NCBI RefSeq assembly: GCF_940143175.1
Contig: NZ_OW659496.1
Coordinates: forward strand, 1,674,001-1,738,000
Length of the DNA stretch: 64,000 bases
Direction: 5' to 3'
Source of the DNA: Erysipelothrix amsterdamensis
GTDB taxonomy: Bacteria; Bacillota_I; Bacilli_A; Erysipelotrichales; Erysipelotrichaceae
Position numbers and translations under genes: made by a program. Below are positions 1 to 64,000 of this stretch, piece by piece. Below the pieces are notes generated by a model. It made no database searches. It saw nothing but the letters and a program-made list of their open reading frames with translations, and was not told the DNA's origin. Each line of letters starts with the position of its first letter. Within the stretch, counting starts at the first letter, position 1.

Positions 1-873
1 AGCAACTCCCAGAATTTGTCCGGCGTAAACATCCAGTGAGACATGATCCACAACGCGTTTCCCGATATCATTGATTGCAACTAAATTTCGTGCAGATAAA
101 CAGACATCACCACGTTCCATTGGTTTTTTTTCAATTTTCAATACAACATCACGTCCAACCATATTTCTCGAAATATCTTCAACACTCGTATCACAGATAT
201 TTTTTGATACAACTGTACGTCCGTGACGCATAATAGTTACACGATCACATAATTCTATAATTTCATTCAATTTATGCGAGATAAATACTATGGTGTGTCC
301 TTGTTTTTTTAACATCTTTAATTGTTGGAATAACTCCGTTGTTTCCTGTGGGGTTAACACTGCAGTTGGTTCATCAAGAATTAAAATCTTGGCACCACGA
401 ACCAACGCTTTTAGGATTTCTGTTTTTTGTTTAACACCCACGGATACATCCTGGACTTTTTTTGTAATATCGATATTAAACTGATATTTTTCGTTATATT
501 CACGTGCAAGGCTAAGCATTTCTTTTTCATCGAGAAATAATTTTCCACGTGTTGGCTCATCGCCAAGGACAATATTTTCAGCAATCGTGAGTGATTCAAC
601 CAACATAAAATGTTGGTGAACCATCCCGATCCCTAAATCGATTGCTTTCTTAGAGTTTTCAATCGTAACTGCTTCTCCATTAAGTGTTATCGTACCACTA
701 TCTGGACGTTCCATCCCAAACAGAATCTTCATCAACGTTGATTTACCCGCGCCATTTTCTCCAATTAAGGCATGAATTTCGTTGGTCATCAATTTCAAAT
801 TTACATCTTTATTTGCGACAACACCATTGGGGTAAACTTTCAATACATTCTCTACATTTAGTAATTCTTGCAT
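1..873 (-). CDS. Nucleoside-type ABC transporter ATP-binding protein (3' part outside window)
   Basis: Partial gene; the start lies at 873 and the 3' end runs off the window. The 291 visible codons contain a complete first ATPase domain: Walker A GENGAGKST near residue 40, a degenerate signature (SVGVKQKTEI) and Walker B LILDEPTAVLTP. A second domain begins near residue 250 (MERGDVCLSARNL). This RbsA/YufO-like double-ATPase layout is typical of the importers that work with BMP-family lipoproteins, which usually carry ribonucleosides. It lies directly downstream of the BMP lipoprotein gene on the same strand, and its start is preceded by GGAGG. The permease genes should follow outside the window. 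Substrate is inferred from family. Confidence 0.9.
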   Translation of the reverse strand, partial: MQELLNVENVLKVYPNGVVANKDVNLKLMTNEIHALIGENGAGKSTLMKILFGMERPDSGTITLNGEAVTIENSKKAIDLGIGMVHQHFMLVESLTIAENIVLGDEPTRGKLFLDEKEMLSLAREYNEKYQFNIDITKKVQDVSVGVKQKTEILKALVRGAKILILDEPTAVLTPQETTELFQQLKMLKKQGHTIVFISHKLNEIIELCDRVTIMRHGRTVVSKNICDTSVEDISRNMVGRDVVLKIEKKPMERGDVCLSARNLVAINDIGKRVVDHVSLDVYAGQILGVA

Positions 874-911
874 AATAACCTCCATACCTAAGAATTGAGT
901 TGCATCAATTC

Positions 912-2003
912 TTAAGGTGCAACACTTGTTTTAATGCTATTTAAAATTTCTGTAGACATACCGATTGCAGTACTTACTTCGATTTCACCTGCAACAATTT
1001 TTTGTTCAATTTCTTCAAGGGCAGCAATCGTTTCCGGCTTCATGCTTGATGTGAAGACATCATTTTTAGCCAATCCCACAGCTCCCTCTTTAACACCTAA
1101 TTGTTCAGCTGTTCCTAGTGGTAGTTTATCTTCTTGATGAAGTTTCACTGAGTTAAATAGAACATCTCCGACACGTTTAACCATCGAGGAAATAATGATA
1201 TCCGCAATATCTTGTTTATTGTTATTGCTATACATTGCAGATTGGTCACTATCCACACCAATGATATATTTGTTTGTTTCACGAGCAGCTTCAATGGTAC
1301 CCAATCCTGTAGGACCTGCTGCTGGGAATATAACATCAACACCTTTATTAGCTAATGCAATTCCTAACTCTTTTCCTTTAGCAGGGTCGTAGTAGTCACC
1401 CGCATATGTTGCGACAACTTTAATGTCTTCATTTACATATTTAGCACCTTCAATGTAACCAACTAAGAAGTCGTTAATTGGAGGAATATCCATTCCACCC
1501 AGGAAACCAATCATGGAATTTTCATCAGCATTTGGTAGTTCAGTAGTCATATAAGCACCTAAAGCACCTGCTAAGAACGAACCTTCATTTTGTTTAAAGG
1601 TTGCAGAATATACATTGTCTAAGTTTCCTTTACTGTAATCGACCGCATTATCAATTAAGATAAATGTTTTGTCTGGATATTGTGGTGCAATTTGTTGAAT
1701 TGGATCAACCATTGAAGGTGATACCGCAATAATAATTTTTGCTTTTTCTTCAGCTGCATCCGCTAGAGCGGGTTCCCATTTTGATTCGTCAGAACCAGTT
1801 TCAATAACTTGAATTGGTAATCCCAAATCTTTTTCAACACGTTTCATTCCTTCATTAGCGGAGTCAAAGAAACCAAGGTCACCCAAGTTTCCATTAACAA
1901 TCAAGATCACGCCATCTTCTGAAGCGGAATCCGTTGTGGAACTACATCCCACAGTCACAAGTAATAACACAGCTGCAAACAAAATTAATTTAAACTTTTT
2001 CAT
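912..2003 (-). CDS. BMP-family substrate-binding lipoprotein
   Basis: A 363-residue protein with an N-terminal lipoprotein signal: KKFK, a hydrophobic core and the lipobox VTVGC with Cys20 as the lipidation site. The mature part has the BMP (Med/PnrA-like) periplasmic-binding fold, with landmarks such as DLGFFDSANEGMKR near residue 42 and FPAAGPTGLGTIEAA near 225. Family members bind purine nucleosides and feed a membrane ABC importer. The start codon overlaps the end of the ribokinase-like gene (ATGA, 4 nt), and the ATPase gene follows 38 bases downstream, so the three form one operon. A matching kinase in the operon supports a nucleoside or ribose-containing ligand; the exact ligand is inference. 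Confidence 0.93.
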   Translation of the reverse strand: MKKFKLILFAAVLLLVTVGCSSTTDSASEDGVILIVNGNLGDLGFFDSANEGMKRVEKDLGLPIQVIETGSDESKWEPALADAAEEKAKIIIAVSPSMVDPIQQIAPQYPDKTFILIDNAVDYSKGNLDNVYSATFKQNEGSFLAGALGAYMTTELPNADENSMIGFLGGMDIPPINDFLVGYIEGAKYVNEDIKVVATYAGDYYDPAKGKELGIALANKGVDVIFPAAGPTGLGTIEAARETNKYIIGVDSDQSAMYSNNNKQDIADIIISSMVKRVGDVLFNSVKLHQEDKLPLGTAEQLGVKEGAVGLAKNDVFTSSMKPETIAALEEIEQKIVAGEIEVSTAIGMSTEILNSIKTSVAP

Positions 2004-2902
2004 CGTTTTTCTCCTTTGAATGATGTTAACTGAGCTAAATCTTTATAATAGGGTATTGATGGTGCCGCTCCATAACGACTAACACACAATGCTGCGGCCT
2101 TTGATGCATCGTTTAATACCTCTTGGATTGGTTTGTTGCGACTCATACCCGCTACAAAATATCCTGCAAACGTATCCCCAGCTCCGGTTGTATCGACAGC
2201 CTTGGTTTGAAAAGCAACCTGCTCGATGATGCTTCCTTCATAGAGACACACGCTTCCTTTGCTCCCAAGCGTTAGTACACAATTTAAATCTGGGTACTTC
2301 ACTTTAAATGTATCCAGAATGGCCTCCGTTTCCGTGCAACCACTCATCATTTCTGCCTCAACTTGGTTCATAATCAACCAACTGATCTTATTTAAATCTA
2401 TTTGCTTTAGACTTTCAGTAAGGGGGGACGGATTAAGAACAATGGTCATTCCACGTTTGTGTGCTTCATTGACCACGTACTCCAACTCACTGATTTCATT
2501 TTGTAAAACAAGCATGGTTTCGTGATCAAACTGAGTTAAGACATTATCAATATACTCACGATCCACGCTTCCGTTTGAACCGCTGTAAACGATAATGCAG
2601 TTTTCACCAATTTCATCAACCTGTATGATTGCATGCCCTTGCAAGATATCATCCATCTTGACCAAATGTACATCAACTTCGTTCTCATCTAAATATTCTT
2701 TAAGTACATTCCCTCCCTTTCCTAAAATTCCAGCATGGCAGACATCAATGCCCGCACGCCTCATTGCAATAGACTGATTTAACCCTTTTCCACCAGGATT
2801 TACTTCCAATTTTCTGACATCCTTGGTTTCTCCAGGTTGTACAAACCGGTCAAGATAGTAAACATTGTCAATATTCATTGAACCAAAATTAAGGACTTTC
2901 AT
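2000..2902 (-). CDS. PfkB-family carbohydrate kinase, ribokinase-like
   Basis: A 300-residue protein with both PfkB signatures: the glycine-rich NPGGKGLNQ near residues 35-43 and the C-terminal DTTGAGDTFAGYF near 240, whose Asp is the catalytic base of the family. It phosphorylates a sugar or nucleoside with ATP. It is the first gene of an operon with a BMP lipoprotein and ABC ATPase, which suggests it acts on imported nucleoside or on ribose released from it. Ribokinase is the closest familiar type, but nucleoside kinase is possible. The promoter with palindromes lies just upstream, and the divergent LacI gene is the likely regulator. Confidence 0.88.
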   Translation of the reverse strand: MKVLNFGSMNIDNVYYLDRFVQPGETKDVRKLEVNPGGKGLNQSIAMRRAGIDVCHAGILGKGGNVLKEYLDENEVDVHLVKMDDILQGHAIIQVDEIGENCIIVYSGSNGSVDREYIDNVLTQFDHETMLVLQNEISELEYVVNEAHKRGMTIVLNPSPLTESLKQIDLNKISWLIMNQVEAEMMSGCTETEAILDTFKVKYPDLNCVLTLGSKGSVCLYEGSIIEQVAFQTKAVDTTGAGDTFAGYFVAGMSRNKPIQEVLNDASKAAALCVSRYGAAPSIPYYKDLAQLTSFKGEKR

Positions 2903-2940
2903 TGTAATCTCCTATTCAATCAAATCGAACGTCTTCGATA

Positions 2941-2962
2941 TTAAGTTAAACGTTTAACTTAA
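2941..2962. promoter_or_regulatory. 22-bp perfect palindrome, likely LacI-family operator
   Basis: Every base pairs with its mirror partner around a central CG (half-site TTAAGTTAAAC). It lies just downstream of the predicted transcription start of the kinase-BMP-ABC operon, where binding would block transcription. LacI-family proteins typically bind palindromes with a central CG, and the LacI gene is adjacent. The assignment to that regulator is inference. Confidence 0.75.
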
Positions 2963-2971
2963 TTTAAAACT

Positions 2972-3000
2972 AGTATAGTTAATAATGTAAGCGTTGTCAA
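2972..3000 (-). promoter_or_regulatory. Sigma-A promoter of the nucleoside-uptake operon
   Basis: On the minus strand a perfect -35 TTGACA (3000-2995) is followed after 17 bases by TATACT (2977-2972). The -35 is embedded in an imperfect palindrome (GCGTTGTCAACGC, 2991-3003), and the 22-bp operator begins about 10 bases downstream of the -10. Confidence 0.8.
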
Positions 3001-3038
3001 CGCTATTTGAGTTTTTTCTAGAAATCGCTTACATTATT
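2981..3038. repeat. 13-bp inverted repeat flanking the promoter
   Basis: AATAATGTAAGCG at 2981-2993 is repeated inverted at 3026-3038, perfectly, with 32 bases between. One arm overlaps the -10/-35 spacer of the operon promoter, so it may be a second regulator site or a two-site loop. Function is inference. Confidence 0.6.
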
Positions 3039-3058
3039 TGTACCATCGACATGCATAA

Positions 3059-3084
3059 AAAAAATGATGCTAAGCATCATTTTT
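3059..3084 (-). terminator. Terminator of the LacI-family gene
   Basis: Stem AAATGATGC / GCATCATTT with loop TTA, followed by a T run on the minus strand. The lacI-type stop codon lies inside the hairpin. Confidence 0.75.
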
Positions 3085-4122
3085 CATTTCTTGATTAAAA
3101 TCAATTACACTATCTCGTTCATATAACTTCGGTTTCAATACTAAGCGCTCAACGAAGTCCTTCTCTTCAATCATCCGAATCATAATCTCAATCGTACTTT
3201 TTGCCATAGCATCAACATTCAAATCAATTGATGTTATACCTTCTGAAATGTAATCATTCATTTCAAGATTATCAAACCCCACAATTGAGATATCATGAGG
3301 GATACGGTATCCTAAAGCTTCCGCACGTTTTTTGAACCCATAAGCATTCAAATCATTCGAAGCAACTACGGCGGTAACATTCTGTTTAATCAATACATCG
3401 GCTGCATCATATCCTGTTTTAAAATCAAACCCCCCAAAAAACACTTTTGACTCATCATACTCTAACTGGTTTTCAAGCATAGCCTCACGATACCCTTCAT
3501 GTCTAAAATATCCATTGAGTGACGTTTCTCGAGTTGATATAAAACCAATATTACGATGACCTTTTTCAATACAATGTTCTGTTGCTATGTATGTTCCCAA
3601 TTTATTATCGAATACAACTTGACTGCCTTTATAATCTTTCAATGATCGATCAATCGTGATTGTGGGAATATTCGCCAAATCAATCATACGATTAATTTGA
3701 CCCTCGTGTCCGTATGAATTTGCGGATGCTGCAAGAATGATTCCATCCATATTTCTACGAAAGAGCGAATCAAACAATTTTATGTCGTTTTCATAATGTT
3801 CATCCGAGTTAACCATGAGGACTGTATAATTATAGGCCCTCGCTAATGTCTCGATTTTTTTTGCCAAATTTGCAAAAAAAGGATTTGAAAGATCCGGTAT
3901 AATTAAACCTAGAGCAAATGTTTTATGCTGGACAAGACTTCTTGCTGCCATATTTGGTGTATAATTCAGCGATTTAGCCAAATCAATGATTTGGCGTTTT
4001 GTTTCGGTTGAAAATCGTTTAGTATTTGGATCTTTTAAAATTATTGACACTGTTGCCACCGAAACCTCTGCGATTTCTGCAATGTCCTTTAAACGAGTTC
4101 TCTTATAATTATCTTTTGTCAT
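3070..4122 (-). CDS. LacI-family transcriptional regulator
   Basis: A LacI/GalR-type repressor of 350 residues from the chosen start. The N-terminal helix-turn-helix (RLKDIAEIAEVSVATVSIILKD) is followed by a hinge region and a periplasmic-binding-like effector domain (LGLIIPDLSNPFFANLAKKIE). An upstream in-frame start at 4146 exists, but a TATAAT-like -10 lies at about 4155 and AAGGGATGGGG stands just before the ATG at 4122, so 4122 is preferred. It is divergent from the kinase/BMP/ABC operon. The palindromes between the two are its likely sites, with a nucleoside or ribose as probable inducer (inference). Confidence 0.92.
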   Translation of the reverse strand: MTKDNYKRTRLKDIAEIAEVSVATVSIILKDPNTKRFSTETKRQIIDLAKSLNYTPNMAARSLVQHKTFALGLIIPDLSNPFFANLAKKIETLARAYNYTVLMVNSDEHYENDIKLFDSLFRRNMDGIILAASANSYGHEGQINRMIDLANIPTITIDRSLKDYKGSQVVFDNKLGTYIATEHCIEKGHRNIGFISTRETSLNGYFRHEGYREAMLENQLEYDESKVFFGGFDFKTGYDAADVLIKQNVTAVVASNDLNAYGFKKRAEALGYRIPHDISIVGFDNLEMNDYISEGITSIDLNVDAMAKSTIEIMIRMIEEKDFVERLVLKPKLYERDSVIDFNQEMKNDA

Positions 4123-4146
4123 AGCGCCCCATCCCTTAACTATCAT

Positions 4147-4943
4147 CTATCCATATTATACCTTATTAAAATGAAATAAAAATCATCACTTTATCCATCT
4201 GAATAAATGATGAAGAAATTTTTTGCTATTAAAACTAAATTTTATTATTTCATGGCGATTACGATTCTTACTCACTGAAATATATTAATTTGAAATAAAG
4301 TAGATTTGTTTCTTTTGTACTCTGTTTTCTTGGAGAATGTTCATTATTTGAAGTACTTCGAAAGATCAAAATAGTAATAAAGTAAACATACAATTAAGTT
4401 AGTAGGATAACGTGTCGAATCAATTATCTTTACAAACTATTAATCGCTTACATCTGACTAATCATATTTCATAGAATGTCCTTTGAGTAAACGACATCTC
4501 GACACAATATCTAACTCTAACTCACCAGATACATACGACTATAAATAGAGATAAACTTGCTAACGGTTACATCTCCAAATTAGATTTCAAAACAAGTAGT
4601 ATGAAAATATATAAACTTTTTTCTTTCTTACATGTCTTTAATAACAAGATTGAAAAATACTCTTATTTCCTTTGTCTTAGTTTCCAGATAAATTTACTTT
4701 ATTGAACAAAATTCACATTCATAATGCTTCCAATTTAGTAACAAACATATCTTCTCTCAAGTGGTATCATTACAAAACACTTCCTTTATACTTTAATTTA
4801 ATTTGTTTGATTTTATGTATAATTTAAGATTGTTACGAAGTAAAAATCTACACAGAATGATTAAATTTATTGTCATGTTTTTTTGAATTTACCAGATTTT
4901 CTTTCTATTCATAGATTAATGAAAATTGATTTCCCGGTACAAA
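4147..4943. other. AT-rich intergenic spacer, nothing recognised
   Basis: About 800 bases with stops in all frames, no convincing Shine-Dalgarno plus ORF, no tRNA-like fold and no recognisable transposase remnant. It separates two sugar-related loci with different regulators and may be decayed DNA. Confidence 0.5.
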
Positions 4944-4973
4944 AAAAGTATAGATCAAATGGTCTATACTTTG
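4944..4973 (-). terminator. Terminator of the hydroxyacid dehydrogenase operon
   Basis: Stem AAAGTATAGA / TCTATACTTT with an 8-base loop. On the minus strand it ends in a run of seven T, directly after the dehydrogenase stop. Confidence 0.85.
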
Positions 4974-4976
4974 CTA

Positions 4977-5972
4977 CTAATTTACACGATATGAAGAGTC
5001 TCCTGTTGTAATAATTTCTAAAGTCGCATCAAGAGCAAATTGAGTCATATTACGAATGGACGTTTCAGTATAGTACGCGCAATGATGATAGAAAATAACA
5101 TCTTCATGGTTTAAAAGGCGTAAAAACACTTTATCTTTGATGGTATCATCGGTGAACTTACCAGGAATATAAGGTGCTTCGTACTCGTATACATCTAATG
5201 CCGCACCAGCAATTATGTTTTGATCAACTGCATCAAGCAAAGCTTCAGTATCCACAAGTGTTCCTCGACCACAATTAATAAGATAGGCGTCTTCATTCAT
5301 GCATTCAAACATCTTTGCATCGAAAAGGTGGTAGTTATTTGCAAATGCAGGCATATGCAACGAAACAATATCTGCTTGCGCCACTGCTTCTTCAATACTT
5401 TCAACAAAAGTAATGAGATCCTCAATTCCTTGTTTTGGGTACGGGTCATATCCAATAACACGAGCACCAAAACCTTTAAAGAGCTTTGCGACTTCGTATC
5501 CTATTTTTCCAACACCTATAATCGCTACCGTTGACTCGCCCATGAGCTTTGCACGAATTTCTGGCATCCAACGGAAATCACGGGCTTCAACCTTACGATC
5601 CAGTTTATGAGACTTGCGCATCAGTTGAAGAGCGAGCATCAATGTATATTCCGCAATTGATTCAGGTGAATAGTTACCAACATTGGTCACAATTATATTA
5701 GCTTCTTGAGCTGCTTCAAGATCGAAAATTTCGTAACCTGCAGTACGTTGGGCAATTTGTTTAATCCCTCTTGATTCCAAAGCTTTAAAGATTTTCGAGT
5801 CAAACGCCCCCACTTGAGCAACCGTAATACCATCATAACCATTAACAAAATCAACATTTTCCATTGTTAATGACTCTGTACAAAAGTCGACAACAACATC
5901 ATGTTCTTTTGCCCAGGCAGCTGCGAAAGGGATGCGTTCATCATTCATATTAAAACATAGTATTTTTATCAT
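4977..5972 (-). CDS. D-2-hydroxyacid dehydrogenase (D-lactate dehydrogenase type)
   Basis: A 331-residue cytoplasmic NAD-dependent enzyme that interconverts a 2-keto acid and a D-2-hydroxyacid. The Rossmann motif GVGKIG is at 153-158. The catalytic set is in place: Arg236 (NCGRGTLVD), Glu265 (VYEYE) and His297 (HHCAYYTE), each one position beyond the classical D-LDH numbering. Sequence style (SPESIAEYTLMLAL, YTETSIRNM) is that of D-lactate dehydrogenase and vancomycin VanH-like proteins. It lies 9 bases after an EIIC-like permease gene in one operon facing an IclR regulator. It may therefore serve a specific imported substrate rather than general fermentation; that is inference. Confidence 0.88.
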   Translation of the reverse strand: MIKILCFNMNDERIPFAAAWAKEHDVVVDFCTESLTMENVDFVNGYDGITVAQVGAFDSKIFKALESRGIKQIAQRTAGYEIFDLEAAQEANIIVTNVGNYSPESIAEYTLMLALQLMRKSHKLDRKVEARDFRWMPEIRAKLMGESTVAIIGVGKIGYEVAKLFKGFGARVIGYDPYPKQGIEDLITFVESIEEAVAQADIVSLHMPAFANNYHLFDAKMFECMNEDAYLINCGRGTLVDTEALLDAVDQNIIAGAALDVYEYEAPYIPGKFTDDTIKDKVFLRLLNHEDVIFYHHCAYYTETSIRNMTQFALDATLEIITTGDSSYRVN

Positions 5973-5981
5973 AATTCTCTC

Positions 5982-7046
5982 CTATATTGTTGAGATGAAA
6001 TCTTCATCTTTGATAATTTTAAAGACATCACGTGAAAGTTTATAGGTACCCCAGCAAATAACGAATGGTACCACAAAATATACGCTTACAATAATAACGA
6101 AATTAATAAGAGCACTGTTTTGTAGATATCCATAAGCAACGATTGGTCCAACAAGTCCTGCAAAACCAAATCCTGCGGATGCTGGTGTACCTTGAATGTT
6201 TAAAATTGGTGCAAACATACCAAGTAACCCTGATACAATCGCTACTGGAATAGCAATTTTAATATTTTTGAAGAAGTTTGGCATCATGGTTTTCACTCCC
6301 CCTAAGACAATAGAAACCGTAATACCCTTTTCGTTTTTAGCATAGTGGGAACCCATCGCCATAAATACAACAACAGCAACAAGACCTAAATTAGCTGCAC
6401 CCGATCCAATGCCGTCTAAAGAAATTGCAAATGCAATTGCTACTACACTAATAGGTGTAAGAATTAGAAGTGCGAAAATAACCGCGATGATAATACTCAT
6501 CAAGATTGGTTGTAATGTTGTTGCTTCCGCTACAATACTTCCGATTAAGCGTGTAATGGAGGAAACATATGGCAATGTTAGAAGCCCAATTGCTCCTGCT
6601 CCAAATCCTACAATACTTGGATAGGCAATTGTGACAAAAGCTTTAACCTTGTCCTTAATTAAGAATACAAATGCCACCGCAATTCCTGATACAAGCATGG
6701 CATTAACCGTGTCACCAATACCAGCAACAATCCAAGCACCATTTACCATGGATACACTACCACTTCCGATATAAGCAGCCGCTCCGACCGACATGGATGG
6801 AATTAAATCGAGTTCAAATTGTCGTGCTACTCCAATACCTATAAGAACTGGCATTAACAATTGAATAATTTGAACACATTGTTGTAAAACTGCAAATCCT
6901 TCCCAAACTGGAATCAAATTTAAAAATAATTGACCAAAGATTGCGTTTGGGATTACTGCAACAATAATTCCACTTGCAGCTCCTCCAATAACCTTCATGA
7001 CAAACTGAAGAATCGAGTTCGATTCTTTATTACATTTTTGACTCAT
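5982..7046 (-). CDS. EIIC-type PTS membrane transporter
   Basis: A membrane protein of 354 residues with about eight to ten hydrophobic segments and the glycine-rich patterns of the stand-alone EIIC family (GGAASGIIVAVIPNAIFGQL near the N-terminus, GMFAPILNIQGTPASAGFGFAGLVGP late). No EIIA or EIIB gene is next to it, as is usual for this family. The start at 7046 (MSQKCNKE) is chosen because AGGAGGAG stands just before it; an upstream in-frame start would place the operator inside the gene. It is first in an operon with a D-2-hydroxyacid dehydrogenase and is divergent from an IclR regulator. Substrate unknown. Confidence 0.82.
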   Translation of the reverse strand: MSQKCNKESNSILQFVMKVIGGAASGIIVAVIPNAIFGQLFLNLIPVWEGFAVLQQCVQIIQLLMPVLIGIGVARQFELDLIPSMSVGAAAYIGSGSVSMVNGAWIVAGIGDTVNAMLVSGIAVAFVFLIKDKVKAFVTIAYPSIVGFGAGAIGLLTLPYVSSITRLIGSIVAEATTLQPILMSIIIAVIFALLILTPISVVAIAFAISLDGIGSGAANLGLVAVVVFMAMGSHYAKNEKGITVSIVLGGVKTMMPNFFKNIKIAIPVAIVSGLLGMFAPILNIQGTPASAGFGFAGLVGPIVAYGYLQNSALINFVIIVSVYFVVPFVICWGTYKLSRDVFKIIKDEDFISTI

Positions 7047-7063
7047 GTGTCTCCTCCTAAATT

Positions 7064-7079
7064 TCGGAACGCGTTCCGA
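7064..7079. promoter_or_regulatory. Perfect 16-bp palindrome, likely IclR operator
   Basis: TCGGAACGCGTTCCGA is fully self-complementary and lies between the permease promoter and its ribosome site. GGAA-N4-TTCC type palindromes are common IclR-family sites, and an IclR gene starts 171 bases away in the opposite direction. Confidence 0.78.
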
Positions 7080-7086
7080 TATTTGT

Positions 7087-7115
7087 ATGCTAACACTCTC
7101 ACGTTTGATTTGCAA
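7087..7115 (-). promoter_or_regulatory. Probable promoter of the permease-dehydrogenase operon
   Basis: TTGCAA (7115-7110), 17 bases, TAGCAT (7092-7087) on the minus strand, placing transcription start next to the palindrome at 7064-7079. Hexamers are only moderate matches. Confidence 0.5.
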
Positions 7116-7249
7116 TATATTGCTATACAATTAACAAACTTATTTTCTTTTGGCATTATAGACTTTGTTTAATATAGGAATGAAACAACAATTTTGATAT
7201 ACTATGTGTTAGATAGATGTATAAATTCACAAAGAAAGGAATTTTTACT

Positions 7250-8008
7250 ATGACTGAAAAAAACGAGAAAAGCCCAATCATTGGTAATATTGTGGATGCA
7301 TTTGATATCCTGGATTTACTCTCTCAACAGGAAACCTTAGGTATCTCAAGCATCGCTACAGAATTAAACCTCCCAAAAACTAGAGTCTTTCGTATTGTTA
7401 AATCATTAGAACATGTTCATGCCATCAAACAAGCAGATGACACACGGTATTCATTAGATATGCACATGTTGAAATATGCCCGTGGTGCGCATAACAGTGG
7501 CAATATCATCGATGTTGCAGAACCATTTATCAAAGAGGCTGTGGAAAAAACCGGAGAATCTATTAACTTGGGAATGGCTCATAACGATGATCTTGTTATT
7601 ATTCGACGTGTTCATGGTGAGTACTATCAATTACAAACGCAACTTCGTCCAATTGGTGAACTTTATTGCTCAGGAATGGGAAAAATATTTCTTGCCTATC
7701 GTGACGAAATATCGCTCCGCAGTTACTATGAAAATCTTCCTTCACGCACGGTTCATACCATTAATACCTATGATAAGTTTTTAAAAGAGCAACAATCCAT
7801 CTTGGAAAATAATATTTCTGTAGACCATGAAGAATTTGAATACGGTTTAAGTTGTTACGCTGTTCCTATCTTTAATAAAGAAGGCATTCCTGAGTATGCA
7901 CTTAGTATCTCTGGACCCTCAACACGACTTGAATATAAGAATGTTAATCATTTACTTAAAATTTTAAAAAAATGTGCCGAGAAAATACAGAGTGCATATT
8001 ATATCTAA
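7250..8008 (+). CDS. IclR-family transcriptional regulator
   Basis: A 252-residue regulator with an N-terminal winged helix-turn-helix (LGISSIATELNLPKTRVFRIVKSL, about residues 33-57) and the IclR effector-binding domain (ESINLGMAHNDDLVIIRRV, SGMGKIFLAY, DHEEFEYGLSCYAVPIFN). The start at 7250 is preferred over 7217 because AAAGGA precedes it at normal spacing. It is divergent from the EIIC/dehydrogenase operon, whose leader holds a perfect palindrome. The family usually responds to small organic acids or aromatic compounds, which would fit a hydroxyacid pathway; the ligand is unknown. Confidence 0.9.
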   Translation: MTEKNEKSPIIGNIVDAFDILDLLSQQETLGISSIATELNLPKTRVFRIVKSLEHVHAIKQADDTRYSLDMHMLKYARGAHNSGNIIDVAEPFIKEAVEKTGESINLGMAHNDDLVIIRRVHGEYYQLQTQLRPIGELYCSGMGKIFLAYRDEISLRSYYENLPSRTVHTINTYDKFLKEQQSILENNISVDHEEFEYGLSCYAVPIFNKEGIPEYALSISGPSTRLEYKNVNHLLKILKKCAEKIQSAYYI

Positions 8009-8140
8009 AACTGTAATCAACGATAAACATAATCCAACTTATTATTTTGTGATGTATGTGATGTACTTTTAATTCTTTTATTATATTGAAAAATAAGACT
8101 ATTATTGAACTGATTCCGGTTAATTAAACATCATAAAAAT

Positions 8141-8950
8141 AAGCACCTTGCATTTGTACAATTGTTGAAAAACAAAATAATGTACTAATGAAGGTGCTTT
8201 ATTGTGTCGAAAAAAAGTGTCTATCCACTCGAGGAAAAATTATAGTAATGGTCTAGTCACTAAAAAAACTTTGATGATACATAATGAAATTTTAGAGCAT
8301 CAAATAATGATACTAAAAAAATACAAGGAGGTGCAAAGGAATTGGTATGAAAATTATTCCAAGAACTTGTAGATGCATTTAGAATCATTATTCCAGTTAA
8401 ATTAATACTAGAGCTCTTTAATATTTCAAAATAAACTTACTCTCTTTGTAAACAAATATTAATAGCAACATGTTTTACCGAGAATGAAGAGAAGGTCATT
8501 AAATTCTATAATGACACAACCTTCAAGTATGGCTACAGGCATATTGAAACAAGATGGTTATCCTTTTAGAGAGAACACTATTCAAAGAATTATGCACCGC
8601 ATGAATTTGCAGTGTCGAATTAATATAATCGACAAGATTTCTACAGAGGAAAAGAAACTCTTGTCACGAATAATGTACTGGATTGAAATTTCAAGGTAAC
8701 GCGACCATTATAAACGCTATTCACAAATAGTACATATCTTCCTTGGTTGGGAGACTAATTATCACTTATATAATTGGAACCCTTCAAGATATTGAATTTG
8801 TATCAAATACCTTCAATCAACTTCCTAAGAATATGAGTGAGAGCATAATTCAAATGAATCAAGGTTCAGTCTATAAATCACAAGCATAGCAATCATAATA
8901 TATATAAATCTTTACAACAGCACACGAATTCAAGTAATAATGGTATTCTT
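8141..8950 (+). pseudogene. Degenerate IS3-family insertion sequence remnant
   Basis: The stretch begins with a 9-bp inverted pair, AAGCACCTT (8141-8149) and AAGGTGCTT (8191-8199), just before a GTG start at 8204. This is the same architecture as the left end of the intact IS copies in this window. Fragments of OrfA (MSKKSVYPLEEK, then ILKKYKEVQRNWYENY) and OrfB (ELFNISK, ENTIQRIMHRMNLQ, and MNQGSVYKSQA in place of HSDQGSVYTS) appear in different frames with stops between. The catalytic Asp of the DDE triad is lost. It is a dead element of another IS3 member. The right boundary is uncertain. Confidence 0.7.
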
Positions 8951-9157
8951 TCCTCCTATATGATGGCGAGAGTTACAAATCCTAGCTTGTTTTTTTTATT
9001 TGAATCTTGCTATGCTGGCTTGCTCCCCATAGTTTTTTTTACTTCCCTTGCTTAATCATATCATCCTTTGCATATACCAACATTACTTAATATATAAAAT
9101 AAGAAACCCCAACCATACTTACAAATTAATTATAATCTCGGTAAAATATCCATTTAA
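8951..9157. other. Short AT-rich spacer, nothing recognised
   Basis: Non-coding stretch between the IS remnant and the phosphotransferase gene; no feature supported. Confidence 0.4.
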
Positions 9158-9185
9158 TCATTATCGTTTTTGATGATAATGATTA
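9158..9185 (-). terminator. Possible terminator of the phosphotransferase gene
   Basis: Perfect 10-bp stem AATCATTATC / GATAATGATT overlapping the stop codon; the following T run is weak, so termination efficiency is uncertain. Confidence 0.4.
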
Positions 9186-10070
9186 GAAATTATAAAATTT
9201 CTCTGCTTGTTCTACGAACAACCGGGTATACATTGCATAGTTTTCAAAAAAATCCCCGACATCAGTACCATTATGTTCTTGGAATATTGCCCAATTCATC
9301 CAATAGAATCCTGTAACCGCAAAAGTTCCAATAAAATGATGCTTGTCAGCTTCGCTCATGGTCCCCCCTGCATATTGATCAAGAACCTTCAGAATGGTTG
9401 AGTAATCGTAAGGCGAACATACGATAAAGGTCGCAAGGTCTACAGCTGGATCGGCAACCATCGCGAATTCCCAATCAATTAAATAAAAATTATCATCTTG
9501 GAAGAGAATATTAGTCGTGTAGATATCATTATGACAAAGAGTCTTCGCATAACCTTCACGTGAAACACACTCATAAATGCGCTCTACGCGTTCACTTAAA
9601 TCATCATAATCTGAGAAATGGGAACGACCAACATCACCAATTTCTTGCTTAAAGTCTTGAATTTTTTGGAATAAGTCAAACTCCCATTCGCCTTGTATGT
9701 TTGCATCATGAAGGTAACGTACTTTCTCGATTACAACTTTAACATCTTCTTCGTTCATATAATCAAAATAGCGTGCATTTTCAATATAATTCGATATCTT
9801 CCAGCCCTCAGTCTGATCCATAAATACAAGACTGTTATCTAAGCCAAGTTCTTTCGCTTTCAATTGAGCATAGAACTCACTTTTCCGATTAATATAAGCA
9901 TCCGTTTCAACGCCTGGTTCACGATAAACATACTTTTTTCCATCAACCTCGAATGTGTAAGAATGATTGGTAAGTCCGCCAAATAGTGGGGTAAAGTTCA
10001 AAATGGAATCAATCTCACATTCCAATGTTTTCGCAATGTTTTGTGTGTAATTATTTATGGTATTTGTCAT
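9183..10070 (-). CDS. Choline/aminoglycoside-kinase-like phosphotransferase
   Basis: A 295-residue kinase-fold protein. It has the catalytic loop CHNDIYTTNILF (His180, Asp182, Asn187) and the metal-binding LIDWEF (Asp199), the hallmarks of the choline kinase/APH family. The nucleotide-binding part GGLTNHSYTF is near residue 31. The pattern of Trp-Glu-Phe followed by DPAVDLATF resembles LicA-type choline kinases more than antibiotic kinases. LicA activates choline for phosphorylcholine decoration of surface polymers, but no licB or licC neighbour is present, so the substrate stays open. The gene is isolated between a dead IS and a small membrane operon. Confidence 0.75.
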   Translation of the reverse strand: MTNTINNYTQNIAKTLECEIDSILNFTPLFGGLTNHSYTFEVDGKKYVYREPGVETDAYINRKSEFYAQLKAKELGLDNSLVFMDQTEGWKISNYIENARYFDYMNEEDVKVVIEKVRYLHDANIQGEWEFDLFQKIQDFKQEIGDVGRSHFSDYDDLSERVERIYECVSREGYAKTLCHNDIYTTNILFQDDNFYLIDWEFAMVADPAVDLATFIVCSPYDYSTILKVLDQYAGGTMSEADKHHFIGTFAVTGFYWMNWAIFQEHNGTDVGDFFENYAMYTRLFVEQAEKFYNF

Positions 10071-10184
10071 TTATAACGCTCCTTTTACTAAGTCCCTTTA
10101 TTATATAATAAACTTTACATAAAAGAACGCTTTTAGGCATGAATTAAGCAATATATGTATTGATTCGATACAAATCCTTTTACT

Positions 10185-10290
10185 CAATAGATTCGATGCT
10201 ACTAGTTCGATACAACGCTCTCACATTAGGAGATTCAATCGTTTCAATCAGTCCATCGTTATTCAAATCATAAAATACTGTTTGTCGTTT
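10185..10290 (-). pseudogene. C-terminal fragment of a lipoprotein paralogue
   Basis: On the minus strand this reads FYDLNNDGLIETIESPNV then RALYRTSS, closely matching the last 30 residues of the lipoprotein encoded at 11684-12803 (VYDLKSGGLIETIECPDV, SALYRSSS). The downstream flanks are also alike (both contain CCTTTTACT followed by ATAGATT). There is no start and no body, so this is a leftover of a second copy. The small peptidase operon now lies between the two copies. Confidence 0.72.
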
Positions 10291-10353
10291 AAATATAACT
10301 ATTGTTTACAAATATTCTTACTTAAAAACATCACATCCAAATGCGAAACGAAA

Positions 10354-10986
10354 CTATAATAAACTTAGAATTTTAATAATATTAATCGGTAGTATTATGA
10401 AAAACACGCTCCATATAATTTGGAGAAAGAAGGATATCCATATATATGTCATAACACAAAAATCCCTACCAAGATTATTAAAGGACTTTACAAGAATATT
10501 AGCCCTTGACTCTATATAGATAAGGTTGAAAACAGATAAAATACTTAGGGCCATATACAAAGAAATAAATGGCGTAGCTTGTACGATCTCCACCTTATTT
10601 GATATCAGGATTATTCCAATTAAAATCCACCTTGCTATTTTTATGTGTGGCATCATGACAAAAATGGTACTCGTTATTTTAGTGTGTGAATCAACTGCAT
10701 GTGAAATTTCATGTACTCCCTTAATGTACTTAGAACCCGCGAGTTTTCGGTCCTCAATATAAATCTTATTCTGGAGATATGAGTATGAAAAAGTCTTACT
10801 ATCTGTTTCTATCATAAAGCTTGGAATCTGATATTTATCAATAAAACCACTCAAAATTTCATAAATATCATATTTTTCCACATACTTAAAGTTTATGTTC
10901 TTTTCAAGAATTATTGAAATGATTTCTAGTCCTATAATCATTGAGAAAAGAACAACTATTACGCTATACATGATTATCTTTTTCAC
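10354..10986 (-). CDS. Membrane zinc metallopeptidase-like protein
   Basis: A 210-residue membrane protein with one N-terminal and about three C-terminal hydrophobic segments. It contains VHEISHAVD with the zinc motif HEISH at residues 92-96. A later IESRANILVKSFNNLG could supply the third ligand, as the E-x-x-R-A pattern does in the YugP-type neutral zinc peptidase family. The preceding YSYLQNKIYIEDR also fits that family. The predicted start is a GTG at 10986, overlapping the previous gene by 23 bases; an ATG at 10971 is an alternative. Function unknown. It is the last gene of a three-ORF operon. Confidence 0.65.
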   Translation of the reverse strand: MKKIIMYSVIVVLFSMIIGLEIISIILEKNINFKYVEKYDIYEILSGFIDKYQIPSFMIETDSKTFSYSYLQNKIYIEDRKLAGSKYIKGVHEISHAVDSHTKITSTIFVMMPHIKIARWILIGIILISNKVEIVQATPFISLYMALSILSVFNLIYIESRANILVKSFNNLGRDFCVMTYIWISFFLQIIWSVFFIILPINIIKILSLL

Positions 10987-11302
10987 ACTCTGTAATAAAG
11001 CATGAAAAATAGAAAAAAATAATTAACGAAGGTAACGTAATTATAGAGTCTACCTTCATGAGAATACCAACGTTGATGTAATAGTATCCAATAAAAATGA
11101 TGCATGCAAACAGTTCAAGTAAATTTTGGAATGAATACTTCATTTCAAATATCTTCAAATATTTTAATGGCACAAACTTAAATCCATTCAGCCCTTTAGT
11201 AACAACAATTATTGATATTCCTAGAAAAATATAGTACTTCATATCAACCCCACTAAATTGATACAAGAATAAATATAAACATGTATAAAAGATGGTTATC
11301 AT
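10964..11302 (-). CDS. Small hydrophobic membrane protein, unknown
   Basis: A 112-residue protein with three to four hydrophobic segments (YIFLGISIIVVT, LLELFACIIFIGYYYI, LIIFFYFSCFI). I recognise no family. The ATG at 11302 stands one base after the stop of the upstream 23-codon ORF, which suggests translational coupling. An internal ATG at 11242 has a better ribosome site (GTGGGG) and would give 92 residues. It overlaps the peptidase-like gene downstream, and tight packing implies the two work together, perhaps as peptidase and membrane partner. Confidence 0.55.
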   Translation of the reverse strand: MITIFYTCLYLFLYQFSGVDMKYYIFLGISIIVVTKGLNGFKFVPLKYLKIFEMKYSFQNLLELFACIIFIGYYYINVGILMKVDSIITLPSLIIFFYFSCFITECEKDNHV

Positions 11303-11303
11303 T

Positions 11304-11375
11304 TTATATCAACTTAACCGTAAAAATACTATAGATGATTGCGATAGTGAGAATAAACAAGATTTTTTTTTTCAT
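11304..11375 (-). CDS. 23-residue hydrophobic peptide ORF
   Basis: The peptide starts MKKKILFILTIAII and is almost entirely hydrophobic after the lysines, like a single membrane helix or small signal peptide. It has a purine-rich AGAAAGAAG ribosome site and its stop is one base from the next start. Its position at the head of a membrane-peptidase operon would suit a precursor of a processed peptide, a small subunit or a translational leader. Coding is inferred from spacing and start context only. Confidence 0.4.
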   Translation of the reverse strand: MKKKILFILTIAIIYSIFTVKLI

Positions 11376-11490
11376 TTTAAACTTCTTTCTATTCTGAGTC
11401 TAATGTAACGACAATGCTGTCTAACAATTTTTATTATTACTTTTTATTAAACTTTACGAATTGATCTTTACAATATTTTGAATATAAAAA

Positions 11491-11523
11491 AAGCATAAAA
11501 TCGATAATACTAATTTTATGCTT
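11491..11523 (-). terminator. Terminator downstream of the lipoprotein locus
   Basis: Stem AAGCATAAAAT / ATTTTATGCTT followed by seven T on the minus strand, about 160 bases after the lipoprotein stop. Confidence 0.8.
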
Positions 11524-11683
11524 CTCCTCCCCCAAAAAATCATTGGAACAGTGTATACATCATTCACTGAATAACTAATTATTTCTTATAGGATAAAAAT
11601 ATCACATTCAATAGATTTGTTCAATTCCTTTTACTAAGTAAATTCAATAGATTATAAATACTCACGATGGTTGATTTGATTTC

Positions 11684-12803
11684 CTAGTTGCTACTCGATC
11701 GATACAACGCGCTCACATCAGGACATTCAATCGTTTCAATCAGTCCACCACTTTTCAAATCATAAACATACTGTGTGTAGTTTGGCTTGGATTCAAAGTT
11801 ACCAAATAGAATAAGATTTTCTTTACTTGAATCATACCAATACTGAGACCAATAATGATACTGTGCGGTATCACTTATTGGCTCAAGTTTAAGATCCCGA
11901 CTCTCCAGAGTATTTAAATCAATCATTCGAAGTTCGTGACGTTCACTTTTAATATAGAACTTGTTATTGATGATAGAATTCTGTACATCACTCGTAAAGG
12001 ATGGTCCAAATCGCTTAAAATCTGAGATTGACTCAACATTCAAATCCTTGTCAATTACAAGAAGACGGTCTTCTATTGAGCCAATACTATCTGGAATTGG
12101 TACATTATCCGCTATATACAAATAAAGATATAGTTTTTTTGAATCAGTAATGAGTTGTGATGTATAATGGCTTGATTCAAATGTTTCAGACATCTTCTCA
12201 ATCATTTTATTTTCAATATTATATCTGTAGAACTTTCGTATAATTCCACGTTCAGTATCTTTATGATTATGGTTATTTTCCGTAAGTACATAAACATTGG
12301 AACCAATAACTGCAAGAGAAGTTGCTTGATCATCTTCAATATCGAAAAGTTTCTCGTTGTTTTTATATATTGAGGTCAAATAATTTGTAGGTTCAGATCT
12401 AAAGCCTTGGTTATCAATGAAATATAAATCCTCTTCATAAAGATATACCTGTGAATCAATCGCATTCAGAGATGGTTCGAAGTTGTATACTTTTTCGTCT
12501 TGATCCGATAATTCTCCCTTTATAAATTTATCGGATGATATCAGGTAGTAAAAATTATTATCAATTTTCAATTTATAATAATTTCCGCGATATTTTTTTC
12601 GAGCCTAGAACGTGCCCTCTCGTATCGAGAAACTTAAACTCCGTGTGATTCAATAATTTTAGAATTTCTGATGATTTGGCGCTATGGAAAGTATCGTTCC
12701 CTAATACTATTGTTTTAGTATCTTTAAGTGCATTTGTGGAAGGTCTTGAAGAACAGCCTGCAATGAGTAATATCATTAGAATACAGTCAAATATTTTTTT
12801 CAT
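11684..12803 (-). pseudogene. Lipoprotein gene split by a frameshift in a seven-A run
   Basis: The first part (12803-12573) encodes a lipoprotein signal with lipobox LIAGC and then about 50 residues. The second part (11684-12571) encodes 295 residues with repeated short beta-rich units (YNFEPSLNAIDSQVYLYEEDLYFID; NSIINNKFYIKSERHELRMIDL), propeller-like in style. Reading frame passes from one to the other if one A is removed from the A7 run at 12593-12599, giving one 372-residue lipoprotein. Either the gene is inactivated, or it is phase-variable or expressed by slippage. The C-terminus has a second, truncated copy at 10185-10290. No family recognised; it precedes the ABC/two-component locus. 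Confidence 0.7.
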
Positions 12804-13142
12804 GATATCTAGTACCGTGTTCTTTTAAAAAAACTTCTTTCCAGAATATCCTTTGGCGAAACAAACTTTCCACACTGCATAGATCTTATAGCTATCATTT
12901 CTTGGTTAAATACCACCATTATAATAATCCCCCCTTTAATAAAAAAATGATACCAAATTCATTATTGATGCGCAAAAAAATCGTTGGCCACCTGAACATC
13001 GTTGGCCACCTGAACATCGTTTATCTACGATTCATATCAACGAGTTTAAAAGAATCGATGCGCCTACCGATTCATCAAATACGAGTTAGATTACTTCTCA
13101 AAAAATCACTTTAGGAACTAAGCCACAATATTAGGACTATTC
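12804..13142. other. Spacer with an 18-bp direct repeat
   Basis: Contains two tandem copies of an 18-bp unit beginning ATCGTTGGCCACCTGAAC (about 12978-13013) and a third partial start. Downstream, one plus frame reads LSTIHINEFKRIDAPT, faintly like the DEF region of ISL3-type transposases, so this may be a minute transposase remnant. No intact gene. Confidence 0.4.
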
Positions 13143-15626
13143 TCAATATTTTTGACACTTTAAACGTTCAATAACCGATTCTCGATTGAACATACTTGTT
13201 GATATTAGAGTTTGAGTGATCAGTATTAGCGTAGAACCCATAATTGCGTAGAAGAGATAGTCCATTCTAAAGTTAAATTCAGGCATCCAAATTATTTTTC
13301 TTACAATTGCATATAGTCCATAGGATAATCCAAAGCTTAATACAATTGAGTAAACAATCACTTTCCCCATTGTAAATACAGATTCAAAAAATAACATCTT
13401 ACATATTTCCTTGCGCGTCATTCCCACTGACTCTAAGATTGCATACTCACCCTTGCGTCTATCCTGTTCAGATATCGTTGTATTAAGAATACTTGTAACT
13501 GTCATCAATAGAATCATACCCATCACCGAAAATAATATTTTTACAATAACACCATAAACATTCTTATCTTGTGCATAGTCTGAGGCTAAGTTTCTAACAT
13601 GAAATAACGGGAACGTTTTATTGAGGCTTATTTCAACTGATTCAGCTTGTACCGTATCAATCAATAAGATCCTATTAAGTATAAATTGATAGGGACTCTG
13701 ACTTTTAATTCTATTAAACAAAGTTTGCGATACAATATAATTCACGGATACCTCACTACGAATGATCGACTCATTATAGAAAAATTTAAGTACTGAGGAT
13801 TCACCATCAAATGTGTCGACCTTCAAACCGATGGGATACTCAGATAATTTTGCCATACTTTTTCCATCTGTTCCATCATATGTATAAAAAGGTACAAAAT
13901 CACCAACTTGCAAGTCAGTTAAATGACGAGATATCTGAATTTTTCTATTATCATCTGAAATGACGCCTTCAAAATAATCGTTTACTACAATTTCATGAAG
14001 ATTGACTGATGGGTATAATGTGTTGAAATCCTTGTCATCTAAGACGATTATTTTATGTCTCAGTAAATATTTTAATTCTTCATCAAATACATCATTATAT
14101 CGCCAAATTCCAAGCCGTCCTGATTCTGTTGTGACCTTAAACGTTGATCTTACGTCTTCATTCTCTTCGATTTGTTTTCTTATATCTTCAAAAGTATTCG
14201 AATCGATATTTTGTTTTTCGATTTGAATAGCATAATTACTATAATCCAATTTGGCAGAAGCTAAATCTAGGGAAGAAGCTAAGAAAGAAGCAACTAATAC
14301 CATGGATACGGTACCTATAACTAAAGAACGTTTAAGACCTAAGTATTTTTTTCGATCTCTAACCGTATTTTTATATGCCAAAACACCCGCTTGTCCAAAA
14401 AACATCTTGATGAATCTTGTTTTTTCTTTTTTCTTATTGATTGATATCCGCTTGTTTTCACGTATCAGTTCAATAGAACTATCTTTAAATATATTTCTTA
14501 TAGAATGTAATAACGGGATATAAACAACTATAAATGAGACTATAAATATTCCTAAAATTAACTTCATTGTTAATGTTGGCTTCGCAAATTCCATAATATT
14601 GTATCCAAACAGAGACGTGTTAGATAATATGGGATAACTCATATTAAAGATTCCTTGAGAGACAAGAGACCCACCCATTAAACCTATAACCACACAAGGA
14701 ATTGTAGTCAGAAACATCTCAAAAAACAGTGACCTTCGTATCTGCTTTTTAGTTGCTCCAATTGTCGATAAGAGACTTAAAGATTTTGTTTTACTTTCAA
14801 GGCTAATGTTAAGCGTGTTATAAAGTGTGAAAATTGATGTTAGCGTAAATAATCCCAATAGAACACTTGCCATTACCACTACAACTTTCCACATAATATT
14901 TTTATTGTCGCTTAGTCCTAGTAGTTCATTACGAAAATCGTTGAATACTACATCTTCATCAATGAGATTGTTAGACTCCATCATTGAAATAACCGATTTC
15001 TCAAAACCCTTTGTGTCATTTTCGAATTGAACATAAACTGTATTCTCATTTGACATCATAGCACTCTTAGTTTGATTATCGTATGTATATTGTCTATCCA
15101 CAACACCAACAATTGTAACGACCGATTTTGAGCCGTCTATCCATGTTACATCGAGTTTGTGACCTATAGGATCATCTAAATTCAATGCCTCAAGCATCAT
15201 TTCAGAAACGTGCATTTCCTCATTGTTTTCTGCCAATCTTCCACTAAGAAGCGTTTGCTGAGAACCTTGTTTGATGAAAGAAAAATCTTCGTTATATAGA
15301 GTATAAAGTAAAAACGTTTGAGGACTATGTTGTTCAGCATTAAAATCAACCCTCGTTATATCTCCAACTTTTGATGCATACTCATACCTAACAATATCTT
15401 CTCCACTTTCAATCAATGCATCCACATCTTTTACATTTCGAAAATAGACATTATATTGTTCACCGTATTTAAGCGACGATAACTTGTAACTATTATAAAA
15501 TCCTGAAAATGTTGCGATTACGGCCGTCATAAGACACACTACAATAATAATGGACAACCATGACATTAGTGTTTGCTTCCAATATTTTTTTAGGTGTCTA
15601 TATTGAACTTTTAGAAGTGATTTCAT
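13143..15626 (-). CDS. FtsX-type ABC transporter permease
   Basis: An 827-residue membrane protein of the MacB/FtsX permease type. It has an N-terminal TM helix (about 15-40), a large extracytoplasmic domain, three TM helices (about 245-390), a second unit starting with TM near 430, another external domain, and three C-terminal TMs with the conserved TTISEQDRRKGEYAILESVGMTRKEI motif region. The duplicated architecture fits exporters of lipids, lipoproteins or peptides and antimicrobial-peptide resistance systems. Its start overlaps the ATPase gene by 4 bases. Upstream on the same strand lie a histidine kinase and response regulator, so it is probably the output of that system. Confidence 0.88.
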   Translation of the reverse strand: MKSLLKVQYRHLKKYWKQTLMSWLSIIIVVCLMTAVIATFSGFYNSYKLSSLKYGEQYNVYFRNVKDVDALIESGEDIVRYEYASKVGDITRVDFNAEQHSPQTFLLYTLYNEDFSFIKQGSQQTLLSGRLAENNEEMHVSEMMLEALNLDDPIGHKLDVTWIDGSKSVVTIVGVVDRQYTYDNQTKSAMMSNENTVYVQFENDTKGFEKSVISMMESNNLIDEDVVFNDFRNELLGLSDNKNIMWKVVVVMASVLLGLFTLTSIFTLYNTLNISLESKTKSLSLLSTIGATKKQIRRSLFFEMFLTTIPCVVIGLMGGSLVSQGIFNMSYPILSNTSLFGYNIMEFAKPTLTMKLILGIFIVSFIVVYIPLLHSIRNIFKDSSIELIRENKRISINKKKEKTRFIKMFFGQAGVLAYKNTVRDRKKYLGLKRSLVIGTVSMVLVASFLASSLDLASAKLDYSNYAIQIEKQNIDSNTFEDIRKQIEENEDVRSTFKVTTESGRLGIWRYNDVFDEELKYLLRHKIIVLDDKDFNTLYPSVNLHEIVVNDYFEGVISDDNRKIQISRHLTDLQVGDFVPFYTYDGTDGKSMAKLSEYPIGLKVDTFDGESSVLKFFYNESIIRSEVSVNYIVSQTLFNRIKSQSPYQFILNRILLIDTVQAESVEISLNKTFPLFHVRNLASDYAQDKNVYGVIVKILFSVMGMILLMTVTSILNTTISEQDRRKGEYAILESVGMTRKEICKMLFFESVFTMGKVIVYSIVLSFGLSYGLYAIVRKIIWMPEFNFRMDYLFYAIMGSTLILITQTLISTSMFNRESVIERLKCQKY

Positions 15627-16303
15627 CGTATTCTCTCATCTCTAATAATGCGTCCATCTTCTATTTCAATAATTCTTTTGGCTTGTGATGCAATAGTTTC
15701 ATCATGAGTAACCATTATGATTGTTTGTTCGCTCATCTCATTGGTTTCTCTAAGAATTTTAATGATTTCCTTAGATGTTTTTTTGTCTAAGTTACCCGTT
15801 GGCTCATCCGCAAGAATTAGAGTTGGTCGATTCATGAGCGCTCTAGCTATAGAAACACGCTGTTGTTGCCCTCCGGATAATTGACTTGGTAAGTGGTTTA
15901 CACGATTCACAAGTTCTAAAGACTTTAGAAGTTCTTCCAGATAGATTTCATCAACGTTTTGATTGTCGAGCTCTAAAGGAAGGATAATGTTTTCCTTAAC
16001 ATCTAATAATGGAATCAGATTGTAAAACTGATAGATTAAACCTATATGACGTCTTCGAAAAATCGTGAGTGCTTCTTCACTTAATGCTCCGAGATTGGTG
16101 TTATCCAATCGAATAACACCAGTGGATACAGTATCAACACCTCCAATAACATGAAGAAGTGTCGACTTTCCACTTCCACTTGCACCCATAATTGCGATAA
16201 ACTCTCCTCTATCCACAGAAACAGAGACGTTATCAAGAGCCTTAATTTCTGCATCGCCTTGCTTATACGTTTTTGAAACACTTTCCAGCACTAATAATGA
16301 CAT
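15623..16303 (-). CDS. ABC transporter ATP-binding protein (MacB/LolD type)
   Basis: A 226-residue ATPase with Walker [10 protein letters not shown] near residue 38, signature LSGGQQQR, and Walker [12 protein letters not shown], the last being characteristic of the LolD/MacB/BceA group that energises FtsX-type permeases. It is translationally coupled to the large permease gene downstream and lies 56 bases after the histidine kinase gene. Together they form a regulator-plus-exporter locus of the kind used against cell-wall antibiotics or for lipoprotein/peptide export. Confidence 0.92.
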
Positions 16304-16359
16304 AGTATCACCTCACTTTTATTATATATTTCATGAGAGTGTTATAAGTGATTTATTCG

Positions 16360-17319
16360 TCACTTAGTAGGCATCCTAATTTCAAACGTATTTTTCTCAA
16401 CAATTCGAACCGAACCGCCTTGTTTTTCGATTATTTCCTTAGATATTGCAAGTCCAACTCCAACACTCTTGGAATTAACACTATTTGTTTTAAAAAACCT
16501 CTCAAAAACTTTATCTCTTAGTTCCTTCGCGATTGCTTCACCATCATCAGAGATCATTATCTGTGTTTCAAATACATTTTCTTCAATAGTCATGAACATT
16601 GAATTTTGGGCGTATCGTGTTTTATTATCAAGTATATTAATGATTGCTTCTAAAAACCACTTTTCATCTACATATATTGTGTTTGCATCTACTCTAGTCT
16701 CAATGTCGAGCTTATTACTTTTCGATGATATATTTAGTTTCAAACTCCTCACAAAATTATCGGTATTAACGCGTTTCTTATCCATTTCAATCGTATTTGA
16801 TTCCAAGCGAACTAGAAGTAAAAGTGAGGTTATCAATGATTCAAGTCGCTCCAATTGTTCTTGATTTTGAAGTAAGAAATCATTGTCTGGTGATTCATCT
16901 CGTAAAATGTCATTGGTAAGAAGTAAGGCGGTAATTGGTGTCTTAAGCTGATGAGAGATATCAGTTAAGGACTTCTTTAAAAAGCTATTGTTGGCATTTA
17001 AGTTTCGATTCATTGTCTTGAGAAGAACGGTTATTTTATTGAGTTCTGAATGCAGAATTGATAGTTCTCCTTCTTCATATGTGTTGAGTTCATATTCGTG
17101 GCTGTTATCATTGAGACGTTTTAAATACTCAGTTAGTTCTTCTATCTCTCTACTTCGATGTAAGAGATAGCGATACACCAAAATCAAGCTACATAGGATC
17201 CCGGCTAAGATACCAAAATATGAATCCATGAAATATGCACATAAAAAACCAACAGATACCCCTAAGATGATACTTTGTGCAAAAAGATGAGCAATTTTCT
17301 TATCTCTGAGTATTTTCAT
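16360..17319 (-). CDS. Sensor histidine kinase
   Basis: A 319-residue kinase. Two close hydrophobic segments (about residues 11-30 and 35-52) leave almost no external loop, as in intramembrane-sensing kinases. The H-box is DISHQLKTP with His123. The N-box (INILDNKTRYA) keeps its Asn. The G1 box reads DDGEAI, with Ala replacing the usual second Gly; the G2 GVGLAISKEI is normal. The start at 17319 overlaps the response-regulator stop by 20 bases; an upstream in-frame TTG exists but has no better site. It likely phosphorylates the adjacent regulator and takes its signal from the neighbouring ABC transporter. Confidence 0.88.
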   Translation of the reverse strand: MKILRDKKIAHLFAQSIILGVSVGFLCAYFMDSYFGILAGILCSLILVYRYLLHRSREIEELTEYLKRLNDNSHEYELNTYEEGELSILHSELNKITVLLKTMNRNLNANNSFLKKSLTDISHQLKTPITALLLTNDILRDESPDNDFLLQNQEQLERLESLITSLLLLVRLESNTIEMDKKRVNTDNFVRSLKLNISSKSNKLDIETRVDANTIYVDEKWFLEAIINILDNKTRYAQNSMFMTIEENVFETQIMISDDGEAIAKELRDKVFERFFKTNSVNSKSVGVGLAISKEIIEKQGGSVRIVEKNTFEIRMPTK

Positions 17320-17962
17320 GCTTGTATCGGTATCCTTGTCCACGAACAGTAACAATATCTAATTCTCCATTAAACTTCTCCCTTAAGCGTTTAATGGACG
17401 CTGAGAGCGCATTATCATTCACATATTCCATAGAGTCCCAAATCAATTCATAGAGATCTTCTCGTTTAACGATTTCATTTATATGGCTTATAAAGAATAA
17501 GAGTAATCTATATTCTATAGTTGAAAGATTAACCATCTCATGACCAAACTTTACGATTCCTGACTGCATATCGATACTCATGTCACCGTCTATGAATACA
17601 TGCTTTTCATGTTTCTTTAAAAGTTTTTGTAGTCGAACTATAAGCTCCTTTGATTTAAATGGTTTAATAATATAATCATCACCACCACGAGTCAGACCTT
17701 CAACTATACTATCTTCTTCATTTTCAACACTTAAAAATAGAATTGGGGCTTCACTCTGTTGCCGAATAAACGTACAAATATCAAATCCGGTGCCATCTGG
17801 TAGTCGGACGTCAAGAATATGAATGTTGTAGTGATTCAATCCAAGAAAGCGTTCAGCTTCTTGCACAGAAAATACAGCATCAACAAGATACCCTTCTTTT
17901 TCTAAGATATATTTTAGACTTCGAGATATTGCTCGATCATCTTCTACAAGTAATAGTTTCAT
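17300..17962 (-). CDS. OmpR-family response regulator
   Basis: A 220-residue two-domain regulator. The receiver has the acidic pair near Glu7-Asp8-Asp9, phospho-acceptor Asp51 (LDVRLPDG) and Lys100. The C-terminal winged helix (EDLYELIWDSMEYVNDNALSASIKRLREKF, ending VRGQGYRYK) is OmpR/PhoB type. It begins the regulator-kinase-ATPase-permease operon and probably activates it. No Shine-Dalgarno precedes the ATG, and a TATAAT ends only six bases upstream, suggesting a leaderless transcript. Confidence 0.92.
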   Translation of the reverse strand: MKLLLVEDDRAISRSLKYILEKEGYLVDAVFSVQEAERFLGLNHYNIHILDVRLPDGTGFDICTFIRQQSEAPILFLSVENEEDSIVEGLTRGGDDYIIKPFKSKELIVRLQKLLKKHEKHVFIDGDMSIDMQSGIVKFGHEMVNLSTIEYRLLLFFISHINEIVKREDLYELIWDSMEYVNDNALSASIKRLREKFNGELDIVTVRGQGYRYKHENTQR

Positions 17963-17968
17963 ATAGTT

Positions 17969-17974
17969 ATTATA
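17969..17974 (-). promoter_or_regulatory. TATAAT -10 box directly upstream of the response regulator start
   Basis: With six bases between this hexamer and the ATG, the expected transcription start falls on or next to the A of the ATG. The -35 region is weak. Confidence 0.45.
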
Positions 17975-18140
17975 CTATTATTTCTAATATAAACCATCGC
18001 ATTTCTTAATTTGAAATTTAAAAAAATATTACCTCTAAAAAAAAGTTTGTTATGTTCATACAAATCGTTGCTTTATTAAGAATCCTATCTTAAATACTTA
18101 TTCAGAAATTAAAAAAATGATCTCTTTTTAGGAACAAAAA

Positions 18141-18161
18141 AAACCACTCATTGAGTGGTTT
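18141..18161 (-). terminator. Terminator of the tRNA operon
   Basis: Strong stem AAACCACTCA / TGAGTGGTTT followed by a long T run on the minus strand, 17 bases after tRNA-Phe. Confidence 0.9.
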
Positions 18162-18177
18162 GTCTTATCGGTTTAAA

Positions 18178-18253
18178 TGGTGGCCCCAGTCAGAATCGAA
18201 CTGACGACACACGGAGCTTCAATCCGTTGCTCTACCGACTGAGCTACAGGGCC
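18178..18253 (-). tRNA. tRNA-Phe (GAA)
   Basis: 76-nt cloverleaf with 7-bp acceptor stem GGCCCTG, anticodon loop TTGAAGC and encoded CCA end. Last gene of the nine-tRNA cluster. Confidence 0.97.
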
Positions 18254-18255
18254 AT

Positions 18256-18332
<77 letters not shown>

Positions 18333-18351
18333 ATATGTTTAATGCTATGTC

Positions 18352-18379
18352 ATTATAGCATAACTGGTATATAATGCAA
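18352..18379 (-). promoter_or_regulatory. Internal promoter within the tRNA cluster
   Basis: TTGCAT (18379-18374), 16 bases, TATAAT (18357-18352), upstream of tRNA-fMet. It has the same hexamers and spacing as the main tRNA promoter at 19199-19226 and could boost fMet and Phe. Confidence 0.6.
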
Positions 18380-18402
18380 CCTTATTTCGTAAAGAAATAA
18401 TA

Positions 18403-18491
18403 TGGCGGAGGAGGGGAGATTCGAACTCCCGCACGCTCTCACGTCTGCTGGTTTTCAAGACCAGTCCCTTCAGCCACTTGGGTACTCCTCC
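18403..18491 (-). tRNA. tRNA-Ser (TGA)
   Basis: 89 nt class II tRNA with long variable arm, anticodon loop CTTGAAA, discriminator G and encoded CCA. Confidence 0.96.
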
Positions 18492-18546
18492 ATAGAGTTT
18501 TTTGCATTTTAATGTAATTAAATTCCGATAATCCTAAGTGTCAAAT

Positions 18547-18623
18547 TGGTGGACCCTGTAGGACTCGAACCTACGACCAACCGGTTATGAGCCGGTAGCT
18601 CTAACCAACTGAGCTAAGGGTCC
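18547..18623 (-). tRNA. tRNA with CAT anticodon, probably tRNA-Ile2 (lysidine-modified)
   Basis: 77 nt with loop CTCATAA. The body (GGACCCTTAGCTCAG, GGTCG) resembles tRNA-Ile(CAT) rather than elongator Met, and the cluster already contains a typical elongator Met and an initiator. Identity depends on TilS modification and is inferred. Confidence 0.85.
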
Positions 18624-18656
18624 GCTACATCGGTATTACGCTTTTCAAAATAGAAA

Positions 18657-18733
18657 TGGTAGCGGGTGTGAGATTCGAACTCGCGACCTTCCGGGTATGA
18701 ACCGGACGCTCTAGCCAACTGAGCTAACCCGCC
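18657..18733 (-). tRNA. tRNA-Met (CAT), elongator
   Basis: 77 nt, anticodon loop TTCATAC, acceptor GGCGGGT with a closing G-U pair as in the Bacillus elongator tRNA-Met; CCA encoded. Confidence 0.92.
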
Positions 18734-18761
18734 ATAGGAATATTTAATTTTAATAATAAAT

Positions 18762-18838
18762 TGGTCGGGATGACAGGATTCGAACCTGCGACCCCCTGGT
18801 CCCAAACCAGGTGCACTACCAAGCTGTGCTACATCCCG
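18762..18838 (-). tRNA. tRNA-Pro (TGG)
   Basis: 77 nt, anticodon loop TTTGGGA, discriminator A, CCA encoded. Confidence 0.97.
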
Positions 18839-18843
18839 AAAAT

Positions 18844-18920
18844 TGGCGCGCCCGACAGAAGTCGAATCCATAACCTCTTGAGCCGTAATCAAGTGCTCTA
18901 TCCAGTTGAGCTACGGGCGC
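18844..18920 (-). tRNA. tRNA-Arg (ACG)
   Basis: 77 nt, anticodon loop TTACGGC, discriminator G, CCA encoded. With A34 read as inosine it decodes CGT, CGC and CGA, the Arg codons seen in the leader region at 43243-43478. Confidence 0.97.
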
Positions 18921-18960
18921 ATATACATCGATTTAAATTAGAACTCCATCAATAAAGTAA

Positions 18961-19047
18961 TGGTGGGGATGAAGGGACTTGAACCCATACGAAGTTACCT
19001 TCAACGGATTTTAAGTCCGTTGCGTCTACCAATTCCGCCACATCCCC
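18961..19047 (-). tRNA. tRNA-Leu (TAA)
   Basis: 87 nt class II tRNA with long variable arm, anticodon loop CTTAAAA, CCA encoded. Confidence 0.97.
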
Positions 19048-19052
19048 ATTAC

Positions 19053-19126
19053 TGGAGGTTCCTATCGGATTTGAACCGATGATCACAGAGTTGCAGTCTA
19101 TTGCCTTACCACTTGGCTAAGGAACC
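19053..19126 (-). tRNA. tRNA-Cys (GCA)
   Basis: 74 nt, anticodon loop CTGCAAC, discriminator T, CCA encoded. First gene of the cluster. Confidence 0.97.
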
Positions 19127-19132
19127 ATTAAC

Positions 19133-19146
19133 TGTGTCGCGACACA
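19133..19146. repeat. Perfect 14-bp palindrome upstream of the tRNA cluster
   Basis: TGTGTCGCGACACA lies seven bases before the 5' end of tRNA-Cys. It could be a leader hairpin or an operator; function unknown. Confidence 0.5.
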
Positions 19147-19198
19147 TTAACTCGACGATTGTCTTTGTTGTTGTTGTCGTTTCTCACTGTGCTTTTAC

Positions 19199-19226
19199 AT
19201 TATACATCATCAGTATAGAAATGCAA
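19199..19226 (-). promoter_or_regulatory. Promoter of the tRNA operon
   Basis: TTGCAT (19226-19221), 16 bases, TATAAT (19204-19199) on the minus strand, about 70 bases before tRNA-Cys. Confidence 0.7.
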
Positions 19227-19288
19227 CACTTAAAATACAAAATAATACATTTTTTTAAAAAAAGATTTAATTGTTCCTTTAATTCACC

Positions 19289-19313
19289 AAAAAGGGCCTT
19301 TTTAGCCCTTTTT
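19289..19313 (-). terminator. Terminator of the pot operon
   Basis: Stem AAAAAGGGC / GCCCTTTTT with a 7-base loop, just after the potD stop; nearly symmetric and probably bidirectional. Confidence 0.8.
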
Positions 19314-19327
19314 GATGCGTTTTTTCG

Positions 19328-20377
19328 TTATTTTGTTGCTTTAATTCTTTGCCAATAATCAGAAAGAATTACTTTCATCTCTTTGTCGTAGAAAAATTCT
19401 TCGTCCTTATCATAACCTGTGCGTGTGACATAGGAATCGATTCCGTTGAATGCACCATCAGGTCCAGTCACATCATCAATCACAGATTGAATCGGACTTG
19501 TATATCCAATTTCTTCAGTGATGCGTTTTGAGACATCTTCTGAAATCATAAAATCAATCCATTTGTGGGCAAGATCTGGATTGGGTGCGTCAACAGGAAT
19601 GACCATTGCATCCACCCATGTGTTTGTGCCCTCAGCCGGGGAATAAAAGTCCATATCAGGGTTTTCAAGTAAAATAGCATTCGCATCCCCCGAATACATA
19701 ACCGCAATGTCCTTAGCACCACCAATCATTTGATCAATGATTTCATCGGTACCGTAAACAGGATCCATCGTTTGTTTCATTTCAATTAACCAATCATTAG
19801 CTTTTTTGAGTTCATCTTCTTGCGTAGTATTCATTGAAAAGCCTTGTGCTTTTAAAGCAATCATAAAAGCATCACGTTCTGAATCATAAAAGAATAGTTT
19901 TCCCTTATACTTTTCATTCATTAAGATATTCCAACCTTGAGTTTCAAGATCTTTACGGTCTACTGTGTTCTTATTATATAGAATCCCTACATTTCCCCAG
20001 AAATAAGGAACCGAGTATTCGTTATCAGGATCCATATGACGCCCTTTAAGGCTTGGAATGATATTTTCATAGTTTGTAATCTTTGAGTAATCTATTTTTT
20101 GAAGCATGTCTTCCTCACGCATACGTTGTGCTGTGTAGTCAGAAGGAACAATCACATCAAATTTTGAACCGTCTTGGAGTTTGTTGTACATTTGTTCATT
20201 TGAAAGAAATTTTTCATAAATAACGCGAACGTTATATTTGTTTTCAAATTCAGGAATCAATGATTCATCAATATACTCTCCCCAGTTATAAACGCGGAGT
20301 TCTTCTTTGGGTTCTTTTGCGCCACATCCCGTTAATACAAGAAGTGATGCAAGTAATGCTACTAAGATTTTTTTCAT
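19328..20377 (-). CDS. potD: Spermidine/putrescine-binding lipoprotein PotD
   Basis: A 349-residue polyamine-binding lipoprotein. The signal ends in the lipobox LTGC with Cys18. The mature protein begins LRVYNWGEYIDESLIPEFE, typical of PotD/PotF, and contains VPSDYTAQRM and the ligand-region YSGDANAILLENPDM. It is the last gene of the potABCD operon, its start overlapping potC by 4 bases. Family length and context both fit. The protein captures polyamine outside the cell for the PotABC importer. Confidence 0.95.
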   Translation of the reverse strand: MKKILVALLASLLVLTGCGAKEPKEELRVYNWGEYIDESLIPEFENKYNVRVIYEKFLSNEQMYNKLQDGSKFDVIVPSDYTAQRMREEDMLQKIDYSKITNYENIIPSLKGRHMDPDNEYSVPYFWGNVGILYNKNTVDRKDLETQGWNILMNEKYKGKLFFYDSERDAFMIALKAQGFSMNTTQEDELKKANDWLIEMKQTMDPVYGTDEIIDQMIGGAKDIAVMYSGDANAILLENPDMDFYSPAEGTNTWVDAMVIPVDAPNPDLAHKWIDFMISEDVSKRITEEIGYTSPIQSVIDDVTGPDGAFNGIDSYVTRTGYDKDEEFFYDKEMKVILSDYWQRIKATK

Positions 20378-21174
20378 GAAACAGCCACCTTTCTTTTACT
20401 ACGTTTCAGAATTGGTAATACATTTATAATGATTAAAACAACGGTAATAATCACAACAATAATTGTTGAGAGGGCATTGACTGTTGGATTAATGCGTTTC
20501 GACATTTGATAAACAAGTATTGAGATGTTACTTACACCATTTCCGGTCGCAAAGTAAGAAATTACAAAGTCATCAAAGGACATTGTAAAAGCGATAAGGG
20601 CTCCCGAAATAATTGCAGGTGTTAGTTGCGGTAAGATGACCTTACGAAGCGCTACCGTGGGCGTAGCCCCTAAATCCATGGCAGCATCTGCCAAACTTGG
20701 ATCCAAAGACTTAAGCTTCGGTAAGACTGTAAGAATGACATATGGAGTACAAAAGGTAATATGGGCAACAAGCATCGTGCCAAAACCCTTTTGGAGTCCA
20801 TTTACTGACGCAAACAATAACATGAAGCTAATTGCAGTTACAATCTCTGGATTAAGAACAGGAAAGTTATTAATGGTCAAAATTGATTTCTTAAAAATTT
20901 TCTTATGTTTACTCAAGCCAATAGCAGTCATCGTTCCGACTACGGTTGCGATAACTGTAGTAATCAAAGCAATGAAAAGTGAAGTTCGAACAGCAGCAGT
21001 AATGTCATTACTCTGCGAGAGTTTTCCATACCATTTGGTTGAAAATCCCGACCATGATGTCAATGAGCGTGAATCATTGAAGGAAAATACCATCATGACA
21101 AGAATTGGTCCATAGATGAAGATGAGCATCAGGATAATACCTAATGGCCCGATCCAACGATTTTTTTCTTTCAT
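20374..21174 (-). CDS. potC: Spermidine/putrescine ABC permease PotC
   Basis: A 266-residue inner-membrane permease with six predicted TM segments and the EAA-loop motif DAAMDLGATPTVALRKVILPQLTP (near residue 175), which docks on PotA. SFDDFVISYFATG is characteristic of PotC. The start overlaps the potB stop by one base (TAATG), and the end overlaps potD. It forms the transmembrane channel with PotB. Confidence 0.95.
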   Translation of the reverse strand: MKEKNRWIGPLGIILMLIFIYGPILVMMVFSFNDSRSLTSWSGFSTKWYGKLSQSNDITAAVRTSLFIALITTVIATVVGTMTAIGLSKHKKIFKKSILTINNFPVLNPEIVTAISFMLLFASVNGLQKGFGTMLVAHITFCTPYVILTVLPKLKSLDPSLADAAMDLGATPTVALRKVILPQLTPAIISGALIAFTMSFDDFVISYFATGNGVSNISILVYQMSKRINPTVNALSTIIVVIITVVLIIINVLPILKRSKRKVAVS

Positions 21175-22019
21175 TAGAGTTTTCCTCCTTTTGGTTTTGA
21201 TTCATCGTATTCACGATCGAATTTATTCGCAAAATGCATTGAGAGCATAATAAGGACAGCCATGATTAATGAGATGGCACTACCGAAATTATAGTCACCA
21301 ATATTGATAAACTGATTTTCAATTAAGTTACCAATTAAGACATAGCTTCCGCCCCCTAAGAATTGCGGAATAACAAAGGTCGAAAGTGATGGTAAGAAGA
21401 CCAGCGTAATTCCGGAGATTACCCCTGATAATGATAAAGGGAAGACAATCTTACGGAATGTTTCAAATCGATTTGCCCCGAGGTCATAACTCGCCTCAAT
21501 CAGTGACTCATCCATTTTCGCTAACACATTATAGATTTGCATAATCATAAAAGGAAGGAAATTATAAACCATCCCTAAGATCACCGCAAAATCTGTATTC
21601 ATCATTTTAAGTGGTGCAATACCAAACAAGGCAAGGAAACTATTAATCAGTCCTTTGTCTGAGAGAATACTAATCCAAGCATAGGTACGAACGAGCATGT
21701 TAATCCACATTGGAATGGTGACCAATAGAATGAGTAGTGTTTGCATACGTTCGGAACGTCGCGAAATAAAATAAGCTAGAGGATATCCTACTAAAAGACA
21801 GATTGCTGTTGTTATCGCGGCAATGCGAAATGAATCAAGGAGTACTTTTAGGAATACAGGATCAAAGAATTTTTTAAAGTTAATCAGACTAAACTGGAAT
21901 GGAATCATTTGGTTCCCTACGGTCGTAAATGCGTAAAATACTATTAAGAGCATTGGTACGACAATAAATACGGACATCCAAACTACATAGGGAATAACCA
22001 GTGGTCTATATTTCTTCAT
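21174..22019 (-). CDS. potB: Spermidine/putrescine ABC permease PotB
   Basis: A 281-residue permease with six TM segments and EAA-loop EASYDLGANRFETFRKIVFPLSLSG near residue 180. It is coupled to potA upstream (TAATG) and potC downstream (TAATG). PotB/PotC heterodimer carries polyamines into the cell. Confidence 0.95.
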   Translation of the reverse strand: MKKYRPLVIPYVVWMSVFIVVPMLLIVFYAFTTVGNQMIPFQFSLINFKKFFDPVFLKVLLDSFRIAAITTAICLLVGYPLAYFISRRSERMQTLLILLVTIPMWINMLVRTYAWISILSDKGLINSFLALFGIAPLKMMNTDFAVILGMVYNFLPFMIMQIYNVLAKMDESLIEASYDLGANRFETFRKIVFPLSLSGVISGITLVFLPSLSTFVIPQFLGGGSYVLIGNLIENQFINIGDYNFGSAISLIMAVLIMLSMHFANKFDREYDESKPKGGKL

Positions 22020-23062
22020 TAATACGACTCCATTGTGTACATAACATGGATGTCTTCAGGGAAGAAATGGATGCCGACTTCTTTTCCTTCTTCTGAATTA
22101 TCCGTTGTATGAATGATAAAGTCACGATGTTCCGTTTTAACGACAATCTCGTAATGAACACCCTTAAATAGAATTGACTCTACAACACCGGTTAGTTTAC
22201 CAAGTTCCACATCAACAATATCAATGTCTTCAGGTCGGATTACAATATCTACAACTTCATTATTTGAGAACCCTGCATCAACGCATTCAAATTGAACGCC
22301 ATCAAATTCCACAAGGCGATCTTCAATCATCGTTCCTTCAATAATATTAGAATCCCCGATGAAGGTCGCAACAAAACGATTTTCAGGTTCATTATAGATA
22401 TCCATTGGTTTTCCGATTTGTTGGATTTCCCCTTCATTCATCACGACAATTTTATCTGACATGGTTAACGCTTCTTCTTGATCATGGGTAACATAGACAA
22501 AGGTAATCCCCACATTTTCTTGGATTTCCTTAAGTTCACGTTGCATTTCTTTACGCATTTTTAAATCCAATGCACCTAAGGGTTCATCAAGCAGAAGGAC
22601 CATCGGTTCATTTACAAGTGCTCGAGCAATCGCAACACGTTGTTGTTGACCACCAGATAAGAGTGTGACAGGACGGTGTTCAAAACCGTTTAAGCCAACA
22701 AGATTCAACATCTTCTCAACTTTTTGTTTGATAATATCTTCATTGGTTTTCTTGATACGAAGACCAAATGCAATGTTGTCATAAACATCCATATGTGGAA
22801 AAAGTGCATACCGTTGAAAAACTGTATTAATCTCACGTTTATAAGGGGCTAATTTCGAAATCTCAATACCTTCGAAATATACTTCACCAGAACTCTGCTC
22901 TAAAAATCCACCTAAGATTCTTAAAAGTGTTGTTTTTCCACAGCCTGAAGGGCCAAGTAGTGTCACAAACTCATTCTCAAAGATATCCAAGTTGATGCCT
23001 TTTAAGACAAGTTGATCTTCAAAGCTCTTCACAATATTTGTAAATTGAATTAATGCTTCCAT
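22019..23062 (-). CDS. potA: Spermidine/putrescine ABC ATPase PotA
   Basis: A 347-residue ATPase: Walker [11 protein letters not shown]-loop, signature LSGGQQQR, Walker [12 protein letters not shown], then a C-terminal TOBE-like domain ([14 protein letters not shown] and beyond). The start at 23062 (MEALIQF) is chosen because AAGGAGGAAGAAT stands just before it; the longer frame would overlap the regulator gene. It lies 11 bases after the regulator stop and starts the potABCD series. It powers polyamine import at the cytoplasmic face. Confidence 0.95.
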
Positions 23063-23073
23063 ATTCTTCCTCC

Positions 23074-23607
23074 TTAAAATACTGGGGGTGTACACACCCA
23101 GATAACACGTGCTTTCTGTTGATGCTCGTTTACCAAGGCATGGTTACGATTTCCTTTAATGTAAAAGGTTTGACCTTTTGAAACCGTAATTGTTTCATCA
23201 CCATACCTTAATGATACCTTACCTTGGAGTACATAGCCAAATTCTTCCCCTTCATGCGGTAAAATTTCATTAGATTCCCCACCGGGTTCAAGTTCTAAAA
23301 GAATGGGCTCCATCTCATTCTTTTGCGCATTCGGCACAATCCAATGGATGGTAGAGTCTTCACGTTCATCGATAAAATAATCATCCGCAGTAAAGACAAC
23401 TTGTTCCGCAGACTCTTCTTTAAAGAATACTGATAGATTTGTCCCCAGCGCTTCCACAATATCATTGAGTGTTGCGATGGACGGTGACGTTAAATCATTT
23501 TCAAGTTGCGATAAAAACCCTTTGGTTAATTCACTGCGACTTGCAAGTTCTTCTAAGGTCAGACCATTTTTTGTTCGCAACTGTTTGAGTCGTTTTCCAA
23601 TTTCCAT
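23074..23607 (-). CDS. XRE-cupin transcriptional regulator of polyamine uptake
   Basis: A 177-residue protein with an N-terminal XRE helix-turn-helix ([39 protein letters not shown], residues 2-50) and a C-terminal cupin ([24 protein letters not shown], near 115-140). This PuuR-like layout is common in regulators of polyamine genes, with the cupin as sensor domain. It is the first gene of the pot operon and probably controls it. Start preceded by AGGGAGGAAC. Confidence 0.9.
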
Positions 23608-23666
23608 AGTTCCTCCCTTGTTTAGTGTTGGTAAACTTTTATATTAGTAAGTATAAACACAAACTA

Positions 23667-23694
23667 ATTATACATAATGCTTTCTAAAAAGCAA
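23667..23694 (-). promoter_or_regulatory. Promoter of the regulator-potABCD operon
   Basis: TTGCTT (23694-23689), 16 bases, TATAAT (23672-23667). Between it and the gene lie short inverted pairs (TTAGT/ACTAA, GTTTA/TAAAC) that may be binding sites of the XRE regulator. Confidence 0.6.
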
Positions 23695-23741
23695 ACGAAT
23701 TAATTAAAAAAATGTAAAAATAAAAAGACCAACAGAGTGAT

Positions 23742-23805
23742 AAGCTCCCCTTAAAGTAGACACCCGAAATAAATAAAATCGGGCACTACAAAAAAGGAGG
23801 AGCTT
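23742..23805 (+). promoter_or_regulatory. IS left-end hairpin sequestering the orfA ribosome site (copy 1)
   Basis: AAGCTCC-CCTT (23742-23752) can pair with AAGGAGGAGCTT (23794-23805), burying the AAGGAGG ribosome site. An inner stem CCCGA / TCGGG lies between. The outer stem is followed by TTTCT, so it also resembles a terminator. Transcripts entering from outside would fold it; known IS elements use such folding to limit transposase synthesis. Confidence 0.65.
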
Positions 23806-23810
23806 TTTCT

Positions 23811-24515
23811 ATGGGGAGAAAGAATAAATATCCAGCCGAAATAAAAGAACAAGCAATTAATGAATATTTGAATGGCATAAAAGGTGCACCAGAAATAGCT
23901 GAAGAATTATCTATTGATTCTAGTACATTACGTAGTTGGGTGAAAAAGTATCAAACTTATGGTATTGAAGTTTTTTCAGATAAAGATCGAAACAAAAGTT
24001 ATTCGAAAGAGCTCAAGGAATCCGCAATTAGGGATTATCTTGAAGGCGCAGGTTCTCTTAAAGATATTAGTATTAAATATGGTATAAGTTCCCATGAGGT
24101 TTTGCGCGGATGGATAAAAAAGTATAATAGACTTGAAACTATAAAGGATTACGATCCTAAAGGAGAAGTCTATATGACAAAAGGTAGAAAAACAACAATT
24201 GAGGAGCGTCAGGAAATTGTCGCATATTGTATTGAACATGACTACGATTATAAGGGGACTGCTGAGCGCTATGAACTTTCTTATGCTCAGGTTTATCAGT
24301 GGGTGAAAAAGTATAACGAATTGGGAGATGATGGTCTTCTTGATAAACGTGGCAAGCGAAAACAAGAAGATCAACTTAGTAATGAAGAACGTTTAGAACG
24401 TAAAGTAAAACTACTTGAAAGACAACTCGAACTGAAAGAACGCGAGAACATTCTATTAAAAAAAGTGAAGGAAATCGAAAGGGGGCGATATTCTCCAAAG
24501 CAAAACAAGAAGTAA
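23811..24515 (+). CDS. IS3-family transposase OrfA (copy 1)
   Basis: A 234-residue DNA-binding subunit with three helix-turn-helix units in series (about residues 8-40, 60-95 and 120-160), ending in a leucine-zipper-like coiled coil (ERLERKVKLLERQLELKERENILL). It is longer than most IS3 OrfA proteins. Near its 3' end the A7 run at 24458-24464 offers a -1 slip (A AAA AAA G). The slip continues in an open frame into orfB, giving a predicted 554-residue OrfAB transposase. Its strong AAGGAGG ribosome site lies in the left-end hairpin. Confidence 0.95.
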   Translation: MGRKNKYPAEIKEQAINEYLNGIKGAPEIAEELSIDSSTLRSWVKKYQTYGIEVFSDKDRNKSYSKELKESAIRDYLEGAGSLKDISIKYGISSHEVLRGWIKKYNRLETIKDYDPKGEVYMTKGRKTTIEERQEIVAYCIEHDYDYKGTAERYELSYAQVYQWVKKYNELGDDGLLDKRGKRKQEDQLSNEERLERKVKLLERQLELKERENILLKKVKEIERGRYSPKQNKK

Positions 24516-24526
24516 AGTATCTCGCA

Positions 24527-25474
24527 GTGCAGGAACTACATCATAAACATGGCTGGAGTATTCAGTGGATGTGTAAGGTACTTAAAATCGCAAGAAGTAG
24601 TTATTATAAATGGACGCATCGTGTTGAAACAAGCAATGAAATTGAAAATCATGAGCTTTGCAATCTCATTCTTGATTATGATGAACTATTTGGACATATC
24701 TTAGGCTATCGACGCATGACGGATTGGATCAATGAGTTGAATAGCGTTCAATATAACTCGAAGAGGATTCATAGACTCATGAAGATGCTAGGGGTGAAAT
24801 CAGTGATTCGTCAAAAGTCTAAAAAATATTCACGAAGCACTCCTGAAATCACAGCTGAAAATATTTTAAATCGAAATTTCTTTGCCGCAAAACCGAATGA
24901 AAAATGGCTGACAGACGTCACAGAATTTAAGATTAAAGGTTCAAGTAAGAAACTATATCTCAGTGCGATTATTGATCTTTATGATTTAAGTGTTGTGGCG
25001 TATCAAATAAGTGATCGGAACAATAATCAACTTGTGTTTGATACTTATCATAAAGCTATCGCGAGATATCCAGAGGCAAAACCTTTATTTCACAGTGACC
25101 GCGGATTCCAATACACAAGTAGGGCATTTAGGAAACAGCTAGAAGATCAAGGAGTGATGCAAAGTATGTCTAGAGTGGGACATTGTATTGATAATGGTCC
25201 TATGGAAGGATTTTGGGGAACAATCAAATCAGAAATGTACTACCCTAATGAATTCAGTACAAGAAGCGAATTGAAGAAAGCAATTGAAGTGTATATTGAT
25301 TTTTATAACAACAAGAGACTTCAGAAACGCTTCAAAAACAAAACACCAATGATGGTTCGAACTGAAGCGCTAGGAACAGAGACACCTGTAGTCTACGCGA
25401 TTCCAACTAACAAGAAGATTGAAGCTTACTGGTCAAACATTAGAGAAAAACAAATGCAGTCACTTGTAGCATAA
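24527..25474 (+). CDS. IS3-family transposase OrfB, DDE integrase domain (copy 1)
   Basis: A 315-residue rve-type integrase. The catalytic triad is visible as WLTDVTEF (first Asp), LFHSDRGFQY (second Asp) and MEGFWGTIKSEM (Glu). The N-terminal QELHHKHGWSIQWMCKVL is the HTH_21-type region. The frame is open upstream to the slippery A7, so the active enzyme is expected to be the OrfAB fusion made by -1 frameshifting rather than free OrfB from the GTG at 24527. All catalytic residues are intact, so the element looks functional. Confidence 0.95.
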   Translation: MQELHHKHGWSIQWMCKVLKIARSSYYKWTHRVETSNEIENHELCNLILDYDELFGHILGYRRMTDWINELNSVQYNSKRIHRLMKMLGVKSVIRQKSKKYSRSTPEITAENILNRNFFAAKPNEKWLTDVTEFKIKGSSKKLYLSAIIDLYDLSVVAYQISDRNNNQLVFDTYHKAIARYPEAKPLFHSDRGFQYTSRAFRKQLEDQGVMQSMSRVGHCIDNGPMEGFWGTIKSEMYYPNEFSTRSELKKAIEVYIDFYNNKRLQKRFKNKTPMMVRTEALGTETPVVYAIPTNKKIEAYWSNIREKQMQSLVA

Positions 25475-25509
25475 AAAAGATGATTCATCATAAAGTGATA
25501 AATCATCTT
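25473..25509 (-). terminator. Terminator-like hairpin at the IS right end (copy 1)
   Basis: Stem AAGATGATT (25477-25485) / AATCATCTT (25501-25509), followed on the minus strand by six T. It faces transcripts coming leftward from trxA, whose own terminator the element has split. Confidence 0.65.
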
Positions 25510-25588
25510 GGATATTTTATTTATTTCACCTGTCTACTTGACAGGGAGCAGTTCAGAGTGTTGGTCTTTTCGAGATTAATCAATTCGA

Positions 25589-25897
25589 TTATTGTGCTGA
25601 ACGAATAAATTTTTCAAGTTCAGGTTTTGGTAAAAATCCTGTCTTGCGTCCAACGGGTTTTCCATCTTTAAAGAGAATTAAAGTAGGGATTGACATTACG
25701 TCGAAACGTTGTGCTAATTCGCCTTCTTCATCTACATTAACTTTTAAGATTGTTGCTTCATCTGCCATTGTTGTTGAAAGTTCTGTCAAGATTGGAGCGA
25801 TCATCTTACATGGTCCACACCAGTTTGCATAAAAATCAATAAGTACTACGCCATCTTTAACGGCTTCATTAAAATCTGTTTTTGTTATATTTTTCAT
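25589..25897 (-). CDS. trxA: Thioredoxin
   Basis: A 102-residue cytoplasmic thioredoxin with the redox motif WCGPC (26-30) in FYANWCGPCKMIAPIL, the cis-Pro region MSIPTLILFKDG and normal length. It reduces protein disulfides with thioredoxin reductase. AGGAGG precedes the start. Its terminator hairpin, originally about 15 bases downstream of the stop, is now split by the IS copy at 23738-25555. Confidence 0.96.
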   Translation of the reverse strand: MKNITKTDFNEAVKDGVVLIDFYANWCGPCKMIAPILTELSTTMADEATILKVNVDEEGELAQRFDVMSIPTLILFKDGKPVGRKTGFLPKPELEKFIRSAQ

Positions 25898-25962
25898 TTG
25901 ATAGTGTCCTCCTATTTGCTTAGTTATTATATCACAAGTATTTCATATGTACCTTAATATGC

Positions 25963-26841
25963 TCACAGAGCATTTGGAACGCGTAGCTTCAGTTTTCCAT
26001 CGAGTACACGAGCATGAATGGTTGAATATTCAAAGACCTCACCATCACATCCTAAAGCTACAGTTTGATTGCACTGAATTTTAATTTCTTTGGCTTTAAA
26101 TGTTGTAACGACATCAAGATCTAAATGCTCTCCCTTATAATACATCGGAAGTAATTTAGGTAAACGTTTTGCGGGCACATCTTCCACGATGCACACATCC
26201 AAAGCGCCATCATCGATTATTGCATTCGGTGCACTTTGAAATCCATTTCCATACCAACGTCCATTCATAACAGAGATAAGGAGTGCATTATGATTGCTTG
26301 TCTTCCCATCTGCCTCAACCGTACATTGGATTGGTTTTTTACGAATGAGTTCGTAAATTGCATAGTAAATATAAATAAGTTTACGAGGAAACCATGTTTT
26401 ACGGACTGCATTTACATCACGGTTAACTTCCGAATCGACACCCATATTCATACAATTTAAAAAGCGATGACCGTTGGCTTCACCAATGTCAATATGTCGT
26501 ACAGACCCGTTAATCGTATCTTCGAGTATTTTTTCAAGTGGATGGTTATAGTTAATCATCCGCCAAAAATCATTGCCTGTACCGACAGGAATAATTGCTA
26601 ATTGAACATCGAGATCTAGACCATTGAGAATTTCATGAGCCGTTCCGTCACCACCTACTGAGTAAATCACAACGTCGTTCCCATGATATTCTTCCGCAAT
26701 TTTTTGTGCATGATCTGGATATTCTGTATAACGCAATTCATAATTGTCTTCTTTGTCTTTAAAGTTGTTTTCGATCCATGCTTCGACGTCACGATAACGT
26801 CCTACGCCTGAAGTTGGATTAATGATAAATACGTGTTTCAT
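25963..26841 (-). CDS. Diacylglycerol kinase family lipid kinase
   Basis: A 292-residue soluble lipid kinase of the DgkB/YegS type. The nucleotide motif GGDGTAHEILNGL starts at residue 63, preceded by FIINPTSGVGRYRD at the N-terminus and followed by LAIIPVGTGNDFWR. These enzymes phosphorylate diacylglycerol (recycling it from lipoteichoic acid synthesis) or related lipids. It stands alone between trxA and an LCP module, both on the same strand. The exact lipid substrate is not shown by the sequence. Confidence 0.88.
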   Translation of the reverse strand: MKHVFIINPTSGVGRYRDVEAWIENNFKDKEDNYELRYTEYPDHAQKIAEEYHGNDVVIYSVGGDGTAHEILNGLDLDVQLAIIPVGTGNDFWRMINYNHPLEKILEDTINGSVRHIDIGEANGHRFLNCMNMGVDSEVNRDVNAVRKTWFPRKLIYIYYAIYELIRKKPIQCTVEADGKTSNHNALLISVMNGRWYGNGFQSAPNAIIDDGALDVCIVEDVPAKRLPKLLPMYYKGEHLDLDVVTTFKAKEIKIQCNQTVALGCDGEVFEYSTIHARVLDGKLKLRVPNAL

Positions 26842-26905
26842 GATTTCGACCTCAATTCACATATGTTTATTATGGTACAGATGACCTAATAATACAAGAA
26901 TGAAA

Positions 26906-26925
26906 GCCTCTACTTTCATAGAGGC
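26906..26925 (-). terminator. Probable terminator after the first LCP-PASTA gene
   Basis: Stem GCCTCTA / TAGAGGC with loop CTTTCA, followed on the minus strand by a T-rich stretch. Confidence 0.55.
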
Positions 26926-26986
26926 CTCACGATTCGTAAGTATTATATCGATTATTTTTTTATTTTGATACTCATGTGCATGAGCT

Positions 26987-29101
26987 CTATTCGTTTGGAC
27001 TTTGATTTTCAGGTTTCTCAGATTCTATTCGTACCGAGACCACAATATTACGATGTTCCCCATTATAAAGTCCAGCACGAATGCTTTGTGACTCAATGAT
27101 GGCACTGGTGTCCCCCGATGGAATTGCTTCTATCGTAAAACCATTTCCATTTGCCCATGCAATGGCATCAGCAACCGTATCACCTATAAAATCAGGAATT
27201 GTAATACCTTTTGGTTCTTCAATTTCTAATTTCACGACAATCGTAAGTTCGATATACGTTTGCTTTTGGTGATAATCACCCGGCTCAACACTTTGATAAA
27301 TCACTTGACCATCACTATAGTAATCTTGATAAGACTCTGAATTTTGGTCAATCTCATTGAAGACAACATTCACACCATTATTTTGTGCCCAACGTTTAAT
27401 CTCACTGCGAGACATTGATGTCAAATCAGGTACAACATTAGATGTCTCTGTTTCTTTTTCTTTTTCTGTATCTTCAATACGTTTTGGAACGACATCACCC
27501 GGATAGTAAAGTCCATCTACATTTTGGCTTGGATTAAAGAGTGCTGAACGATAAGGTTTGGATTGTTTAAATCCAAATGTCTTAACTTTTAAATGATCAG
27601 CATCATGTTTTAAGTTGTCACTAATTACATCACGTGCCACTTGAACATCACGCATATAAGGATGGGACACATATTTGCCGCTGTACCCATCATCAATAAT
27701 CTCGCCCTCACCTTGAAGCTGTGTTGAAACAATTCTAAAGGTATTATACGGCGATACCGGTGATTTCTCGATATTTTGTAAGGCATAACCCATAAGGGAT
27801 GTGATGTCATTAATGGATATATTCATTTGAATATTGTCTTTCGCAGCATCTAACACATTCACAAGTGTATTCACATTGCGAGTACTTAATATTTGATTTG
27901 CAAGTTCTTTGATGACATATTGTTGGTTCATTTGACGAACATAGTCACCTCCAGTGAAGGCATAACGTTCACGTGCAAAGGTAATTACTTGCTTACCATC
28001 CATTTTCTGTTTTCCAGCCGGGATCCAAATTTCATGGAATTCTGTCGGATCTTCTTCTTTCGGTAAAGATCCTCCAAAGGCTATCGGTGACTCAAGTTCA
28101 AGTCCGCCTAAGGTATCAACGATTTTAACGAGTGCATAAAAATCAGTTTCAAAGTAGAAATCAATGTTTACCCCCATAAAATCTTGGATTGAATCAATGA
28201 GACATTGACGGCTGAATGCACGTGCATGCGTAATTTTATCTGGATAATTATTCTGGCACGCAATTGGTAAATACGAATCACGCGGAATACTTGTCATCGT
28301 TATTTTAAGTGTTTCAGGATTAAATGAAGTAAGAATGATGGAATCAGCGAGTTCTTCGTTGACCCCGATCATTAACATCGTAAAGGGTTCCTTTAATACA
28401 TCTTTATCATTTACGGTTTCTTTACTCTTAATACTGAATGAAAACATGGCTTTTGAAAACTCGATTGGATTTCGTTCTTCCGTTTCAAGTCGTTTTGAAA
28501 GTGAACTAAAGTTTTTGGGTACCACTGCGAATTGAATTTTGTCATTCAAACTTGCGATTAGTAAATCATCATACGATTTAAACTTAACATACTCTACTGT
28601 TCTTGATTCTTTCGCTACATTTTTCTTAACGGCATCTTCAAATTCTTGTGTCGTTTCAACATAACCCAATGCGCTGTGGTCAAGGTCTTCCTTTTTCGCG
28701 TCTTCTTTAAAGCTTATAACAGAAAACTCTTTATTTTCTTGACCGGACTCATTAATCATTTGGTTTGCGATTGCATTCGTTTTAAATGTGTAATATGAAC
28801 CGACTGATCCAATGATCAACATAAACATTCCAAAGACCGCAACTGCTTTTCGGAAAAAACGAATTCGTTTGGCATATCCCAGTAAGAAAAATAAATTTAG
28901 AATTAAGACAAGTAATACGATGATTGTAATTCCGAGCATAAAATATTTACTGTGCAAATTAACGTAGCGGCCAATCACAAATAATAATGCGATATAGATT
29001 ATGTTGACCACTACTGTAATTAACAGACCAAAAATTGGTCGATGGATGAATGAAGGTCTACGTTGTTTGGTTTTAGTTTGTTGTTTCTTTGACTTGGCCA
29101 T
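26987..29101 (-). CDS. LytR-CpsA-Psr (LCP) protein with C-terminal PASTA domains
   Basis: A 704-residue membrane protein. An N-terminal bundle of three TM helices (about 20-110) is followed by a binding-protein-like domain (EFSVISFKEDAKKEDLDHSALGYV to FAVVPKNFSSL). The LCP catalytic domain (TMLMIGVNEELADSIILTSF, SIPRDSYLPIACQ, VNIDFYFETDFYALVKIVDTLGGLEL, ITFARERYAFTGGDYVRQMNQQ) spans about 240-440. Two PASTA-like repeats (VVPDLTSMSRSEIKRWAQ and ITIPDFIGDTVADAIAW) end it. LCP enzymes join wall polymers such as teichoic acid or capsule to peptidoglycan. It overlaps its small partner gene by 29 bases; a paralogous pair lies just upstream. Confidence 0.9.
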   Translation of the reverse strand: MAKSKKQQTKTKQRRPSFIHRPIFGLLITVVVNIIYIALLFVIGRYVNLHSKYFMLGITIIVLLVLILNLFFLLGYAKRIRFFRKAVAVFGMFMLIIGSVGSYYTFKTNAIANQMINESGQENKEFSVISFKEDAKKEDLDHSALGYVETTQEFEDAVKKNVAKESRTVEYVKFKSYDDLLIASLNDKIQFAVVPKNFSSLSKRLETEERNPIEFSKAMFSFSIKSKETVNDKDVLKEPFTMLMIGVNEELADSIILTSFNPETLKITMTSIPRDSYLPIACQNNYPDKITHARAFSRQCLIDSIQDFMGVNIDFYFETDFYALVKIVDTLGGLELESPIAFGGSLPKEEDPTEFHEIWIPAGKQKMDGKQVITFARERYAFTGGDYVRQMNQQYVIKELANQILSTRNVNTLVNVLDAAKDNIQMNISINDITSLMGYALQNIEKSPVSPYNTFRIVSTQLQGEGEIIDDGYSGKYVSHPYMRDVQVARDVISDNLKHDADHLKVKTFGFKQSKPYRSALFNPSQNVDGLYYPGDVVPKRIEDTEKEKETETSNVVPDLTSMSRSEIKRWAQNNGVNVVFNEIDQNSESYQDYYSDGQVIYQSVEPGDYHQKQTYIELTIVVKLEIEEPKGITIPDFIGDTVADAIAWANGNGFTIEAIPSGDTSAIIESQSIRAGLYNGEHRNIVVSVRIESEKPENQSPNE

Positions 29102-29783
29102 CGTCTACCTCCATGATTGAATACAATCCATCTTCATCTTTCGTTACATAAATATCTGCTTTCTGTTGAAACTCAGAAACATTTAAAACGTCTGAGTCTT
29201 TGTATTTCCATGTAATCGAGACACGATATACTGGAATGATACGTTCCACATCGTTGGTAACCGTATTAACCGTACCATCTTCAAGCGTCACCAACTCATC
29301 TTCTTGTTCTATTAAAACTAACTTATCTTTTTTAGCACTTGCTGATGATGAAGTAACTTCAAGTGTTTGGTCTAACTTCCCTTTTTCTTTGTAGTAGCGC
29401 ATATCATTATAGAAAGTATCCAGCGCTTGTCCATAAACCCAGTCGAGGTCCTTATGAATATACTGCATTCCACCTACATCGTTAAAACGCAACTTATTGG
29501 TCCATGTATAAAAATCAGCGACAAAGTTTTGAGCAATCAGCTCTGAGATTACTTTATCATCCCTTGGATCTTCTTTAAGTTTCGAGGTAAGTTCCTTATA
29601 GAGTTCTTTTTGATATTCCGTTGCATTTTTGCGAAGTGAATAAAAACTGTTCTCGCTTGTAGTACCACCATCAATACTTGTTTTTGATTGGTATGCACGG
29701 TACGCAAAAAAACCACCTACACTCAAAGTTGTAAGTGAAAGAATTAATATAAAAATGGTAAGACCTTTACTGTGTTGCTTCAT
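29073..29783 (-). CDS. Single-TM extracytoplasmic protein, partner of LCP (module 1)
   Basis: A 236-residue protein with one N-terminal TM helix (GLTIFILILSLTTLSVGGFFAY) and an external domain with FVADFYTWTNKLRFNDVGGMQYIHKDLD and an alternating beta end, NTF2-like in style (inference). No named family is recognised. The paralogue at 32306-32956 shares the same landmarks and also precedes an LCP-PASTA gene with overlapping frames. The two proteins of each pair therefore probably act together in wall-polymer attachment. Confidence 0.75.
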   Translation of the reverse strand: MKQHSKGLTIFILILSLTTLSVGGFFAYRAYQSKTSIDGGTTSENSFYSLRKNATEYQKELYKELTSKLKEDPRDDKVISELIAQNFVADFYTWTNKLRFNDVGGMQYIHKDLDWVYGQALDTFYNDMRYYKEKGKLDQTLEVTSSSASAKKDKLVLIEQEDELVTLEDGTVNTVTNDVERIIPVYRVSITWKYKDSDVLNVSEFQQKADIYVTKDEDGLYSIMEVDDGQVKETTN

Positions 29784-29908
29784 ATTTTCACATCCTCTAT
29801 TTATTCTATCATAAAATGTTCGCTCATAATTATCAATTAACGATTGGAAAATACCATATTTTAATATGTTTGGTGGTATAATTTCATTACATATGACTGG
29901 AGGATACC

Positions 29909-30448
29909 ATGAAAACTTTAATTATTTCTGATATACACGGAAGCATCGACCGTTTAAATGATGTTCTCAATACACCACTTCCCTATGATCGCCTCTTACT
30001 TGTTGGTGACCTTATGTATCACGGACCCCGAAATCCAATTTTAGAAGACTATAATCCAAAAGCCGTTTCCGAACGCTTGAACCAAGTTCATTGCCCCATT
30101 CTGGCGGTACGTGGAAATTGCGATAGTGAAGTGGATCAGATGTTGTGTGAATTCCCCATCATGCAAGACTACACAATTACTGAGTGGAATGATCTCACGA
30201 TTATGGTGACACATGGCCACCTCTTTGACAGCGACCTTGAAGGACCCCGTCAAGCAGTGGACCTTTACATTTCTGGACACACACATGTTCCCGTCTTAAA
30301 ACAAATAGACCAGACAATTATATATAATCCTGGATCCATTGCACTTCCTAAAGAAAATCATCCCAATACTTACGGATATCTCGATGGTCGTACCCTTACG
30401 ACCTACACACTCGATCATAAAGTATATATGCAATGGGCAATTGACTAG
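29909..30448 (+). CDS. YfcE-type metallophosphoesterase
   Basis: A 179-residue calcineurin-like phosphoesterase with the metal-binding series DIHGSIDR (Asp8, His10), VGDLMYHG, RGNCD, THGH and SGHTHVP. This is the YfcE/MJ0936 phosphodiesterase group, cytoplasmic and of unknown natural substrate. It is the only plus-strand gene here, lying between two LCP modules and ending in a hairpin shared with the convergent LCP gene. GGAGG precedes the start. Confidence 0.9.
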   Translation: MKTLIISDIHGSIDRLNDVLNTPLPYDRLLLVGDLMYHGPRNPILEDYNPKAVSERLNQVHCPILAVRGNCDSEVDQMLCEFPIMQDYTITEWNDLTIMVTHGHLFDSDLEGPRQAVDLYISGHTHVPVLKQIDQTIIYNPGSIALPKENHPNTYGYLDGRTLTTYTLDHKVYMQWAID

Positions 30449-30481
30449 ATATAAGATCGAGTCATAAAGTGCTTTAAGAAA

Positions 30482-30506
30482 AAAACAACCTTAGTTAGGT
30501 TGTTTT
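30482..30506. terminator. Bidirectional terminator between yfcE-like and LCP genes
   Basis: Stem AAAACAACCT / AGGTTGTTTT with a 5-base loop and T/A runs on both sides, between convergent genes. Confidence 0.85.
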
Positions 30507-30510
30507 CTTT

Positions 30511-32343
30511 TTACTTATTCACAATCTTTATATGAATCGTATTCACACCTTCATTATAAAATCCTGGTTTCACATCTTGATTAAGAACTTGATTGTTTAT
30601 ATAGTCATGCTTAAACTCAGGAGAATCTGGTTTTACTACATCAAAGGTAACGGATACATTATTTTTATCTGCCCATGATTGAATCTCAGATTGAGAAAGA
30701 CCATTAAAATCTAACACATCAACAGCTTGTGCGCTGCGTTCACTCGGTTTAAGCACCGTTAGCAGAGGTCCTGTATCTTCAGAATTCTCGGATGATATCA
30801 AGTCCGTTTGATATGGCTTACCGTAGGTAAACGTAAAGTCGTACTCATTTCGTAAGTCTGCATCCGATTTAAGGTTATCAAGAATGACTTTCTTTGCTTG
30901 TAAGTACTGATTTTCAAAAGGCTTGGCATACCAAACACCATTGATAATCGTACCTTCTCCAGCGATTTGCGTTTGCACGACTCTAAATGTAGACATCGGA
31001 TCTACAGGCGAGCGGTCAATACTTTGAAGGGCATAACCCATAAGTTTGGAAATTGTTTCCAGTGGAAGTGTCATGGTAATATTTTTCTTTGCTGAATCCA
31101 AAACATTTAAAATTGTATTTGGATTTCGTGTCGCCAAAATTTTATTGGCCATTTCTTTAATGACATATTGTTGATTCACTTGGCGGTCGAAATCACCATT
31201 GGACATGTTTTCAATACGACGTTCACGTGCAAAAGTTACAACCTGCTTTCCATTGAGAAGATTTTTCCCTTTTGGAATTGTAACACCCTCCATAATTGGT
31301 TCACCATAATCATCATATTGCTTCTCAAGTGGGAATGAACCCGCAAAGGTCGTAGGACTTTCAATTTCAAGACCACCAATTGCATCGACCATATTCTCAA
31401 GGGCATAAAAATCCGTCTCGAAGACAAAATCGACCTTAACACCGAGATAGTTTTCAATCGTATCCACCATACATTGTGAACTGACGCCGTGGGAATGATT
31501 TATTTTATCGTAAGACTCGTTTGGATAACATGCAATGGGTACATAAGAATCCCGGGCGATGCTTGTCATCGTAACTTTTAAAGTCTCAGGATTAAACGAA
31601 GCAAGAATAATCGAATCCGCAAGATCATCATTTAACCCTAACATCAACATTGTAAAGGGTTCTTTAATAACATCCACATCGGTATTGGATTGTTTCGTTA
31701 ACGAAGTGGAAAACGTAAATAACTCTTTTGATTGAGCGAAAGGATTTGATCCATCGGGTAATTCTTGAGTTAATGTGTGGTAGTTAAGGGGTAATACCGC
31801 AACATCAATTTTCTTTTCACTTACTGCTGACAATAAATCACGATAATTATCATATTTCTCAAACACGACGTTTTCAGCCTTGTCTGCAATTTTTTTCTTA
31901 ATAGAAGTTTCTACTTCGGGTTCATTCATGGGGGCGTACGCCACGGTTTTACCATCAAGCACGTCATCACCACTAAAACTCACGACACTAAATTCACGTA
32001 CTTCATTTTTATTAAGAATGGCATTTGTGATGGCATTGGTCTTAATTGCATAAAAAGACCCGACCGTTCCAACCACAAGCCACACCACAGATAAAGTTAT
32101 AAAGAAATATCGAAAAACTTTCTTTGCTTTTAAATAGCCGAGTATATATAGAATATTAAGGAGCAAAATAAACATCATGACACTGAGAATACCAATTGCG
32201 AAATAGCGACCATGAATGGAAGCGAATCTTCCTAAAAAGATAATCAGTCCCAGGGGTAAAATGTTAGAGAGGATCAGAAGTAAAGTCCCCACAACACGGT
32301 TACCGCTATGCTGGGTTTGTTTCGGTTGAAGTTTGAGTTCCAT
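30511..32343 (-). CDS. LytR-CpsA-Psr (LCP) protein with PASTA-like tail (module 2)
   Basis: A 610-residue paralogue of the product at 26987-29101. It has an N-terminal three-TM bundle, a binding-protein-like domain (EFSVVSFSGDDVLDGKTVAY to VAVLPLNYHTL), the LCP domain (TMLMLGLNDDLADSIILASF, SIARDSYVPIACY, VDFVFETDFYALENMVDAIGGLEI, VTFARERRIE with RQVNQQYVIKE) and one PASTA-like repeat (LDFNGLSQSEIQSWADKNNVSV). The Arg and Asp residues that bind polyprenyl-phosphate in LCP enzymes are present. It overlaps its partner gene by 38 bases. The shorter tail suggests divergence after duplication. Confidence 0.9.
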   Translation of the reverse strand: MELKLQPKQTQHSGNRVVGTLLLILSNILPLGLIIFLGRFASIHGRYFAIGILSVMMFILLLNILYILGYLKAKKVFRYFFITLSVVWLVVGTVGSFYAIKTNAITNAILNKNEVREFSVVSFSGDDVLDGKTVAYAPMNEPEVETSIKKKIADKAENVVFEKYDNYRDLLSAVSEKKIDVAVLPLNYHTLTQELPDGSNPFAQSKELFTFSTSLTKQSNTDVDVIKEPFTMLMLGLNDDLADSIILASFNPETLKVTMTSIARDSYVPIACYPNESYDKINHSHGVSSQCMVDTIENYLGVKVDFVFETDFYALENMVDAIGGLEIESPTTFAGSFPLEKQYDDYGEPIMEGVTIPKGKNLLNGKQVVTFARERRIENMSNGDFDRQVNQQYVIKEMANKILATRNPNTILNVLDSAKKNITMTLPLETISKLMGYALQSIDRSPVDPMSTFRVVQTQIAGEGTIINGVWYAKPFENQYLQAKKVILDNLKSDADLRNEYDFTFTYGKPYQTDLISSENSEDTGPLLTVLKPSERSAQAVDVLDFNGLSQSEIQSWADKNNVSVTFDVVKPDSPEFKHDYINNQVLNQDVKPGFYNEGVNTIHIKIVNK

Positions 32344-32956
32344 TTGTTACCTCCACAATTGAATAGGTGTCGTCTTGTTTAACGACGGTTATCAGTGCTT
32401 CATGTTGATAATTGTTAGTATCGAGCACCGTCGAATCTTTATAGGTCCATGTTGCATGAACTTGATATGCTGGCACCTCTTGATCTTTAAGTAAAAACTT
32501 CGTCTTCTTTGAAGTAACATCAATACCAGTTACTTCAAGCGTATTTTCAACTTGCTCTTGTTCGATATAAACACGCATATCATTATAGAAACGATCCAAA
32601 GCTTGATCGTATACCCAGACTTTAATATCTGGATGAAGAAATTGGATGCCTCCAACATCATTCATTCGATCTTTATTTGTCCACGTATAAAAGTCCGCAA
32701 TAAAATTCTTTGAAATCAATTCAGAAATCATTGCATCCGAACCTGATTCAACCGAAGCAAGTTCTTCATAAACTTCTTTTTGGTATGCGGTCGCATTGTT
32801 ACGCAGACTGTATTGACTGTGATTTGATATCGTTGCTTTTGTAAGTGTCGTTTGATAGCTTTGCCATGCTTGAAGCGCAAAAAAACCACCCACACTGAGC
32901 GTTCCAATTGATAATACAAAAACAAGAATCAGTAATAATTTATTATTTTTTTCCAT
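32306..32956 (-). CDS. Single-TM extracytoplasmic protein, partner of LCP (module 2)
   Basis: A 216-residue paralogue of the product at 29073-29783: TM helix LLLILVFVLSIGTLSVGGFFAL, then FIADFYTWTNKDRMNDVGGIQFLHPDIK and YDQALDRFYNDMRVY. The start at 32956 is preferred over 33010 because AAAGGA stands before it and the TM helix then begins at residue 6 as in the paralogue. Function unknown; conserved pairing with LCP-PASTA suggests a shared complex. Confidence 0.75.
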   Translation of the reverse strand: MEKNNKLLLILVFVLSIGTLSVGGFFALQAWQSYQTTLTKATISNHSQYSLRNNATAYQKEVYEELASVESGSDAMISELISKNFIADFYTWTNKDRMNDVGGIQFLHPDIKVWVYDQALDRFYNDMRVYIEQEQVENTLEVTGIDVTSKKTKFLLKDQEVPAYQVHATWTYKDSTVLDTNNYQHEALITVVKQDDTYSIVEVTNGTQTSTETNPA

Positions 32957-33057
32957 AATTACACATTCCTTTACCTTGATTACAATAATGCGAAACCTAT
33001 ACAAAGTCAATTAATCACAAAAGTTCACGCATTATCACATGTTTTACGAAAAAAAAA

Positions 33058-33075
33058 CCTGATTAAATCATCAGG
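33058..33075 (-). terminator. Terminator of the GntR-ABC operon
   Basis: Stem CCTGAT / ATCAGG followed by nine T on the minus strand, just after the permease stop. Confidence 0.82.
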
Positions 33076-33088
33076 CTTTTAAGATTGA

Positions 33089-33883
33089 TTACATAACTTC
33101 TAATTTATGATTCCAGAACCAAAGTGTTCCATACGTTAAGAAACCACAAACAAGAATTTGATAAAGGACAACAAGGGCAAGTTCACCCACTGGTATACTT
33201 CCACCTTGCAAGAATGCATAGGAATCATAGCGTAATAATACACTTCCAAATGATGTATCTACATACGCTCCAATTTGACCAAGGATAATTGCGATAAGAA
33301 CCGCAATCCCCACAGCAACCAAGCCACGATTATTTTGGAAATAACTTGAGTGAGCCACTGCACCTGCAAACAGAATCACAAGAGAACTCAGCGCAAAGTT
33401 TAAGAGATTGTCAATAACCGCAAAAAATGCGACGCTTGACTCAAAATATTGAGCAAAGTATTGAGATATTTCCTGAATTGCTTGTCCATAGATTGCGATA
33501 CTTCCTGTAGTTGTAAAGGTAATGATGAATAGGGATAAAATAAGTAATAACCCCATAATCACTGACCAGAAGAATGCAACCAATAATTTTGAAACAAGGA
33601 TTTGCCAAGTCTTCACCGGTAAGGTAAAGAGTCTGTATCCGTTTTTATGATAGATACTCGTATAGAGTACGTAAATGTTAGCACGTACCGACATAACTGT
33701 CACAATCACAACCAAAGCAAAGAGCGCTAAGGCAAGAAATGTTCCAAAGATTCCAAAACGATCATTAATTGCTAATTGAATCATTAAGATTGTTAGAACA
33801 CACCCTGCAATCATCATTCCTACAACGGGTGCATATGCTTTATAAGAATCGACTAAATCATTTTTAAACAGTTTACCTACCAT
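33089..33883 (-). CDS. ABC exporter membrane subunit
   Basis: A 264-residue integral membrane protein with six hydrophobic segments (VVGMMIAGCVLTILMIQ, FLALALFALVVIVTVMSV and others). The short loop YHKNGYRLFTLPVKTWQILVSKL is typical of ABC-2-type exporter permeases that recognise YtrB-like ATPases. It overlaps the ATPase gene by 7 bases. Substrate unknown; in related GntR/YtrA loci such exporters answer to wall-targeting antibiotics. Confidence 0.82.
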   Translation of the reverse strand: MVGKLFKNDLVDSYKAYAPVVGMMIAGCVLTILMIQLAINDRFGIFGTFLALALFALVVIVTVMSVRANIYVLYTSIYHKNGYRLFTLPVKTWQILVSKLLVAFFWSVIMGLLLILSLFIITFTTTGSIAIYGQAIQEISQYFAQYFESSVAFFAVIDNLLNFALSSLVILFAGAVAHSSYFQNNRGLVAVGIAVLIAIILGQIGAYVDTSFGSVLLRYDSYAFLQGGSIPVGELALVVLYQILVCGFLTYGTLWFWNHKLEVM

Positions 33884-34581
33884 TTGAATTCCTCCCTAAA
33901 GATTTCATCAATTGTTTGACCACGTGCTTCACGTAAATCATCACAATTTTCGTGCATGAGAATCGCACCATCTTTAATGAAGACAACTTCATCCAAAACA
34001 CCTTCTATGTCTTGAATTAAGTGCGTTGAAATGATAAGAAGTGCATCTTGCGTATAATTGCTTAAAATCGTTTCAATAATCGAATCACGCGATGCTGGAT
34101 CAACACCTGCAATCGGTTCATCAAATATATAAATACGAGCTTTACGCGATAAACATAAGGCAAGTTGAAACTTCTCACGCATTCCTTTAGACATTTTTGA
34201 AACAGGCATACTTCCATCTAATTTCATCTTTAGAAATAAATCTTCCAAGACGCCCATATCAAAGTCAGCATACATATCACTGTAGAGTCTCGCTGCTTTT
34301 AAACCCGTAAGATTGGGTGCTAAGTATTCCACATCAGGAAGATAAGAAACCAATGCCTTTGAATCAGAACCTACCGGATGTCCACATACTTGAATATCAC
34401 CATGATAGTCACGTAAAAGACCTACAATTGTTTTAATTAACGTAGTTTTACCGGCACCATTAGGTCCGCAAAGACCAATAATCTTACCTGATTCCAAATT
34501 TAAGTTAATATTCTTAAGAACTTGATTCTTACCATAATGTTTATTTAAATGTGAAATAACTAAACCATTTTCATTATTCAT
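33877..34581 (-). CDS. ABC transporter ATP-binding protein (YtrB-like)
   Basis: A 234-residue ATPase with Walker A GPNGAGKTT, the signature region SKMSKGMREKFQLALCL and Walker B IYIFDEPIAGVDP. This is the CcmA/YtrB exporter type. The start at 34581 (MNNENG) has GGGAGG nine bases upstream and overlaps the GntR stop by 8 bases; an earlier in-frame ATG at 34602 lacks such a site. It forms an operon with the GntR regulator and the six-TM subunit. Confidence 0.9.
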   Translation of the reverse strand: MNNENGLVISHLNKHYGKNQVLKNINLNLESGKIIGLCGPNGAGKTTLIKTIVGLLRDYHGDIQVCGHPVGSDSKALVSYLPDVEYLAPNLTGLKAARLYSDMYADFDMGVLEDLFLKMKLDGSMPVSKMSKGMREKFQLALCLSRKARIYIFDEPIAGVDPASRDSIIETILSNYTQDALLIISTHLIQDIEGVLDEVVFIKDGAILMHENCDDLREARGQTIDEIFREEFKW

Positions 34582-34945
34582 CTTTCCCAACCTCCCATTC
34601 ATGTTTAAGAAGGCTTAATGTTTCTTCAAGGTCAAGACCGAGCGTCTTCGTCTTCTCAACAAACACAACACTGTAACGACGTCCCAATTCACTTCTTAAC
34701 TTCTTAATTATATCTTTTTTATCTGTAACAAATTTACCGTTTGTGCGATCTGTTTCAATTAAACCATCTCGCTCGAGCTCATTAAGCGCTTTTTGAACCG
34801 TATTCGGATTTACTTTAAAGAATAAAGCAAGTGCCCGGATGGACTCAATGCGATCCCCTGCATTAAGTCGACCCGAGGCAATTTCCAATTCAAAATACTC
34901 TATGATTTGTCGGTAAATGGCTACGGAACTATTTTTTAGTGACAT
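34574..34945 (-). CDS. GntR-family regulator, YtrA type
   Basis: A 123-residue protein: winged helix-turn-helix (IYRQIIEYFELEIASGRLNAGDRIESIRALALFFKVNPNTVQKALNELERDGLIET) plus a short C-terminal dimer helix, as in the YtrA subfamily. YtrA-type proteins repress their own ABC exporter operon. AGGGGGTGAT precedes the start. Confidence 0.92.
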   Translation of the reverse strand: MSLKNSSVAIYRQIIEYFELEIASGRLNAGDRIESIRALALFFKVNPNTVQKALNELERDGLIETDRTNGKFVTDKKDIIKKLRSELGRRYSVVFVEKTKTLGLDLEETLSLLKHEWEVGKDE

Positions 34946-34969
34946 ACCATCACCCCCTGTAACACTTCA

Positions 34970-34998
34970 ATAATACAATAGAACAACAAAATGTACAA
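34970..34998 (-). promoter_or_regulatory. Promoter of the GntR-ABC operon
   Basis: TTGTAC (34998-34993), 17 bases, TATTAT (34975-34970) on the minus strand, close upstream of the regulator gene. Confidence 0.65.
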
Positions 34999-35001
34999 GA
35001 A

Positions 35002-36642
35002 TTACATTTGTTCCGGTGCATTTACACCGATTAAGTTCAATGCATTACTTAGGGTAATTTTTACCGCTACAAGTAGGTTTAAACGTTGTGCTTGAAGTTC
35101 TGGATTACTTGGATCCATAACTTTTACTTCACCATAGAAACTGTGGAATGATGATGCAAGATCTTGAACATAATTTGCGATTTTATGAACCTCACGTTTT
35201 TTCGCAGCATCTGCAACAACAGAACTAAATTCATTAATTTCTTTTAATAACGCAATTTCTTTAGGATTTGTAAGTTGATCAATTACATCGACATGAGGTA
35301 CTTCCCCAGCTTGACGTAAAATTGAACAAATACGAGCATGTGCATATTGTACATAGAACACTGGATTATCGTTTGATTTTTTACGAGCTAAACCAAGGTC
35401 AAAATCAAGTGGTGTTGCAAGTGCACGACTTACAAAGAAGTAACGTGTTGCATCCACACCAATATCATCAACAAGTTCTACGAGACCCAATGCATTCCCT
35501 GTACGTTTTGACATCTTAACTTCAACACCTTCGTCCACAAGACGAACCATTTGAATGATATCAACATCAAGAACATTTGGATGTCCAAGTGCTTCAAGAG
35601 CTGCTTGCATACGTACAATATAACCATGGTGATCGCCACCCCATAAGTTAAGTAAATGTGTGTAACCACGTTCAAGTTTATAGATATGGTTAGCAATATC
35701 GGGTACAAGGTAAGTATATGATCCATCACTCTTAATAAGAACACGGTCTTTATCATCACCGAAATCTGTTGAACGAAGCCATAGCGCCCCATCTTCTTCA
35801 AACGTTACACCTTTCGCTTTAAGTGCTTCTAGAGATTCTTCGACACGTCCGTCATCATAGAGCCATTTTTCACTAACCCATGAATCCATTTCAACACCAA
35901 ATGTATTTAAATCTTCTTTAATACGTTCTAATTCTAATTTAATTCCAAGTTCTTTAAAATATGGTACCCATTCTTCTTCAGGTGCGCTTAACCATTTATC
36001 CCCTTCAGATTCTTTAACATCATTTGCGATTTCAATAATATCCGGTCCATGATATCCATCTTCAGGTAAAGGTGCTTCCATACCAAAGGCTTGTTTATAA
36101 CGTGCGTAAAGTGAATGACTTAACATTAAAATTTGATTTCCAAGGTCATTAATATAGTACTCACGAAGCACATCATATCCTGCAAAAGACATAATACGTG
36201 AAAGGGAATCTCCCCATGCTGCACCACGTGCGTGACCAACATGAAGTTGTCCTGTAGGGTTAGCCGATACATATTCATTCAATAATCGGATTCCTTCTCC
36301 AGCATTTGAACGACCATAATCTTTACCTGCTTCAATAACATCATTAACAACGCTACCTAATACAGCAGGTTTCATTACAAAGTTAATAAATCCAGGTCCC
36401 GCAACACTAATGGACTCAACCATTTCGTTGTCTTCTAATTTTTCAACAATAACGCCAGCGATTTCGCGTGGGTTTTTCCCAACACGTTTTGTAAGACGCA
36501 TTGCGATGTTTGTGGAGTAATCTCCCATTTCTGGATTATTAGGGATTTCTAACATTACAAGTCCATCTTCTTTTTCAATGCCAAACGCATCAAGAATAAT
36601 ATCTTCGATGTGTCCAACTAGTTTTGTTTCAATTTTATTCAT
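35002..36642 (-). CDS. argS: Arginyl-tRNA synthetase
   Basis: A 546-residue class I synthetase that charges tRNA-Arg. The HIGH-type motif reads HVGHARGA (about 128-135) after EYVSANPTGQL. A KMSK-type motif is present (VKMSKRTGN near 370), and the C-terminal DALR anticodon-binding domain (FYVQYAHARICSILRQA to the end) is complete. N-terminal add-1 domain present. Single essential gene in most bacteria; it lies between the two IS copies, so their recombination would remove it. Confidence 0.96.
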   Translation of the reverse strand: MNKIETKLVGHIEDIILDAFGIEKEDGLVMLEIPNNPEMGDYSTNIAMRLTKRVGKNPREIAGVIVEKLEDNEMVESISVAGPGFINFVMKPAVLGSVVNDVIEAGKDYGRSNAGEGIRLLNEYVSANPTGQLHVGHARGAAWGDSLSRIMSFAGYDVLREYYINDLGNQILMLSHSLYARYKQAFGMEAPLPEDGYHGPDIIEIANDVKESEGDKWLSAPEEEWVPYFKELGIKLELERIKEDLNTFGVEMDSWVSEKWLYDDGRVEESLEALKAKGVTFEEDGALWLRSTDFGDDKDRVLIKSDGSYTYLVPDIANHIYKLERGYTHLLNLWGGDHHGYIVRMQAALEALGHPNVLDVDIIQMVRLVDEGVEVKMSKRTGNALGLVELVDDIGVDATRYFFVSRALATPLDFDLGLARKKSNDNPVFYVQYAHARICSILRQAGEVPHVDVIDQLTNPKEIALLKEINEFSSVVADAAKKREVHKIANYVQDLASSFHSFYGEVKVMDPSNPELQAQRLNLLVAVKITLSNALNLIGVNAPEQM

Positions 36643-36657
36643 ATTAAAGCTCCTTCT

Positions 36658-37509
36658 CTATATTTTATCTTTAATTAGTTTTTTTCGCCAAGCAATCGCG
36701 ATGCTGCCTGGTCCTGTATGAGCAAGTACAATAGGATATAAAGGACGTTTTATGACCTCGACCCCGAAGTGTTTTTCTAAATCTTTAACGACAGCATTGT
36801 ATATTTTTTCTTCACAACCACCATCTAAAACAATCCATTCATAATCATCTTTGTTTCGATCTACAACACTGTGATCAAAACCCACACGAACTGCTTTTTT
36901 GTAGGTCCTTACTTTCTCTGCCAAGTCGATTTCACCATTTGATACTTTTAGTACCGGTACGATTTTAAGTAAATTCGCAATGGCTGCAGCAGCTGGCGTA
37001 ATACGACCCCCACGCTTAAGGTAGATAATATCCTCAGGGATTAATGATGCATACATATCCGCTTCATTTTCAATGAGCGTCCTTATTGCATCGGGCTCCA
37101 TACCCCGCCTTATCATTTCCTTAACTTCAAGACTTAATAAAAACAATGGGCAACTGACAAATTTAGAATCAATTACCGTTACGCGTCCATCATAATCTTG
37201 AGCAAGTCCGCATGCAGTTTGATACGTTCCACTGAGCTTACTTGAAATTGGTAAAAAGATTATATGGTCATATGTTTTTAAAACGTCATCAAACAATTCA
37301 ATCAACCTACCTAAAGGTGGTTGCGATGTTGAAACAGATGATCCGTTTTTCATCGCCTGAATTAATTGTTCACGAGAGATACCTTCTTCTTCCATATATG
37401 CTTTTCCATCTATTGTTAACGGCATACGTGCTACGATAATCTCATGATCAATTGCTTCCTGCTTTGAAACACCTGCCGATGAGTCTGTGATAACAGCAAT
37501 TTTCATCAT
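36658..37509 (-). CDS. DegV-family fatty-acid-binding protein
   Basis: A 283-residue DegV protein: IAVITDSSAGVSKQEA at the N-terminus, TSQPPLGRL near residue 60, ISSKLSGTYQTA near 83, and AHTGPGSIAIAW at the C-terminus, the two last lining the fatty-acid pocket. FakB-type members present fatty acids to the kinase FakA for incorporation into phospholipid. No fakA is nearby. GGAGG precedes the first of two adjacent ATGs. It lies 15 bases upstream of argS on the same strand and may be cotranscribed. Confidence 0.92.
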   Translation of the reverse strand: MMKIAVITDSSAGVSKQEAIDHEIIVARMPLTIDGKAYMEEEGISREQLIQAMKNGSSVSTSQPPLGRLIELFDDVLKTYDHIIFLPISSKLSGTYQTACGLAQDYDGRVTVIDSKFVSCPLFLLSLEVKEMIRRGMEPDAIRTLIENEADMYASLIPEDIIYLKRGGRITPAAAAIANLLKIVPVLKVSNGEIDLAEKVRTYKKAVRVGFDHSVVDRNKDDYEWIVLDGGCEEKIYNAVVKDLEKHFGVEVIKRPLYPIVLAHTGPGSIAIAWRKKLIKDKI

Positions 37510-37578
37510 AAATGTCCTCCATTAGTATGATTACTATATCATATTTCTTATATAATTCACTATATTTTGATGTGTGCC

Positions 37579-37607
37579 TTTACAAACGTTTTTTTAAACG
37601 CTATAAT
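37579..37607 (+). promoter_or_regulatory. Promoter of tRNA-His copy 1
   Basis: TTTACA (37579-37584), 17 bases, TATAAT (37602-37607), eleven bases before the tRNA. Confidence 0.75.
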
Positions 37608-37618
37608 GGTCTAGCAAT

Positions 37619-37697
37619 GGCGATCGTGGTGAAGTTGGTTAACACACCGGTTTGTGGTACCGGCATTGCGCGGGTTCGAGTCCCGTCGGTCGCCCCA
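37619..37697 (+). tRNA. tRNA-His (GTG), copy 1
   Basis: Cloverleaf with the extra 5' G of tRNA-His opposite discriminator C, anticodon loop TTGTGGT and encoded CCA. Identical to the copy at 38098-38176. Confidence 0.96.
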
Positions 37698-37709
37698 TAT
37701 TGAAATAAC

Positions 37710-37732
37710 ACCCACTTTATGTGGGTTTTTTA
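37710..37732 (+). terminator. Terminator of tRNA-His copy 1
   Basis: Stem CCCAC / GTGGG with loop TTTAT followed by a T run. Confidence 0.8.
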
Positions 37733-38056
37733 TTTATTTATAGAGCTAAATCTACCACGTCATCAAGACTTCAAATGAACTATAATCCTTTTGACTCATC
37801 GATACGAACGCATTTCTTAGTATCCTTATGCACGTACACATACATTCTATAAGGATAGCTCTTCAAAGTCATTTTCATTTGACGAAAATAGCAAGATAGT
37901 TTGCTAAAATGACTAATTTTCATCTAGAATTCTAATGTTTATTTCAAAATACTTATTTTTATGATGATGTTTCCACAAGAAAACACCAGAAATGATGAAC
38001 CTCAATCACATTCGAGTCAAACATCGTAAATTCTTGATTTTTTTGACATTCAACTC
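37733..38056. other. Spacer between two tRNA-His genes
   Basis: About 320 AT-rich bases with no ORF, repeat or RNA fold that I can support. Confidence 0.5.
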
Positions 38057-38085
38057 TTTACAAGATTTAATTTTATGGTTATAAT
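38057..38085 (+). promoter_or_regulatory. Promoter of tRNA-His copy 2
   Basis: TTTACA (38057-38062), 17 bases, TATAAT (38080-38085); the same hexamers and spacing as for copy 1. Confidence 0.75.
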
Positions 38086-38097
38086 TGACGAGGATAT

Positions 38098-38176
38098 GGC
38101 GATCGTGGTGAAGTTGGTTAACACACCGGTTTGTGGTACCGGCATTGCGCGGGTTCGAGTCCCGTCGGTCGCCCCA
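38098..38176 (+). tRNA. tRNA-His (GTG), copy 2
   Basis: Identical over its full length to copy 1, and identity continues through the 3' flank up to the terminator stem. Confidence 0.96.
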
Positions 38177-38189
38177 TATTGAAATAACA

Positions 38190-38213
38190 CCCACTCTTAG
38201 GAGTGGGTTTTTT
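38190..38213. terminator. Terminator of tRNA-His copy 2 (shared with convergent LysR gene)
   Basis: Stem CCCACTC / GAGTGGG with loop TTAG and six T. Confidence 0.8.
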
Positions 38214-39102
38214 ATTGTATATGTATATAGGTTTGATCAATTTCCTGAATAAAGGCCTTCATATGGGTAGTCAGGAATTTTTTTTCGTGATAGAGAACTT
38301 GTGCATACATTGAAACACTGGGAATATCAACACGGACTTCTTTAAGTATTTGCTGTTCCAATTCCTCTTTAACCGAGAATTCTGGTAGAAATGATAAGCC
38401 AAGACCCTTTTTTAATACCGCAATGATGATTTCCGTATCACCTACTTCAAGAATCGCATTTAAATCTACGCGTCGTTTCGCAAGACTTCGCTCGAGTTCA
38501 TACCGATAAGCTTCGCCTTGTTCCGTTAATAAAAAAGGAGCATCCGAAAATTCTTCTAAATTGTAGGTTTTCGTACTACTTACAGAAGCATCTGCACTTA
38601 CAAAGAGGATGCTTTCTTCTTTCTCAAATACCTTTACCATGTCCGCACCATATATTTGGTAATCAAGCGTAAAGAGAATGTCGATTTCATTACGGCGAAC
38701 CATCCCAAGAAGTTCTTCGGTCTTCCCTATAATTACTTTAGTTTCCACATTAGGATGTTCAAGGTGAAAATTATAGATAAGTTCTGGAAAGACACTTGAT
38801 CCAAGTGATCCCACTGTACCCACTCGAATGGTCCCATGTTCTTTCTTAGTGGATTGATTAAATATACGGGCTTCCTCTACCGTCCTTAAAACTTCATTCG
38901 CATAGAAAATAAATGCTTCACCTTCTTCGGTCAAATGAATTTTACGATTCATACGATCAAAGAGTTTCGTTTGAAGTTCTTCCTCGAGTTGTTGGATTTG
39001 AATGGTTACCGCAGCCTGAGTATACCCTAGTGCGTCCGCTGCTTTACTAAAACTTTCTTTCTCCACAACCTTCACAAATGTCTGAAAATGTCTAAGATTC
39101 AT
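38212..39102 (-). CDS. LysR-family transcriptional regulator
   Basis: A 296-residue LysR protein with N-terminal helix-turn-helix (FSKAADALGYTQAAVTIQIQQLEEEL, about 19-44) and the substrate-binding-type effector domain (IRVGTVGSLGSSVFPELI onward). The start at 39102 is chosen because GGGAGGG precedes it. It is divergent from a PLP-dependent decarboxylase gene. A perfect 11-bp inverted repeat lies between them, so it probably regulates that enzyme. Inducer unknown, perhaps the amino acid or amine. Confidence 0.92.
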   Translation of the reverse strand: MNLRHFQTFVKVVEKESFSKAADALGYTQAAVTIQIQQLEEELQTKLFDRMNRKIHLTEEGEAFIFYANEVLRTVEEARIFNQSTKKEHGTIRVGTVGSLGSSVFPELIYNFHLEHPNVETKVIIGKTEELLGMVRRNEIDILFTLDYQIYGADMVKVFEKEESILFVSADASVSSTKTYNLEEFSDAPFLLTEQGEAYRYELERSLAKRRVDLNAILEVGDTEIIIAVLKKGLGLSFLPEFSVKEELEQQILKEVRVDIPSVSMYAQVLYHEKKFLTTHMKAFIQEIDQTYIHIQ

Positions 39103-39134
39103 ATGCCCTCCCATTAATTATATTTATCCGTTTT

Positions 39135-39170
39135 ATAAATTCTATTAAATATTCTTATTATAGAATTTAT
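39135..39170. promoter_or_regulatory. Inverted repeat between LysR and decarboxylase genes
   Basis: ATAAATTCTAT (39135-39145) and its exact complement ATAGAATTTAT (39160-39170), 14 bases apart, in the 113-base divergent region. The spacing suits a LysR-type binding site. Confidence 0.65.
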
Positions 39171-39215
39171 GGTATATTTTCATTAACACAAAGTCAAGTT
39201 AATGGAGGTATATGA

Positions 39216-40640
39216 ATGAAACGATATGAACTCGATGAAGATGCTACGATCGAAGCAATAATGATTGAATTTATTAATACATTTTATGAGGGTGAAGCAA
39301 ATCCAGGGAAAGGTCCTGTATGTACCATTGCACCCGATGATGTTTTGGAACGTCTGAAAAATCAAGAAATGCCAAAGCAAGGACGTGATGTGGAATCAGT
39401 TGTATCCGAACTTATGACCGATATTTATCCTTACAGTTTACGAAGTTCACACCCACGTCATTTTGGATTTATTCCAGGACCTGCAACAAAACTCTCAGTA
39501 CTGGGTGATTTAATGTCAAGTGCTTACAATGTGCATGCAAGTAATTGGGTAAACAGTTCGGCTGCAAGTACAGTCGAAGAAAATACCATTCAATGGCTTA
39601 CAAAACAAATTGGATATGATAACCAAGCAGGTGGTTTGTTTGTTTCCGGTGGTTCGATGGCAAACTTAACAGGCCTCATCGCTGCTCGCGATAAAATATT
39701 AACTGAAGAGAACCGTCATTTAGGTGTCATTTATCTTTCAGACCAAACGCATCATTCTGTGGAAAAAGGATTAAAAATTATTGGATTTACAAGTCGTCAA
39801 TTCCGTTTTATTGAGACGGATGACTTATTTCAAATTAAAAGTGATGTTTTGGAAAAGACAATCTTAAATGACTTAGACCAAGGATTGGTACCTTGCTGTG
39901 TTGTTGCGACTGCAGGTACTACCAATACAGGAACCGTTGATCCACTGGATGAGATTGGTGATTTGTGTAATAAGTATAATCTTTGGATGCATGTAGATGG
40001 CGCTTATGGTGCCTCATTTCTCCTTTCCACAAATCAAGTCCACCGCCTTCACGGAATTCACAAAGCAGACAGTGTCAGTTGGGACGCACATAAATTACTG
40101 TTCCAAACTTATAGTTGTGCCATGATTCTTGTAAAGGATAAACAAGATTTACTTAATAGTTTTGATGCAAGTCCTGAGTACTTAAAAGATATCGATGGTG
40201 ATCGTGTTACTAATTTCGGTTCCTTAGGTATTGAACTCACACGACCAACACGCGCTTTAAAACTATGGTTATCCCTTCAAACAATTGGTATTGAAGAGTA
40301 TACCCGTCGTATTGATTACGGACAAACGCTTGCAAATTATGTTCAAGAGCGCATTATAAAATCAAATCATTGGGAAATGATTTCACCCGCACAATTTTCA
40401 ATTATTAACTTCCGTTATGTTCATCCCTCATTAAGTGATCTTGAAACCGATGCACTAAACACCTATCTCGCAAAGCAAATCGTTGCAGATGAATTTGCGG
40501 GCATCTTCACAACAGAACTCAAAGGACATACAGTATTAAGAATGTGTACGATAAATCCCATTACGACGATTGAAGATTTAGAAGGAACCATCAATCACCT
40601 GGAGACGCTCGCTACACACTACTTAAACACAAATCATTAA
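39216..40640 (+). CDS. PLP-dependent amino-acid decarboxylase (group II)
   Basis: A 474-residue pyridoxal-phosphate enzyme of the glutamate/aromatic/diaminobutyrate decarboxylase group. It shows the ring-stacking His in DQTHHSVEKGLKI, the cofactor Asp in MHVDGAYGASFLL and the Schiff-base Lys in SVSWDAHKLLFQTYSCAM. It removes the carboxyl group from an amino acid to make an amine, in the cytoplasm. The exact substrate (tyrosine, diaminobutyrate or other) cannot be read from the motifs. GGAGG precedes the start; the divergent LysR gene is its likely regulator. No amine antiporter is adjacent. Confidence 0.9.
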   Translation: MKRYELDEDATIEAIMIEFINTFYEGEANPGKGPVCTIAPDDVLERLKNQEMPKQGRDVESVVSELMTDIYPYSLRSSHPRHFGFIPGPATKLSVLGDLMSSAYNVHASNWVNSSAASTVEENTIQWLTKQIGYDNQAGGLFVSGGSMANLTGLIAARDKILTEENRHLGVIYLSDQTHHSVEKGLKIIGFTSRQFRFIETDDLFQIKSDVLEKTILNDLDQGLVPCCVVATAGTTNTGTVDPLDEIGDLCNKYNLWMHVDGAYGASFLLSTNQVHRLHGIHKADSVSWDAHKLLFQTYSCAMILVKDKQDLLNSFDASPEYLKDIDGDRVTNFGSLGIELTRPTRALKLWLSLQTIGIEEYTRRIDYGQTLANYVQERIIKSNHWEMISPAQFSIINFRYVHPSLSDLETDALNTYLAKQIVADEFAGIFTTELKGHTVLRMCTINPITTIEDLEGTINHLETLATHYLNTNH

Positions 40641-40651
40641 GATTTGTGTTT
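40625..40651 (+). terminator. Terminator of the decarboxylase gene
   Basis: Stem AACACAAATC / GATTTGTGTT followed by T run; the stop codon is in the loop. Confidence 0.82.
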
Positions 40652-40725
40652 TTTTGCTCTTTTACGACACTCACACACATTCATGAAACATTCCAACTAT
40701 AATAAGAGTGTAAGGGGGAACACAT

Positions 40726-41655
40726 ATGAATTTCTTTTTTAACTACACATTACCACTCTTTATACTCCTAACAATATTGGGATTTCCAGTTTATTTCTTA
40801 TCAAAGCGAATTCACTTTAAAAAACGTTCGCGTCCAAATCGGTTCAACCAACCAAGTTATGCAGCACGTCCTCACCGTTTAAACCTAACGATAATGGGAG
40901 CTTATATTTTTATATCCTGTATTTTCATTATCTTTACTTTCTACTTAGAAAATTGGCCTCGATCAATCGAACCGAAAACACGTTGCCAAGAACCCGCTCT
41001 AACATTCACTGATCCAAGTGGTTATCTTGATGCGAAACCAGAATATGCACTGTGCTTCGATGAACATTCTCAGTTGATCTTCGAAGATCCAAACACTGCA
41101 TTCGATTCGTTTATCGAAGATCACCGTTTTGATCTCTACAAGGTTCATTTAAAGTTTAAACGATTTACGCCGATCAATCGAAAAACATATCGAAATTACG
41201 CAAACTTAGATATAAATAATGAACTTGAAGCACCACATGCTCAATTCTTTAAAATTTTCAATCAAAGTGTCTATCCAAATACACAAGCACAAACGCTTCG
41301 GTTTATTCCACTCAACGTTGATGCGATTGAATTTAGTGAAACGTATAAGAAACCCGATGGTGACATTGAACGAACCGAACAACATCAAGAATTTGCCATT
41401 ATATCGGTATCGCTTGATTTACAAAGTGATGACCCAATTATTGATTTTAGAAATGCGTTTACGCTCGTTTCAGATGACACAACCACCTACTTATCGCCAC
41501 GACTTATTTTAAATAAGAATAACGAACGTATGGACCTCAAGTCACGAAATAATCAAGCAACGTTAATTTTCAATGTTGATCAAGATACGCCCTACAATCT
41601 CATCTTCGCAACGGAACATACAATTCCGCAAAAAGAAGTCATTCGAAAACCATAA
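40726..41655 (+). CDS. Hypothetical membrane protein
   Basis: A 309-residue protein with two TM helices (YTLPLFILLTILGFPVYFL at about 7-25 and TIMGAYIFISCIFIIFTFYL at about 55-75), a short basic loop between them (KKRSRPNRF), and a C-terminal domain likely outside the cell. No family recognised. AAGGGGGA precedes the start. Single gene between two hairpins, so probably its own transcript. Confidence 0.65.
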   Translation: MNFFFNYTLPLFILLTILGFPVYFLSKRIHFKKRSRPNRFNQPSYAARPHRLNLTIMGAYIFISCIFIIFTFYLENWPRSIEPKTRCQEPALTFTDPSGYLDAKPEYALCFDEHSQLIFEDPNTAFDSFIEDHRFDLYKVHLKFKRFTPINRKTYRNYANLDINNELEAPHAQFFKIFNQSVYPNTQAQTLRFIPLNVDAIEFSETYKKPDGDIERTEQHQEFAIISVSLDLQSDDPIIDFRNAFTLVSDDTTTYLSPRLILNKNNERMDLKSRNNQATLIFNVDQDTPYNLIFATEHTIPQKEVIRKP

Positions 41656-41656
41656 T

Positions 41657-41680
41657 AAAAGTCCACAATTGTGGACTTTT
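41657..41680. terminator. Bidirectional terminator (perfect 24-bp palindrome)
   Basis: Half-site AAAAGTCCACAA with exact complement, between two convergent genes; T and A runs flank it on either strand. Confidence 0.85.
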
Positions 41681-42371
41681 ATTTGAAATCACCGAAGTGA
41701 TAGGCCATTTCATAAGTAAACGTTGCTTCTTGGTCTCTTGAACCAAACCATGTATGAATACCGAACTGACCGCTTTCTTCATTTTCTTTACCTGGCTCAA
41801 AAATAAACAGCGTCTTATCTTTAAGTACTACCAGGTTTAAGGATTCTTTAAACGTTTCTGCTTCTTTAAGATGGAAACGAACTGTAATCACGCCGGGAAT
41901 ATCATTTTGTTGATATCGCGCTGCGAACATTTCTAAATCTTTACGTGTAATTCTTCGCTCTCGCACATCCGTATCCGGACCAATATTCATTTCTTTAATA
42001 ACGCCAACTTTTAAACTACCATTTTCTCGATAACTTGCAATCACATCCGCTTGGATTGAGTCATTACTGTTTGTATCCATTCGTGGTAGAATCATTTCTT
42101 CAAAACGCATATTTGTATATGATTCATTAATGTTTAAATCAAACCCTGCTTGTTTAATGCGGATTTGTTCTTTAAGAATTCGCGTAAAATCACCTTTACT
42201 AATATAAAACGAATAGAGGTGTTTCTCACCTACGTAAATATCTTTATCACGCCCAAGTGTCGGTACCATAACGGGTTTAAGGAATCGATTACGCGTTGTA
42301 GGTTCATTTATATATTTATACAGACCATAGCCTGCCGCAGCAATTAAAGCTGGAACGATTAGTTTTTTCAT
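41679..42371 (-). CDS. Hypothetical anchored protein
   Basis: A 230-residue protein whose N-terminus (LIVPALIAAAGYGLYKYI) is a short membrane anchor, followed by a soluble domain (VGEKHLYSFYISKGDFTRILKEQIRIKQAGFDL onward). I do not recognise the family. It ends at the palindromic terminator shared with the convergent gene. Confidence 0.65.
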   Translation of the reverse strand: MKKLIVPALIAAAGYGLYKYINEPTTRNRFLKPVMVPTLGRDKDIYVGEKHLYSFYISKGDFTRILKEQIRIKQAGFDLNINESYTNMRFEEMILPRMDTNSNDSIQADVIASYRENGSLKVGVIKEMNIGPDTDVRERRITRKDLEMFAARYQQNDIPGVITVRFHLKEAETFKESLNLVVLKDKTLFIFEPGKENEESGQFGIHTWFGSRDQEATFTYEMAYHFGDFK

Positions 42372-42535
42372 ATGCTACCTCCTTATCACTAAAATTTTAA
42401 CACATTCTCCATACAATGAAATTGAATTGTTATCGAAACTTATGTAATTGTCATAAAGTCATGCGAATTCCTTTCTTTTTACGGTCTGTAACTCTATAAT
42501 GAAAGCGATACAATTTTTAGAAACGGAGTGTCATC

Positions 42536-43117
42536 ATGAAAATAATCGCAATCACAGGTTCCGTAGCAGGACGTAAGACACGCGTCGCTTTGGACTATGT
42601 TATCCAAGAAATAGCCAAACACAATCACACCATTGACACGGAAATTATTAATATCGGAGATTATGATCTTCAGTTTAGCGATGGACGTTCTGTTGACCAA
42701 TATAATTCGGATACTCAGTATGTTATTAATTCAATTATGGAAGCAGATGCACTCATCGTTGGAACACCAACCTATCAGACTTCTATACCTGGCGCACTAA
42801 AAAATATTTTCGACTTATTACCCATGCATGCCTTGGTTGATAAGAGTGCCGGCATTGTGGTTACTGCAGGATCACCAAAGTATTTTTTAATGGCAGAACA
42901 ACAACTTAAACCCATTCTATCTTACATGGGAGCACGCATTGTTCAGAAATATGTTTTTATCGAAGATTGTGATTTTGATGGCCTTGAAATAAAGAATGAT
43001 AATATTTTAGACCGCTTGCGAAACTTAGGTGATGACGTCATTTGTTCAGTAGAACATAGGACTTGGGTACAAAATCATCCGATGAAGAAAGATCAATTCC
43101 CTTATAACGATAAATAA
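42536..43117 (+). CDS. NAD(P)H-dependent FMN reductase family protein
   Basis: A 193-residue flavodoxin-like protein: phosphate-binding ITGSVAGRKTRVALDY at the N-terminus and GTPTYQTSIPGALKNIFDLLP near residue 78, the SsuE/MsuE/ArsH-type pattern. It probably reduces FMN or uses it with NAD(P)H. GGAGTG precedes the ATG. It lies before the T-box leader and is likely a separate transcription unit. Confidence 0.85.
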   Translation: MKIIAITGSVAGRKTRVALDYVIQEIAKHNHTIDTEIINIGDYDLQFSDGRSVDQYNSDTQYVINSIMEADALIVGTPTYQTSIPGALKNIFDLLPMHALVDKSAGIVVTAGSPKYFLMAEQQLKPILSYMGARIVQKYVFIEDCDFDGLEIKNDNILDRLRNLGDDVICSVEHRTWVQNHPMKKDQFPYNDK

Positions 43118-43122
43118 AAGTA

Positions 43123-43151
43123 TTGACAAAGATTTGATAGTACGATATTAT
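43123..43151 (+). promoter_or_regulatory. Promoter of the T-box-controlled transporter operon
   Basis: TTGACA (43123-43128), 17 bases, TATTAT (43146-43151), immediately upstream of the T-box leader. Confidence 0.85.
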
Positions 43152-43164
43152 TTCACTTAAATCG

Positions 43165-43392
43165 CAGAACAAGAGAGTAAACATTTGGATATCGATAGCG
43201 AATTAGGGATGGTGGAAGCCTAATGGATGAAATATGTTGAACCGCACTTGGGAGATGTTTATCTGAACAAAGAGTAGGATAAACCGCAAACCTAGCGTTA
43301 CAGGAGAGAGGTCATATGAATAACATATGGCAATTAGAGTGGTACCGCGTTTAACACGTCTCTAGATATACACTATCTAGGGACGTTTTTTT
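43165..43392 (+). promoter_or_regulatory. T-box riboswitch leader
   Basis: Stem I has base pairs CAAG/CTTG (43170-43173 with 43247-43250), the AGTA-type S-turn strand AGAGTA (43174-43179), a second helix AACAT/ATGTT and an apical TTAGG-loop-CCTAA. The T-box AGAGTGGTACCGCG is at 43336-43349, and the 12-bp terminator stem (43357-43385) is followed by seven T. The 3' strand of the specifier loop is GAACCGCA (43239-43246). By usual placement, just before the final A, the specifier is CGC (Arg), but CCG (Pro) is one base away. Uncharged tRNA would open the terminator and switch on the ABC importer. Confidence 0.92.
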
Positions 43393-43427
43393 GTTCCTAG
43401 ATTCAAATAAAAGCGAGGAGAATTTTT

Positions 43428-43478
43428 ATGGGAATCAAACGACGACGTGACTTCGCAAAGAGCACAAACCAAACATAG
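43428..43478 (+). CDS. Arg-rich 16-codon leader peptide ORF
   Basis: Encodes MGIKRRRDFAKSTNQT, with GAGGAG eight bases before the ATG. Codons 5-7 are CGA CGA CGT, three consecutive arginines all read by the tRNA-Arg(ACG) found at 18844-18920. It lies between the T-box terminator and the lipoprotein gene, 27 bases before the latter's start. The position and codons resemble an amino-acid-sensing leader, which would add ribosome-based control to the T-box. Whether it is translated is inference. Confidence 0.5.
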   Translation: MGIKRRRDFAKSTNQT

Positions 43479-43505
43479 AGCGAACATCACAAGGAGAGAA
43501 ACAAA

Positions 43506-44327
43506 ATGAAAAAAACATTTATAGTAGCTTGCGTAACATTATTATTTTTAAGCGGTTGTGGAAAGAAGGATACAACCGTAACGAAACTTGAAGCAATCAA
43601 ATCAAAAGGTGAAATTGTTTTAGTAACATCACCTGACTATGCACCCTATGAATTCATCGATGCAACAAAAACAGGTCAAGATCAATATGTAGGTGCGGAC
43701 ATCGAACTCGCAAAATTTATTGCGAATGAAATTGGTGTAGATCTCGTTATTAAAGCGATGAGCTTTGGTGATATTGCCTCCGCAGTATCACTTGGAAAAT
43801 TTGATATGGGTATTGCGGGATTTACCTTTAATGAAGAACGTGCAGAACAAGTTGATTTCAGTAATACTTATGATACGACGGAGTCCACATGCCAAGGTTT
43901 TCTTGTAACGAAAGAAAAAGAAGCAACACTTAATACAATTGATGATTTAAAAACTGCGAAGGTTGCCGTTCAAAATGGTTCACTCCCTCAAACTTACGTG
44001 GAGACAGAACTTCCAGAAGCAACAATGCAACTCGTTAATACATTGGATGATGCTGTCCTTCAGTTGAATGTTGGAAAAGTGGATGCGATTGCTGCATCCT
44101 GTGCATCAGGTGAAGGATTTACCTTAAATAATAAAAATCTTGTTGTAAGTAAAGTTAAATTCGCAACAATCGATGATAACGGTACAAAAGTCATCTTAGA
44201 AAAAGGTCAAGAAGATCTTATGGATGAAGTAAATAAAGCAATTGCGAAAGCTGTAGAACTTGATTTGTATAAACAATGGCTTGCTGATGCTACAAGTATT
44301 GCAAAACAATTAGGAGCGATTGACTAA
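43506..44327 (+). CDS. Amino-acid-binding lipoprotein of ABC importer
   Basis: A 273-residue polar-amino-acid-binding protein. The lipobox LSGC puts the lipidated Cys at residue 18. The mature domain reads GEIVLVTSPDYAPYEFID, then VGADIELAKFIANEIG and FDMGIAGFTFNEERAEQVDFS, characteristic of solute-binding family 3 (ArtJ/GlnH/HisJ). The upstream T-box with likely Arg specifier and Arg-rich leader ORF point to arginine or a related basic amino acid; the protein alone does not prove this. AAGGAGAG precedes the start. Confidence 0.92.
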   Translation: MKKTFIVACVTLLFLSGCGKKDTTVTKLEAIKSKGEIVLVTSPDYAPYEFIDATKTGQDQYVGADIELAKFIANEIGVDLVIKAMSFGDIASAVSLGKFDMGIAGFTFNEERAEQVDFSNTYDTTESTCQGFLVTKEKEATLNTIDDLKTAKVAVQNGSLPQTYVETELPEATMQLVNTLDDAVLQLNVGKVDAIAASCASGEGFTLNNKNLVVSKVKFATIDDNGTKVILEKGQEDLMDEVNKAIAKAVELDLYKQWLADATSIAKQLGAID

Positions 44328-44328
44328 G

Positions 44329-44991
44329 ATGTTTCAAGATATATTAAAGCTCATTAATCGCTATGGACATGTGTATCTTAAGGGAGCTTGGGGTACACTG
44401 ACCATTTCTGTTGTTGTTGTATTAATTAGTACCCTACTTGGTGCCTTTCTCGCAATGGGGAAGATGTCGAAATTTAAGCCTTTAAAAACAATTATTAATG
44501 TCTATATCGAAGTAATTCGTGGAACACCACTACTACTTCAACTAAGTTTATTTTATTTTTTAGGCTCTGAGTACATCTCCACATCCGTTCCGGATGTAGG
44601 ATGGATCATGGTTGCTTTGATTATTAATTCGAGTGCCTATGTAGCGGAAATCTTCCGTGCTGGTATTCAAGCTGTTGATAAAGGTCAATTTGAAGCCGCA
44701 AAAAGTCTTGGTATTTCAAATGCTAATATGATGAAGAAGATTATCTTCCCACAAGCGATTAAGAATATCTTACCTGCTTTAGGGAATGAATTTATTACAA
44801 TGATAAAAGAAACATCTTTAGCATCGGTATTCTTTGTAAACAACTTGATGACTTCGGAATCAATTGTCTCAAGTGCAACCCACTTAAAACTACCGTCTTT
44901 GATGATTGTAGGGGTTATTTACTTTATAATGACTTTCTCAACATCGAAATTAATCTCCGCATTTGAACGAAAGGTGGCCCTCAATGACTAA
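44329..44991 (+). CDS. Amino-acid ABC transporter permease
   Basis: A 220-residue permease of the His/Glu/Gln/Arg type with about five TM segments, the N-terminal [35 protein letters not shown], and the EAA loop [24 protein letters not shown]. The ATG at 44329 is preferred over an in-frame TTG at 44320. It probably forms a homodimer in the membrane with the ATPase encoded next. Confidence 0.93.
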
Positions 44992-45718
44992 ACCGCTACT
45001 TGAAATCAAAAACATACATAAAGCATATGGAGACTTATCCGTGCTTCAAGGAATTAATGAAACAATTACCCAGGGTGAAGTTGTTTCGATTATTGGTCCT
45101 TCGGGTTCAGGAAAGTCAACGTTGCTACGGTGCTTAAATTTACTTGAAACACCATGTTCAGGTAGCATTATCTTTGATGGTGTAGCATTAGAGCCAGATC
45201 ATAAAAACTTAGATAAGCTACGTCAAGAAATTGGGATGGTTTTCCAACATTTTAATGTTTTCCCCAATTTAACGGTTTTGGAAAACATTACCCTCGCACC
45301 AACTCTAGAAAAAGGGATGTCTAAAGATGAAGCAAATACTTTAGGTTTATCGTTACTTGATAAGGTAGGGCTTAAGGATAAGGCACATGAATTTCCACGT
45401 AAGTTATCTGGAGGACAAAAGCAACGTCTTGCGATTGTCCGTGCGCTTGCAATGCAACCTCAAGTTATGCTCTTTGATGAACCAACATCTGCATTAGATC
45501 CAGAAATGGTTAAAGATGTACTTGAAGTTATTAAAGATCTTGCGGTAAGTGGGATGACAATTGTAATTGTGACTCACGAGATGAATTTCGCAAAAGAAAT
45601 CAGTGATCGTGTGTTATTTATGGATGGTGGTGTTATCTGCGAACAGGGAACACCTGAAGCAATCTTTGATAACCCGACACATCCTCGTACTATTGAGTTT
45701 CTAAGTAAAGTTTTATAA
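44984..45718 (+). CDS. Amino-acid ABC transporter ATP-binding protein
   Basis: A 244-residue GlnQ/HisP-type ATPase: Walker [26 protein letters not shown], signature LSGGQKQR and Walker [16 protein letters not shown]. The start at 44984 has GGTGG before it and overlaps the permease stop by 8 bases. Twenty bases after its stop the second IS copy begins, inside what was the operon's terminator hairpin. Confidence 0.93.
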
Positions 45719-45741
45719 AAAAAAGCAAGTCTTAAATTGAT

Positions 45742-45805
45742 AAGCTCCCCTTAAAGTAGACACCCGAAATAAATAAAATCGGGCACTACAAAAAAGGAGG
45801 AGCTT
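45742..45805 (+). promoter_or_regulatory. IS left-end hairpin sequestering the orfA ribosome site (copy 2)
   Basis: Same arms as in copy 1 (45742-45752 with 45794-45805). Here it faces transcripts arriving from the amino-acid transporter operon, whose terminator was split; the stem followed by TTTCT may stop them or at least hide the orfA ribosome site. Confidence 0.65.
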
Positions 45806-45810
45806 TTTCT

Positions 45811-46515
45811 ATGGGGAGAAAGAATAAATATCCAGCCGAAATAAAAGAACAAGCAATTAATGAATATTTGAATGGCATAAAAGGTGCACCAGAAATAGCT
45901 GAAGAATTATCTATTGATTCTAGTACATTACGTAGTTGGGTGAAAAAGTATCAAACTTATGGTATTGAAGTTTTTTCAGATAAAGATCGAAACAAAAGTT
46001 ATTCGAAAGAGCTCAAGGAATCCGCAATTAGGGATTATCTTGAAGGCGCAGGTTCTCTTAAAGATATTAGTATTAAATATGGTATAAGTTCCCATGAGGT
46101 TTTGCGCGGATGGATAAAAAAGTATAATAGACTTGAAACTATAAAGGATTACGATCCTAAAGGAGAAGTCTATATGACAAAAGGTAGAAAAACAACAATT
46201 GAGGAGCGTCAGGAAATTGTCGCATATTGTATTGAACATGACTACGATTATAAGGGGACTGCTGAGCGCTATGAACTTTCTTATGCTCAGGTTTATCAGT
46301 GGGTGAAAAAGTATAACGAATTGGGAGATGATGGTCTTCTTGATAAACGTGGCAAGCGAAAACAAGAAGATCAACTTAGTAATGAAGAACGTTTAGAACG
46401 TAAAGTAAAACTACTTGAAAGACAACTCGAACTGAAAGAACGCGAGAACATTCTATTAAAAAAAGTGAAGGAAATCGAAAGGGGGCGATATTCTCCAAAG
46501 CAAAACAAGAAGTAA
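45811..46515 (+). CDS. IS3-family transposase OrfA (copy 2)
   Basis: Same 234-residue protein as copy 1, with three helix-turn-helix units and a C-terminal coiled coil. The slippery A7 is at 46458-46464. Confidence 0.95.
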   Translation: MGRKNKYPAEIKEQAINEYLNGIKGAPEIAEELSIDSSTLRSWVKKYQTYGIEVFSDKDRNKSYSKELKESAIRDYLEGAGSLKDISIKYGISSHEVLRGWIKKYNRLETIKDYDPKGEVYMTKGRKTTIEERQEIVAYCIEHDYDYKGTAERYELSYAQVYQWVKKYNELGDDGLLDKRGKRKQEDQLSNEERLERKVKLLERQLELKERENILLKKVKEIERGRYSPKQNKK

Positions 46516-46526
46516 AGTATCTCGCA

Positions 46527-47474
46527 GTGCAGGAACTACATCATAAACATGGCTGGAGTATTCAGTGGATGTGTAAGGTACTTAAAATCGCAAGAAGTAG
46601 TTATTATAAATGGACGCATCGTGTTGAAACAAGCAATGAAATTGAAAATCATGAGCTTTGCAATCTCATTCTTGATTATGATGAACTATTTGGACATATC
46701 TTAGGCTATCGACGCATGACGGATTGGATCAATGAGTTGAATAGCGTTCAATATAACTCGAAGAGGATTCATAGACTCATGAAGATGCTAGGGGTGAAAT
46801 CAGTGATTCGTCAAAAGTCTAAAAAATATTCACGAAGCACTCCTGAAATCACAGCTGAAAATATTTTAAATCGAAATTTCTTTGCCGCAAAACCGAATGA
46901 AAAATGGCTGACAGACGTCACAGAATTTAAGATTAAAGGTTCAAGTAAGAAACTATATCTCAGTGCGATTATTGATCTTTATGATTTAAGTGTTGTGGCG
47001 TATCAAATAAGTGATCGGAACAATAATCAACTTGTGTTTGATACTTATCATAAAGCTATCGCGAGATATCCAGAGGCAAAACCTTTATTTCACAGTGACC
47101 GCGGATTCCAATACACAAGTAGGGCATTTAGGAAACAGCTAGAAGATCAAGGAGTGATGCAAAGTATGTCTAGAGTGGGACATTGTATTGATAATGGTCC
47201 TATGGAAGGATTTTGGGGAACAATCAAATCAGAAATGTACTACCCTAATGAATTCAGTACAAGAAGCGAATTGAAGAAAGCAATTGAAGTGTATATTGAT
47301 TTTTATAACAACAAGAGACTTCAGAAACGCTTCAAAAACAAAACACCAATGATGGTTCGAACTGAAGCGCTAGGAACAGAGACACCTGTAGTCTACGCGA
47401 TTCCAACTAACAAGAAGATTGAAGCTTACTGGTCAAACATTAGAGAAAAACAAATGCAGTCACTTGTAGCATAA
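46527..47474 (+). CDS. IS3-family transposase OrfB, DDE integrase domain (copy 2)
   Basis: Same 315-residue integrase as copy 1 with an intact DDE triad. Open upstream to the slippery site, so OrfAB fusion is expected. Confidence 0.95.
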   Translation: MQELHHKHGWSIQWMCKVLKIARSSYYKWTHRVETSNEIENHELCNLILDYDELFGHILGYRRMTDWINELNSVQYNSKRIHRLMKMLGVKSVIRQKSKKYSRSTPEITAENILNRNFFAAKPNEKWLTDVTEFKIKGSSKKLYLSAIIDLYDLSVVAYQISDRNNNQLVFDTYHKAIARYPEAKPLFHSDRGFQYTSRAFRKQLEDQGVMQSMSRVGHCIDNGPMEGFWGTIKSEMYYPNEFSTRSELKKAIEVYIDFYNNKRLQKRFKNKTPMMVRTEALGTETPVVYAIPTNKKIEAYWSNIREKQMQSLVA

Positions 47475-47509
47475 AAAAGATGATTCATCATAAAGTGATA
47501 AATCATCTT
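47473..47509 (-). terminator. Terminator-like hairpin at the IS right end (copy 2)
   Basis: Stem AAGATGATT / AATCATCTT with six T on the minus strand; it would stop leftward transcripts from folC in place of the split terminator. Confidence 0.65.
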
Positions 47510-47552
47510 GGATATTTTATTTATTTCACCTGTCTACTTGACAGGGAGCAGT

Positions 47553-48776
47553 TCAAATTGACTTGCTTTTTTTTATGAGATAATCCCGTGCTTCTGAAAT
47601 AAAGTATAAGGATCCGGTAATGACACAAGTACCGTTATTTCGATGCTTCATTCCTGTATCAATCGCTTTATATTGATCTTCGATAATGGTGACATTATGT
47701 CCGAATGCTAATTTTTCAGCACGCTCCGATCGATAAAAATCGAATTGAGTAATAATCACTTCGTCGAATACGGATTCGAGTTTATTAATCATAAGCGTAT
47801 AGTCTTTATCTTTAAGTGCGGTAAAGACCGCAACCCATGGTCTAGGAAGCATTTCCATACTTCTCACGAGCATTTCAATGCCCATCTCATTGTGAGCACC
47901 ATCCACATAAACACCATCCAAGACGGGCTCAAAACGTCCCGCCCATGACGCACTTGCAATTGCATTTTGAATCGTTTTTGTATCGACGGTAATATGTGGT
48001 AATGCTTTTACAAGATGAATAGCCAGACTTGCATTGCCAACTTGGTAAAGACCTTGATTTTGGATGACATAAGGTTCTTCTAATACATCAAAGTAATACG
48101 CCAACCCCTCCCGTTTAGGTTCAGCTATCACCACTTGGTGCATATTTGTTTGTTTTAAATTGGTAAAGTAGCTAAACACCTCCAAACATGAATCTTTACG
48201 TTCTGTTGTGAAAAACGGAACATTCATTTTAATGATACCTGCTTTTTCTGCAGCAATCTTCTCAATGGTATCACCCAAAATATTCATGTGGTCAAGACCA
48301 ATATTCGTAATTCCAGTAATAACAGGTTGGATTACATTGGTAGCGTCAAGACGACCCCCAAGTCCAACTTCATAAATCGCATAATCTATGTCATTATCAA
48401 TAAAATATAAAATGGAAATAAGAACATCGATTTCAAACATACTTAATTGGTACTGATCCCAAAATGGCTCCGTAACATTAATATACATTAATAAATCAGA
48501 ATCACTAATATTTTCATTGTTGATGCGAATACGATCATTATGTACCGTAAGATGCGGTGACGTGAAGGTCCCTACAGAATACCCAGCTTCTTGTAGGATA
48601 GCACGTGTATAGTTTGTTGTTGAACCTTTTCCATTGGTTCCCCCAATATGGATACAAGTAAGTGAATCTTGAGGATTCCCCATATCTGCTAAGCATTGAC
48701 GAAATAAGTCAATGCCATACGTTTGATTTTTACGTTTCATAAGCGCATCAAGCGCTGGTTCTATTTGTCTAAACAT
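47553..48776 (-). CDS. folC: Folylpolyglutamate synthase
   Basis: A Mur-ligase-fold enzyme of 407 residues that adds glutamates to folates (often also dihydrofolate synthase). ATP-binding IHIGGTNGKGSTTNYTRAIL is near residue 40, FTSPHL near 75, and VYEVGLGGRLDATN near 135; the C-terminal domain has VDGAHNEMGIEMLV. The start at 48776 (MFRQIEP) has GGAGTG before it and overlaps ung by 16 bases. The stop TGA at 47553-47555 is the end of the IS; without the IS the frame would have ended with TAA at the same codon, so the protein is unchanged. Confidence 0.94.
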   Translation of the reverse strand: MFRQIEPALDALMKRKNQTYGIDLFRQCLADMGNPQDSLTCIHIGGTNGKGSTTNYTRAILQEAGYSVGTFTSPHLTVHNDRIRINNENISDSDLLMYINVTEPFWDQYQLSMFEIDVLISILYFIDNDIDYAIYEVGLGGRLDATNVIQPVITGITNIGLDHMNILGDTIEKIAAEKAGIIKMNVPFFTTERKDSCLEVFSYFTNLKQTNMHQVVIAEPKREGLAYYFDVLEEPYVIQNQGLYQVGNASLAIHLVKALPHITVDTKTIQNAIASASWAGRFEPVLDGVYVDGAHNEMGIEMLVRSMEMLPRPWVAVFTALKDKDYTLMINKLESVFDEVIITQFDFYRSERAEKLAFGHNVTIIEDQYKAIDTGMKHRNNGTCVITGSLYFISEARDYLIKKSKSI

Positions 48777-49420
48777 GTAACACTCCAATTAATTTCTTTT
48801 TGATTTCGTTCGTAAAGTAAGGCATTAATTTTCGAAAATGGGCGTGACCCAATAAATCCACGATAAGCTCCAAGTGGTGATGGGTGACTTGATTCAATAA
48901 ATTGATGATGATCTTTAACGAGTGATTTTTTGGCTTGTGCCTTTTTTCCCCACAAGACAAAAATTATCGGTTCTTTACGGCACCCGAGTTCCGAAATAAC
49001 ACGATCTGTGAATTGCTCCCATCCAAGCTGCCCATGGGACATGGGTTCACCTTCTCTGACTGTTAGTAATGTATTAAGAAGTAAAACGCCCTGTTTTGCC
49101 CAAGCGGATAAATCACCATGTTCATTTTTTATACCAAGATCGGATTCCAATTCTTTGTAGATGTTTACCAAACTCTTTGGTAATTTTTGATCTTTGAAGA
49201 CTGAAAAACTCATCCCCATTGCTTGACCGGGTTGGTGGTATGGATCTTGTCCTAAAATCACAACCCTCACGTCTTCAAACTTTGTGTAATCAAAGGCGGT
49301 ATAAACCAGATCTTTGGGTGGATATATTGTGAATGCTTTTCGTTCGTCTTCGATTTTACGTTCAAGCATTTTAAAATACTCTTTTTTCATTTCTTCATTA
49401 AATAATTGTTCCCAGTTCAT
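48761..49420 (-). CDS. ung: Uracil-DNA glycosylase
   Basis: A 219-residue family 1 uracil-DNA glycosylase: water-activating motif GQDPYHQPGQA with Asp59, the FVLWGKKAQ region, and HPSPLGAYRGF containing the catalytic His. It excises uracil from DNA to start base-excision repair. AGGAGGACGTT precedes the start; folC overlaps downstream. Confidence 0.97.
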   Translation of the reverse strand: MNWEQLFNEEMKKEYFKMLERKIEDERKAFTIYPPKDLVYTAFDYTKFEDVRVVILGQDPYHQPGQAMGMSFSVFKDQKLPKSLVNIYKELESDLGIKNEHGDLSAWAKQGVLLLNTLLTVREGEPMSHGQLGWEQFTDRVISELGCRKEPIIFVLWGKKAQAKKSLVKDHHQFIESSHPSPLGAYRGFIGSRPFSKINALLYERNQKEINWSVTCLDK

Positions 49421-49445
49421 AACGTCCTCCTGTACATTTCTAAAA

Positions 49446-49473
49446 AATAAAAGCCAGATATCTGGCTTTTATT
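49446..49473 (-). terminator. Terminator of the third LCP gene (28-bp perfect palindrome)
   Basis: Half-site AATAAAAGCCAGAT and its exact complement, overlapping the LCP stop; ends in T-rich sequence on both strands. Confidence 0.8.
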
Positions 49474-50929
49474 CACTTACTGAAATTACTTCATGACGTT
49501 CCATTGCCTCAATATAGTCGTGAGCTTGACGGACTGTATCATAATTTGGTTCCATTACATAAAGTGCTGGACCCGGCATTGAATACGTCGTTGTACTTGA
49601 ACTTCCAGTTCCTGTTACTGCATAAGATTGAATATCCCAATCTGACATATCATTAATTTGTTGTTTTATTAATTTCTTAAAGTCACTCTCTTCCATACTC
49701 ATTTGGAATGAGTCGGAAACTGAATTTAGAATAGAAGTATAGTTCGTAATAATTGCAGGTGACATTGCTTTCTTAAGAATACCTGTAATAAGTGCTTGTT
49801 GGTTTTTTACACGGTCATTATCTCCGTTTGGAAGATTGTAACGTTCACGTGCAAAGATGAGACCATTACGACCATCAACATGGTTAATGCCTTCATCAAA
49901 ATAGACACCCGCAAACGATTGGAATGCGTATCGTGAATAGACATCAACGCCACCCAATGCATCGATAATTGTTTCTACTGAACTAAAGTTAACCTTAACA
50001 AAATAGTCAATATCGATATCAAAGAGATTTTCAAGTGTTGCCATTGATTCCCCAACACCATAAATTCCAGCATGGGTTAATTTGTCATAAGCTCCAAATG
50101 ATGCCAGTTCAACGTGATAATCACGAGGAATACTTGTCAGTAAAATTTGTTTGTTTTTTGGATCGACCGTCATAATCATATTTACATCGGATCGTGATAC
50201 TGATGATACTGGTCCATAGGTATCAATTCCTGTCACAAACATACTGAAGGTATCCTTCATAACATCAGCATTTTTGTTTTTGAAATCAACTTCTTCTTCA
50301 TAAGCCACCGTACCAATAATGCGTGTCTTCTCATCAAAATCTTTGACCTCATCTTGAATAAAGCCACGATGCGCTTCACTCAACAAGATTACTTCTTGAG
50401 TGCCATCATATAAATCATTTGCGAGTTCTGTATAATCTTCGTAATCTACGATGTTAATATCTGATTTATACTTTTCATCAATTAACTTTTTCCCTTTAGT
50501 AATGTTTTTAGAATCAAGACGTGTGTTGGCACCAATTGGTAATTCCTTCACGTCTTCAATACTTTTATATTTTGAATCTTTCATGACCACTACAGAAATA
50601 ACGTGTGTATCTTTATTTGCACCGGTTAATTTCCCTAAGAAACTGTTTCCGGTAACTAAATAACGTGTTCCAAGTAATAAGAGTAAACTTAAAATTAAGC
50701 TATACACCTTACCGAAATTTTTTAACTTACCGGGTTTGGTGAGCATGGTTATGAGCGCTCCAATAAGGAATAGAAGTAGGATAACCCCCACTATAATCAT
50801 TAGATACTTTGTAGGAATTGCATTAAACTTGTAGATTGCATACAAAGTAACGAGTGAACAAAGTAAAAAGATTAAAATGATTACTTTGTCTCTGAATAAT
50901 ATAAATTCTTTTCGATTGTTTTTAGCCAT
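49469..50929 (-). CDS. LytR-CpsA-Psr (LCP) protein, third copy
   Basis: A 486-residue membrane protein. An N-terminal bundle of three TM helices (about 10-105) is followed by a binding-protein-like domain (HVISVVVMKDSKYKSIEDVKELPIGA to EVILLSEAHRGFI). The LCP domain (FSMFVTGIDTYGPVSSVSRSDVNMIMTV, SIPRDYHVEL, LFDIDIDYFVKVNFSSVETIIDALGGVDV, IFARERYNLPNGDNDRVKNQQ) follows and the protein ends without PASTA repeats. This resembles the LCP proteins of capsule or teichoic-acid loci. The start at 50929 (MAKNNRKEF) has GGAGG before it. It is 32 bases after the gene for an anchored solute-binding-like protein. Confidence 0.92.
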   Translation of the reverse strand: MAKNNRKEFILFRDKVIILIFLLCSLVTLYAIYKFNAIPTKYLMIIVGVILLLFLIGALITMLTKPGKLKNFGKVYSLILSLLLLLGTRYLVTGNSFLGKLTGANKDTHVISVVVMKDSKYKSIEDVKELPIGANTRLDSKNITKGKKLIDEKYKSDINIVDYEDYTELANDLYDGTQEVILLSEAHRGFIQDEVKDFDEKTRIIGTVAYEEEVDFKNKNADVMKDTFSMFVTGIDTYGPVSSVSRSDVNMIMTVDPKNKQILLTSIPRDYHVELASFGAYDKLTHAGIYGVGESMATLENLFDIDIDYFVKVNFSSVETIIDALGGVDVYSRYAFQSFAGVYFDEGINHVDGRNGLIFARERYNLPNGDNDRVKNQQALITGILKKAMSPAIITNYTSILNSVSDSFQMSMEESDFKKLIKQQINDMSDWDIQSYAVTGTGSSSTTTYSMPGPALYVMEPNYDTVRQAHDYIEAMERHEVISVSE

Positions 50930-50961
50930 GCTAACCTCCATCACAAATTTGTGATTATCAA

Positions 50962-52515
50962 TTAATTGTCTTTCTTTTCTTCGTTTTCGGAAGAAGCATC
51001 ATTCTTTGATTCTTCTTTTTTTGCTTCAAGTGCCTTTTTCTCATCTTCAGCTTTTTTGGCTTCTAATGCTTTTTTCTCATCTTCAGTTAAATCATTCTCC
51101 TCAATCCATTTGTTTGCAAGTGAAACAATTTCGGACTGAGCTTCATCAACCGTTAGTTTATGATCATAAAGATCTCTTAATATCGGCATGAAATCAACTT
51201 CTTTATAAAGACTACGTGCTAATTTGGTTGGATTATTATCCAATGCCATCACTGGTGGCGTATCATGGAAATTATACGCTCTCATTTTTTCAATGAGTTT
51301 CTTATCGGTAATTGTAAGCTCATCAAGGTGAATACGATGATAAATCGGCGTTTTACCCACAGAACTCTTGTAAGTTGATACCCCTTCTCCGCTACGCAAG
51401 ATTCGAATTACTTCTGCGGCAGCAGATGGGTATTTAGTTTCTTTACGTGCGATATAACCATCAACCTCACCCATCGGAGACATCCGGTGCTTCATATACT
51501 CTGGATAAGGTGCATACACATATTCGTCCTTAGTACTCATCTCGTATTTATCGGCCATTTCAAAATCAGTAATAAGGCTAAAGGCTGAGCGTCGTTCGTA
51601 AAACGCTGCATCCAATTGCCATGGAAGGTCTTCTGCCTTCACATCTTTTGGTAATGTTTTATCCATTTTGTGGGTACTCATCGCTTCAATAAAGACGAGC
51701 CCATCTCTAAATTCTTGGGTTTCAAAGCCTGGGTCCGATCCTTTTTTCGTGAAATTCAACGTCCATCGACCACTGGTTAAGAAAGGATAAAAGGATTCTT
51801 GGTCTTTAAAGGATAATGGAAATACCATATCGGTCTTTTTAAGAATTTTATCGGAAGCTTTATAAATTTGATCCCATGTTTCAAAAACATCTGGTAATCC
51901 AGAATCATCTGAATCTTTTAAATCAAATCCTGCTTCTTCTAAAAGTGTTTTATTATAAACAAAGAGGCCCCCCTCGATACTATTTTGAACAAAATAGTAT
52001 CCTTTGAGATTTATTGAATCTTGAAGTTGGACTGGAATTCTACTTCCAACGACCGTATCAAGGCCATTGCCTAGATTAACCAATTGATCTAAAAAGTAAA
52101 CAGCATTTTTCTGCGAGGTTACCATTACATCGTAAGGGAGTCCTTTAGCCATTTGATCAATACTTAATGGTTCTTGGACAACATAACTAATCGCATCTTT
52201 ATGTTGCGGATGCGTTTCATCCCATGTGGAAACTAAGTATTCCCCAAGCTCTTTATTTTCAACTTGTACGGTGAGTGATGCATTTTCTTCAATACTGAAA
52301 TACTCGTTATCTTTATCGTAACACACCGTTTTCCCATCAACAGTACAACGGCTGTTTAAGAAAAAGAATGAGGTTGAAAAAACTGCAAGTAACAAGACTG
52401 CGACAACGCCAATAATAACACTCTTATTCTCTTTAGGATTTTTAACCAATCGTTGTTTTTCTTTCTTGTCGTTTGCATTTTCCTCAACGTGCACTTCTTG
52501 ATGTTCTTGACTCAT
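50962..52515 (-). CDS. Membrane-anchored solute-binding-like protein
   Basis: A 517-residue protein with a charged cytoplasmic N-terminus (about 32 residues), one TM helix (SVIIGVVAVLLLAVFSTSFFFL) and a large external domain. The external domain resembles extracellular solute-binding family 1, with GLPDVFETWDQIYKASDKIL, SGRWTLNF and GEVDGYIARKETKYPSAAAEVIRIL. The C-terminal tail is a lysine/glutamate-rich repeat (EDEKKALEAKK twice). It lacks a lipobox and has no ABC permease neighbours, so it is not an ordinary transporter subunit. Cotranscription with an LCP gene suggests a role in wall-polymer handling (inference). Confidence 0.78.
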   Translation of the reverse strand: MSQEHQEVHVEENANDKKEKQRLVKNPKENKSVIIGVVAVLLLAVFSTSFFFLNSRCTVDGKTVCYDKDNEYFSIEENASLTVQVENKELGEYLVSTWDETHPQHKDAISYVVQEPLSIDQMAKGLPYDVMVTSQKNAVYFLDQLVNLGNGLDTVVGSRIPVQLQDSINLKGYYFVQNSIEGGLFVYNKTLLEEAGFDLKDSDDSGLPDVFETWDQIYKASDKILKKTDMVFPLSFKDQESFYPFLTSGRWTLNFTKKGSDPGFETQEFRDGLVFIEAMSTHKMDKTLPKDVKAEDLPWQLDAAFYERRSAFSLITDFEMADKYEMSTKDEYVYAPYPEYMKHRMSPMGEVDGYIARKETKYPSAAAEVIRILRSGEGVSTYKSSVGKTPIYHRIHLDELTITDKKLIEKMRAYNFHDTPPVMALDNNPTKLARSLYKEVDFMPILRDLYDHKLTVDEAQSEIVSLANKWIEENDLTEDEKKALEAKKAEDEKKALEAKKEESKNDASSENEEKKDN

Positions 52516-52517
52516 CC

Positions 52518-53513
52518 TTACTGCACCTCCTTCCCATGAATTGTATATTCAACATTTGGTAATTCTTTTATCGTTTTGGCACCTACTAAAACCATCAACT
52601 TTTTGAAGTCTTCCAGAAACATGGAGACTTCTTCAAGCATTGCATCTGATTCTAAATGAGCTGCCTTCAGGAAATATCCTGAAATTCCTACGGCTTGTGC
52701 GCCTAGAATTAAACACTTCATGGCATCAAGTGGGTTTTGAATACCACCGGATGCGAAAATATTACACTTTTCTTGGTACGACTTCGTCATTATAAGCGAC
52801 TCTACGGTTGTAATACCCCAATCTGATAAATAATTATAGCGTTTACCTTGTGATCGTTCATTTTCAATCCAAACAAAATTGGTACCACCTCGACCACTTA
52901 CATCAACATGTCGTACACCACAGGCATAAAGCTGCGCAACAGTCTTATCACTCATACCAAATCCTACTTCTTTAACAATAACAGGAACATCAACCGATGC
53001 CACGATTTGAGTAATGTTCTCAATCCAATGTGAAAAATCGCGATCCCCTTCATCCATAGCTATCTCTTGTGCAACATTAATGTGAATCCCTAATGCATTC
53101 GCATCAATCATTTTGATTGCGCGTTTTGCATCCTCAACCGTAGCATTCGCACCCACATTACCAATAATAAAACCCGAAGGGTTTTCATCGCGGACAACTC
53201 GGTATGACGACGCCAAGCTTGGATCATCAAGTGCTGCATGCTGCGATCCAACTGCCATCGGCAATCCAAAAATACGAGCAATTCTCGCTAGTTTTCGATT
53301 TAAAATTTCAGTTTTTTCACTGCCACCTGTCATTGCATTAATATAGATTGGATACTTCATCGTTTGACCTAAAAACTGAATGGACGCATCCACGTCACTC
53401 AAATTTATATTTGGTAAACTTTGGTGAATAATCCGTATGGTATCAAAATCAGATTGATACACATTTTGCCTTAGAGCAAGTGTTACATGTTCGTCTTTTC
53501 TTTTTGATCTCAT
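52518..53513 (-). CDS. fni: Isopentenyl-diphosphate isomerase, type 2
   Basis: A 331-residue FMN-dependent isomerase that interconverts IPP and DMAPP. Landmarks are RKDEHVTLAL at the start, NAMTGGSEKTEILNRKLA, VGSQHAALDDP, and the FMN-binding VDVSGRGGTNF and ASGGIQNPLDAMKC. It is the last gene of the mevalonate block, following the pmk stop directly. Confidence 0.94.
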   Translation of the reverse strand: MRSKRKDEHVTLALRQNVYQSDFDTIRIIHQSLPNINLSDVDASIQFLGQTMKYPIYINAMTGGSEKTEILNRKLARIARIFGLPMAVGSQHAALDDPSLASSYRVVRDENPSGFIIGNVGANATVEDAKRAIKMIDANALGIHINVAQEIAMDEGDRDFSHWIENITQIVASVDVPVIVKEVGFGMSDKTVAQLYACGVRHVDVSGRGGTNFVWIENERSQGKRYNYLSDWGITTVESLIMTKSYQEKCNIFASGGIQNPLDAMKCLILGAQAVGISGYFLKAAHLESDAMLEEVSMFLEDFKKLMVLVGAKTIKELPNVEYTIHGKEVQ

Positions 53514-54548
53514 TTACGTTTCATACACTCCTACATCTAGATATAGAATACCATGTTTTTCCCATTCGTGTACCAAAGTGTTCGCTTTTTCATTAAAGTT
53601 TTCAGATATCAATGCGAATCCACAATCACCACCACCAGAACCGGATATCTTCGCAGGAAAGTCGAGATTTTGTGCTGATTCGATAAGTGCTGTTAATTCA
53701 TTTGTTTCGATATTAATATCAGCACGATTCCCTAATTCAAGCATCAACAATCTATAGTTATTAATCGCTTGGGAAAGCATCCCAAAATTATCTTGATTCC
53801 AAGCAATTATAAATGAATCGACAAAGCGATTGGCATCATTTAGAAACGATTCATAGTACTTTGGATTTATACTGTTTAATTCACGTGCTGAATCAACAAA
53901 CGGAGCTGTTTGATTTACCGTACCAGTCCATCCTACACAAAGTTTGACTGAATTTGATATGAGCGGTTCAATCACCAATCCTGGCCACGATGTATGTACA
54001 AGATTCATATTACACATATCCTCAACGATCAACCAAGATTCATCATAGCGTTCATAAGCAACCAGACCTCCAAAACAAGTAGAGGCTAAATCACCACCAG
54101 AACTCATTTCACCCACAATAACTTGAGCCATCACCGAGAGTTTAAAAAGTTCTAATGAATCTAAGTTAACATCGTGAAGTTTTAAGATTGCATCAATTAC
54201 TGCCACAATCACGACACCACTGGAACCAAATCCATACTTTCGTTGATTATCCGAATCCAGTTCACTTTCAATATGCATTTTGAAAGAAATCATCGGCTTT
54301 TTCTTAAATTTTAAATAACGTCTCGACATTTCAATTGCAGCTTTCACATGAACTAAATTATCATTCTGCATAAAAATTTCAGTGCCTTGAAGATCACCAT
54401 AGCGACTGTTCACCTCAAACTGCTCTGAAGGTTCGATATATACATTTAGAAACCGGTCAATAGCCGCAATAACTGCTTTTTGTCCAGGTTCCATAATTGC
54501 ATACTCACCCATAAGAAACAGTTTCCCAGGAAATTTAGAGTGAATCAT
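53514..54548 (-). CDS. Phosphomevalonate kinase
   Basis: A GHMP-family kinase of 344 residues from the chosen start: FPGKLFLMGEYAIMEPGQKAVIAAI at the N-terminus, the ATP loop YGFGSSGVVIVAVIDAIL near 100 and the C-terminal KISGSGGGDCGFAL. It makes mevalonate diphosphate in the mevalonate pathway, which supplies isoprenoids such as undecaprenyl phosphate. The ATG at 54548 overlaps mvaD by 14 bases; an earlier in-frame start is not favoured. Confidence 0.93.
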   Translation of the reverse strand: MIHSKFPGKLFLMGEYAIMEPGQKAVIAAIDRFLNVYIEPSEQFEVNSRYGDLQGTEIFMQNDNLVHVKAAIEMSRRYLKFKKKPMISFKMHIESELDSDNQRKYGFGSSGVVIVAVIDAILKLHDVNLDSLELFKLSVMAQVIVGEMSSGGDLASTCFGGLVAYERYDESWLIVEDMCNMNLVHTSWPGLVIEPLISNSVKLCVGWTGTVNQTAPFVDSARELNSINPKYYESFLNDANRFVDSFIIAWNQDNFGMLSQAINNYRLLMLELGNRADINIETNELTALIESAQNLDFPAKISGSGGGDCGFALISENFNEKANTLVHEWEKHGILYLDVGVYET

Positions 54549-55485
54549 GAACTGAAACCCCCACTCCCGGTGCACATACCACTGTGTTTATACCTTCTAA
54601 CTCATTAAGAATTGCATCAACATGGTCTGAGGTCGTCATTATCTTTACATTCGGACCCGCATCCATTGTGAAGAAAGCAGGTATTGATTTTTGTAAGGTA
54701 CGAACTTTATTCATAATTTCGACTGTTTGAGGTTCAAAATACCACATATTTACAGCCATCAAAGATGCATGCATCCGTAGCGCATTCCCTTGAGCAATTG
54801 CTCCCACAGTCCAAATATCATGGTCTTTTAGAGCCTGTTCAAGTAAAACAATATCTTTTTCTGTCTGTTCAACCCAAGCTGGGTAATAGACTGATGACTC
54901 AACCGTTGTGTTCATCGCTTGACTGCTTAAAAATGGTTTCTCCTGATCATTAAGGATACAGACAATCATTCGAAACTCAGGCCAAGGATTCATCGCTATG
55001 GGTTGAGCAAAACTATCAAGATCCCCAGTCCCTCGATTCCACCTAACAAAACCACCATAAATTGAACGGGAGGCACTGCCAGAACCCAATCTTGCACAAC
55101 GCGAAACTTCTTCATCCGATAAATTAAGATGCAAAGTCGCCGCTTTCGCAAGCGCAGCAAATGCGGACGCAGAAGAAGCAAGACCAGCAGCCTTCGGAAC
55201 AGCATTCGTCGAATGAATTCGCGCAAAAGAAGGTATATCATAACGCTCACGTAAAGCGTTCATATACCAAACAACACGATCTTTTTCCTTACCTTCTACT
55301 AAAACGCCATCCAGGATAAATACATCCTCAGTAAGCGCTGAATCATAATCTACACTTGTTTCTGTATAAAATTGATCTAAAGTCAACGAAAGACTTGAAT
55401 TGTGCGGTATTTTTAATTCATTATCTTTCTTGCCCCAATATTTAATTAAAGCGATATTAGTATGAGCACGAACTGTTTTATTCAT
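54535..55485 (-). CDS. mvaD: Diphosphomevalonate decarboxylase
   Basis: A GHMP-fold enzyme of 316 residues that converts mevalonate diphosphate to IPP. It shows TNIALIKYWGKKDNELKIPHNSSLSLTLD at the N-terminus, AGLASSASAFAALAKAA (ATP loop), GSGSASRSIYGGFVRW, and the C-terminal FFTMDAGPNVKIMT with the conserved Asp. The start at 55485 overlaps mvk by 8 bases. Confidence 0.95.
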   Translation of the reverse strand: MNKTVRAHTNIALIKYWGKKDNELKIPHNSSLSLTLDQFYTETSVDYDSALTEDVFILDGVLVEGKEKDRVVWYMNALRERYDIPSFARIHSTNAVPKAAGLASSASAFAALAKAATLHLNLSDEEVSRCARLGSGSASRSIYGGFVRWNRGTGDLDSFAQPIAMNPWPEFRMIVCILNDQEKPFLSSQAMNTTVESSVYYPAWVEQTEKDIVLLEQALKDHDIWTVGAIAQGNALRMHASLMAVNMWYFEPQTVEIMNKVRTLQKSIPAFFTMDAGPNVKIMTTSDHVDAILNELEGINTVVCAPGVGVSVHDSL

Positions 55486-56425
55486 GAATCTGTTTTCCAT
55501 TTAGATTATAAGACCAAGTATCTACCGCACCCGCTTCTTTTAATTTTTGAGATACATGAATTGAATCCGATTCATTTGCGCACAAAGCAATAATACAACC
55601 ACCTTTTCCAGAACCCGTTAATTTAGCGCCTAATGCACCTTCTTGTAAGGCAACGGCTGTCAAGTGGTCTAATTTTTCATTACTTACGCGGATTGTTCTT
55701 AAAACTTCATGAGCAAGGTTCATACAATTTCCAACCTCACCAACATTTCTTGTTTGAAGATGAACACGTGTTTCATTCGTTAAATCAGCCAATTTATTCA
55801 TAAGCGATTCAACATAATCAGGATTATCCTTTAGCATTGCATTCACTTCCGATACCGCAAGACGTGTTTGTCCGGAATCACCGGTATCAGCAACCACAAG
55901 AATTGCATCCATATCAACTTCGATAACCTCACCCCGTTTACCGCGTTCAAAAAACACAGGTTTTCCCATCGCAATGGTATTCGCATCCAAACCGCTCGGA
56001 TTGCTGTGATGGATGCGTTCGGCAACAGATACCAAATAATTTAAGTTTTCGTCGGATAAGTGAATTTTAAATGCATCAAAAAGACCACGAACAACAGATA
56101 CAGAGACAGCGGCACTCGAGCCCAATCCTCTTTGTGGTGGTAATGTTGATGTAATTGAAATATGAAGACCATAGTTTTCTTTATTCATAAATTTTAAAGT
56201 TATTGTAATCAATTCCTTGATGCCCGCAATCACAGAAGGTGAACTTGATAAAGCACCTTGGTAATAGAGACAGTCAATCGTGGTTTCCTTTTGATGGAAA
56301 TCCACTCTAGTCTCAATGCGTGCGGAAGCAAAAGGTAATGCAATCGCTGGCTTACCATAAACCACTGAATGTTCACCCATTAAAATAATCTTTCCGGTCG
56401 CAGACCCAATTCCGTATAGACTCAT
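55478..56425 (-). CDS. mvk: Mevalonate kinase
   Basis: A 315-residue GHMP kinase: GKIILMGEHSVVYGKPAIALP, ATP loop LPPQRGLGSSAAVSVSVVRGL, HHSNPSGLDANTIA with the catalytic Asp, and AKLTGSGKGGCIIALC. It phosphorylates mevalonate at the head of the block mvk-mvaD-pmk-fni, the same order as in streptococci. The start at 56425 has GGAAGG before it. The HMG-CoA genes are not in this window. Confidence 0.95.
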   Translation of the reverse strand: MSLYGIGSATGKIILMGEHSVVYGKPAIALPFASARIETRVDFHQKETTIDCLYYQGALSSSPSVIAGIKELITITLKFMNKENYGLHISITSTLPPQRGLGSSAAVSVSVVRGLFDAFKIHLSDENLNYLVSVAERIHHSNPSGLDANTIAMGKPVFFERGKRGEVIEVDMDAILVVADTGDSGQTRLAVSEVNAMLKDNPDYVESLMNKLADLTNETRVHLQTRNVGEVGNCMNLAHEVLRTIRVSNEKLDHLTAVALQEGALGAKLTGSGKGGCIIALCANESDSIHVSQKLKEAGAVDTWSYNLNGKQIHE

Positions 56426-56520
56426 ATAAACACCTTCCAAACATAAATAGCATCTATATTATACATCATAATTCTTAAGATTTTCCAATTCACATTAATT
56501 CATATAATTGTGGACAAAAA

Positions 56521-56541
56521 AAAGCGAGCTAAGCCCGCTTT
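56521..56541 (-). terminator. Terminator of the secE-nusG operon
   Basis: Stem AGCGGGC / GCTCGCT (one G-U pair) with loop TTA, followed on the minus strand by a run of T. Confidence 0.82.
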
Positions 56542-56548
56542 AGAATTA

Positions 56549-57085
56549 TTATAATGCTTCAATATCTGTATATGAAATCTCAGTCGGAGTCTCACGACCA
56601 AATAAAATCGTAAGAATCATTGCTGTTTGAGAATCATTATTCATACTATCAACAGTTCCTTCAATACCAGCGAATGGACCTGAAAGAATGCGTACTGTAT
56701 CGCCTTCTTTGAAATTAACGATAAGTTTTTGATCACTCATACCCATGCGTCTTAGGATTGATTCAATCTCTTCATCTGAAACTGGGAATGGTTTTGCACC
56801 ACCACCTGATGAACCGATAAATCCTGTAACCCCTGGCGTATTACGAACAATATACCACGCTTCATCCGTCATAATCATTTCTACGAATAAATATCCTGGG
56901 AATAAGTTACGAAGTTTTTCAACTTTTTTACCATTCTTATATTCAATTTCTTTTTCTTCAGCTACAAGAATTCTAAATAAAGCATCTTCGATACCCATTG
57001 ATTCTACGCGTCGTTCTAAGTTTTCTTTAACACGGTTTTCATGTCCTGAATAGGTGTTAACAACATACCATTTTTTTTCTTCCAT
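56549..57085 (-). CDS. nusG: Transcription termination/antitermination factor NusG
   Basis: A 178-residue NusG: NGN domain (KKWYVVNTYSGHENRVKENLE through NLFPGYLFVEM and VRNTPGVTGFIGSSGGGAKP) and C-terminal KOW domain (FKEGDTVRILSGPFAGIEGTVD). It binds RNA polymerase and couples it to termination or ribosomes. The start at 57085 lies one base after the secE stop, with GGTGG ahead of it. Confidence 0.97.
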   Translation of the reverse strand: MEEKKWYVVNTYSGHENRVKENLERRVESMGIEDALFRILVAEEKEIEYKNGKKVEKLRNLFPGYLFVEMIMTDEAWYIVRNTPGVTGFIGSSGGGAKPFPVSDEEIESILRRMGMSDQKLIVNFKEGDTVRILSGPFAGIEGTVDSMNNDSQTAMILTILFGRETPTEISYTDIEAL

Positions 57086-57086
57086 T

Positions 57087-57269
57087 TTATCCACCAATTC
57101 CAATCAATTTCAATGCTGCTACTAACACAACTTCTGTTAGTAAAAAGTAAGCTACAAAAAACAGAACAAAACATAAAACAATTGTTGTGTTTCGTGTCAT
57201 TTCCTTACGAGTAGGCCATTTGATTTTATGGATTTCTTCTTTAATTCCAGCAAAACTAAACCAAGCCAT
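57087..57269 (-). CDS. secE: Preprotein translocase subunit SecE
   Basis: A 60-residue single-TM protein: amphipathic EEIHKIKWPTRKEMTRNT followed by the membrane helix IVLCFVLFFVAYFLLTEVVL. It clamps SecY in the Sec translocon. Standard rpmG-secE-nusG order. Confidence 0.96.
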   Translation of the reverse strand: MAWFSFAGIKEEIHKIKWPTRKEMTRNTTIVLCFVLFFVAYFLLTEVVLVAALKLIGIGG

Positions 57270-57281
57270 AGCATTTACCTC

Positions 57282-57440
57282 CTATTTTGTCTCTCTATGT
57301 AATGTGTGTCTTCCACATCGTTTACAAAATTTTTTTATCTCAAGTCGTTCCGTAACACTTGAATGATTTCGAAAAGTAGAGTAGTTACGTGAAAGGCAGT
57401 CAGTACATACCAAGATTACTTTTTCTCTTTTATTTGTCAT
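57282..57440 (-). CDS. rpmG: 50S ribosomal protein L33
   Basis: A 52-residue ribosomal protein starting [15 protein letters not shown] and ending [15 protein letters not shown]. Two CxxC pairs (Cys12/Cys15, Cys39/Cys42) make it the zinc-binding form. It lies 12 bases upstream of secE. The gene is short, but the C-terminal motif is unmistakable. Confidence 0.95.
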
Positions 57441-57501
57441 TAAAAAACCCCACTTTCGTGCTCCCTAACTTTATCACAATCACAGTGGGGTGTCAATGAA
57501 C

Positions 57502-58112
57502 TCACATGTGGGAAACATCCCGCATTGCAACGAGACGACGCCTCACTTTTTGAATGATATTATCCACATTTTTCGGTGAAATATTAAATCGATCTGCGAT
57601 CTCACGATATCCAAAACCTTCTTCACGCATAGTATAAATCATTCGTTCTTTTTCTGAAATCGTTTCAAGTACTTTCCGTTCTATTTTTCGCGCATCATGA
57701 TAATGAGCAACCACAACCGGATCACTTGTGATATCTTGTGACTCAATCATATCGGCAAGATATACCGATTTATCTTCTGTAACAAACAAATCTAAAGACC
57801 ACTTACTGTCTAAAAGTTTGTATGATTGTGATCGACATTTTCGTAATGCTGTACGCATCGTCGAAATTACACAGAGGTTTACATAATATGCAAATCCTAC
57901 ATCTTTTATTTCTTTAAAGGTATATATTGCATCATAAAACCCTAGAAATCCTTCTTGAAATAAATCTTCGATACTAATTCCGATAGGCTTTTGTTGAGTA
58001 TAAAGTTCATATGCTCTTTTCCAAAGCAAGCGCTTGAACTTCCCATAACTATATCCAATGCATCTTCACTATTCTGGTGAATCATATAAAGATACTCAAA
58101 ATCGCTTATCAT
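57502..58112 (-). pseudogene. SigH-like sigma factor gene with a -1 frameshift
   Basis: From the ATG at 58112 (GGGGGGA ribosome site) the first frame reads MISDFEYLYMIHQNSEDALDIV, a normal sigma-factor N-terminus. It then leaves the family pattern. The -1 frame resumes it from 58047 with YGKFKRLLWKRAYELY, then ISIEDLFQEGFLGFYDAIYTF (region 2), and ends with a region 4 helix-turn-helix (GYREIADRFNISPKNVDNIIQKVRRRL). Adding one T near 58047 would give an intact product of about 203 residues. The place next to rpmG-secE-nusG is that of sigH in Firmicutes. The break may be a real mutation, an assembly error, or programmed. Confidence 0.8.
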
Positions 58113-58133
58113 GCAAATCCCCCCATCACTGCA

Positions 58134-58844
58134 TTATTTTCGGCGACGTACAATATCAAAGAGCAATACACCCGTTGCGACGGATACGTTTAATGAATTA
58201 ACGCTTCCTTGCATTGGGATTGTGGTTAATATATCACACTCTTTTTTTACCAATCGTGAAATTCCTTTACCCTCGGAACCCACAACTAATACAAGTGGCA
58301 TATCAACATTAAATTCAGTATAATCAACTGCTTCAACTGCGTTCTCTGCAGCCACTACCCAATAACCGGCTTCTTTAAGTTCAGTAATTGCTTTAACCAT
58401 ATTCGTAGCTTCAGCTACTTTTACAGTATTAATCGCACCTGTAGAAACTTTCGCAACCGTTGATGTTAGTCCAACACTTCGATGTTTTCCAACTACAACT
58501 CCATCGACTCCACATGCATCACACGTTCTTAAAATCGCACCTAAATTGTGAGGATCTTCAAGTTGGTCACACAAGACAATAAGATTGTTCTTTGCGCCTT
58601 GAATAATTTCTTGAAGTGAGTGATATTTGTAGTCTTGAATTTCAATTACGACACCTTGGTGCACACCATCAGCCATTTTATCCAATCGAAATTTATCCAC
58701 AAACTGCGCACGAATTCCTTGTTCTTTAGCGAGCGCAACAATTTCTTGGTAATTTCCTTTATTGAACAAATATAAATTCTTTGGTTTCTGCCCACTTTTT
58801 AAATATGCAGTGACCGTATTTTTCCCAAAAATGTAATTCGACAT
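58134..58844 (-). CDS. rlmB: 23S rRNA 2'-O-methyltransferase, TrmH/RlmB family
   Basis: A 236-residue SPOUT methyltransferase: substrate-binding N-terminus (IFGKNTVTAYLKSGQKPKNLYLF), catalytic-fold motifs DQLEDPHNLGAILRTCDACGVDGVV, LVVGSEGKGIS and IPMQGSVNSLNVSVATGVLLF. It methylates a ribose in 23S rRNA. The start at 58844 overlaps the mrnC stop (TAATG). Confidence 0.94.
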   Translation of the reverse strand: MSNYIFGKNTVTAYLKSGQKPKNLYLFNKGNYQEIVALAKEQGIRAQFVDKFRLDKMADGVHQGVVIEIQDYKYHSLQEIIQGAKNNLIVLCDQLEDPHNLGAILRTCDACGVDGVVVGKHRSVGLTSTVAKVSTGAINTVKVAEATNMVKAITELKEAGYWVVAAENAVEAVDYTEFNVDMPLVLVVGSEGKGISRLVKKECDILTTIPMQGSVNSLNVSVATGVLLFDIVRRRK

Positions 58845-59218
58845 TATATTTCCACCGTTTCTATATATTCTTTCCAAAGTTCATCCAAACGCTCTTGATG
58901 GCCTTCCATATGGAGATAACCCCATAATGCTTCAAATCCTGTTGCAATCCGATATGACATAACATCCGCATTTTTAGCCATCGATGCACTCTTCGCATTT
59001 CTACCGCGTTTATAAATTCCCATTTCTTCTTCAGTCAGCGCATTACGGTCTAATAATGTTTTCATATAATTTGCTTGCGCGATCGCGCTCACGAATTTAA
59101 CCGAAGTTTCTTGTAATTGTTTTGTTTTTGTAATTCCCTGTTCAACTAAATATTGTCTTACTTGAAGGGACAAAACAGCATCTCCAACAAAAGCCAAGAC
59201 ATTTCCTGAATGCATCAT
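58844..59218 (-). CDS. mrnC: Mini-ribonuclease 3
   Basis: A 124-residue RNase III domain without the dsRNA-binding domain: LAFVGDAVLSLQVRQYLV near residue 9 (with the catalytic Asp), KRGRNAKSASMAKNADVMSYRIATGFEALWGYL near 70, holding the second acidic site. In Firmicutes it matures 23S rRNA. Order cysS-mrnC-rlmB is the standard one. Confidence 0.95.
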   Translation of the reverse strand: MMHSGNVLAFVGDAVLSLQVRQYLVEQGITKTKQLQETSVKFVSAIAQANYMKTLLDRNALTEEEMGIYKRGRNAKSASMAKNADVMSYRIATGFEALWGYLHMEGHQERLDELWKEYIETVEI

Positions 59219-59219
59219 A

Positions 59220-60557
59220 TTATAATAATCCTCGTTCTATGAGTTCCCCGCGATAGCGATCTGCATCATCAAAATCCTTACGAGCTTTTGCTTCATTCCA
59301 TTGTGTAAAGAGGCTTCGTGCTTCTTCATCAAGGACGATTCTCGTATAAGAAATACCCAACACTTCCAACATCTTCTCAACCGAAACAATAAACTTCGAG
59401 ACATCACTCGCATCGATTTCTCTTTGACGAACCGCTGCATTTAATTGTTTAACCGTATCAAAGAGTACGACATTCGCATTGGCTACATTTAAGTCATCAG
59501 ACATTGCATCCATAAATTGATTAAATCTTAGTTCGTCATGATTCGTACCAATTTGATATTCTAACTTTTCAAGCTCAATATAGGCTTTATTTAAGCCTTG
59601 GAAGATGCGATCAAGTTCTTTGCGCGTTTGTTCGACAAGTTCTTCCGTAATATTTAAAGTGAGACGATAATGTGTCGATAAGAGTAACCATCGTGTAGCA
59701 TTTTCACCCAGTTTATCAATAAACTCTTGTGCCCACATAACATTACCAATGGACTTACTCATTTTCTCCCCATCAATATTAAGCATAGCATTATGAACCC
59801 AATAATTTGCGAGATCATGGTTGTGAAGCGCTCTACACTGCGCTGACTCATTTTCGTGATGTGGGAACTTTAAATCTTGTCCACCACCATGAATATCGAT
59901 TATCTCTTGTTTAAACTCATTGTTAATCATGACCACACATTCTGTATGCCACCCGGGTCTTCCTTTTCCCCAAGGTGCATCCCATTTAATCCCATCATCA
60001 TTTGTATCTTTCCACAATACAAAATCCAATGGATTTTCTTTATTACTATTCTCTTCGATGCGTGCACCAACCATCAATTCATCAATATTTTGTGAAGAAA
60101 TAGCTCCATATTCTTTTGCCTTAGACACACGAAAATAAACGTCTCCATTGGACGCATAAGCATAATCATGGTCAATTAAGTCTTGGATAAATGCGATAAT
60201 CTCTGGCATTGTATTGGTTACTTTTGGAGTCGCTTGTACATGATCAGCATGAAGTCCTTTTCGAACTTTTTCGTACGCTTCGATGTATCGATTTGAAATA
60301 ACAGATTCATCAACACCTTCTTCCGATGCTTTTTTAATGATTTTGTCATCAACATCAGTATAGTTTGATACAAGTTTTACATCGTACCCTAACGTCTCTA
60401 AAACACGTCTTAATAAGTCAAACACGACAATGGGACGTGCATTTCCAATATGTGCGTAGTTATAAACGGTTGGACCACATACATACATGGATACCTTACC
60501 TTCCTCGATGGGTTTAAACTCTTCAAGGGAATTTGATTTTGAATTATATAACTTCAT
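59220..60557 (-). CDS. cysS: Cysteinyl-tRNA synthetase
   Basis: A 445-residue class I synthetase: zinc Cys27 in YVCGPTVYNYAHIGNARP with the HIGH-type motif, further zinc ligands in GWHTECVVM and HHENESAQC, and KMSKSIGN. It charges tRNA-Cys. GGAGG precedes the ATG at 60557. Confidence 0.97.
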   Translation of the reverse strand: MKLYNSKSNSLEEFKPIEEGKVSMYVCGPTVYNYAHIGNARPIVVFDLLRRVLETLGYDVKLVSNYTDVDDKIIKKASEEGVDESVISNRYIEAYEKVRKGLHADHVQATPKVTNTMPEIIAFIQDLIDHDYAYASNGDVYFRVSKAKEYGAISSQNIDELMVGARIEENSNKENPLDFVLWKDTNDDGIKWDAPWGKGRPGWHTECVVMINNEFKQEIIDIHGGGQDLKFPHHENESAQCRALHNHDLANYWVHNAMLNIDGEKMSKSIGNVMWAQEFIDKLGENATRWLLLSTHYRLTLNITEELVEQTRKELDRIFQGLNKAYIELEKLEYQIGTNHDELRFNQFMDAMSDDLNVANANVVLFDTVKQLNAAVRQREIDASDVSKFIVSVEKMLEVLGISYTRIVLDEEARSLFTQWNEAKARKDFDDADRYRGELIERGLL

Positions 60558-60627
60558 AATAGCCTCCAAACCTTTGCAATAAGTATATCATAAATAACCT
60601 TTATTTATGCACACTTCAAACATAAAA

Positions 60628-60651
60628 AAAGCTATCCAAATGGATAGCTTT
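60628..60651 (-). terminator. Terminator of gap
   Basis: Stem AAAGCTATCCA / TGGATAGCTTT with loop AA and a seven-T run on the minus strand. Confidence 0.88.
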
Positions 60652-60671
60652 CTTGATCATAATTGAATCAA

Positions 60672-61737
<1,066 letters not shown>

Positions 61738-61756
61738 TTGTGAGCCAACTAACAAT

Positions 61757-62668
61757 CTATAAAAAATCCCTATTAAACAGTGGCTTCCCAAAGGCATGGA
61801 ACGCCGAATACGCACTGATAATTTTTATATGATACAATCGTTCAAATAATTCCTTATCGTTTACGCGTGCTATTAGAAATGGTGCCTTCACGCGTTGTGC
61901 TTCTGTAAATATTTTGTCCAAGCGTTCCGACACTGTAGCGTGTAGGCGTACATCTTGCACAGAGCGCGAAACAAAGGCAAGAAGCCTTACCAATGAACCA
62001 CTCTTATCATAACAGCATTCCAATACTTCGACTGAATGTGGGCCATTCGTAACGATTGCATAAGCAATCAACACACCGTTTTCTTGAAGACCAATAATTT
62101 GACCATTCTGTTCTCTCATTGTTTTCTTGAGTTTTCCAAAATAATTTTCATCACGAACACAATTCCCTGTGAAATGACTTGTGAAACGACGGTACACTTC
62201 TAACAGACTTTCTGGACTGGGATCACGTACAATCCCATCCATTCCTAAAGAAGGCAACGAAACAGCTGGAATGGTATAAATATAGTTTTCCACAACCGTT
62301 TCAAATCCAAATGGTTCAAACCATTCTGGATGATCCGTATGACATAAAGTAATAATGTCTGTTTTCGAGACTTCTTCCAATATTGTTTCAATAAGTGATG
62401 TCATGGTTTCAAGCAAAACATTTGGCCTCATAAAACTCCCTATCAAATAGGATACTTTAATGTTTTTATCATGTAACGATAAAACCTTATCATGAACTTG
62501 GATCGAAGCTAAGATTTCATTATGATTATTTTTAGATAAGTAACACTGATCCTCATGATAAAAATTATTAAAATATGCATCGACAGAACCACGATTTAAG
62601 TTTGGAAACGCATCTTTCCACAACATTTGTAATTCTTTTTTATCTGTGCTGACTGCTTTTGAAATCAT
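61757..62668 (-). CDS. GNAT-family acetyltransferase (Eis-like)
   Basis: A 303-residue two-part acetyltransferase. The N-terminal GNAT-like half (ELQMLWKDAFP, VSYLIGSFMRPNVLLETMTSLIETIL, FEPFGFETVVENYIYTIP) is followed by a second domain (GQIIGLQENGVLIAYAIVTNGPHSVEVLECCY). The layout resembles Eis-type enzymes, but the substrate cannot be named. Single gene upstream of gap on the same strand. Confidence 0.7.
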   Translation of the reverse strand: MISKAVSTDKKELQMLWKDAFPNLNRGSVDAYFNNFYHEDQCYLSKNNHNEILASIQVHDKVLSLHDKNIKVSYLIGSFMRPNVLLETMTSLIETILEEVSKTDIITLCHTDHPEWFEPFGFETVVENYIYTIPAVSLPSLGMDGIVRDPSPESLLEVYRRFTSHFTGNCVRDENYFGKLKKTMREQNGQIIGLQENGVLIAYAIVTNGPHSVEVLECCYDKSGSLVRLLAFVSRSVQDVRLHATVSERLDKIFTEAQRVKAPFLIARVNDKELFERLYHIKIISAYSAFHAFGKPLFNRDFL

Positions 62669-62690
62669 GAAGCATCCCCTCCCTTAATTA

Positions 62691-62963
62691 TTACTTGTTT
62701 TCTTTATCTGTTACATCACGCGTTGTATACTCAACATCAATGACATCACCATTGTGGTTATCAGAATATGACGCATCTGAATGTGTGCTTTGGTTTTCGT
62801 AGAAATCTCGAGTACTTCCTCGAGGACGACGCACTTCTTGGATAACACGTACAATCGTACTAATTACCCAAATAATTACAACAAGACCCACCAGTTGAGG
62901 TAGAATCCTGATAATAATCATTGTTATAAAGAATAAAATTAAAAATGAAATAATTGAACCCAT
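62691..62963 (-). CDS. Small membrane protein, unknown
   Basis: A 90-residue protein with a long hydrophobic stretch, probably two TM helices (IISFLILFFITMIIIRILPQ, LVGLVVIIWVISTIV), then a polar tail rich in Asp, Ser and Thr. No function recognised. Tightly followed by the Eis-like gene. Confidence 0.6.
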   Translation of the reverse strand: MGSIISFLILFFITMIIIRILPQLVGLVVIIWVISTIVRVIQEVRRPRGSTRDFYENQSTHSDASYSDNHNGDVIDVEYTTRDVTDKENK

Positions 62964-63037
62964 AATAAATACCGCCTTTTAATAATTATAACACGAAAAA
63001 AAATGTCTAATACATTTTTAGCGTGCTTCACCAATCA

Positions 63038-63565
63038 TCACATAATGTCTGTTTGGAGGAGAGAATAGATGCAAATATCGATGTACTGTCCCGCTTCATA
63101 CTCCGCTTGGCGCAGAGTTCCTTCGTATTTAAAACCGGTCTTCTCTAAAAGACGAATACAGCCTTTATTCTCCGGACAAACTTTAACTTGGAGACGATTA
63201 TAGTATTTGAAATTGAATGCATAATCGATAGCGTATTGTAATGCTTCGGACAGAATCCCTTGATTCCAATATTCGTATTTTAATTTAAAACTCACTTCGA
63301 TGCAGTTAAAATCAAGATCATAATTATAACACCCTACATCACCAATATAATGATCCATTTCATCGGAAATAACCCAACGAAAGCCATCTAAACTTGTCTC
63401 TGATTCTTTAAATCGATGGATTTCATTGAGCGCCTCGTCAATGCTTTCAAAACGACCCATGCCATAATATTTTGTAACACGATCGTCACACATTATATTA
63501 TAGAGTTCACCGGCATCCGAATCTCTAGCGTCTCTCAAGTTAAATTTTACACCTTGGTAATGCAT
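63038..63565 (-). CDS. RimJ/RimL-type GNAT acetyltransferase
   Basis: A 175-residue N-acetyltransferase: NLRDARDSDAGELYNIMCDDRVTKYYG at the N-terminus, YWNQGILSEALQYAIDYAF (acetyl-CoA loop, with the usual R/Q-x-x-G-x-A pattern altered to QGIL) and LQVKVCPENKGCIRLLEKTGFKYEGTLRQAEY. The family acetylates protein N-termini or small molecules. Its start overlaps the whiA stop by one base. Confidence 0.88.
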   Translation of the reverse strand: MHYQGVKFNLRDARDSDAGELYNIMCDDRVTKYYGMGRFESIDEALNEIHRFKESETSLDGFRWVISDEMDHYIGDVGCYNYDLDFNCIEVSFKLKYEYWNQGILSEALQYAIDYAFNFKYYNRLQVKVCPENKGCIRLLEKTGFKYEGTLRQAEYEAGQYIDICIYSLLQTDIM

Positions 63566-64000
63566 TATGATGCTTCCTCTTGATCCAATTTATCAGCTAA
63601 TTCGATTAACTTTTTAAAACGGTGTTGCAGCCCCGATTTACTAATCGTTGCGCTATGCTCCGCTTCATAATGTTCAATAAGTTCGTTTAAACTTGCTTCA
63701 GGATGATTCATTCGTAGGTCACCCACCTGAATTAACCGATCTTCGAGTTGATTATAACGATTGTGTTCGATAAGTTTATAGATTGCATCTAATTGTTGAC
63801 TGCCCGCTTTAATGGTTTTAACTTCATTCGCAACCTCGCAATTATCAAGTCGGGTTAATGAATTCTTAAAATCGCGTTGAATTCTTATATCTTCAAATTC
63901 AAGTGTATTCACATGAGCTCCGGTAATTTTTAAGAAATCCGCAATTTGGTCTGCAGCTTTCACATAAACAACTTGCCGATTGCGTCTTGAGGTAATTTTA
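63565..64000 (-). CDS. whiA: WhiA, DNA-binding protein (C-terminal part; 5' end outside window)
   Basis: The 145 visible codons run off the window end; the GTG at 63963 is not the start, since the frame stays open to 64000. The sequence SRRNRQVVYVKAADQIADFLKITGA, IQRDFKNSLTRLDNCEVANEVKT and the C-terminal helix-turn-helix (NHPEASLNELIEHYEAEHSATISKSGLQHRFKKL) are those of WhiA. WhiA affects division and chromosome segregation in Gram-positive bacteria and normally follows yvcJ and yvcK. Confidence 0.93.
   Translation of the reverse strand, partial: KITSRRNRQVVYVKAADQIADFLKITGAHVNTLEFEDIRIQRDFKNSLTRLDNCEVANEVKTIKAGSQQLDAIYKLIEHNRYNQLEDRLIQVGDLRMNHPEASLNELIEHYEAEHSATISKSGLQHRFKKLIELADKLDQEEAS

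Follow-up and report, generated by a model that had tools for sequence, protein, structure and literature searches.

In Bacillus subtilis, the at operon is controlled by a Trp T-box and by a leader peptide in which tRNA-dependent ribosome stalling sets the translation of rtpA (Chen and Yanofsky, Science 301:211, 2003, and Mol Cell 13:703, 2004, as cited in PMC11255114). This is the one system joining a T-box to a leader peptide that was found in the open-licence literature. In the mechanism proposed for its leader peptide, rtpLP, the ribosome terminating at the leader stop covers the Shine-Dalgarno (SD) sequence of rtpA (rtpA/yczA, anti-TRAP). Besides, tandem T-boxes occur on amino-acid transporter operons of the artQ-glnQ-artP type in Bacillota (PMC12452182), and in Clostridioides difficile argG and argH (argininosuccinate synthase and lyase), as well as a gene for an amino-acid SBP, are preceded by T-boxes (PMC11477304). 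Arginine goes unmentioned in the main text of a 2008 T-box survey that stressed transporters (PMC2494555). Concerning T-boxes with Arg leader peptides, or leaders of Erysipelotrichales in general, the open-licence papers yielded only the His-leader attenuators of Erysipelotrichales and other Firmicutes (PMC9413887), an earlier description elsewhere being possible.

The window considered here, a stretch of 64,000 nucleotides from Erysipelothrix amsterdamensis (contig NZ_OW659496.1, positions 1,674,001 to 1,738,000), contains a probable promoter, a T-box and a short leader ORF lying between an FMN-reductase gene on one side and an ABC transporter operon on the other, with the following features:

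43123..43151 (+): probable sigma-A promoter TTGACA-17-TATTAT, by consensus match only (11/12 consensus positions)
43156..43366 (+): T-box leader of the tRNA-Arg type, Rfam RF00230 by cmscan, 128 bits (gathering score 93), full model length (1-219)
43243..43245 (+): specifier codon CGC (Arg), from the covariance alignment; CGC/CGU kept in relatives, flanking base variable
43340..43343 (+): T-box bulge TGGT, from the sequence; its last base stands opposite G73 of tRNA-Arg(ACG), a U-G wobble
43356..43392 (+): intrinsic terminator of the T-box, a 13-pair stem (43356-43386) and a T-run
43415..43420 (+): Shine-Dalgarno GAGGAG of the leader ORF, from the sequence
43428..43478 (+): leader ORF of 16 codons, MGIKRRRDFAKSTNQT, with CGA CGA CGT at 43440-43448, from the sequence; conserved in relatives
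43491..43498 (+): Shine-Dalgarno of the lipoprotein gene, AAGGAGAG, from the sequence
43506..44327 (+): solute-binding lipoprotein, SBP family 3 (Pfam PF00497; NCBIfam)
44329..44991 (+): polar amino-acid ABC permease (Pfam PF00528, TIGR01726)
44984..45718 (+): polar amino-acid ABC ATPase, GlnQ/ArtP-like (Pfam PF00005)
18844..18920 (-): tRNA-Arg(ACG) with G73 (ARAGORN; sequence), which both sensors would read

The leader ORF (ATG GGA ATC AAA CGA CGA CGT ... TAG), with its good ribosome site, stands where the preliminary description had placed it, between the T-box terminator and the lipoprotein gene. When positions 43060-43560 were scanned for terminators, the sole terminator-like site lay upstream of the leader ORF and none behind it; thus, the terminator/antiterminator downstream of the leader that characterizes his/trp-type attenuators is lacking in the window. 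Just past the terminator U-run, TTCCTAGAT (43394-43402) is complementary to the 3' arm of the terminator, a pairing kept with altered letters in three relatives (L019, L020 and L022), and this segment may form a hairpin once the polymerase reads through or pair with the SD of the lipoprotein gene. Regarding the operon, the closest NCBIfam subfamily of the lipoprotein is Lys/Arg/Orn-binding, with a score below the cut-off of that subfamily, so that arginine as substrate is suggested by the T-box and not by the protein alone, and the operon is a probable arginine uptake system. Directly 3' of it, an IS3-like two-ORF transposase (45811-47474) was read from the translations.

The specifier had been read as CGC (Arg), with CCG as the competing possibility, and the RF00230 covariance alignment bears this reading out, having CGC in the specifier columns within the context GAA-C-CGC-A-C. 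The motif in relatives is GAA-(C/G/A)-CGC-A or GAA-CGU-G, and by the strict pattern CGC or CGU is the specifier of 55/57 leader loci (49 CGC, 6 CGU), the remaining two being L093, with CGC then U, and L128, on a cut contig. A proline specifier (CCG) is ruled out, because the preceding base can be C, G or A, whereas CGC itself, replaced by CGU in a second group of T-boxes, is retained. Histidine (CAC) was also rejected, as the second group has CGTG at this place, the specifier columns of the alignment are CGC/CGU and the genes are Arg-related. This second kind of Arg T-box, with the CGU specifier followed by G and preceded by one base fewer, is present in L028, L059, L060, L068, L110-L113 and L137.

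The genome has tRNA-Arg anticodons ACG, CCG, TCT and CCT and a TadA homologue above the cut-off, so that tRNA-Arg(ICG) is expected to decode CGU, CGC and CGA alike. The tRNA-Arg(ACG) noted earlier in the window was recovered by ARAGORN, and its discriminator is G73; consequently, the bulge UGGU can pair with it by a wobble only, as had been pointed out. The first T-box of L019 and L020, two relatives with tandem T-boxes, carries UGGC, a full match to G73. We infer that the T-box specifier and the leader codons are read by this same tRNA-Arg(ACG).

The preliminary description had made its reading depend on the conservation of the Arg codons, and well beyond the genus the Arg-rich ORF is indeed kept in Arg-related contexts, with its frame preserved. 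Among 62 T-box loci gathered by lipoprotein homology without regard to the ORF, 34 have an SD-started ORF with an early Arg-Arg pair, compared to 1.8 expected from dinucleotide shuffles, these loci sharing descent, so that locus counts are not independent. A chance ORF is ruled out by this excess and by the in-frame CGACGA. Within the genus, MGIKRRRDFAK... is kept in G002, G007 and E. tonsillarum, and G012 has MKTTQLTRRRCGF followed by a stop; a single-protein query of genome contigs gave one further Erysipelothrix locus only, that of E. tonsillarum, plus distant Clostridia. Leader peptides of the family include MESSGRR, MVRRRKMRFI, MEQNSKKRRNCA and MKKRRWSDV, each ending at a stop, as well as MERRRLDY.... 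For a genome survey, a DNA pattern made of the T-box, the T-run and CGACGA only was used, and it was found in 73/294 Erysipelotrichales genomes, covering 19/78 genera and both families, with 0 matches for the reversed-pattern control. The same pattern gave no real leader in 335 other Bacilli genomes, where the single match is a pheS-like coding start, or in 348 genomes from the phylum of a Clostridia MAG, where 3 matches, coding starts resembling ileS, valS and another enzyme gene, stand beside 1 control match.

The genes behind the T-box and leader encode family-3 SBPs, argininosuccinate synthase (L107-L113, L135 and L173, in both families of the order) and OppA-type (oligopeptide-binding) SBPs (L121 and L133), all of them predicted arginine genes. 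As the combination recurs order-wide before such genes, these bacteria seem to sense the arginine supply twice. None of the 11 further T-boxes in this genome has such an ORF, their genes beginning too close behind the bulge to fit one, and in six relatives, with 30 T-box loci examined, it is the Arg T-boxes that are followed by the CGA CGA leader. Two of these 30 loci (L179 and L195), both before tyrS, have SD-started ORFs with an Arg pair, MASRRKIYEFY and MLRIYRRSKSG, which contain Tyr codons and are probably background. No clear CGA CGA leader was found at transporter loci without a T-box, and many transporter loci with an Arg T-box have no leader ORF, above all those encoding SBP-permease fusions. 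Where such a fusion is the first gene (open frame >500 aa), the Arg T-box is present and the leader ORF occurs in none (L020-L022, L025, L027, L028, L054, L055, L058-L060, L067-L069 and L072).

In a tree of 38 SBPs, at least 3-4 changes of the leader label are needed, and leaders are seen on both sides of deep branches, suggesting that the leader is probably old and was repeatedly lost. In Erysipelothrix, the sister to the leader clade carries a tandem pair of Arg T-boxes before the same transporter, without a leader ORF (992-1447 in L019, 1001-1454 in L020 and 999-1455 in L022), with the exception of L018, one species with a single T-box. The leader ORF is absent from 6/6 tandem T-box loci. 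In these sister species, the second sensor thus appears to be swapped for another kind, a T-box in place of the leader ORF.

As for the reading frame, in 41 of 43 distinct pattern loci the nearest SD-preceded ATG/GTG shares its frame with CGACGA, and in the other two an in-frame ATG exists, one without an SD and one slightly farther upstream. The Arg pair is also preserved through the synonymous codons CGC, CGT, AGA and AGG, which is consistent with the leader ORF being read as protein. The codon choice is strongly biased, as CGA makes up 102/108 codons (94%) at the first two leader Arg positions and 60/66 leader Arg codons in the set that was not selected for CGACGA, compared to 0/130 Arg codons in the genes behind the leader and 17% in the long ORFs of the window. 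In Salmonella, CGA is poorly read by tRNA-Arg(ICG), and Arg-Arg pairs containing CGA stall the his leader (PMC4046918). Thus, the leader uses the weakest codon of this tRNA, and the T-box uses CGC/CGU.

Three features are constant across the family, namely the strength of the SD, the occurrence of an Arg pair within codons 2-8 and the distance from this pair to the gene, the first Arg codon lying at a median of 65 nt from the gene ATG (IQR 61-69, minimum 40). The leader stop, located in 54 loci, falls more than 45 nt upstream of the gene in 14, 4-45 nt upstream in 17, across the ATG in 10 and beyond it in 13, positions that are near the shuffled expectation, and the stop-to-SD spacing is not conserved. 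In 10 loci (L101, L103, L029, L133 and others) the leader is fused in frame to the gene, so that the lipoprotein could also be read in an N-terminally extended form. In addition, the leader frame is stop-free up to the gene in 24/56 loci, compared to 20/112 when the other two frames are pooled, which hints mildly that the passage of ribosomes over the gene's site may matter.

These features point to a mechanism, to which we give a probability of about 0.7, in which the T-box at the level of transcription and the leader peptide at the level of translation would both sense the charging of tRNA-Arg(ICG), with the gene start spared by a stalled ribosome. Uncharged tRNA-Arg would pair with the T-box at its CGC specifier and TGGT bulge, letting RNA polymerase pass the terminator, and the read-through mRNA would then carry the leader ORF, with its strong ribosome site and 2-3 CGA/CGT codons soon after the start. 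When Arg-tRNA is short, the ribosome would stall at these codons and leave the lipoprotein start, about 65 nt further downstream, free; when it is plentiful, ribosomes would run towards or over the gene's ribosome site, lowering its translation. The outcome would be an AND gate, in which leaky read-through is kept from translation. The sequences establish the anatomy, the Arg specifier, the conservation and the codon choice, and the translation of the ORF, the binding of the tRNA and the positive sign of stalling are presumed by this mechanism, the positive sign being the least certain. Short leaders, the 10 in-frame fusions, the many Arg T-box loci without the ORF and the wobble-only bulge stand against it, and in about a quarter of the loci the stop lies more than 45 nt before the gene, immediately or shortly after the Arg pair, so that transit could not cover the gene's site. 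A more specific form, tentative and at slightly under even odds, is that of an order-wide Arg regulon in which tRNA-Arg(ICG) is read with opposite codons, one of its tighter partners, CGC or CGU, catching the uncharged tRNA as specifier, and CGA, its weakest partner and missing from the genes behind, forming a translated stall site about 65 nt before the gene. In this form the position of the stalled ribosome itself would act, with neither a conserved stop nor a hairpin sequestering the SD.

Other explanations of the leader have to be weighed against the same observations. If the ORF were untranslated, CGACGA could act through base pairing of the RNA, one possible partner being TCGTC in the antiterminator or terminator of the T-box, GACGA being complementary to the TCGTC found in many of these T-boxes; nonetheless, the strict frame with an SD-preceded start, the ATG/GTG starts throughout and the synonymous replacements, which break the pairing, make this very improbable. 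Classical translational attenuation, where the ribosome site of the gene pairs with sequence following the Arg codons unless a stalled ribosome blocks this, fits Erysipelothrix, as a hairpin begins there directly behind CGA CGA CGT and ends one base before the gene's SD, which is partly paired, TTCCT behind the terminator can pair with this SD, and CTTCT in G012 pairs with the SD itself. However, the hairpin and the partial pairing are seen in Erysipelothrix alone: over 53 loci, pairing of the gene's SD does not exceed that in shuffled sequences (unpaired 0.79 compared to 0.78), and the folding of the leader regions likewise resembles that of shuffled sequences (mean z 0.09). A common attenuator hairpin is therefore not supported, and attenuation is improbable as the general explanation, at best being a detail of this lineage. 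An equally low probability is assigned to occlusion of the gene's SD by a ribosome terminating at the leader stop when Arg is plentiful, as proposed for rtpLP. The stop in the window ends 13 nt ahead of the lipoprotein gene's SD, as this explanation would have it, and the at operon is the only T-box and leader-peptide case found; however, stops in the family range from more than 45 nt upstream to inside the gene or in frame with it, near the shuffled expectation, and with the stop position free across the family, occlusion cannot be the shared mechanism.

The main rival to the stalling and transit reading is the stabilisation of the mRNA, in which a ribosome stalled on the CGA codons near the leader start during Arg shortage would protect the read-through transcript against 5' exonuclease. 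This would be an inducible counterpart of the erm leaders and stabilising Shine-Dalgarno sites known from Gram-positive bacteria. It explains the kept SD, start and early Arg pair alongside the free stop and downstream structure, but accounts neither for the narrow distance between the Arg codons and the gene nor for leader frames that reach the gene without a stop more often than the other frames do; we regard it as unlikely, with roughly one chance in four. Sensing of tRNA-Arg by the T-box and the leader peptide, with the gene start spared by the stalled ribosome, is hence retained as the main reading. If the position of the stalled ribosome acts without a conserved stop or hairpin, this kind of leader-peptide control would be previously undescribed.

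Compared to the described systems, the double control of one transporter, called unusual in the preliminary description, is unusual indeed but not unprecedented, since the at operon has it according to the work cited in PMC11255114. Like the present leaders, the His-leader attenuators sense through leader peptides rich in an amino acid and occur in Erysipelotrichales, but they have the terminator behind the leader and no T-box, whereas here the terminator precedes the leader and a T-box is present. The T-boxes of C. difficile precede the same types of genes (argG, argH and SBP), and no mention of a leader ORF was found in PMC11477304. In the artQ-glnQ-artP type operons, two tRNA sensors likewise act on an ABC transporter, the second being a T-box there and a leader ORF here. 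The closest likeness is to the at operon, which shares the order of a T-box, a terminator and a short SD-bearing ORF with repeated codons for the same amino acid before the first gene, as well as the transcriptional and translational sensing of one tRNA in tandem, which for the present loci is deduced from the sequence. Unlike the at operon, which responds to Trp and precedes a regulator gene, the arrangement described here involves Arg, transporter genes and argG and is spread over an order; its rare CGA codons stand near the start, its two sensors differ in codon (CGC/CGU compared to CGA) and its leader stop keeps no fixed place close to the gene's SD. Because the codon shifts between the T-box (CGC/CGU) and the leader (CGA), it can be tested directly how codon choice tunes a tRNA sensor, and the question of why the same tRNA should be sensed twice becomes a comparative one with many natural replicates. 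The logic of a T-box followed by a leader peptide would thus extend to another amino acid, in at least 19 genera and before three kinds of genes, and it is best read as an order-wide arginine counterpart of the at operon.
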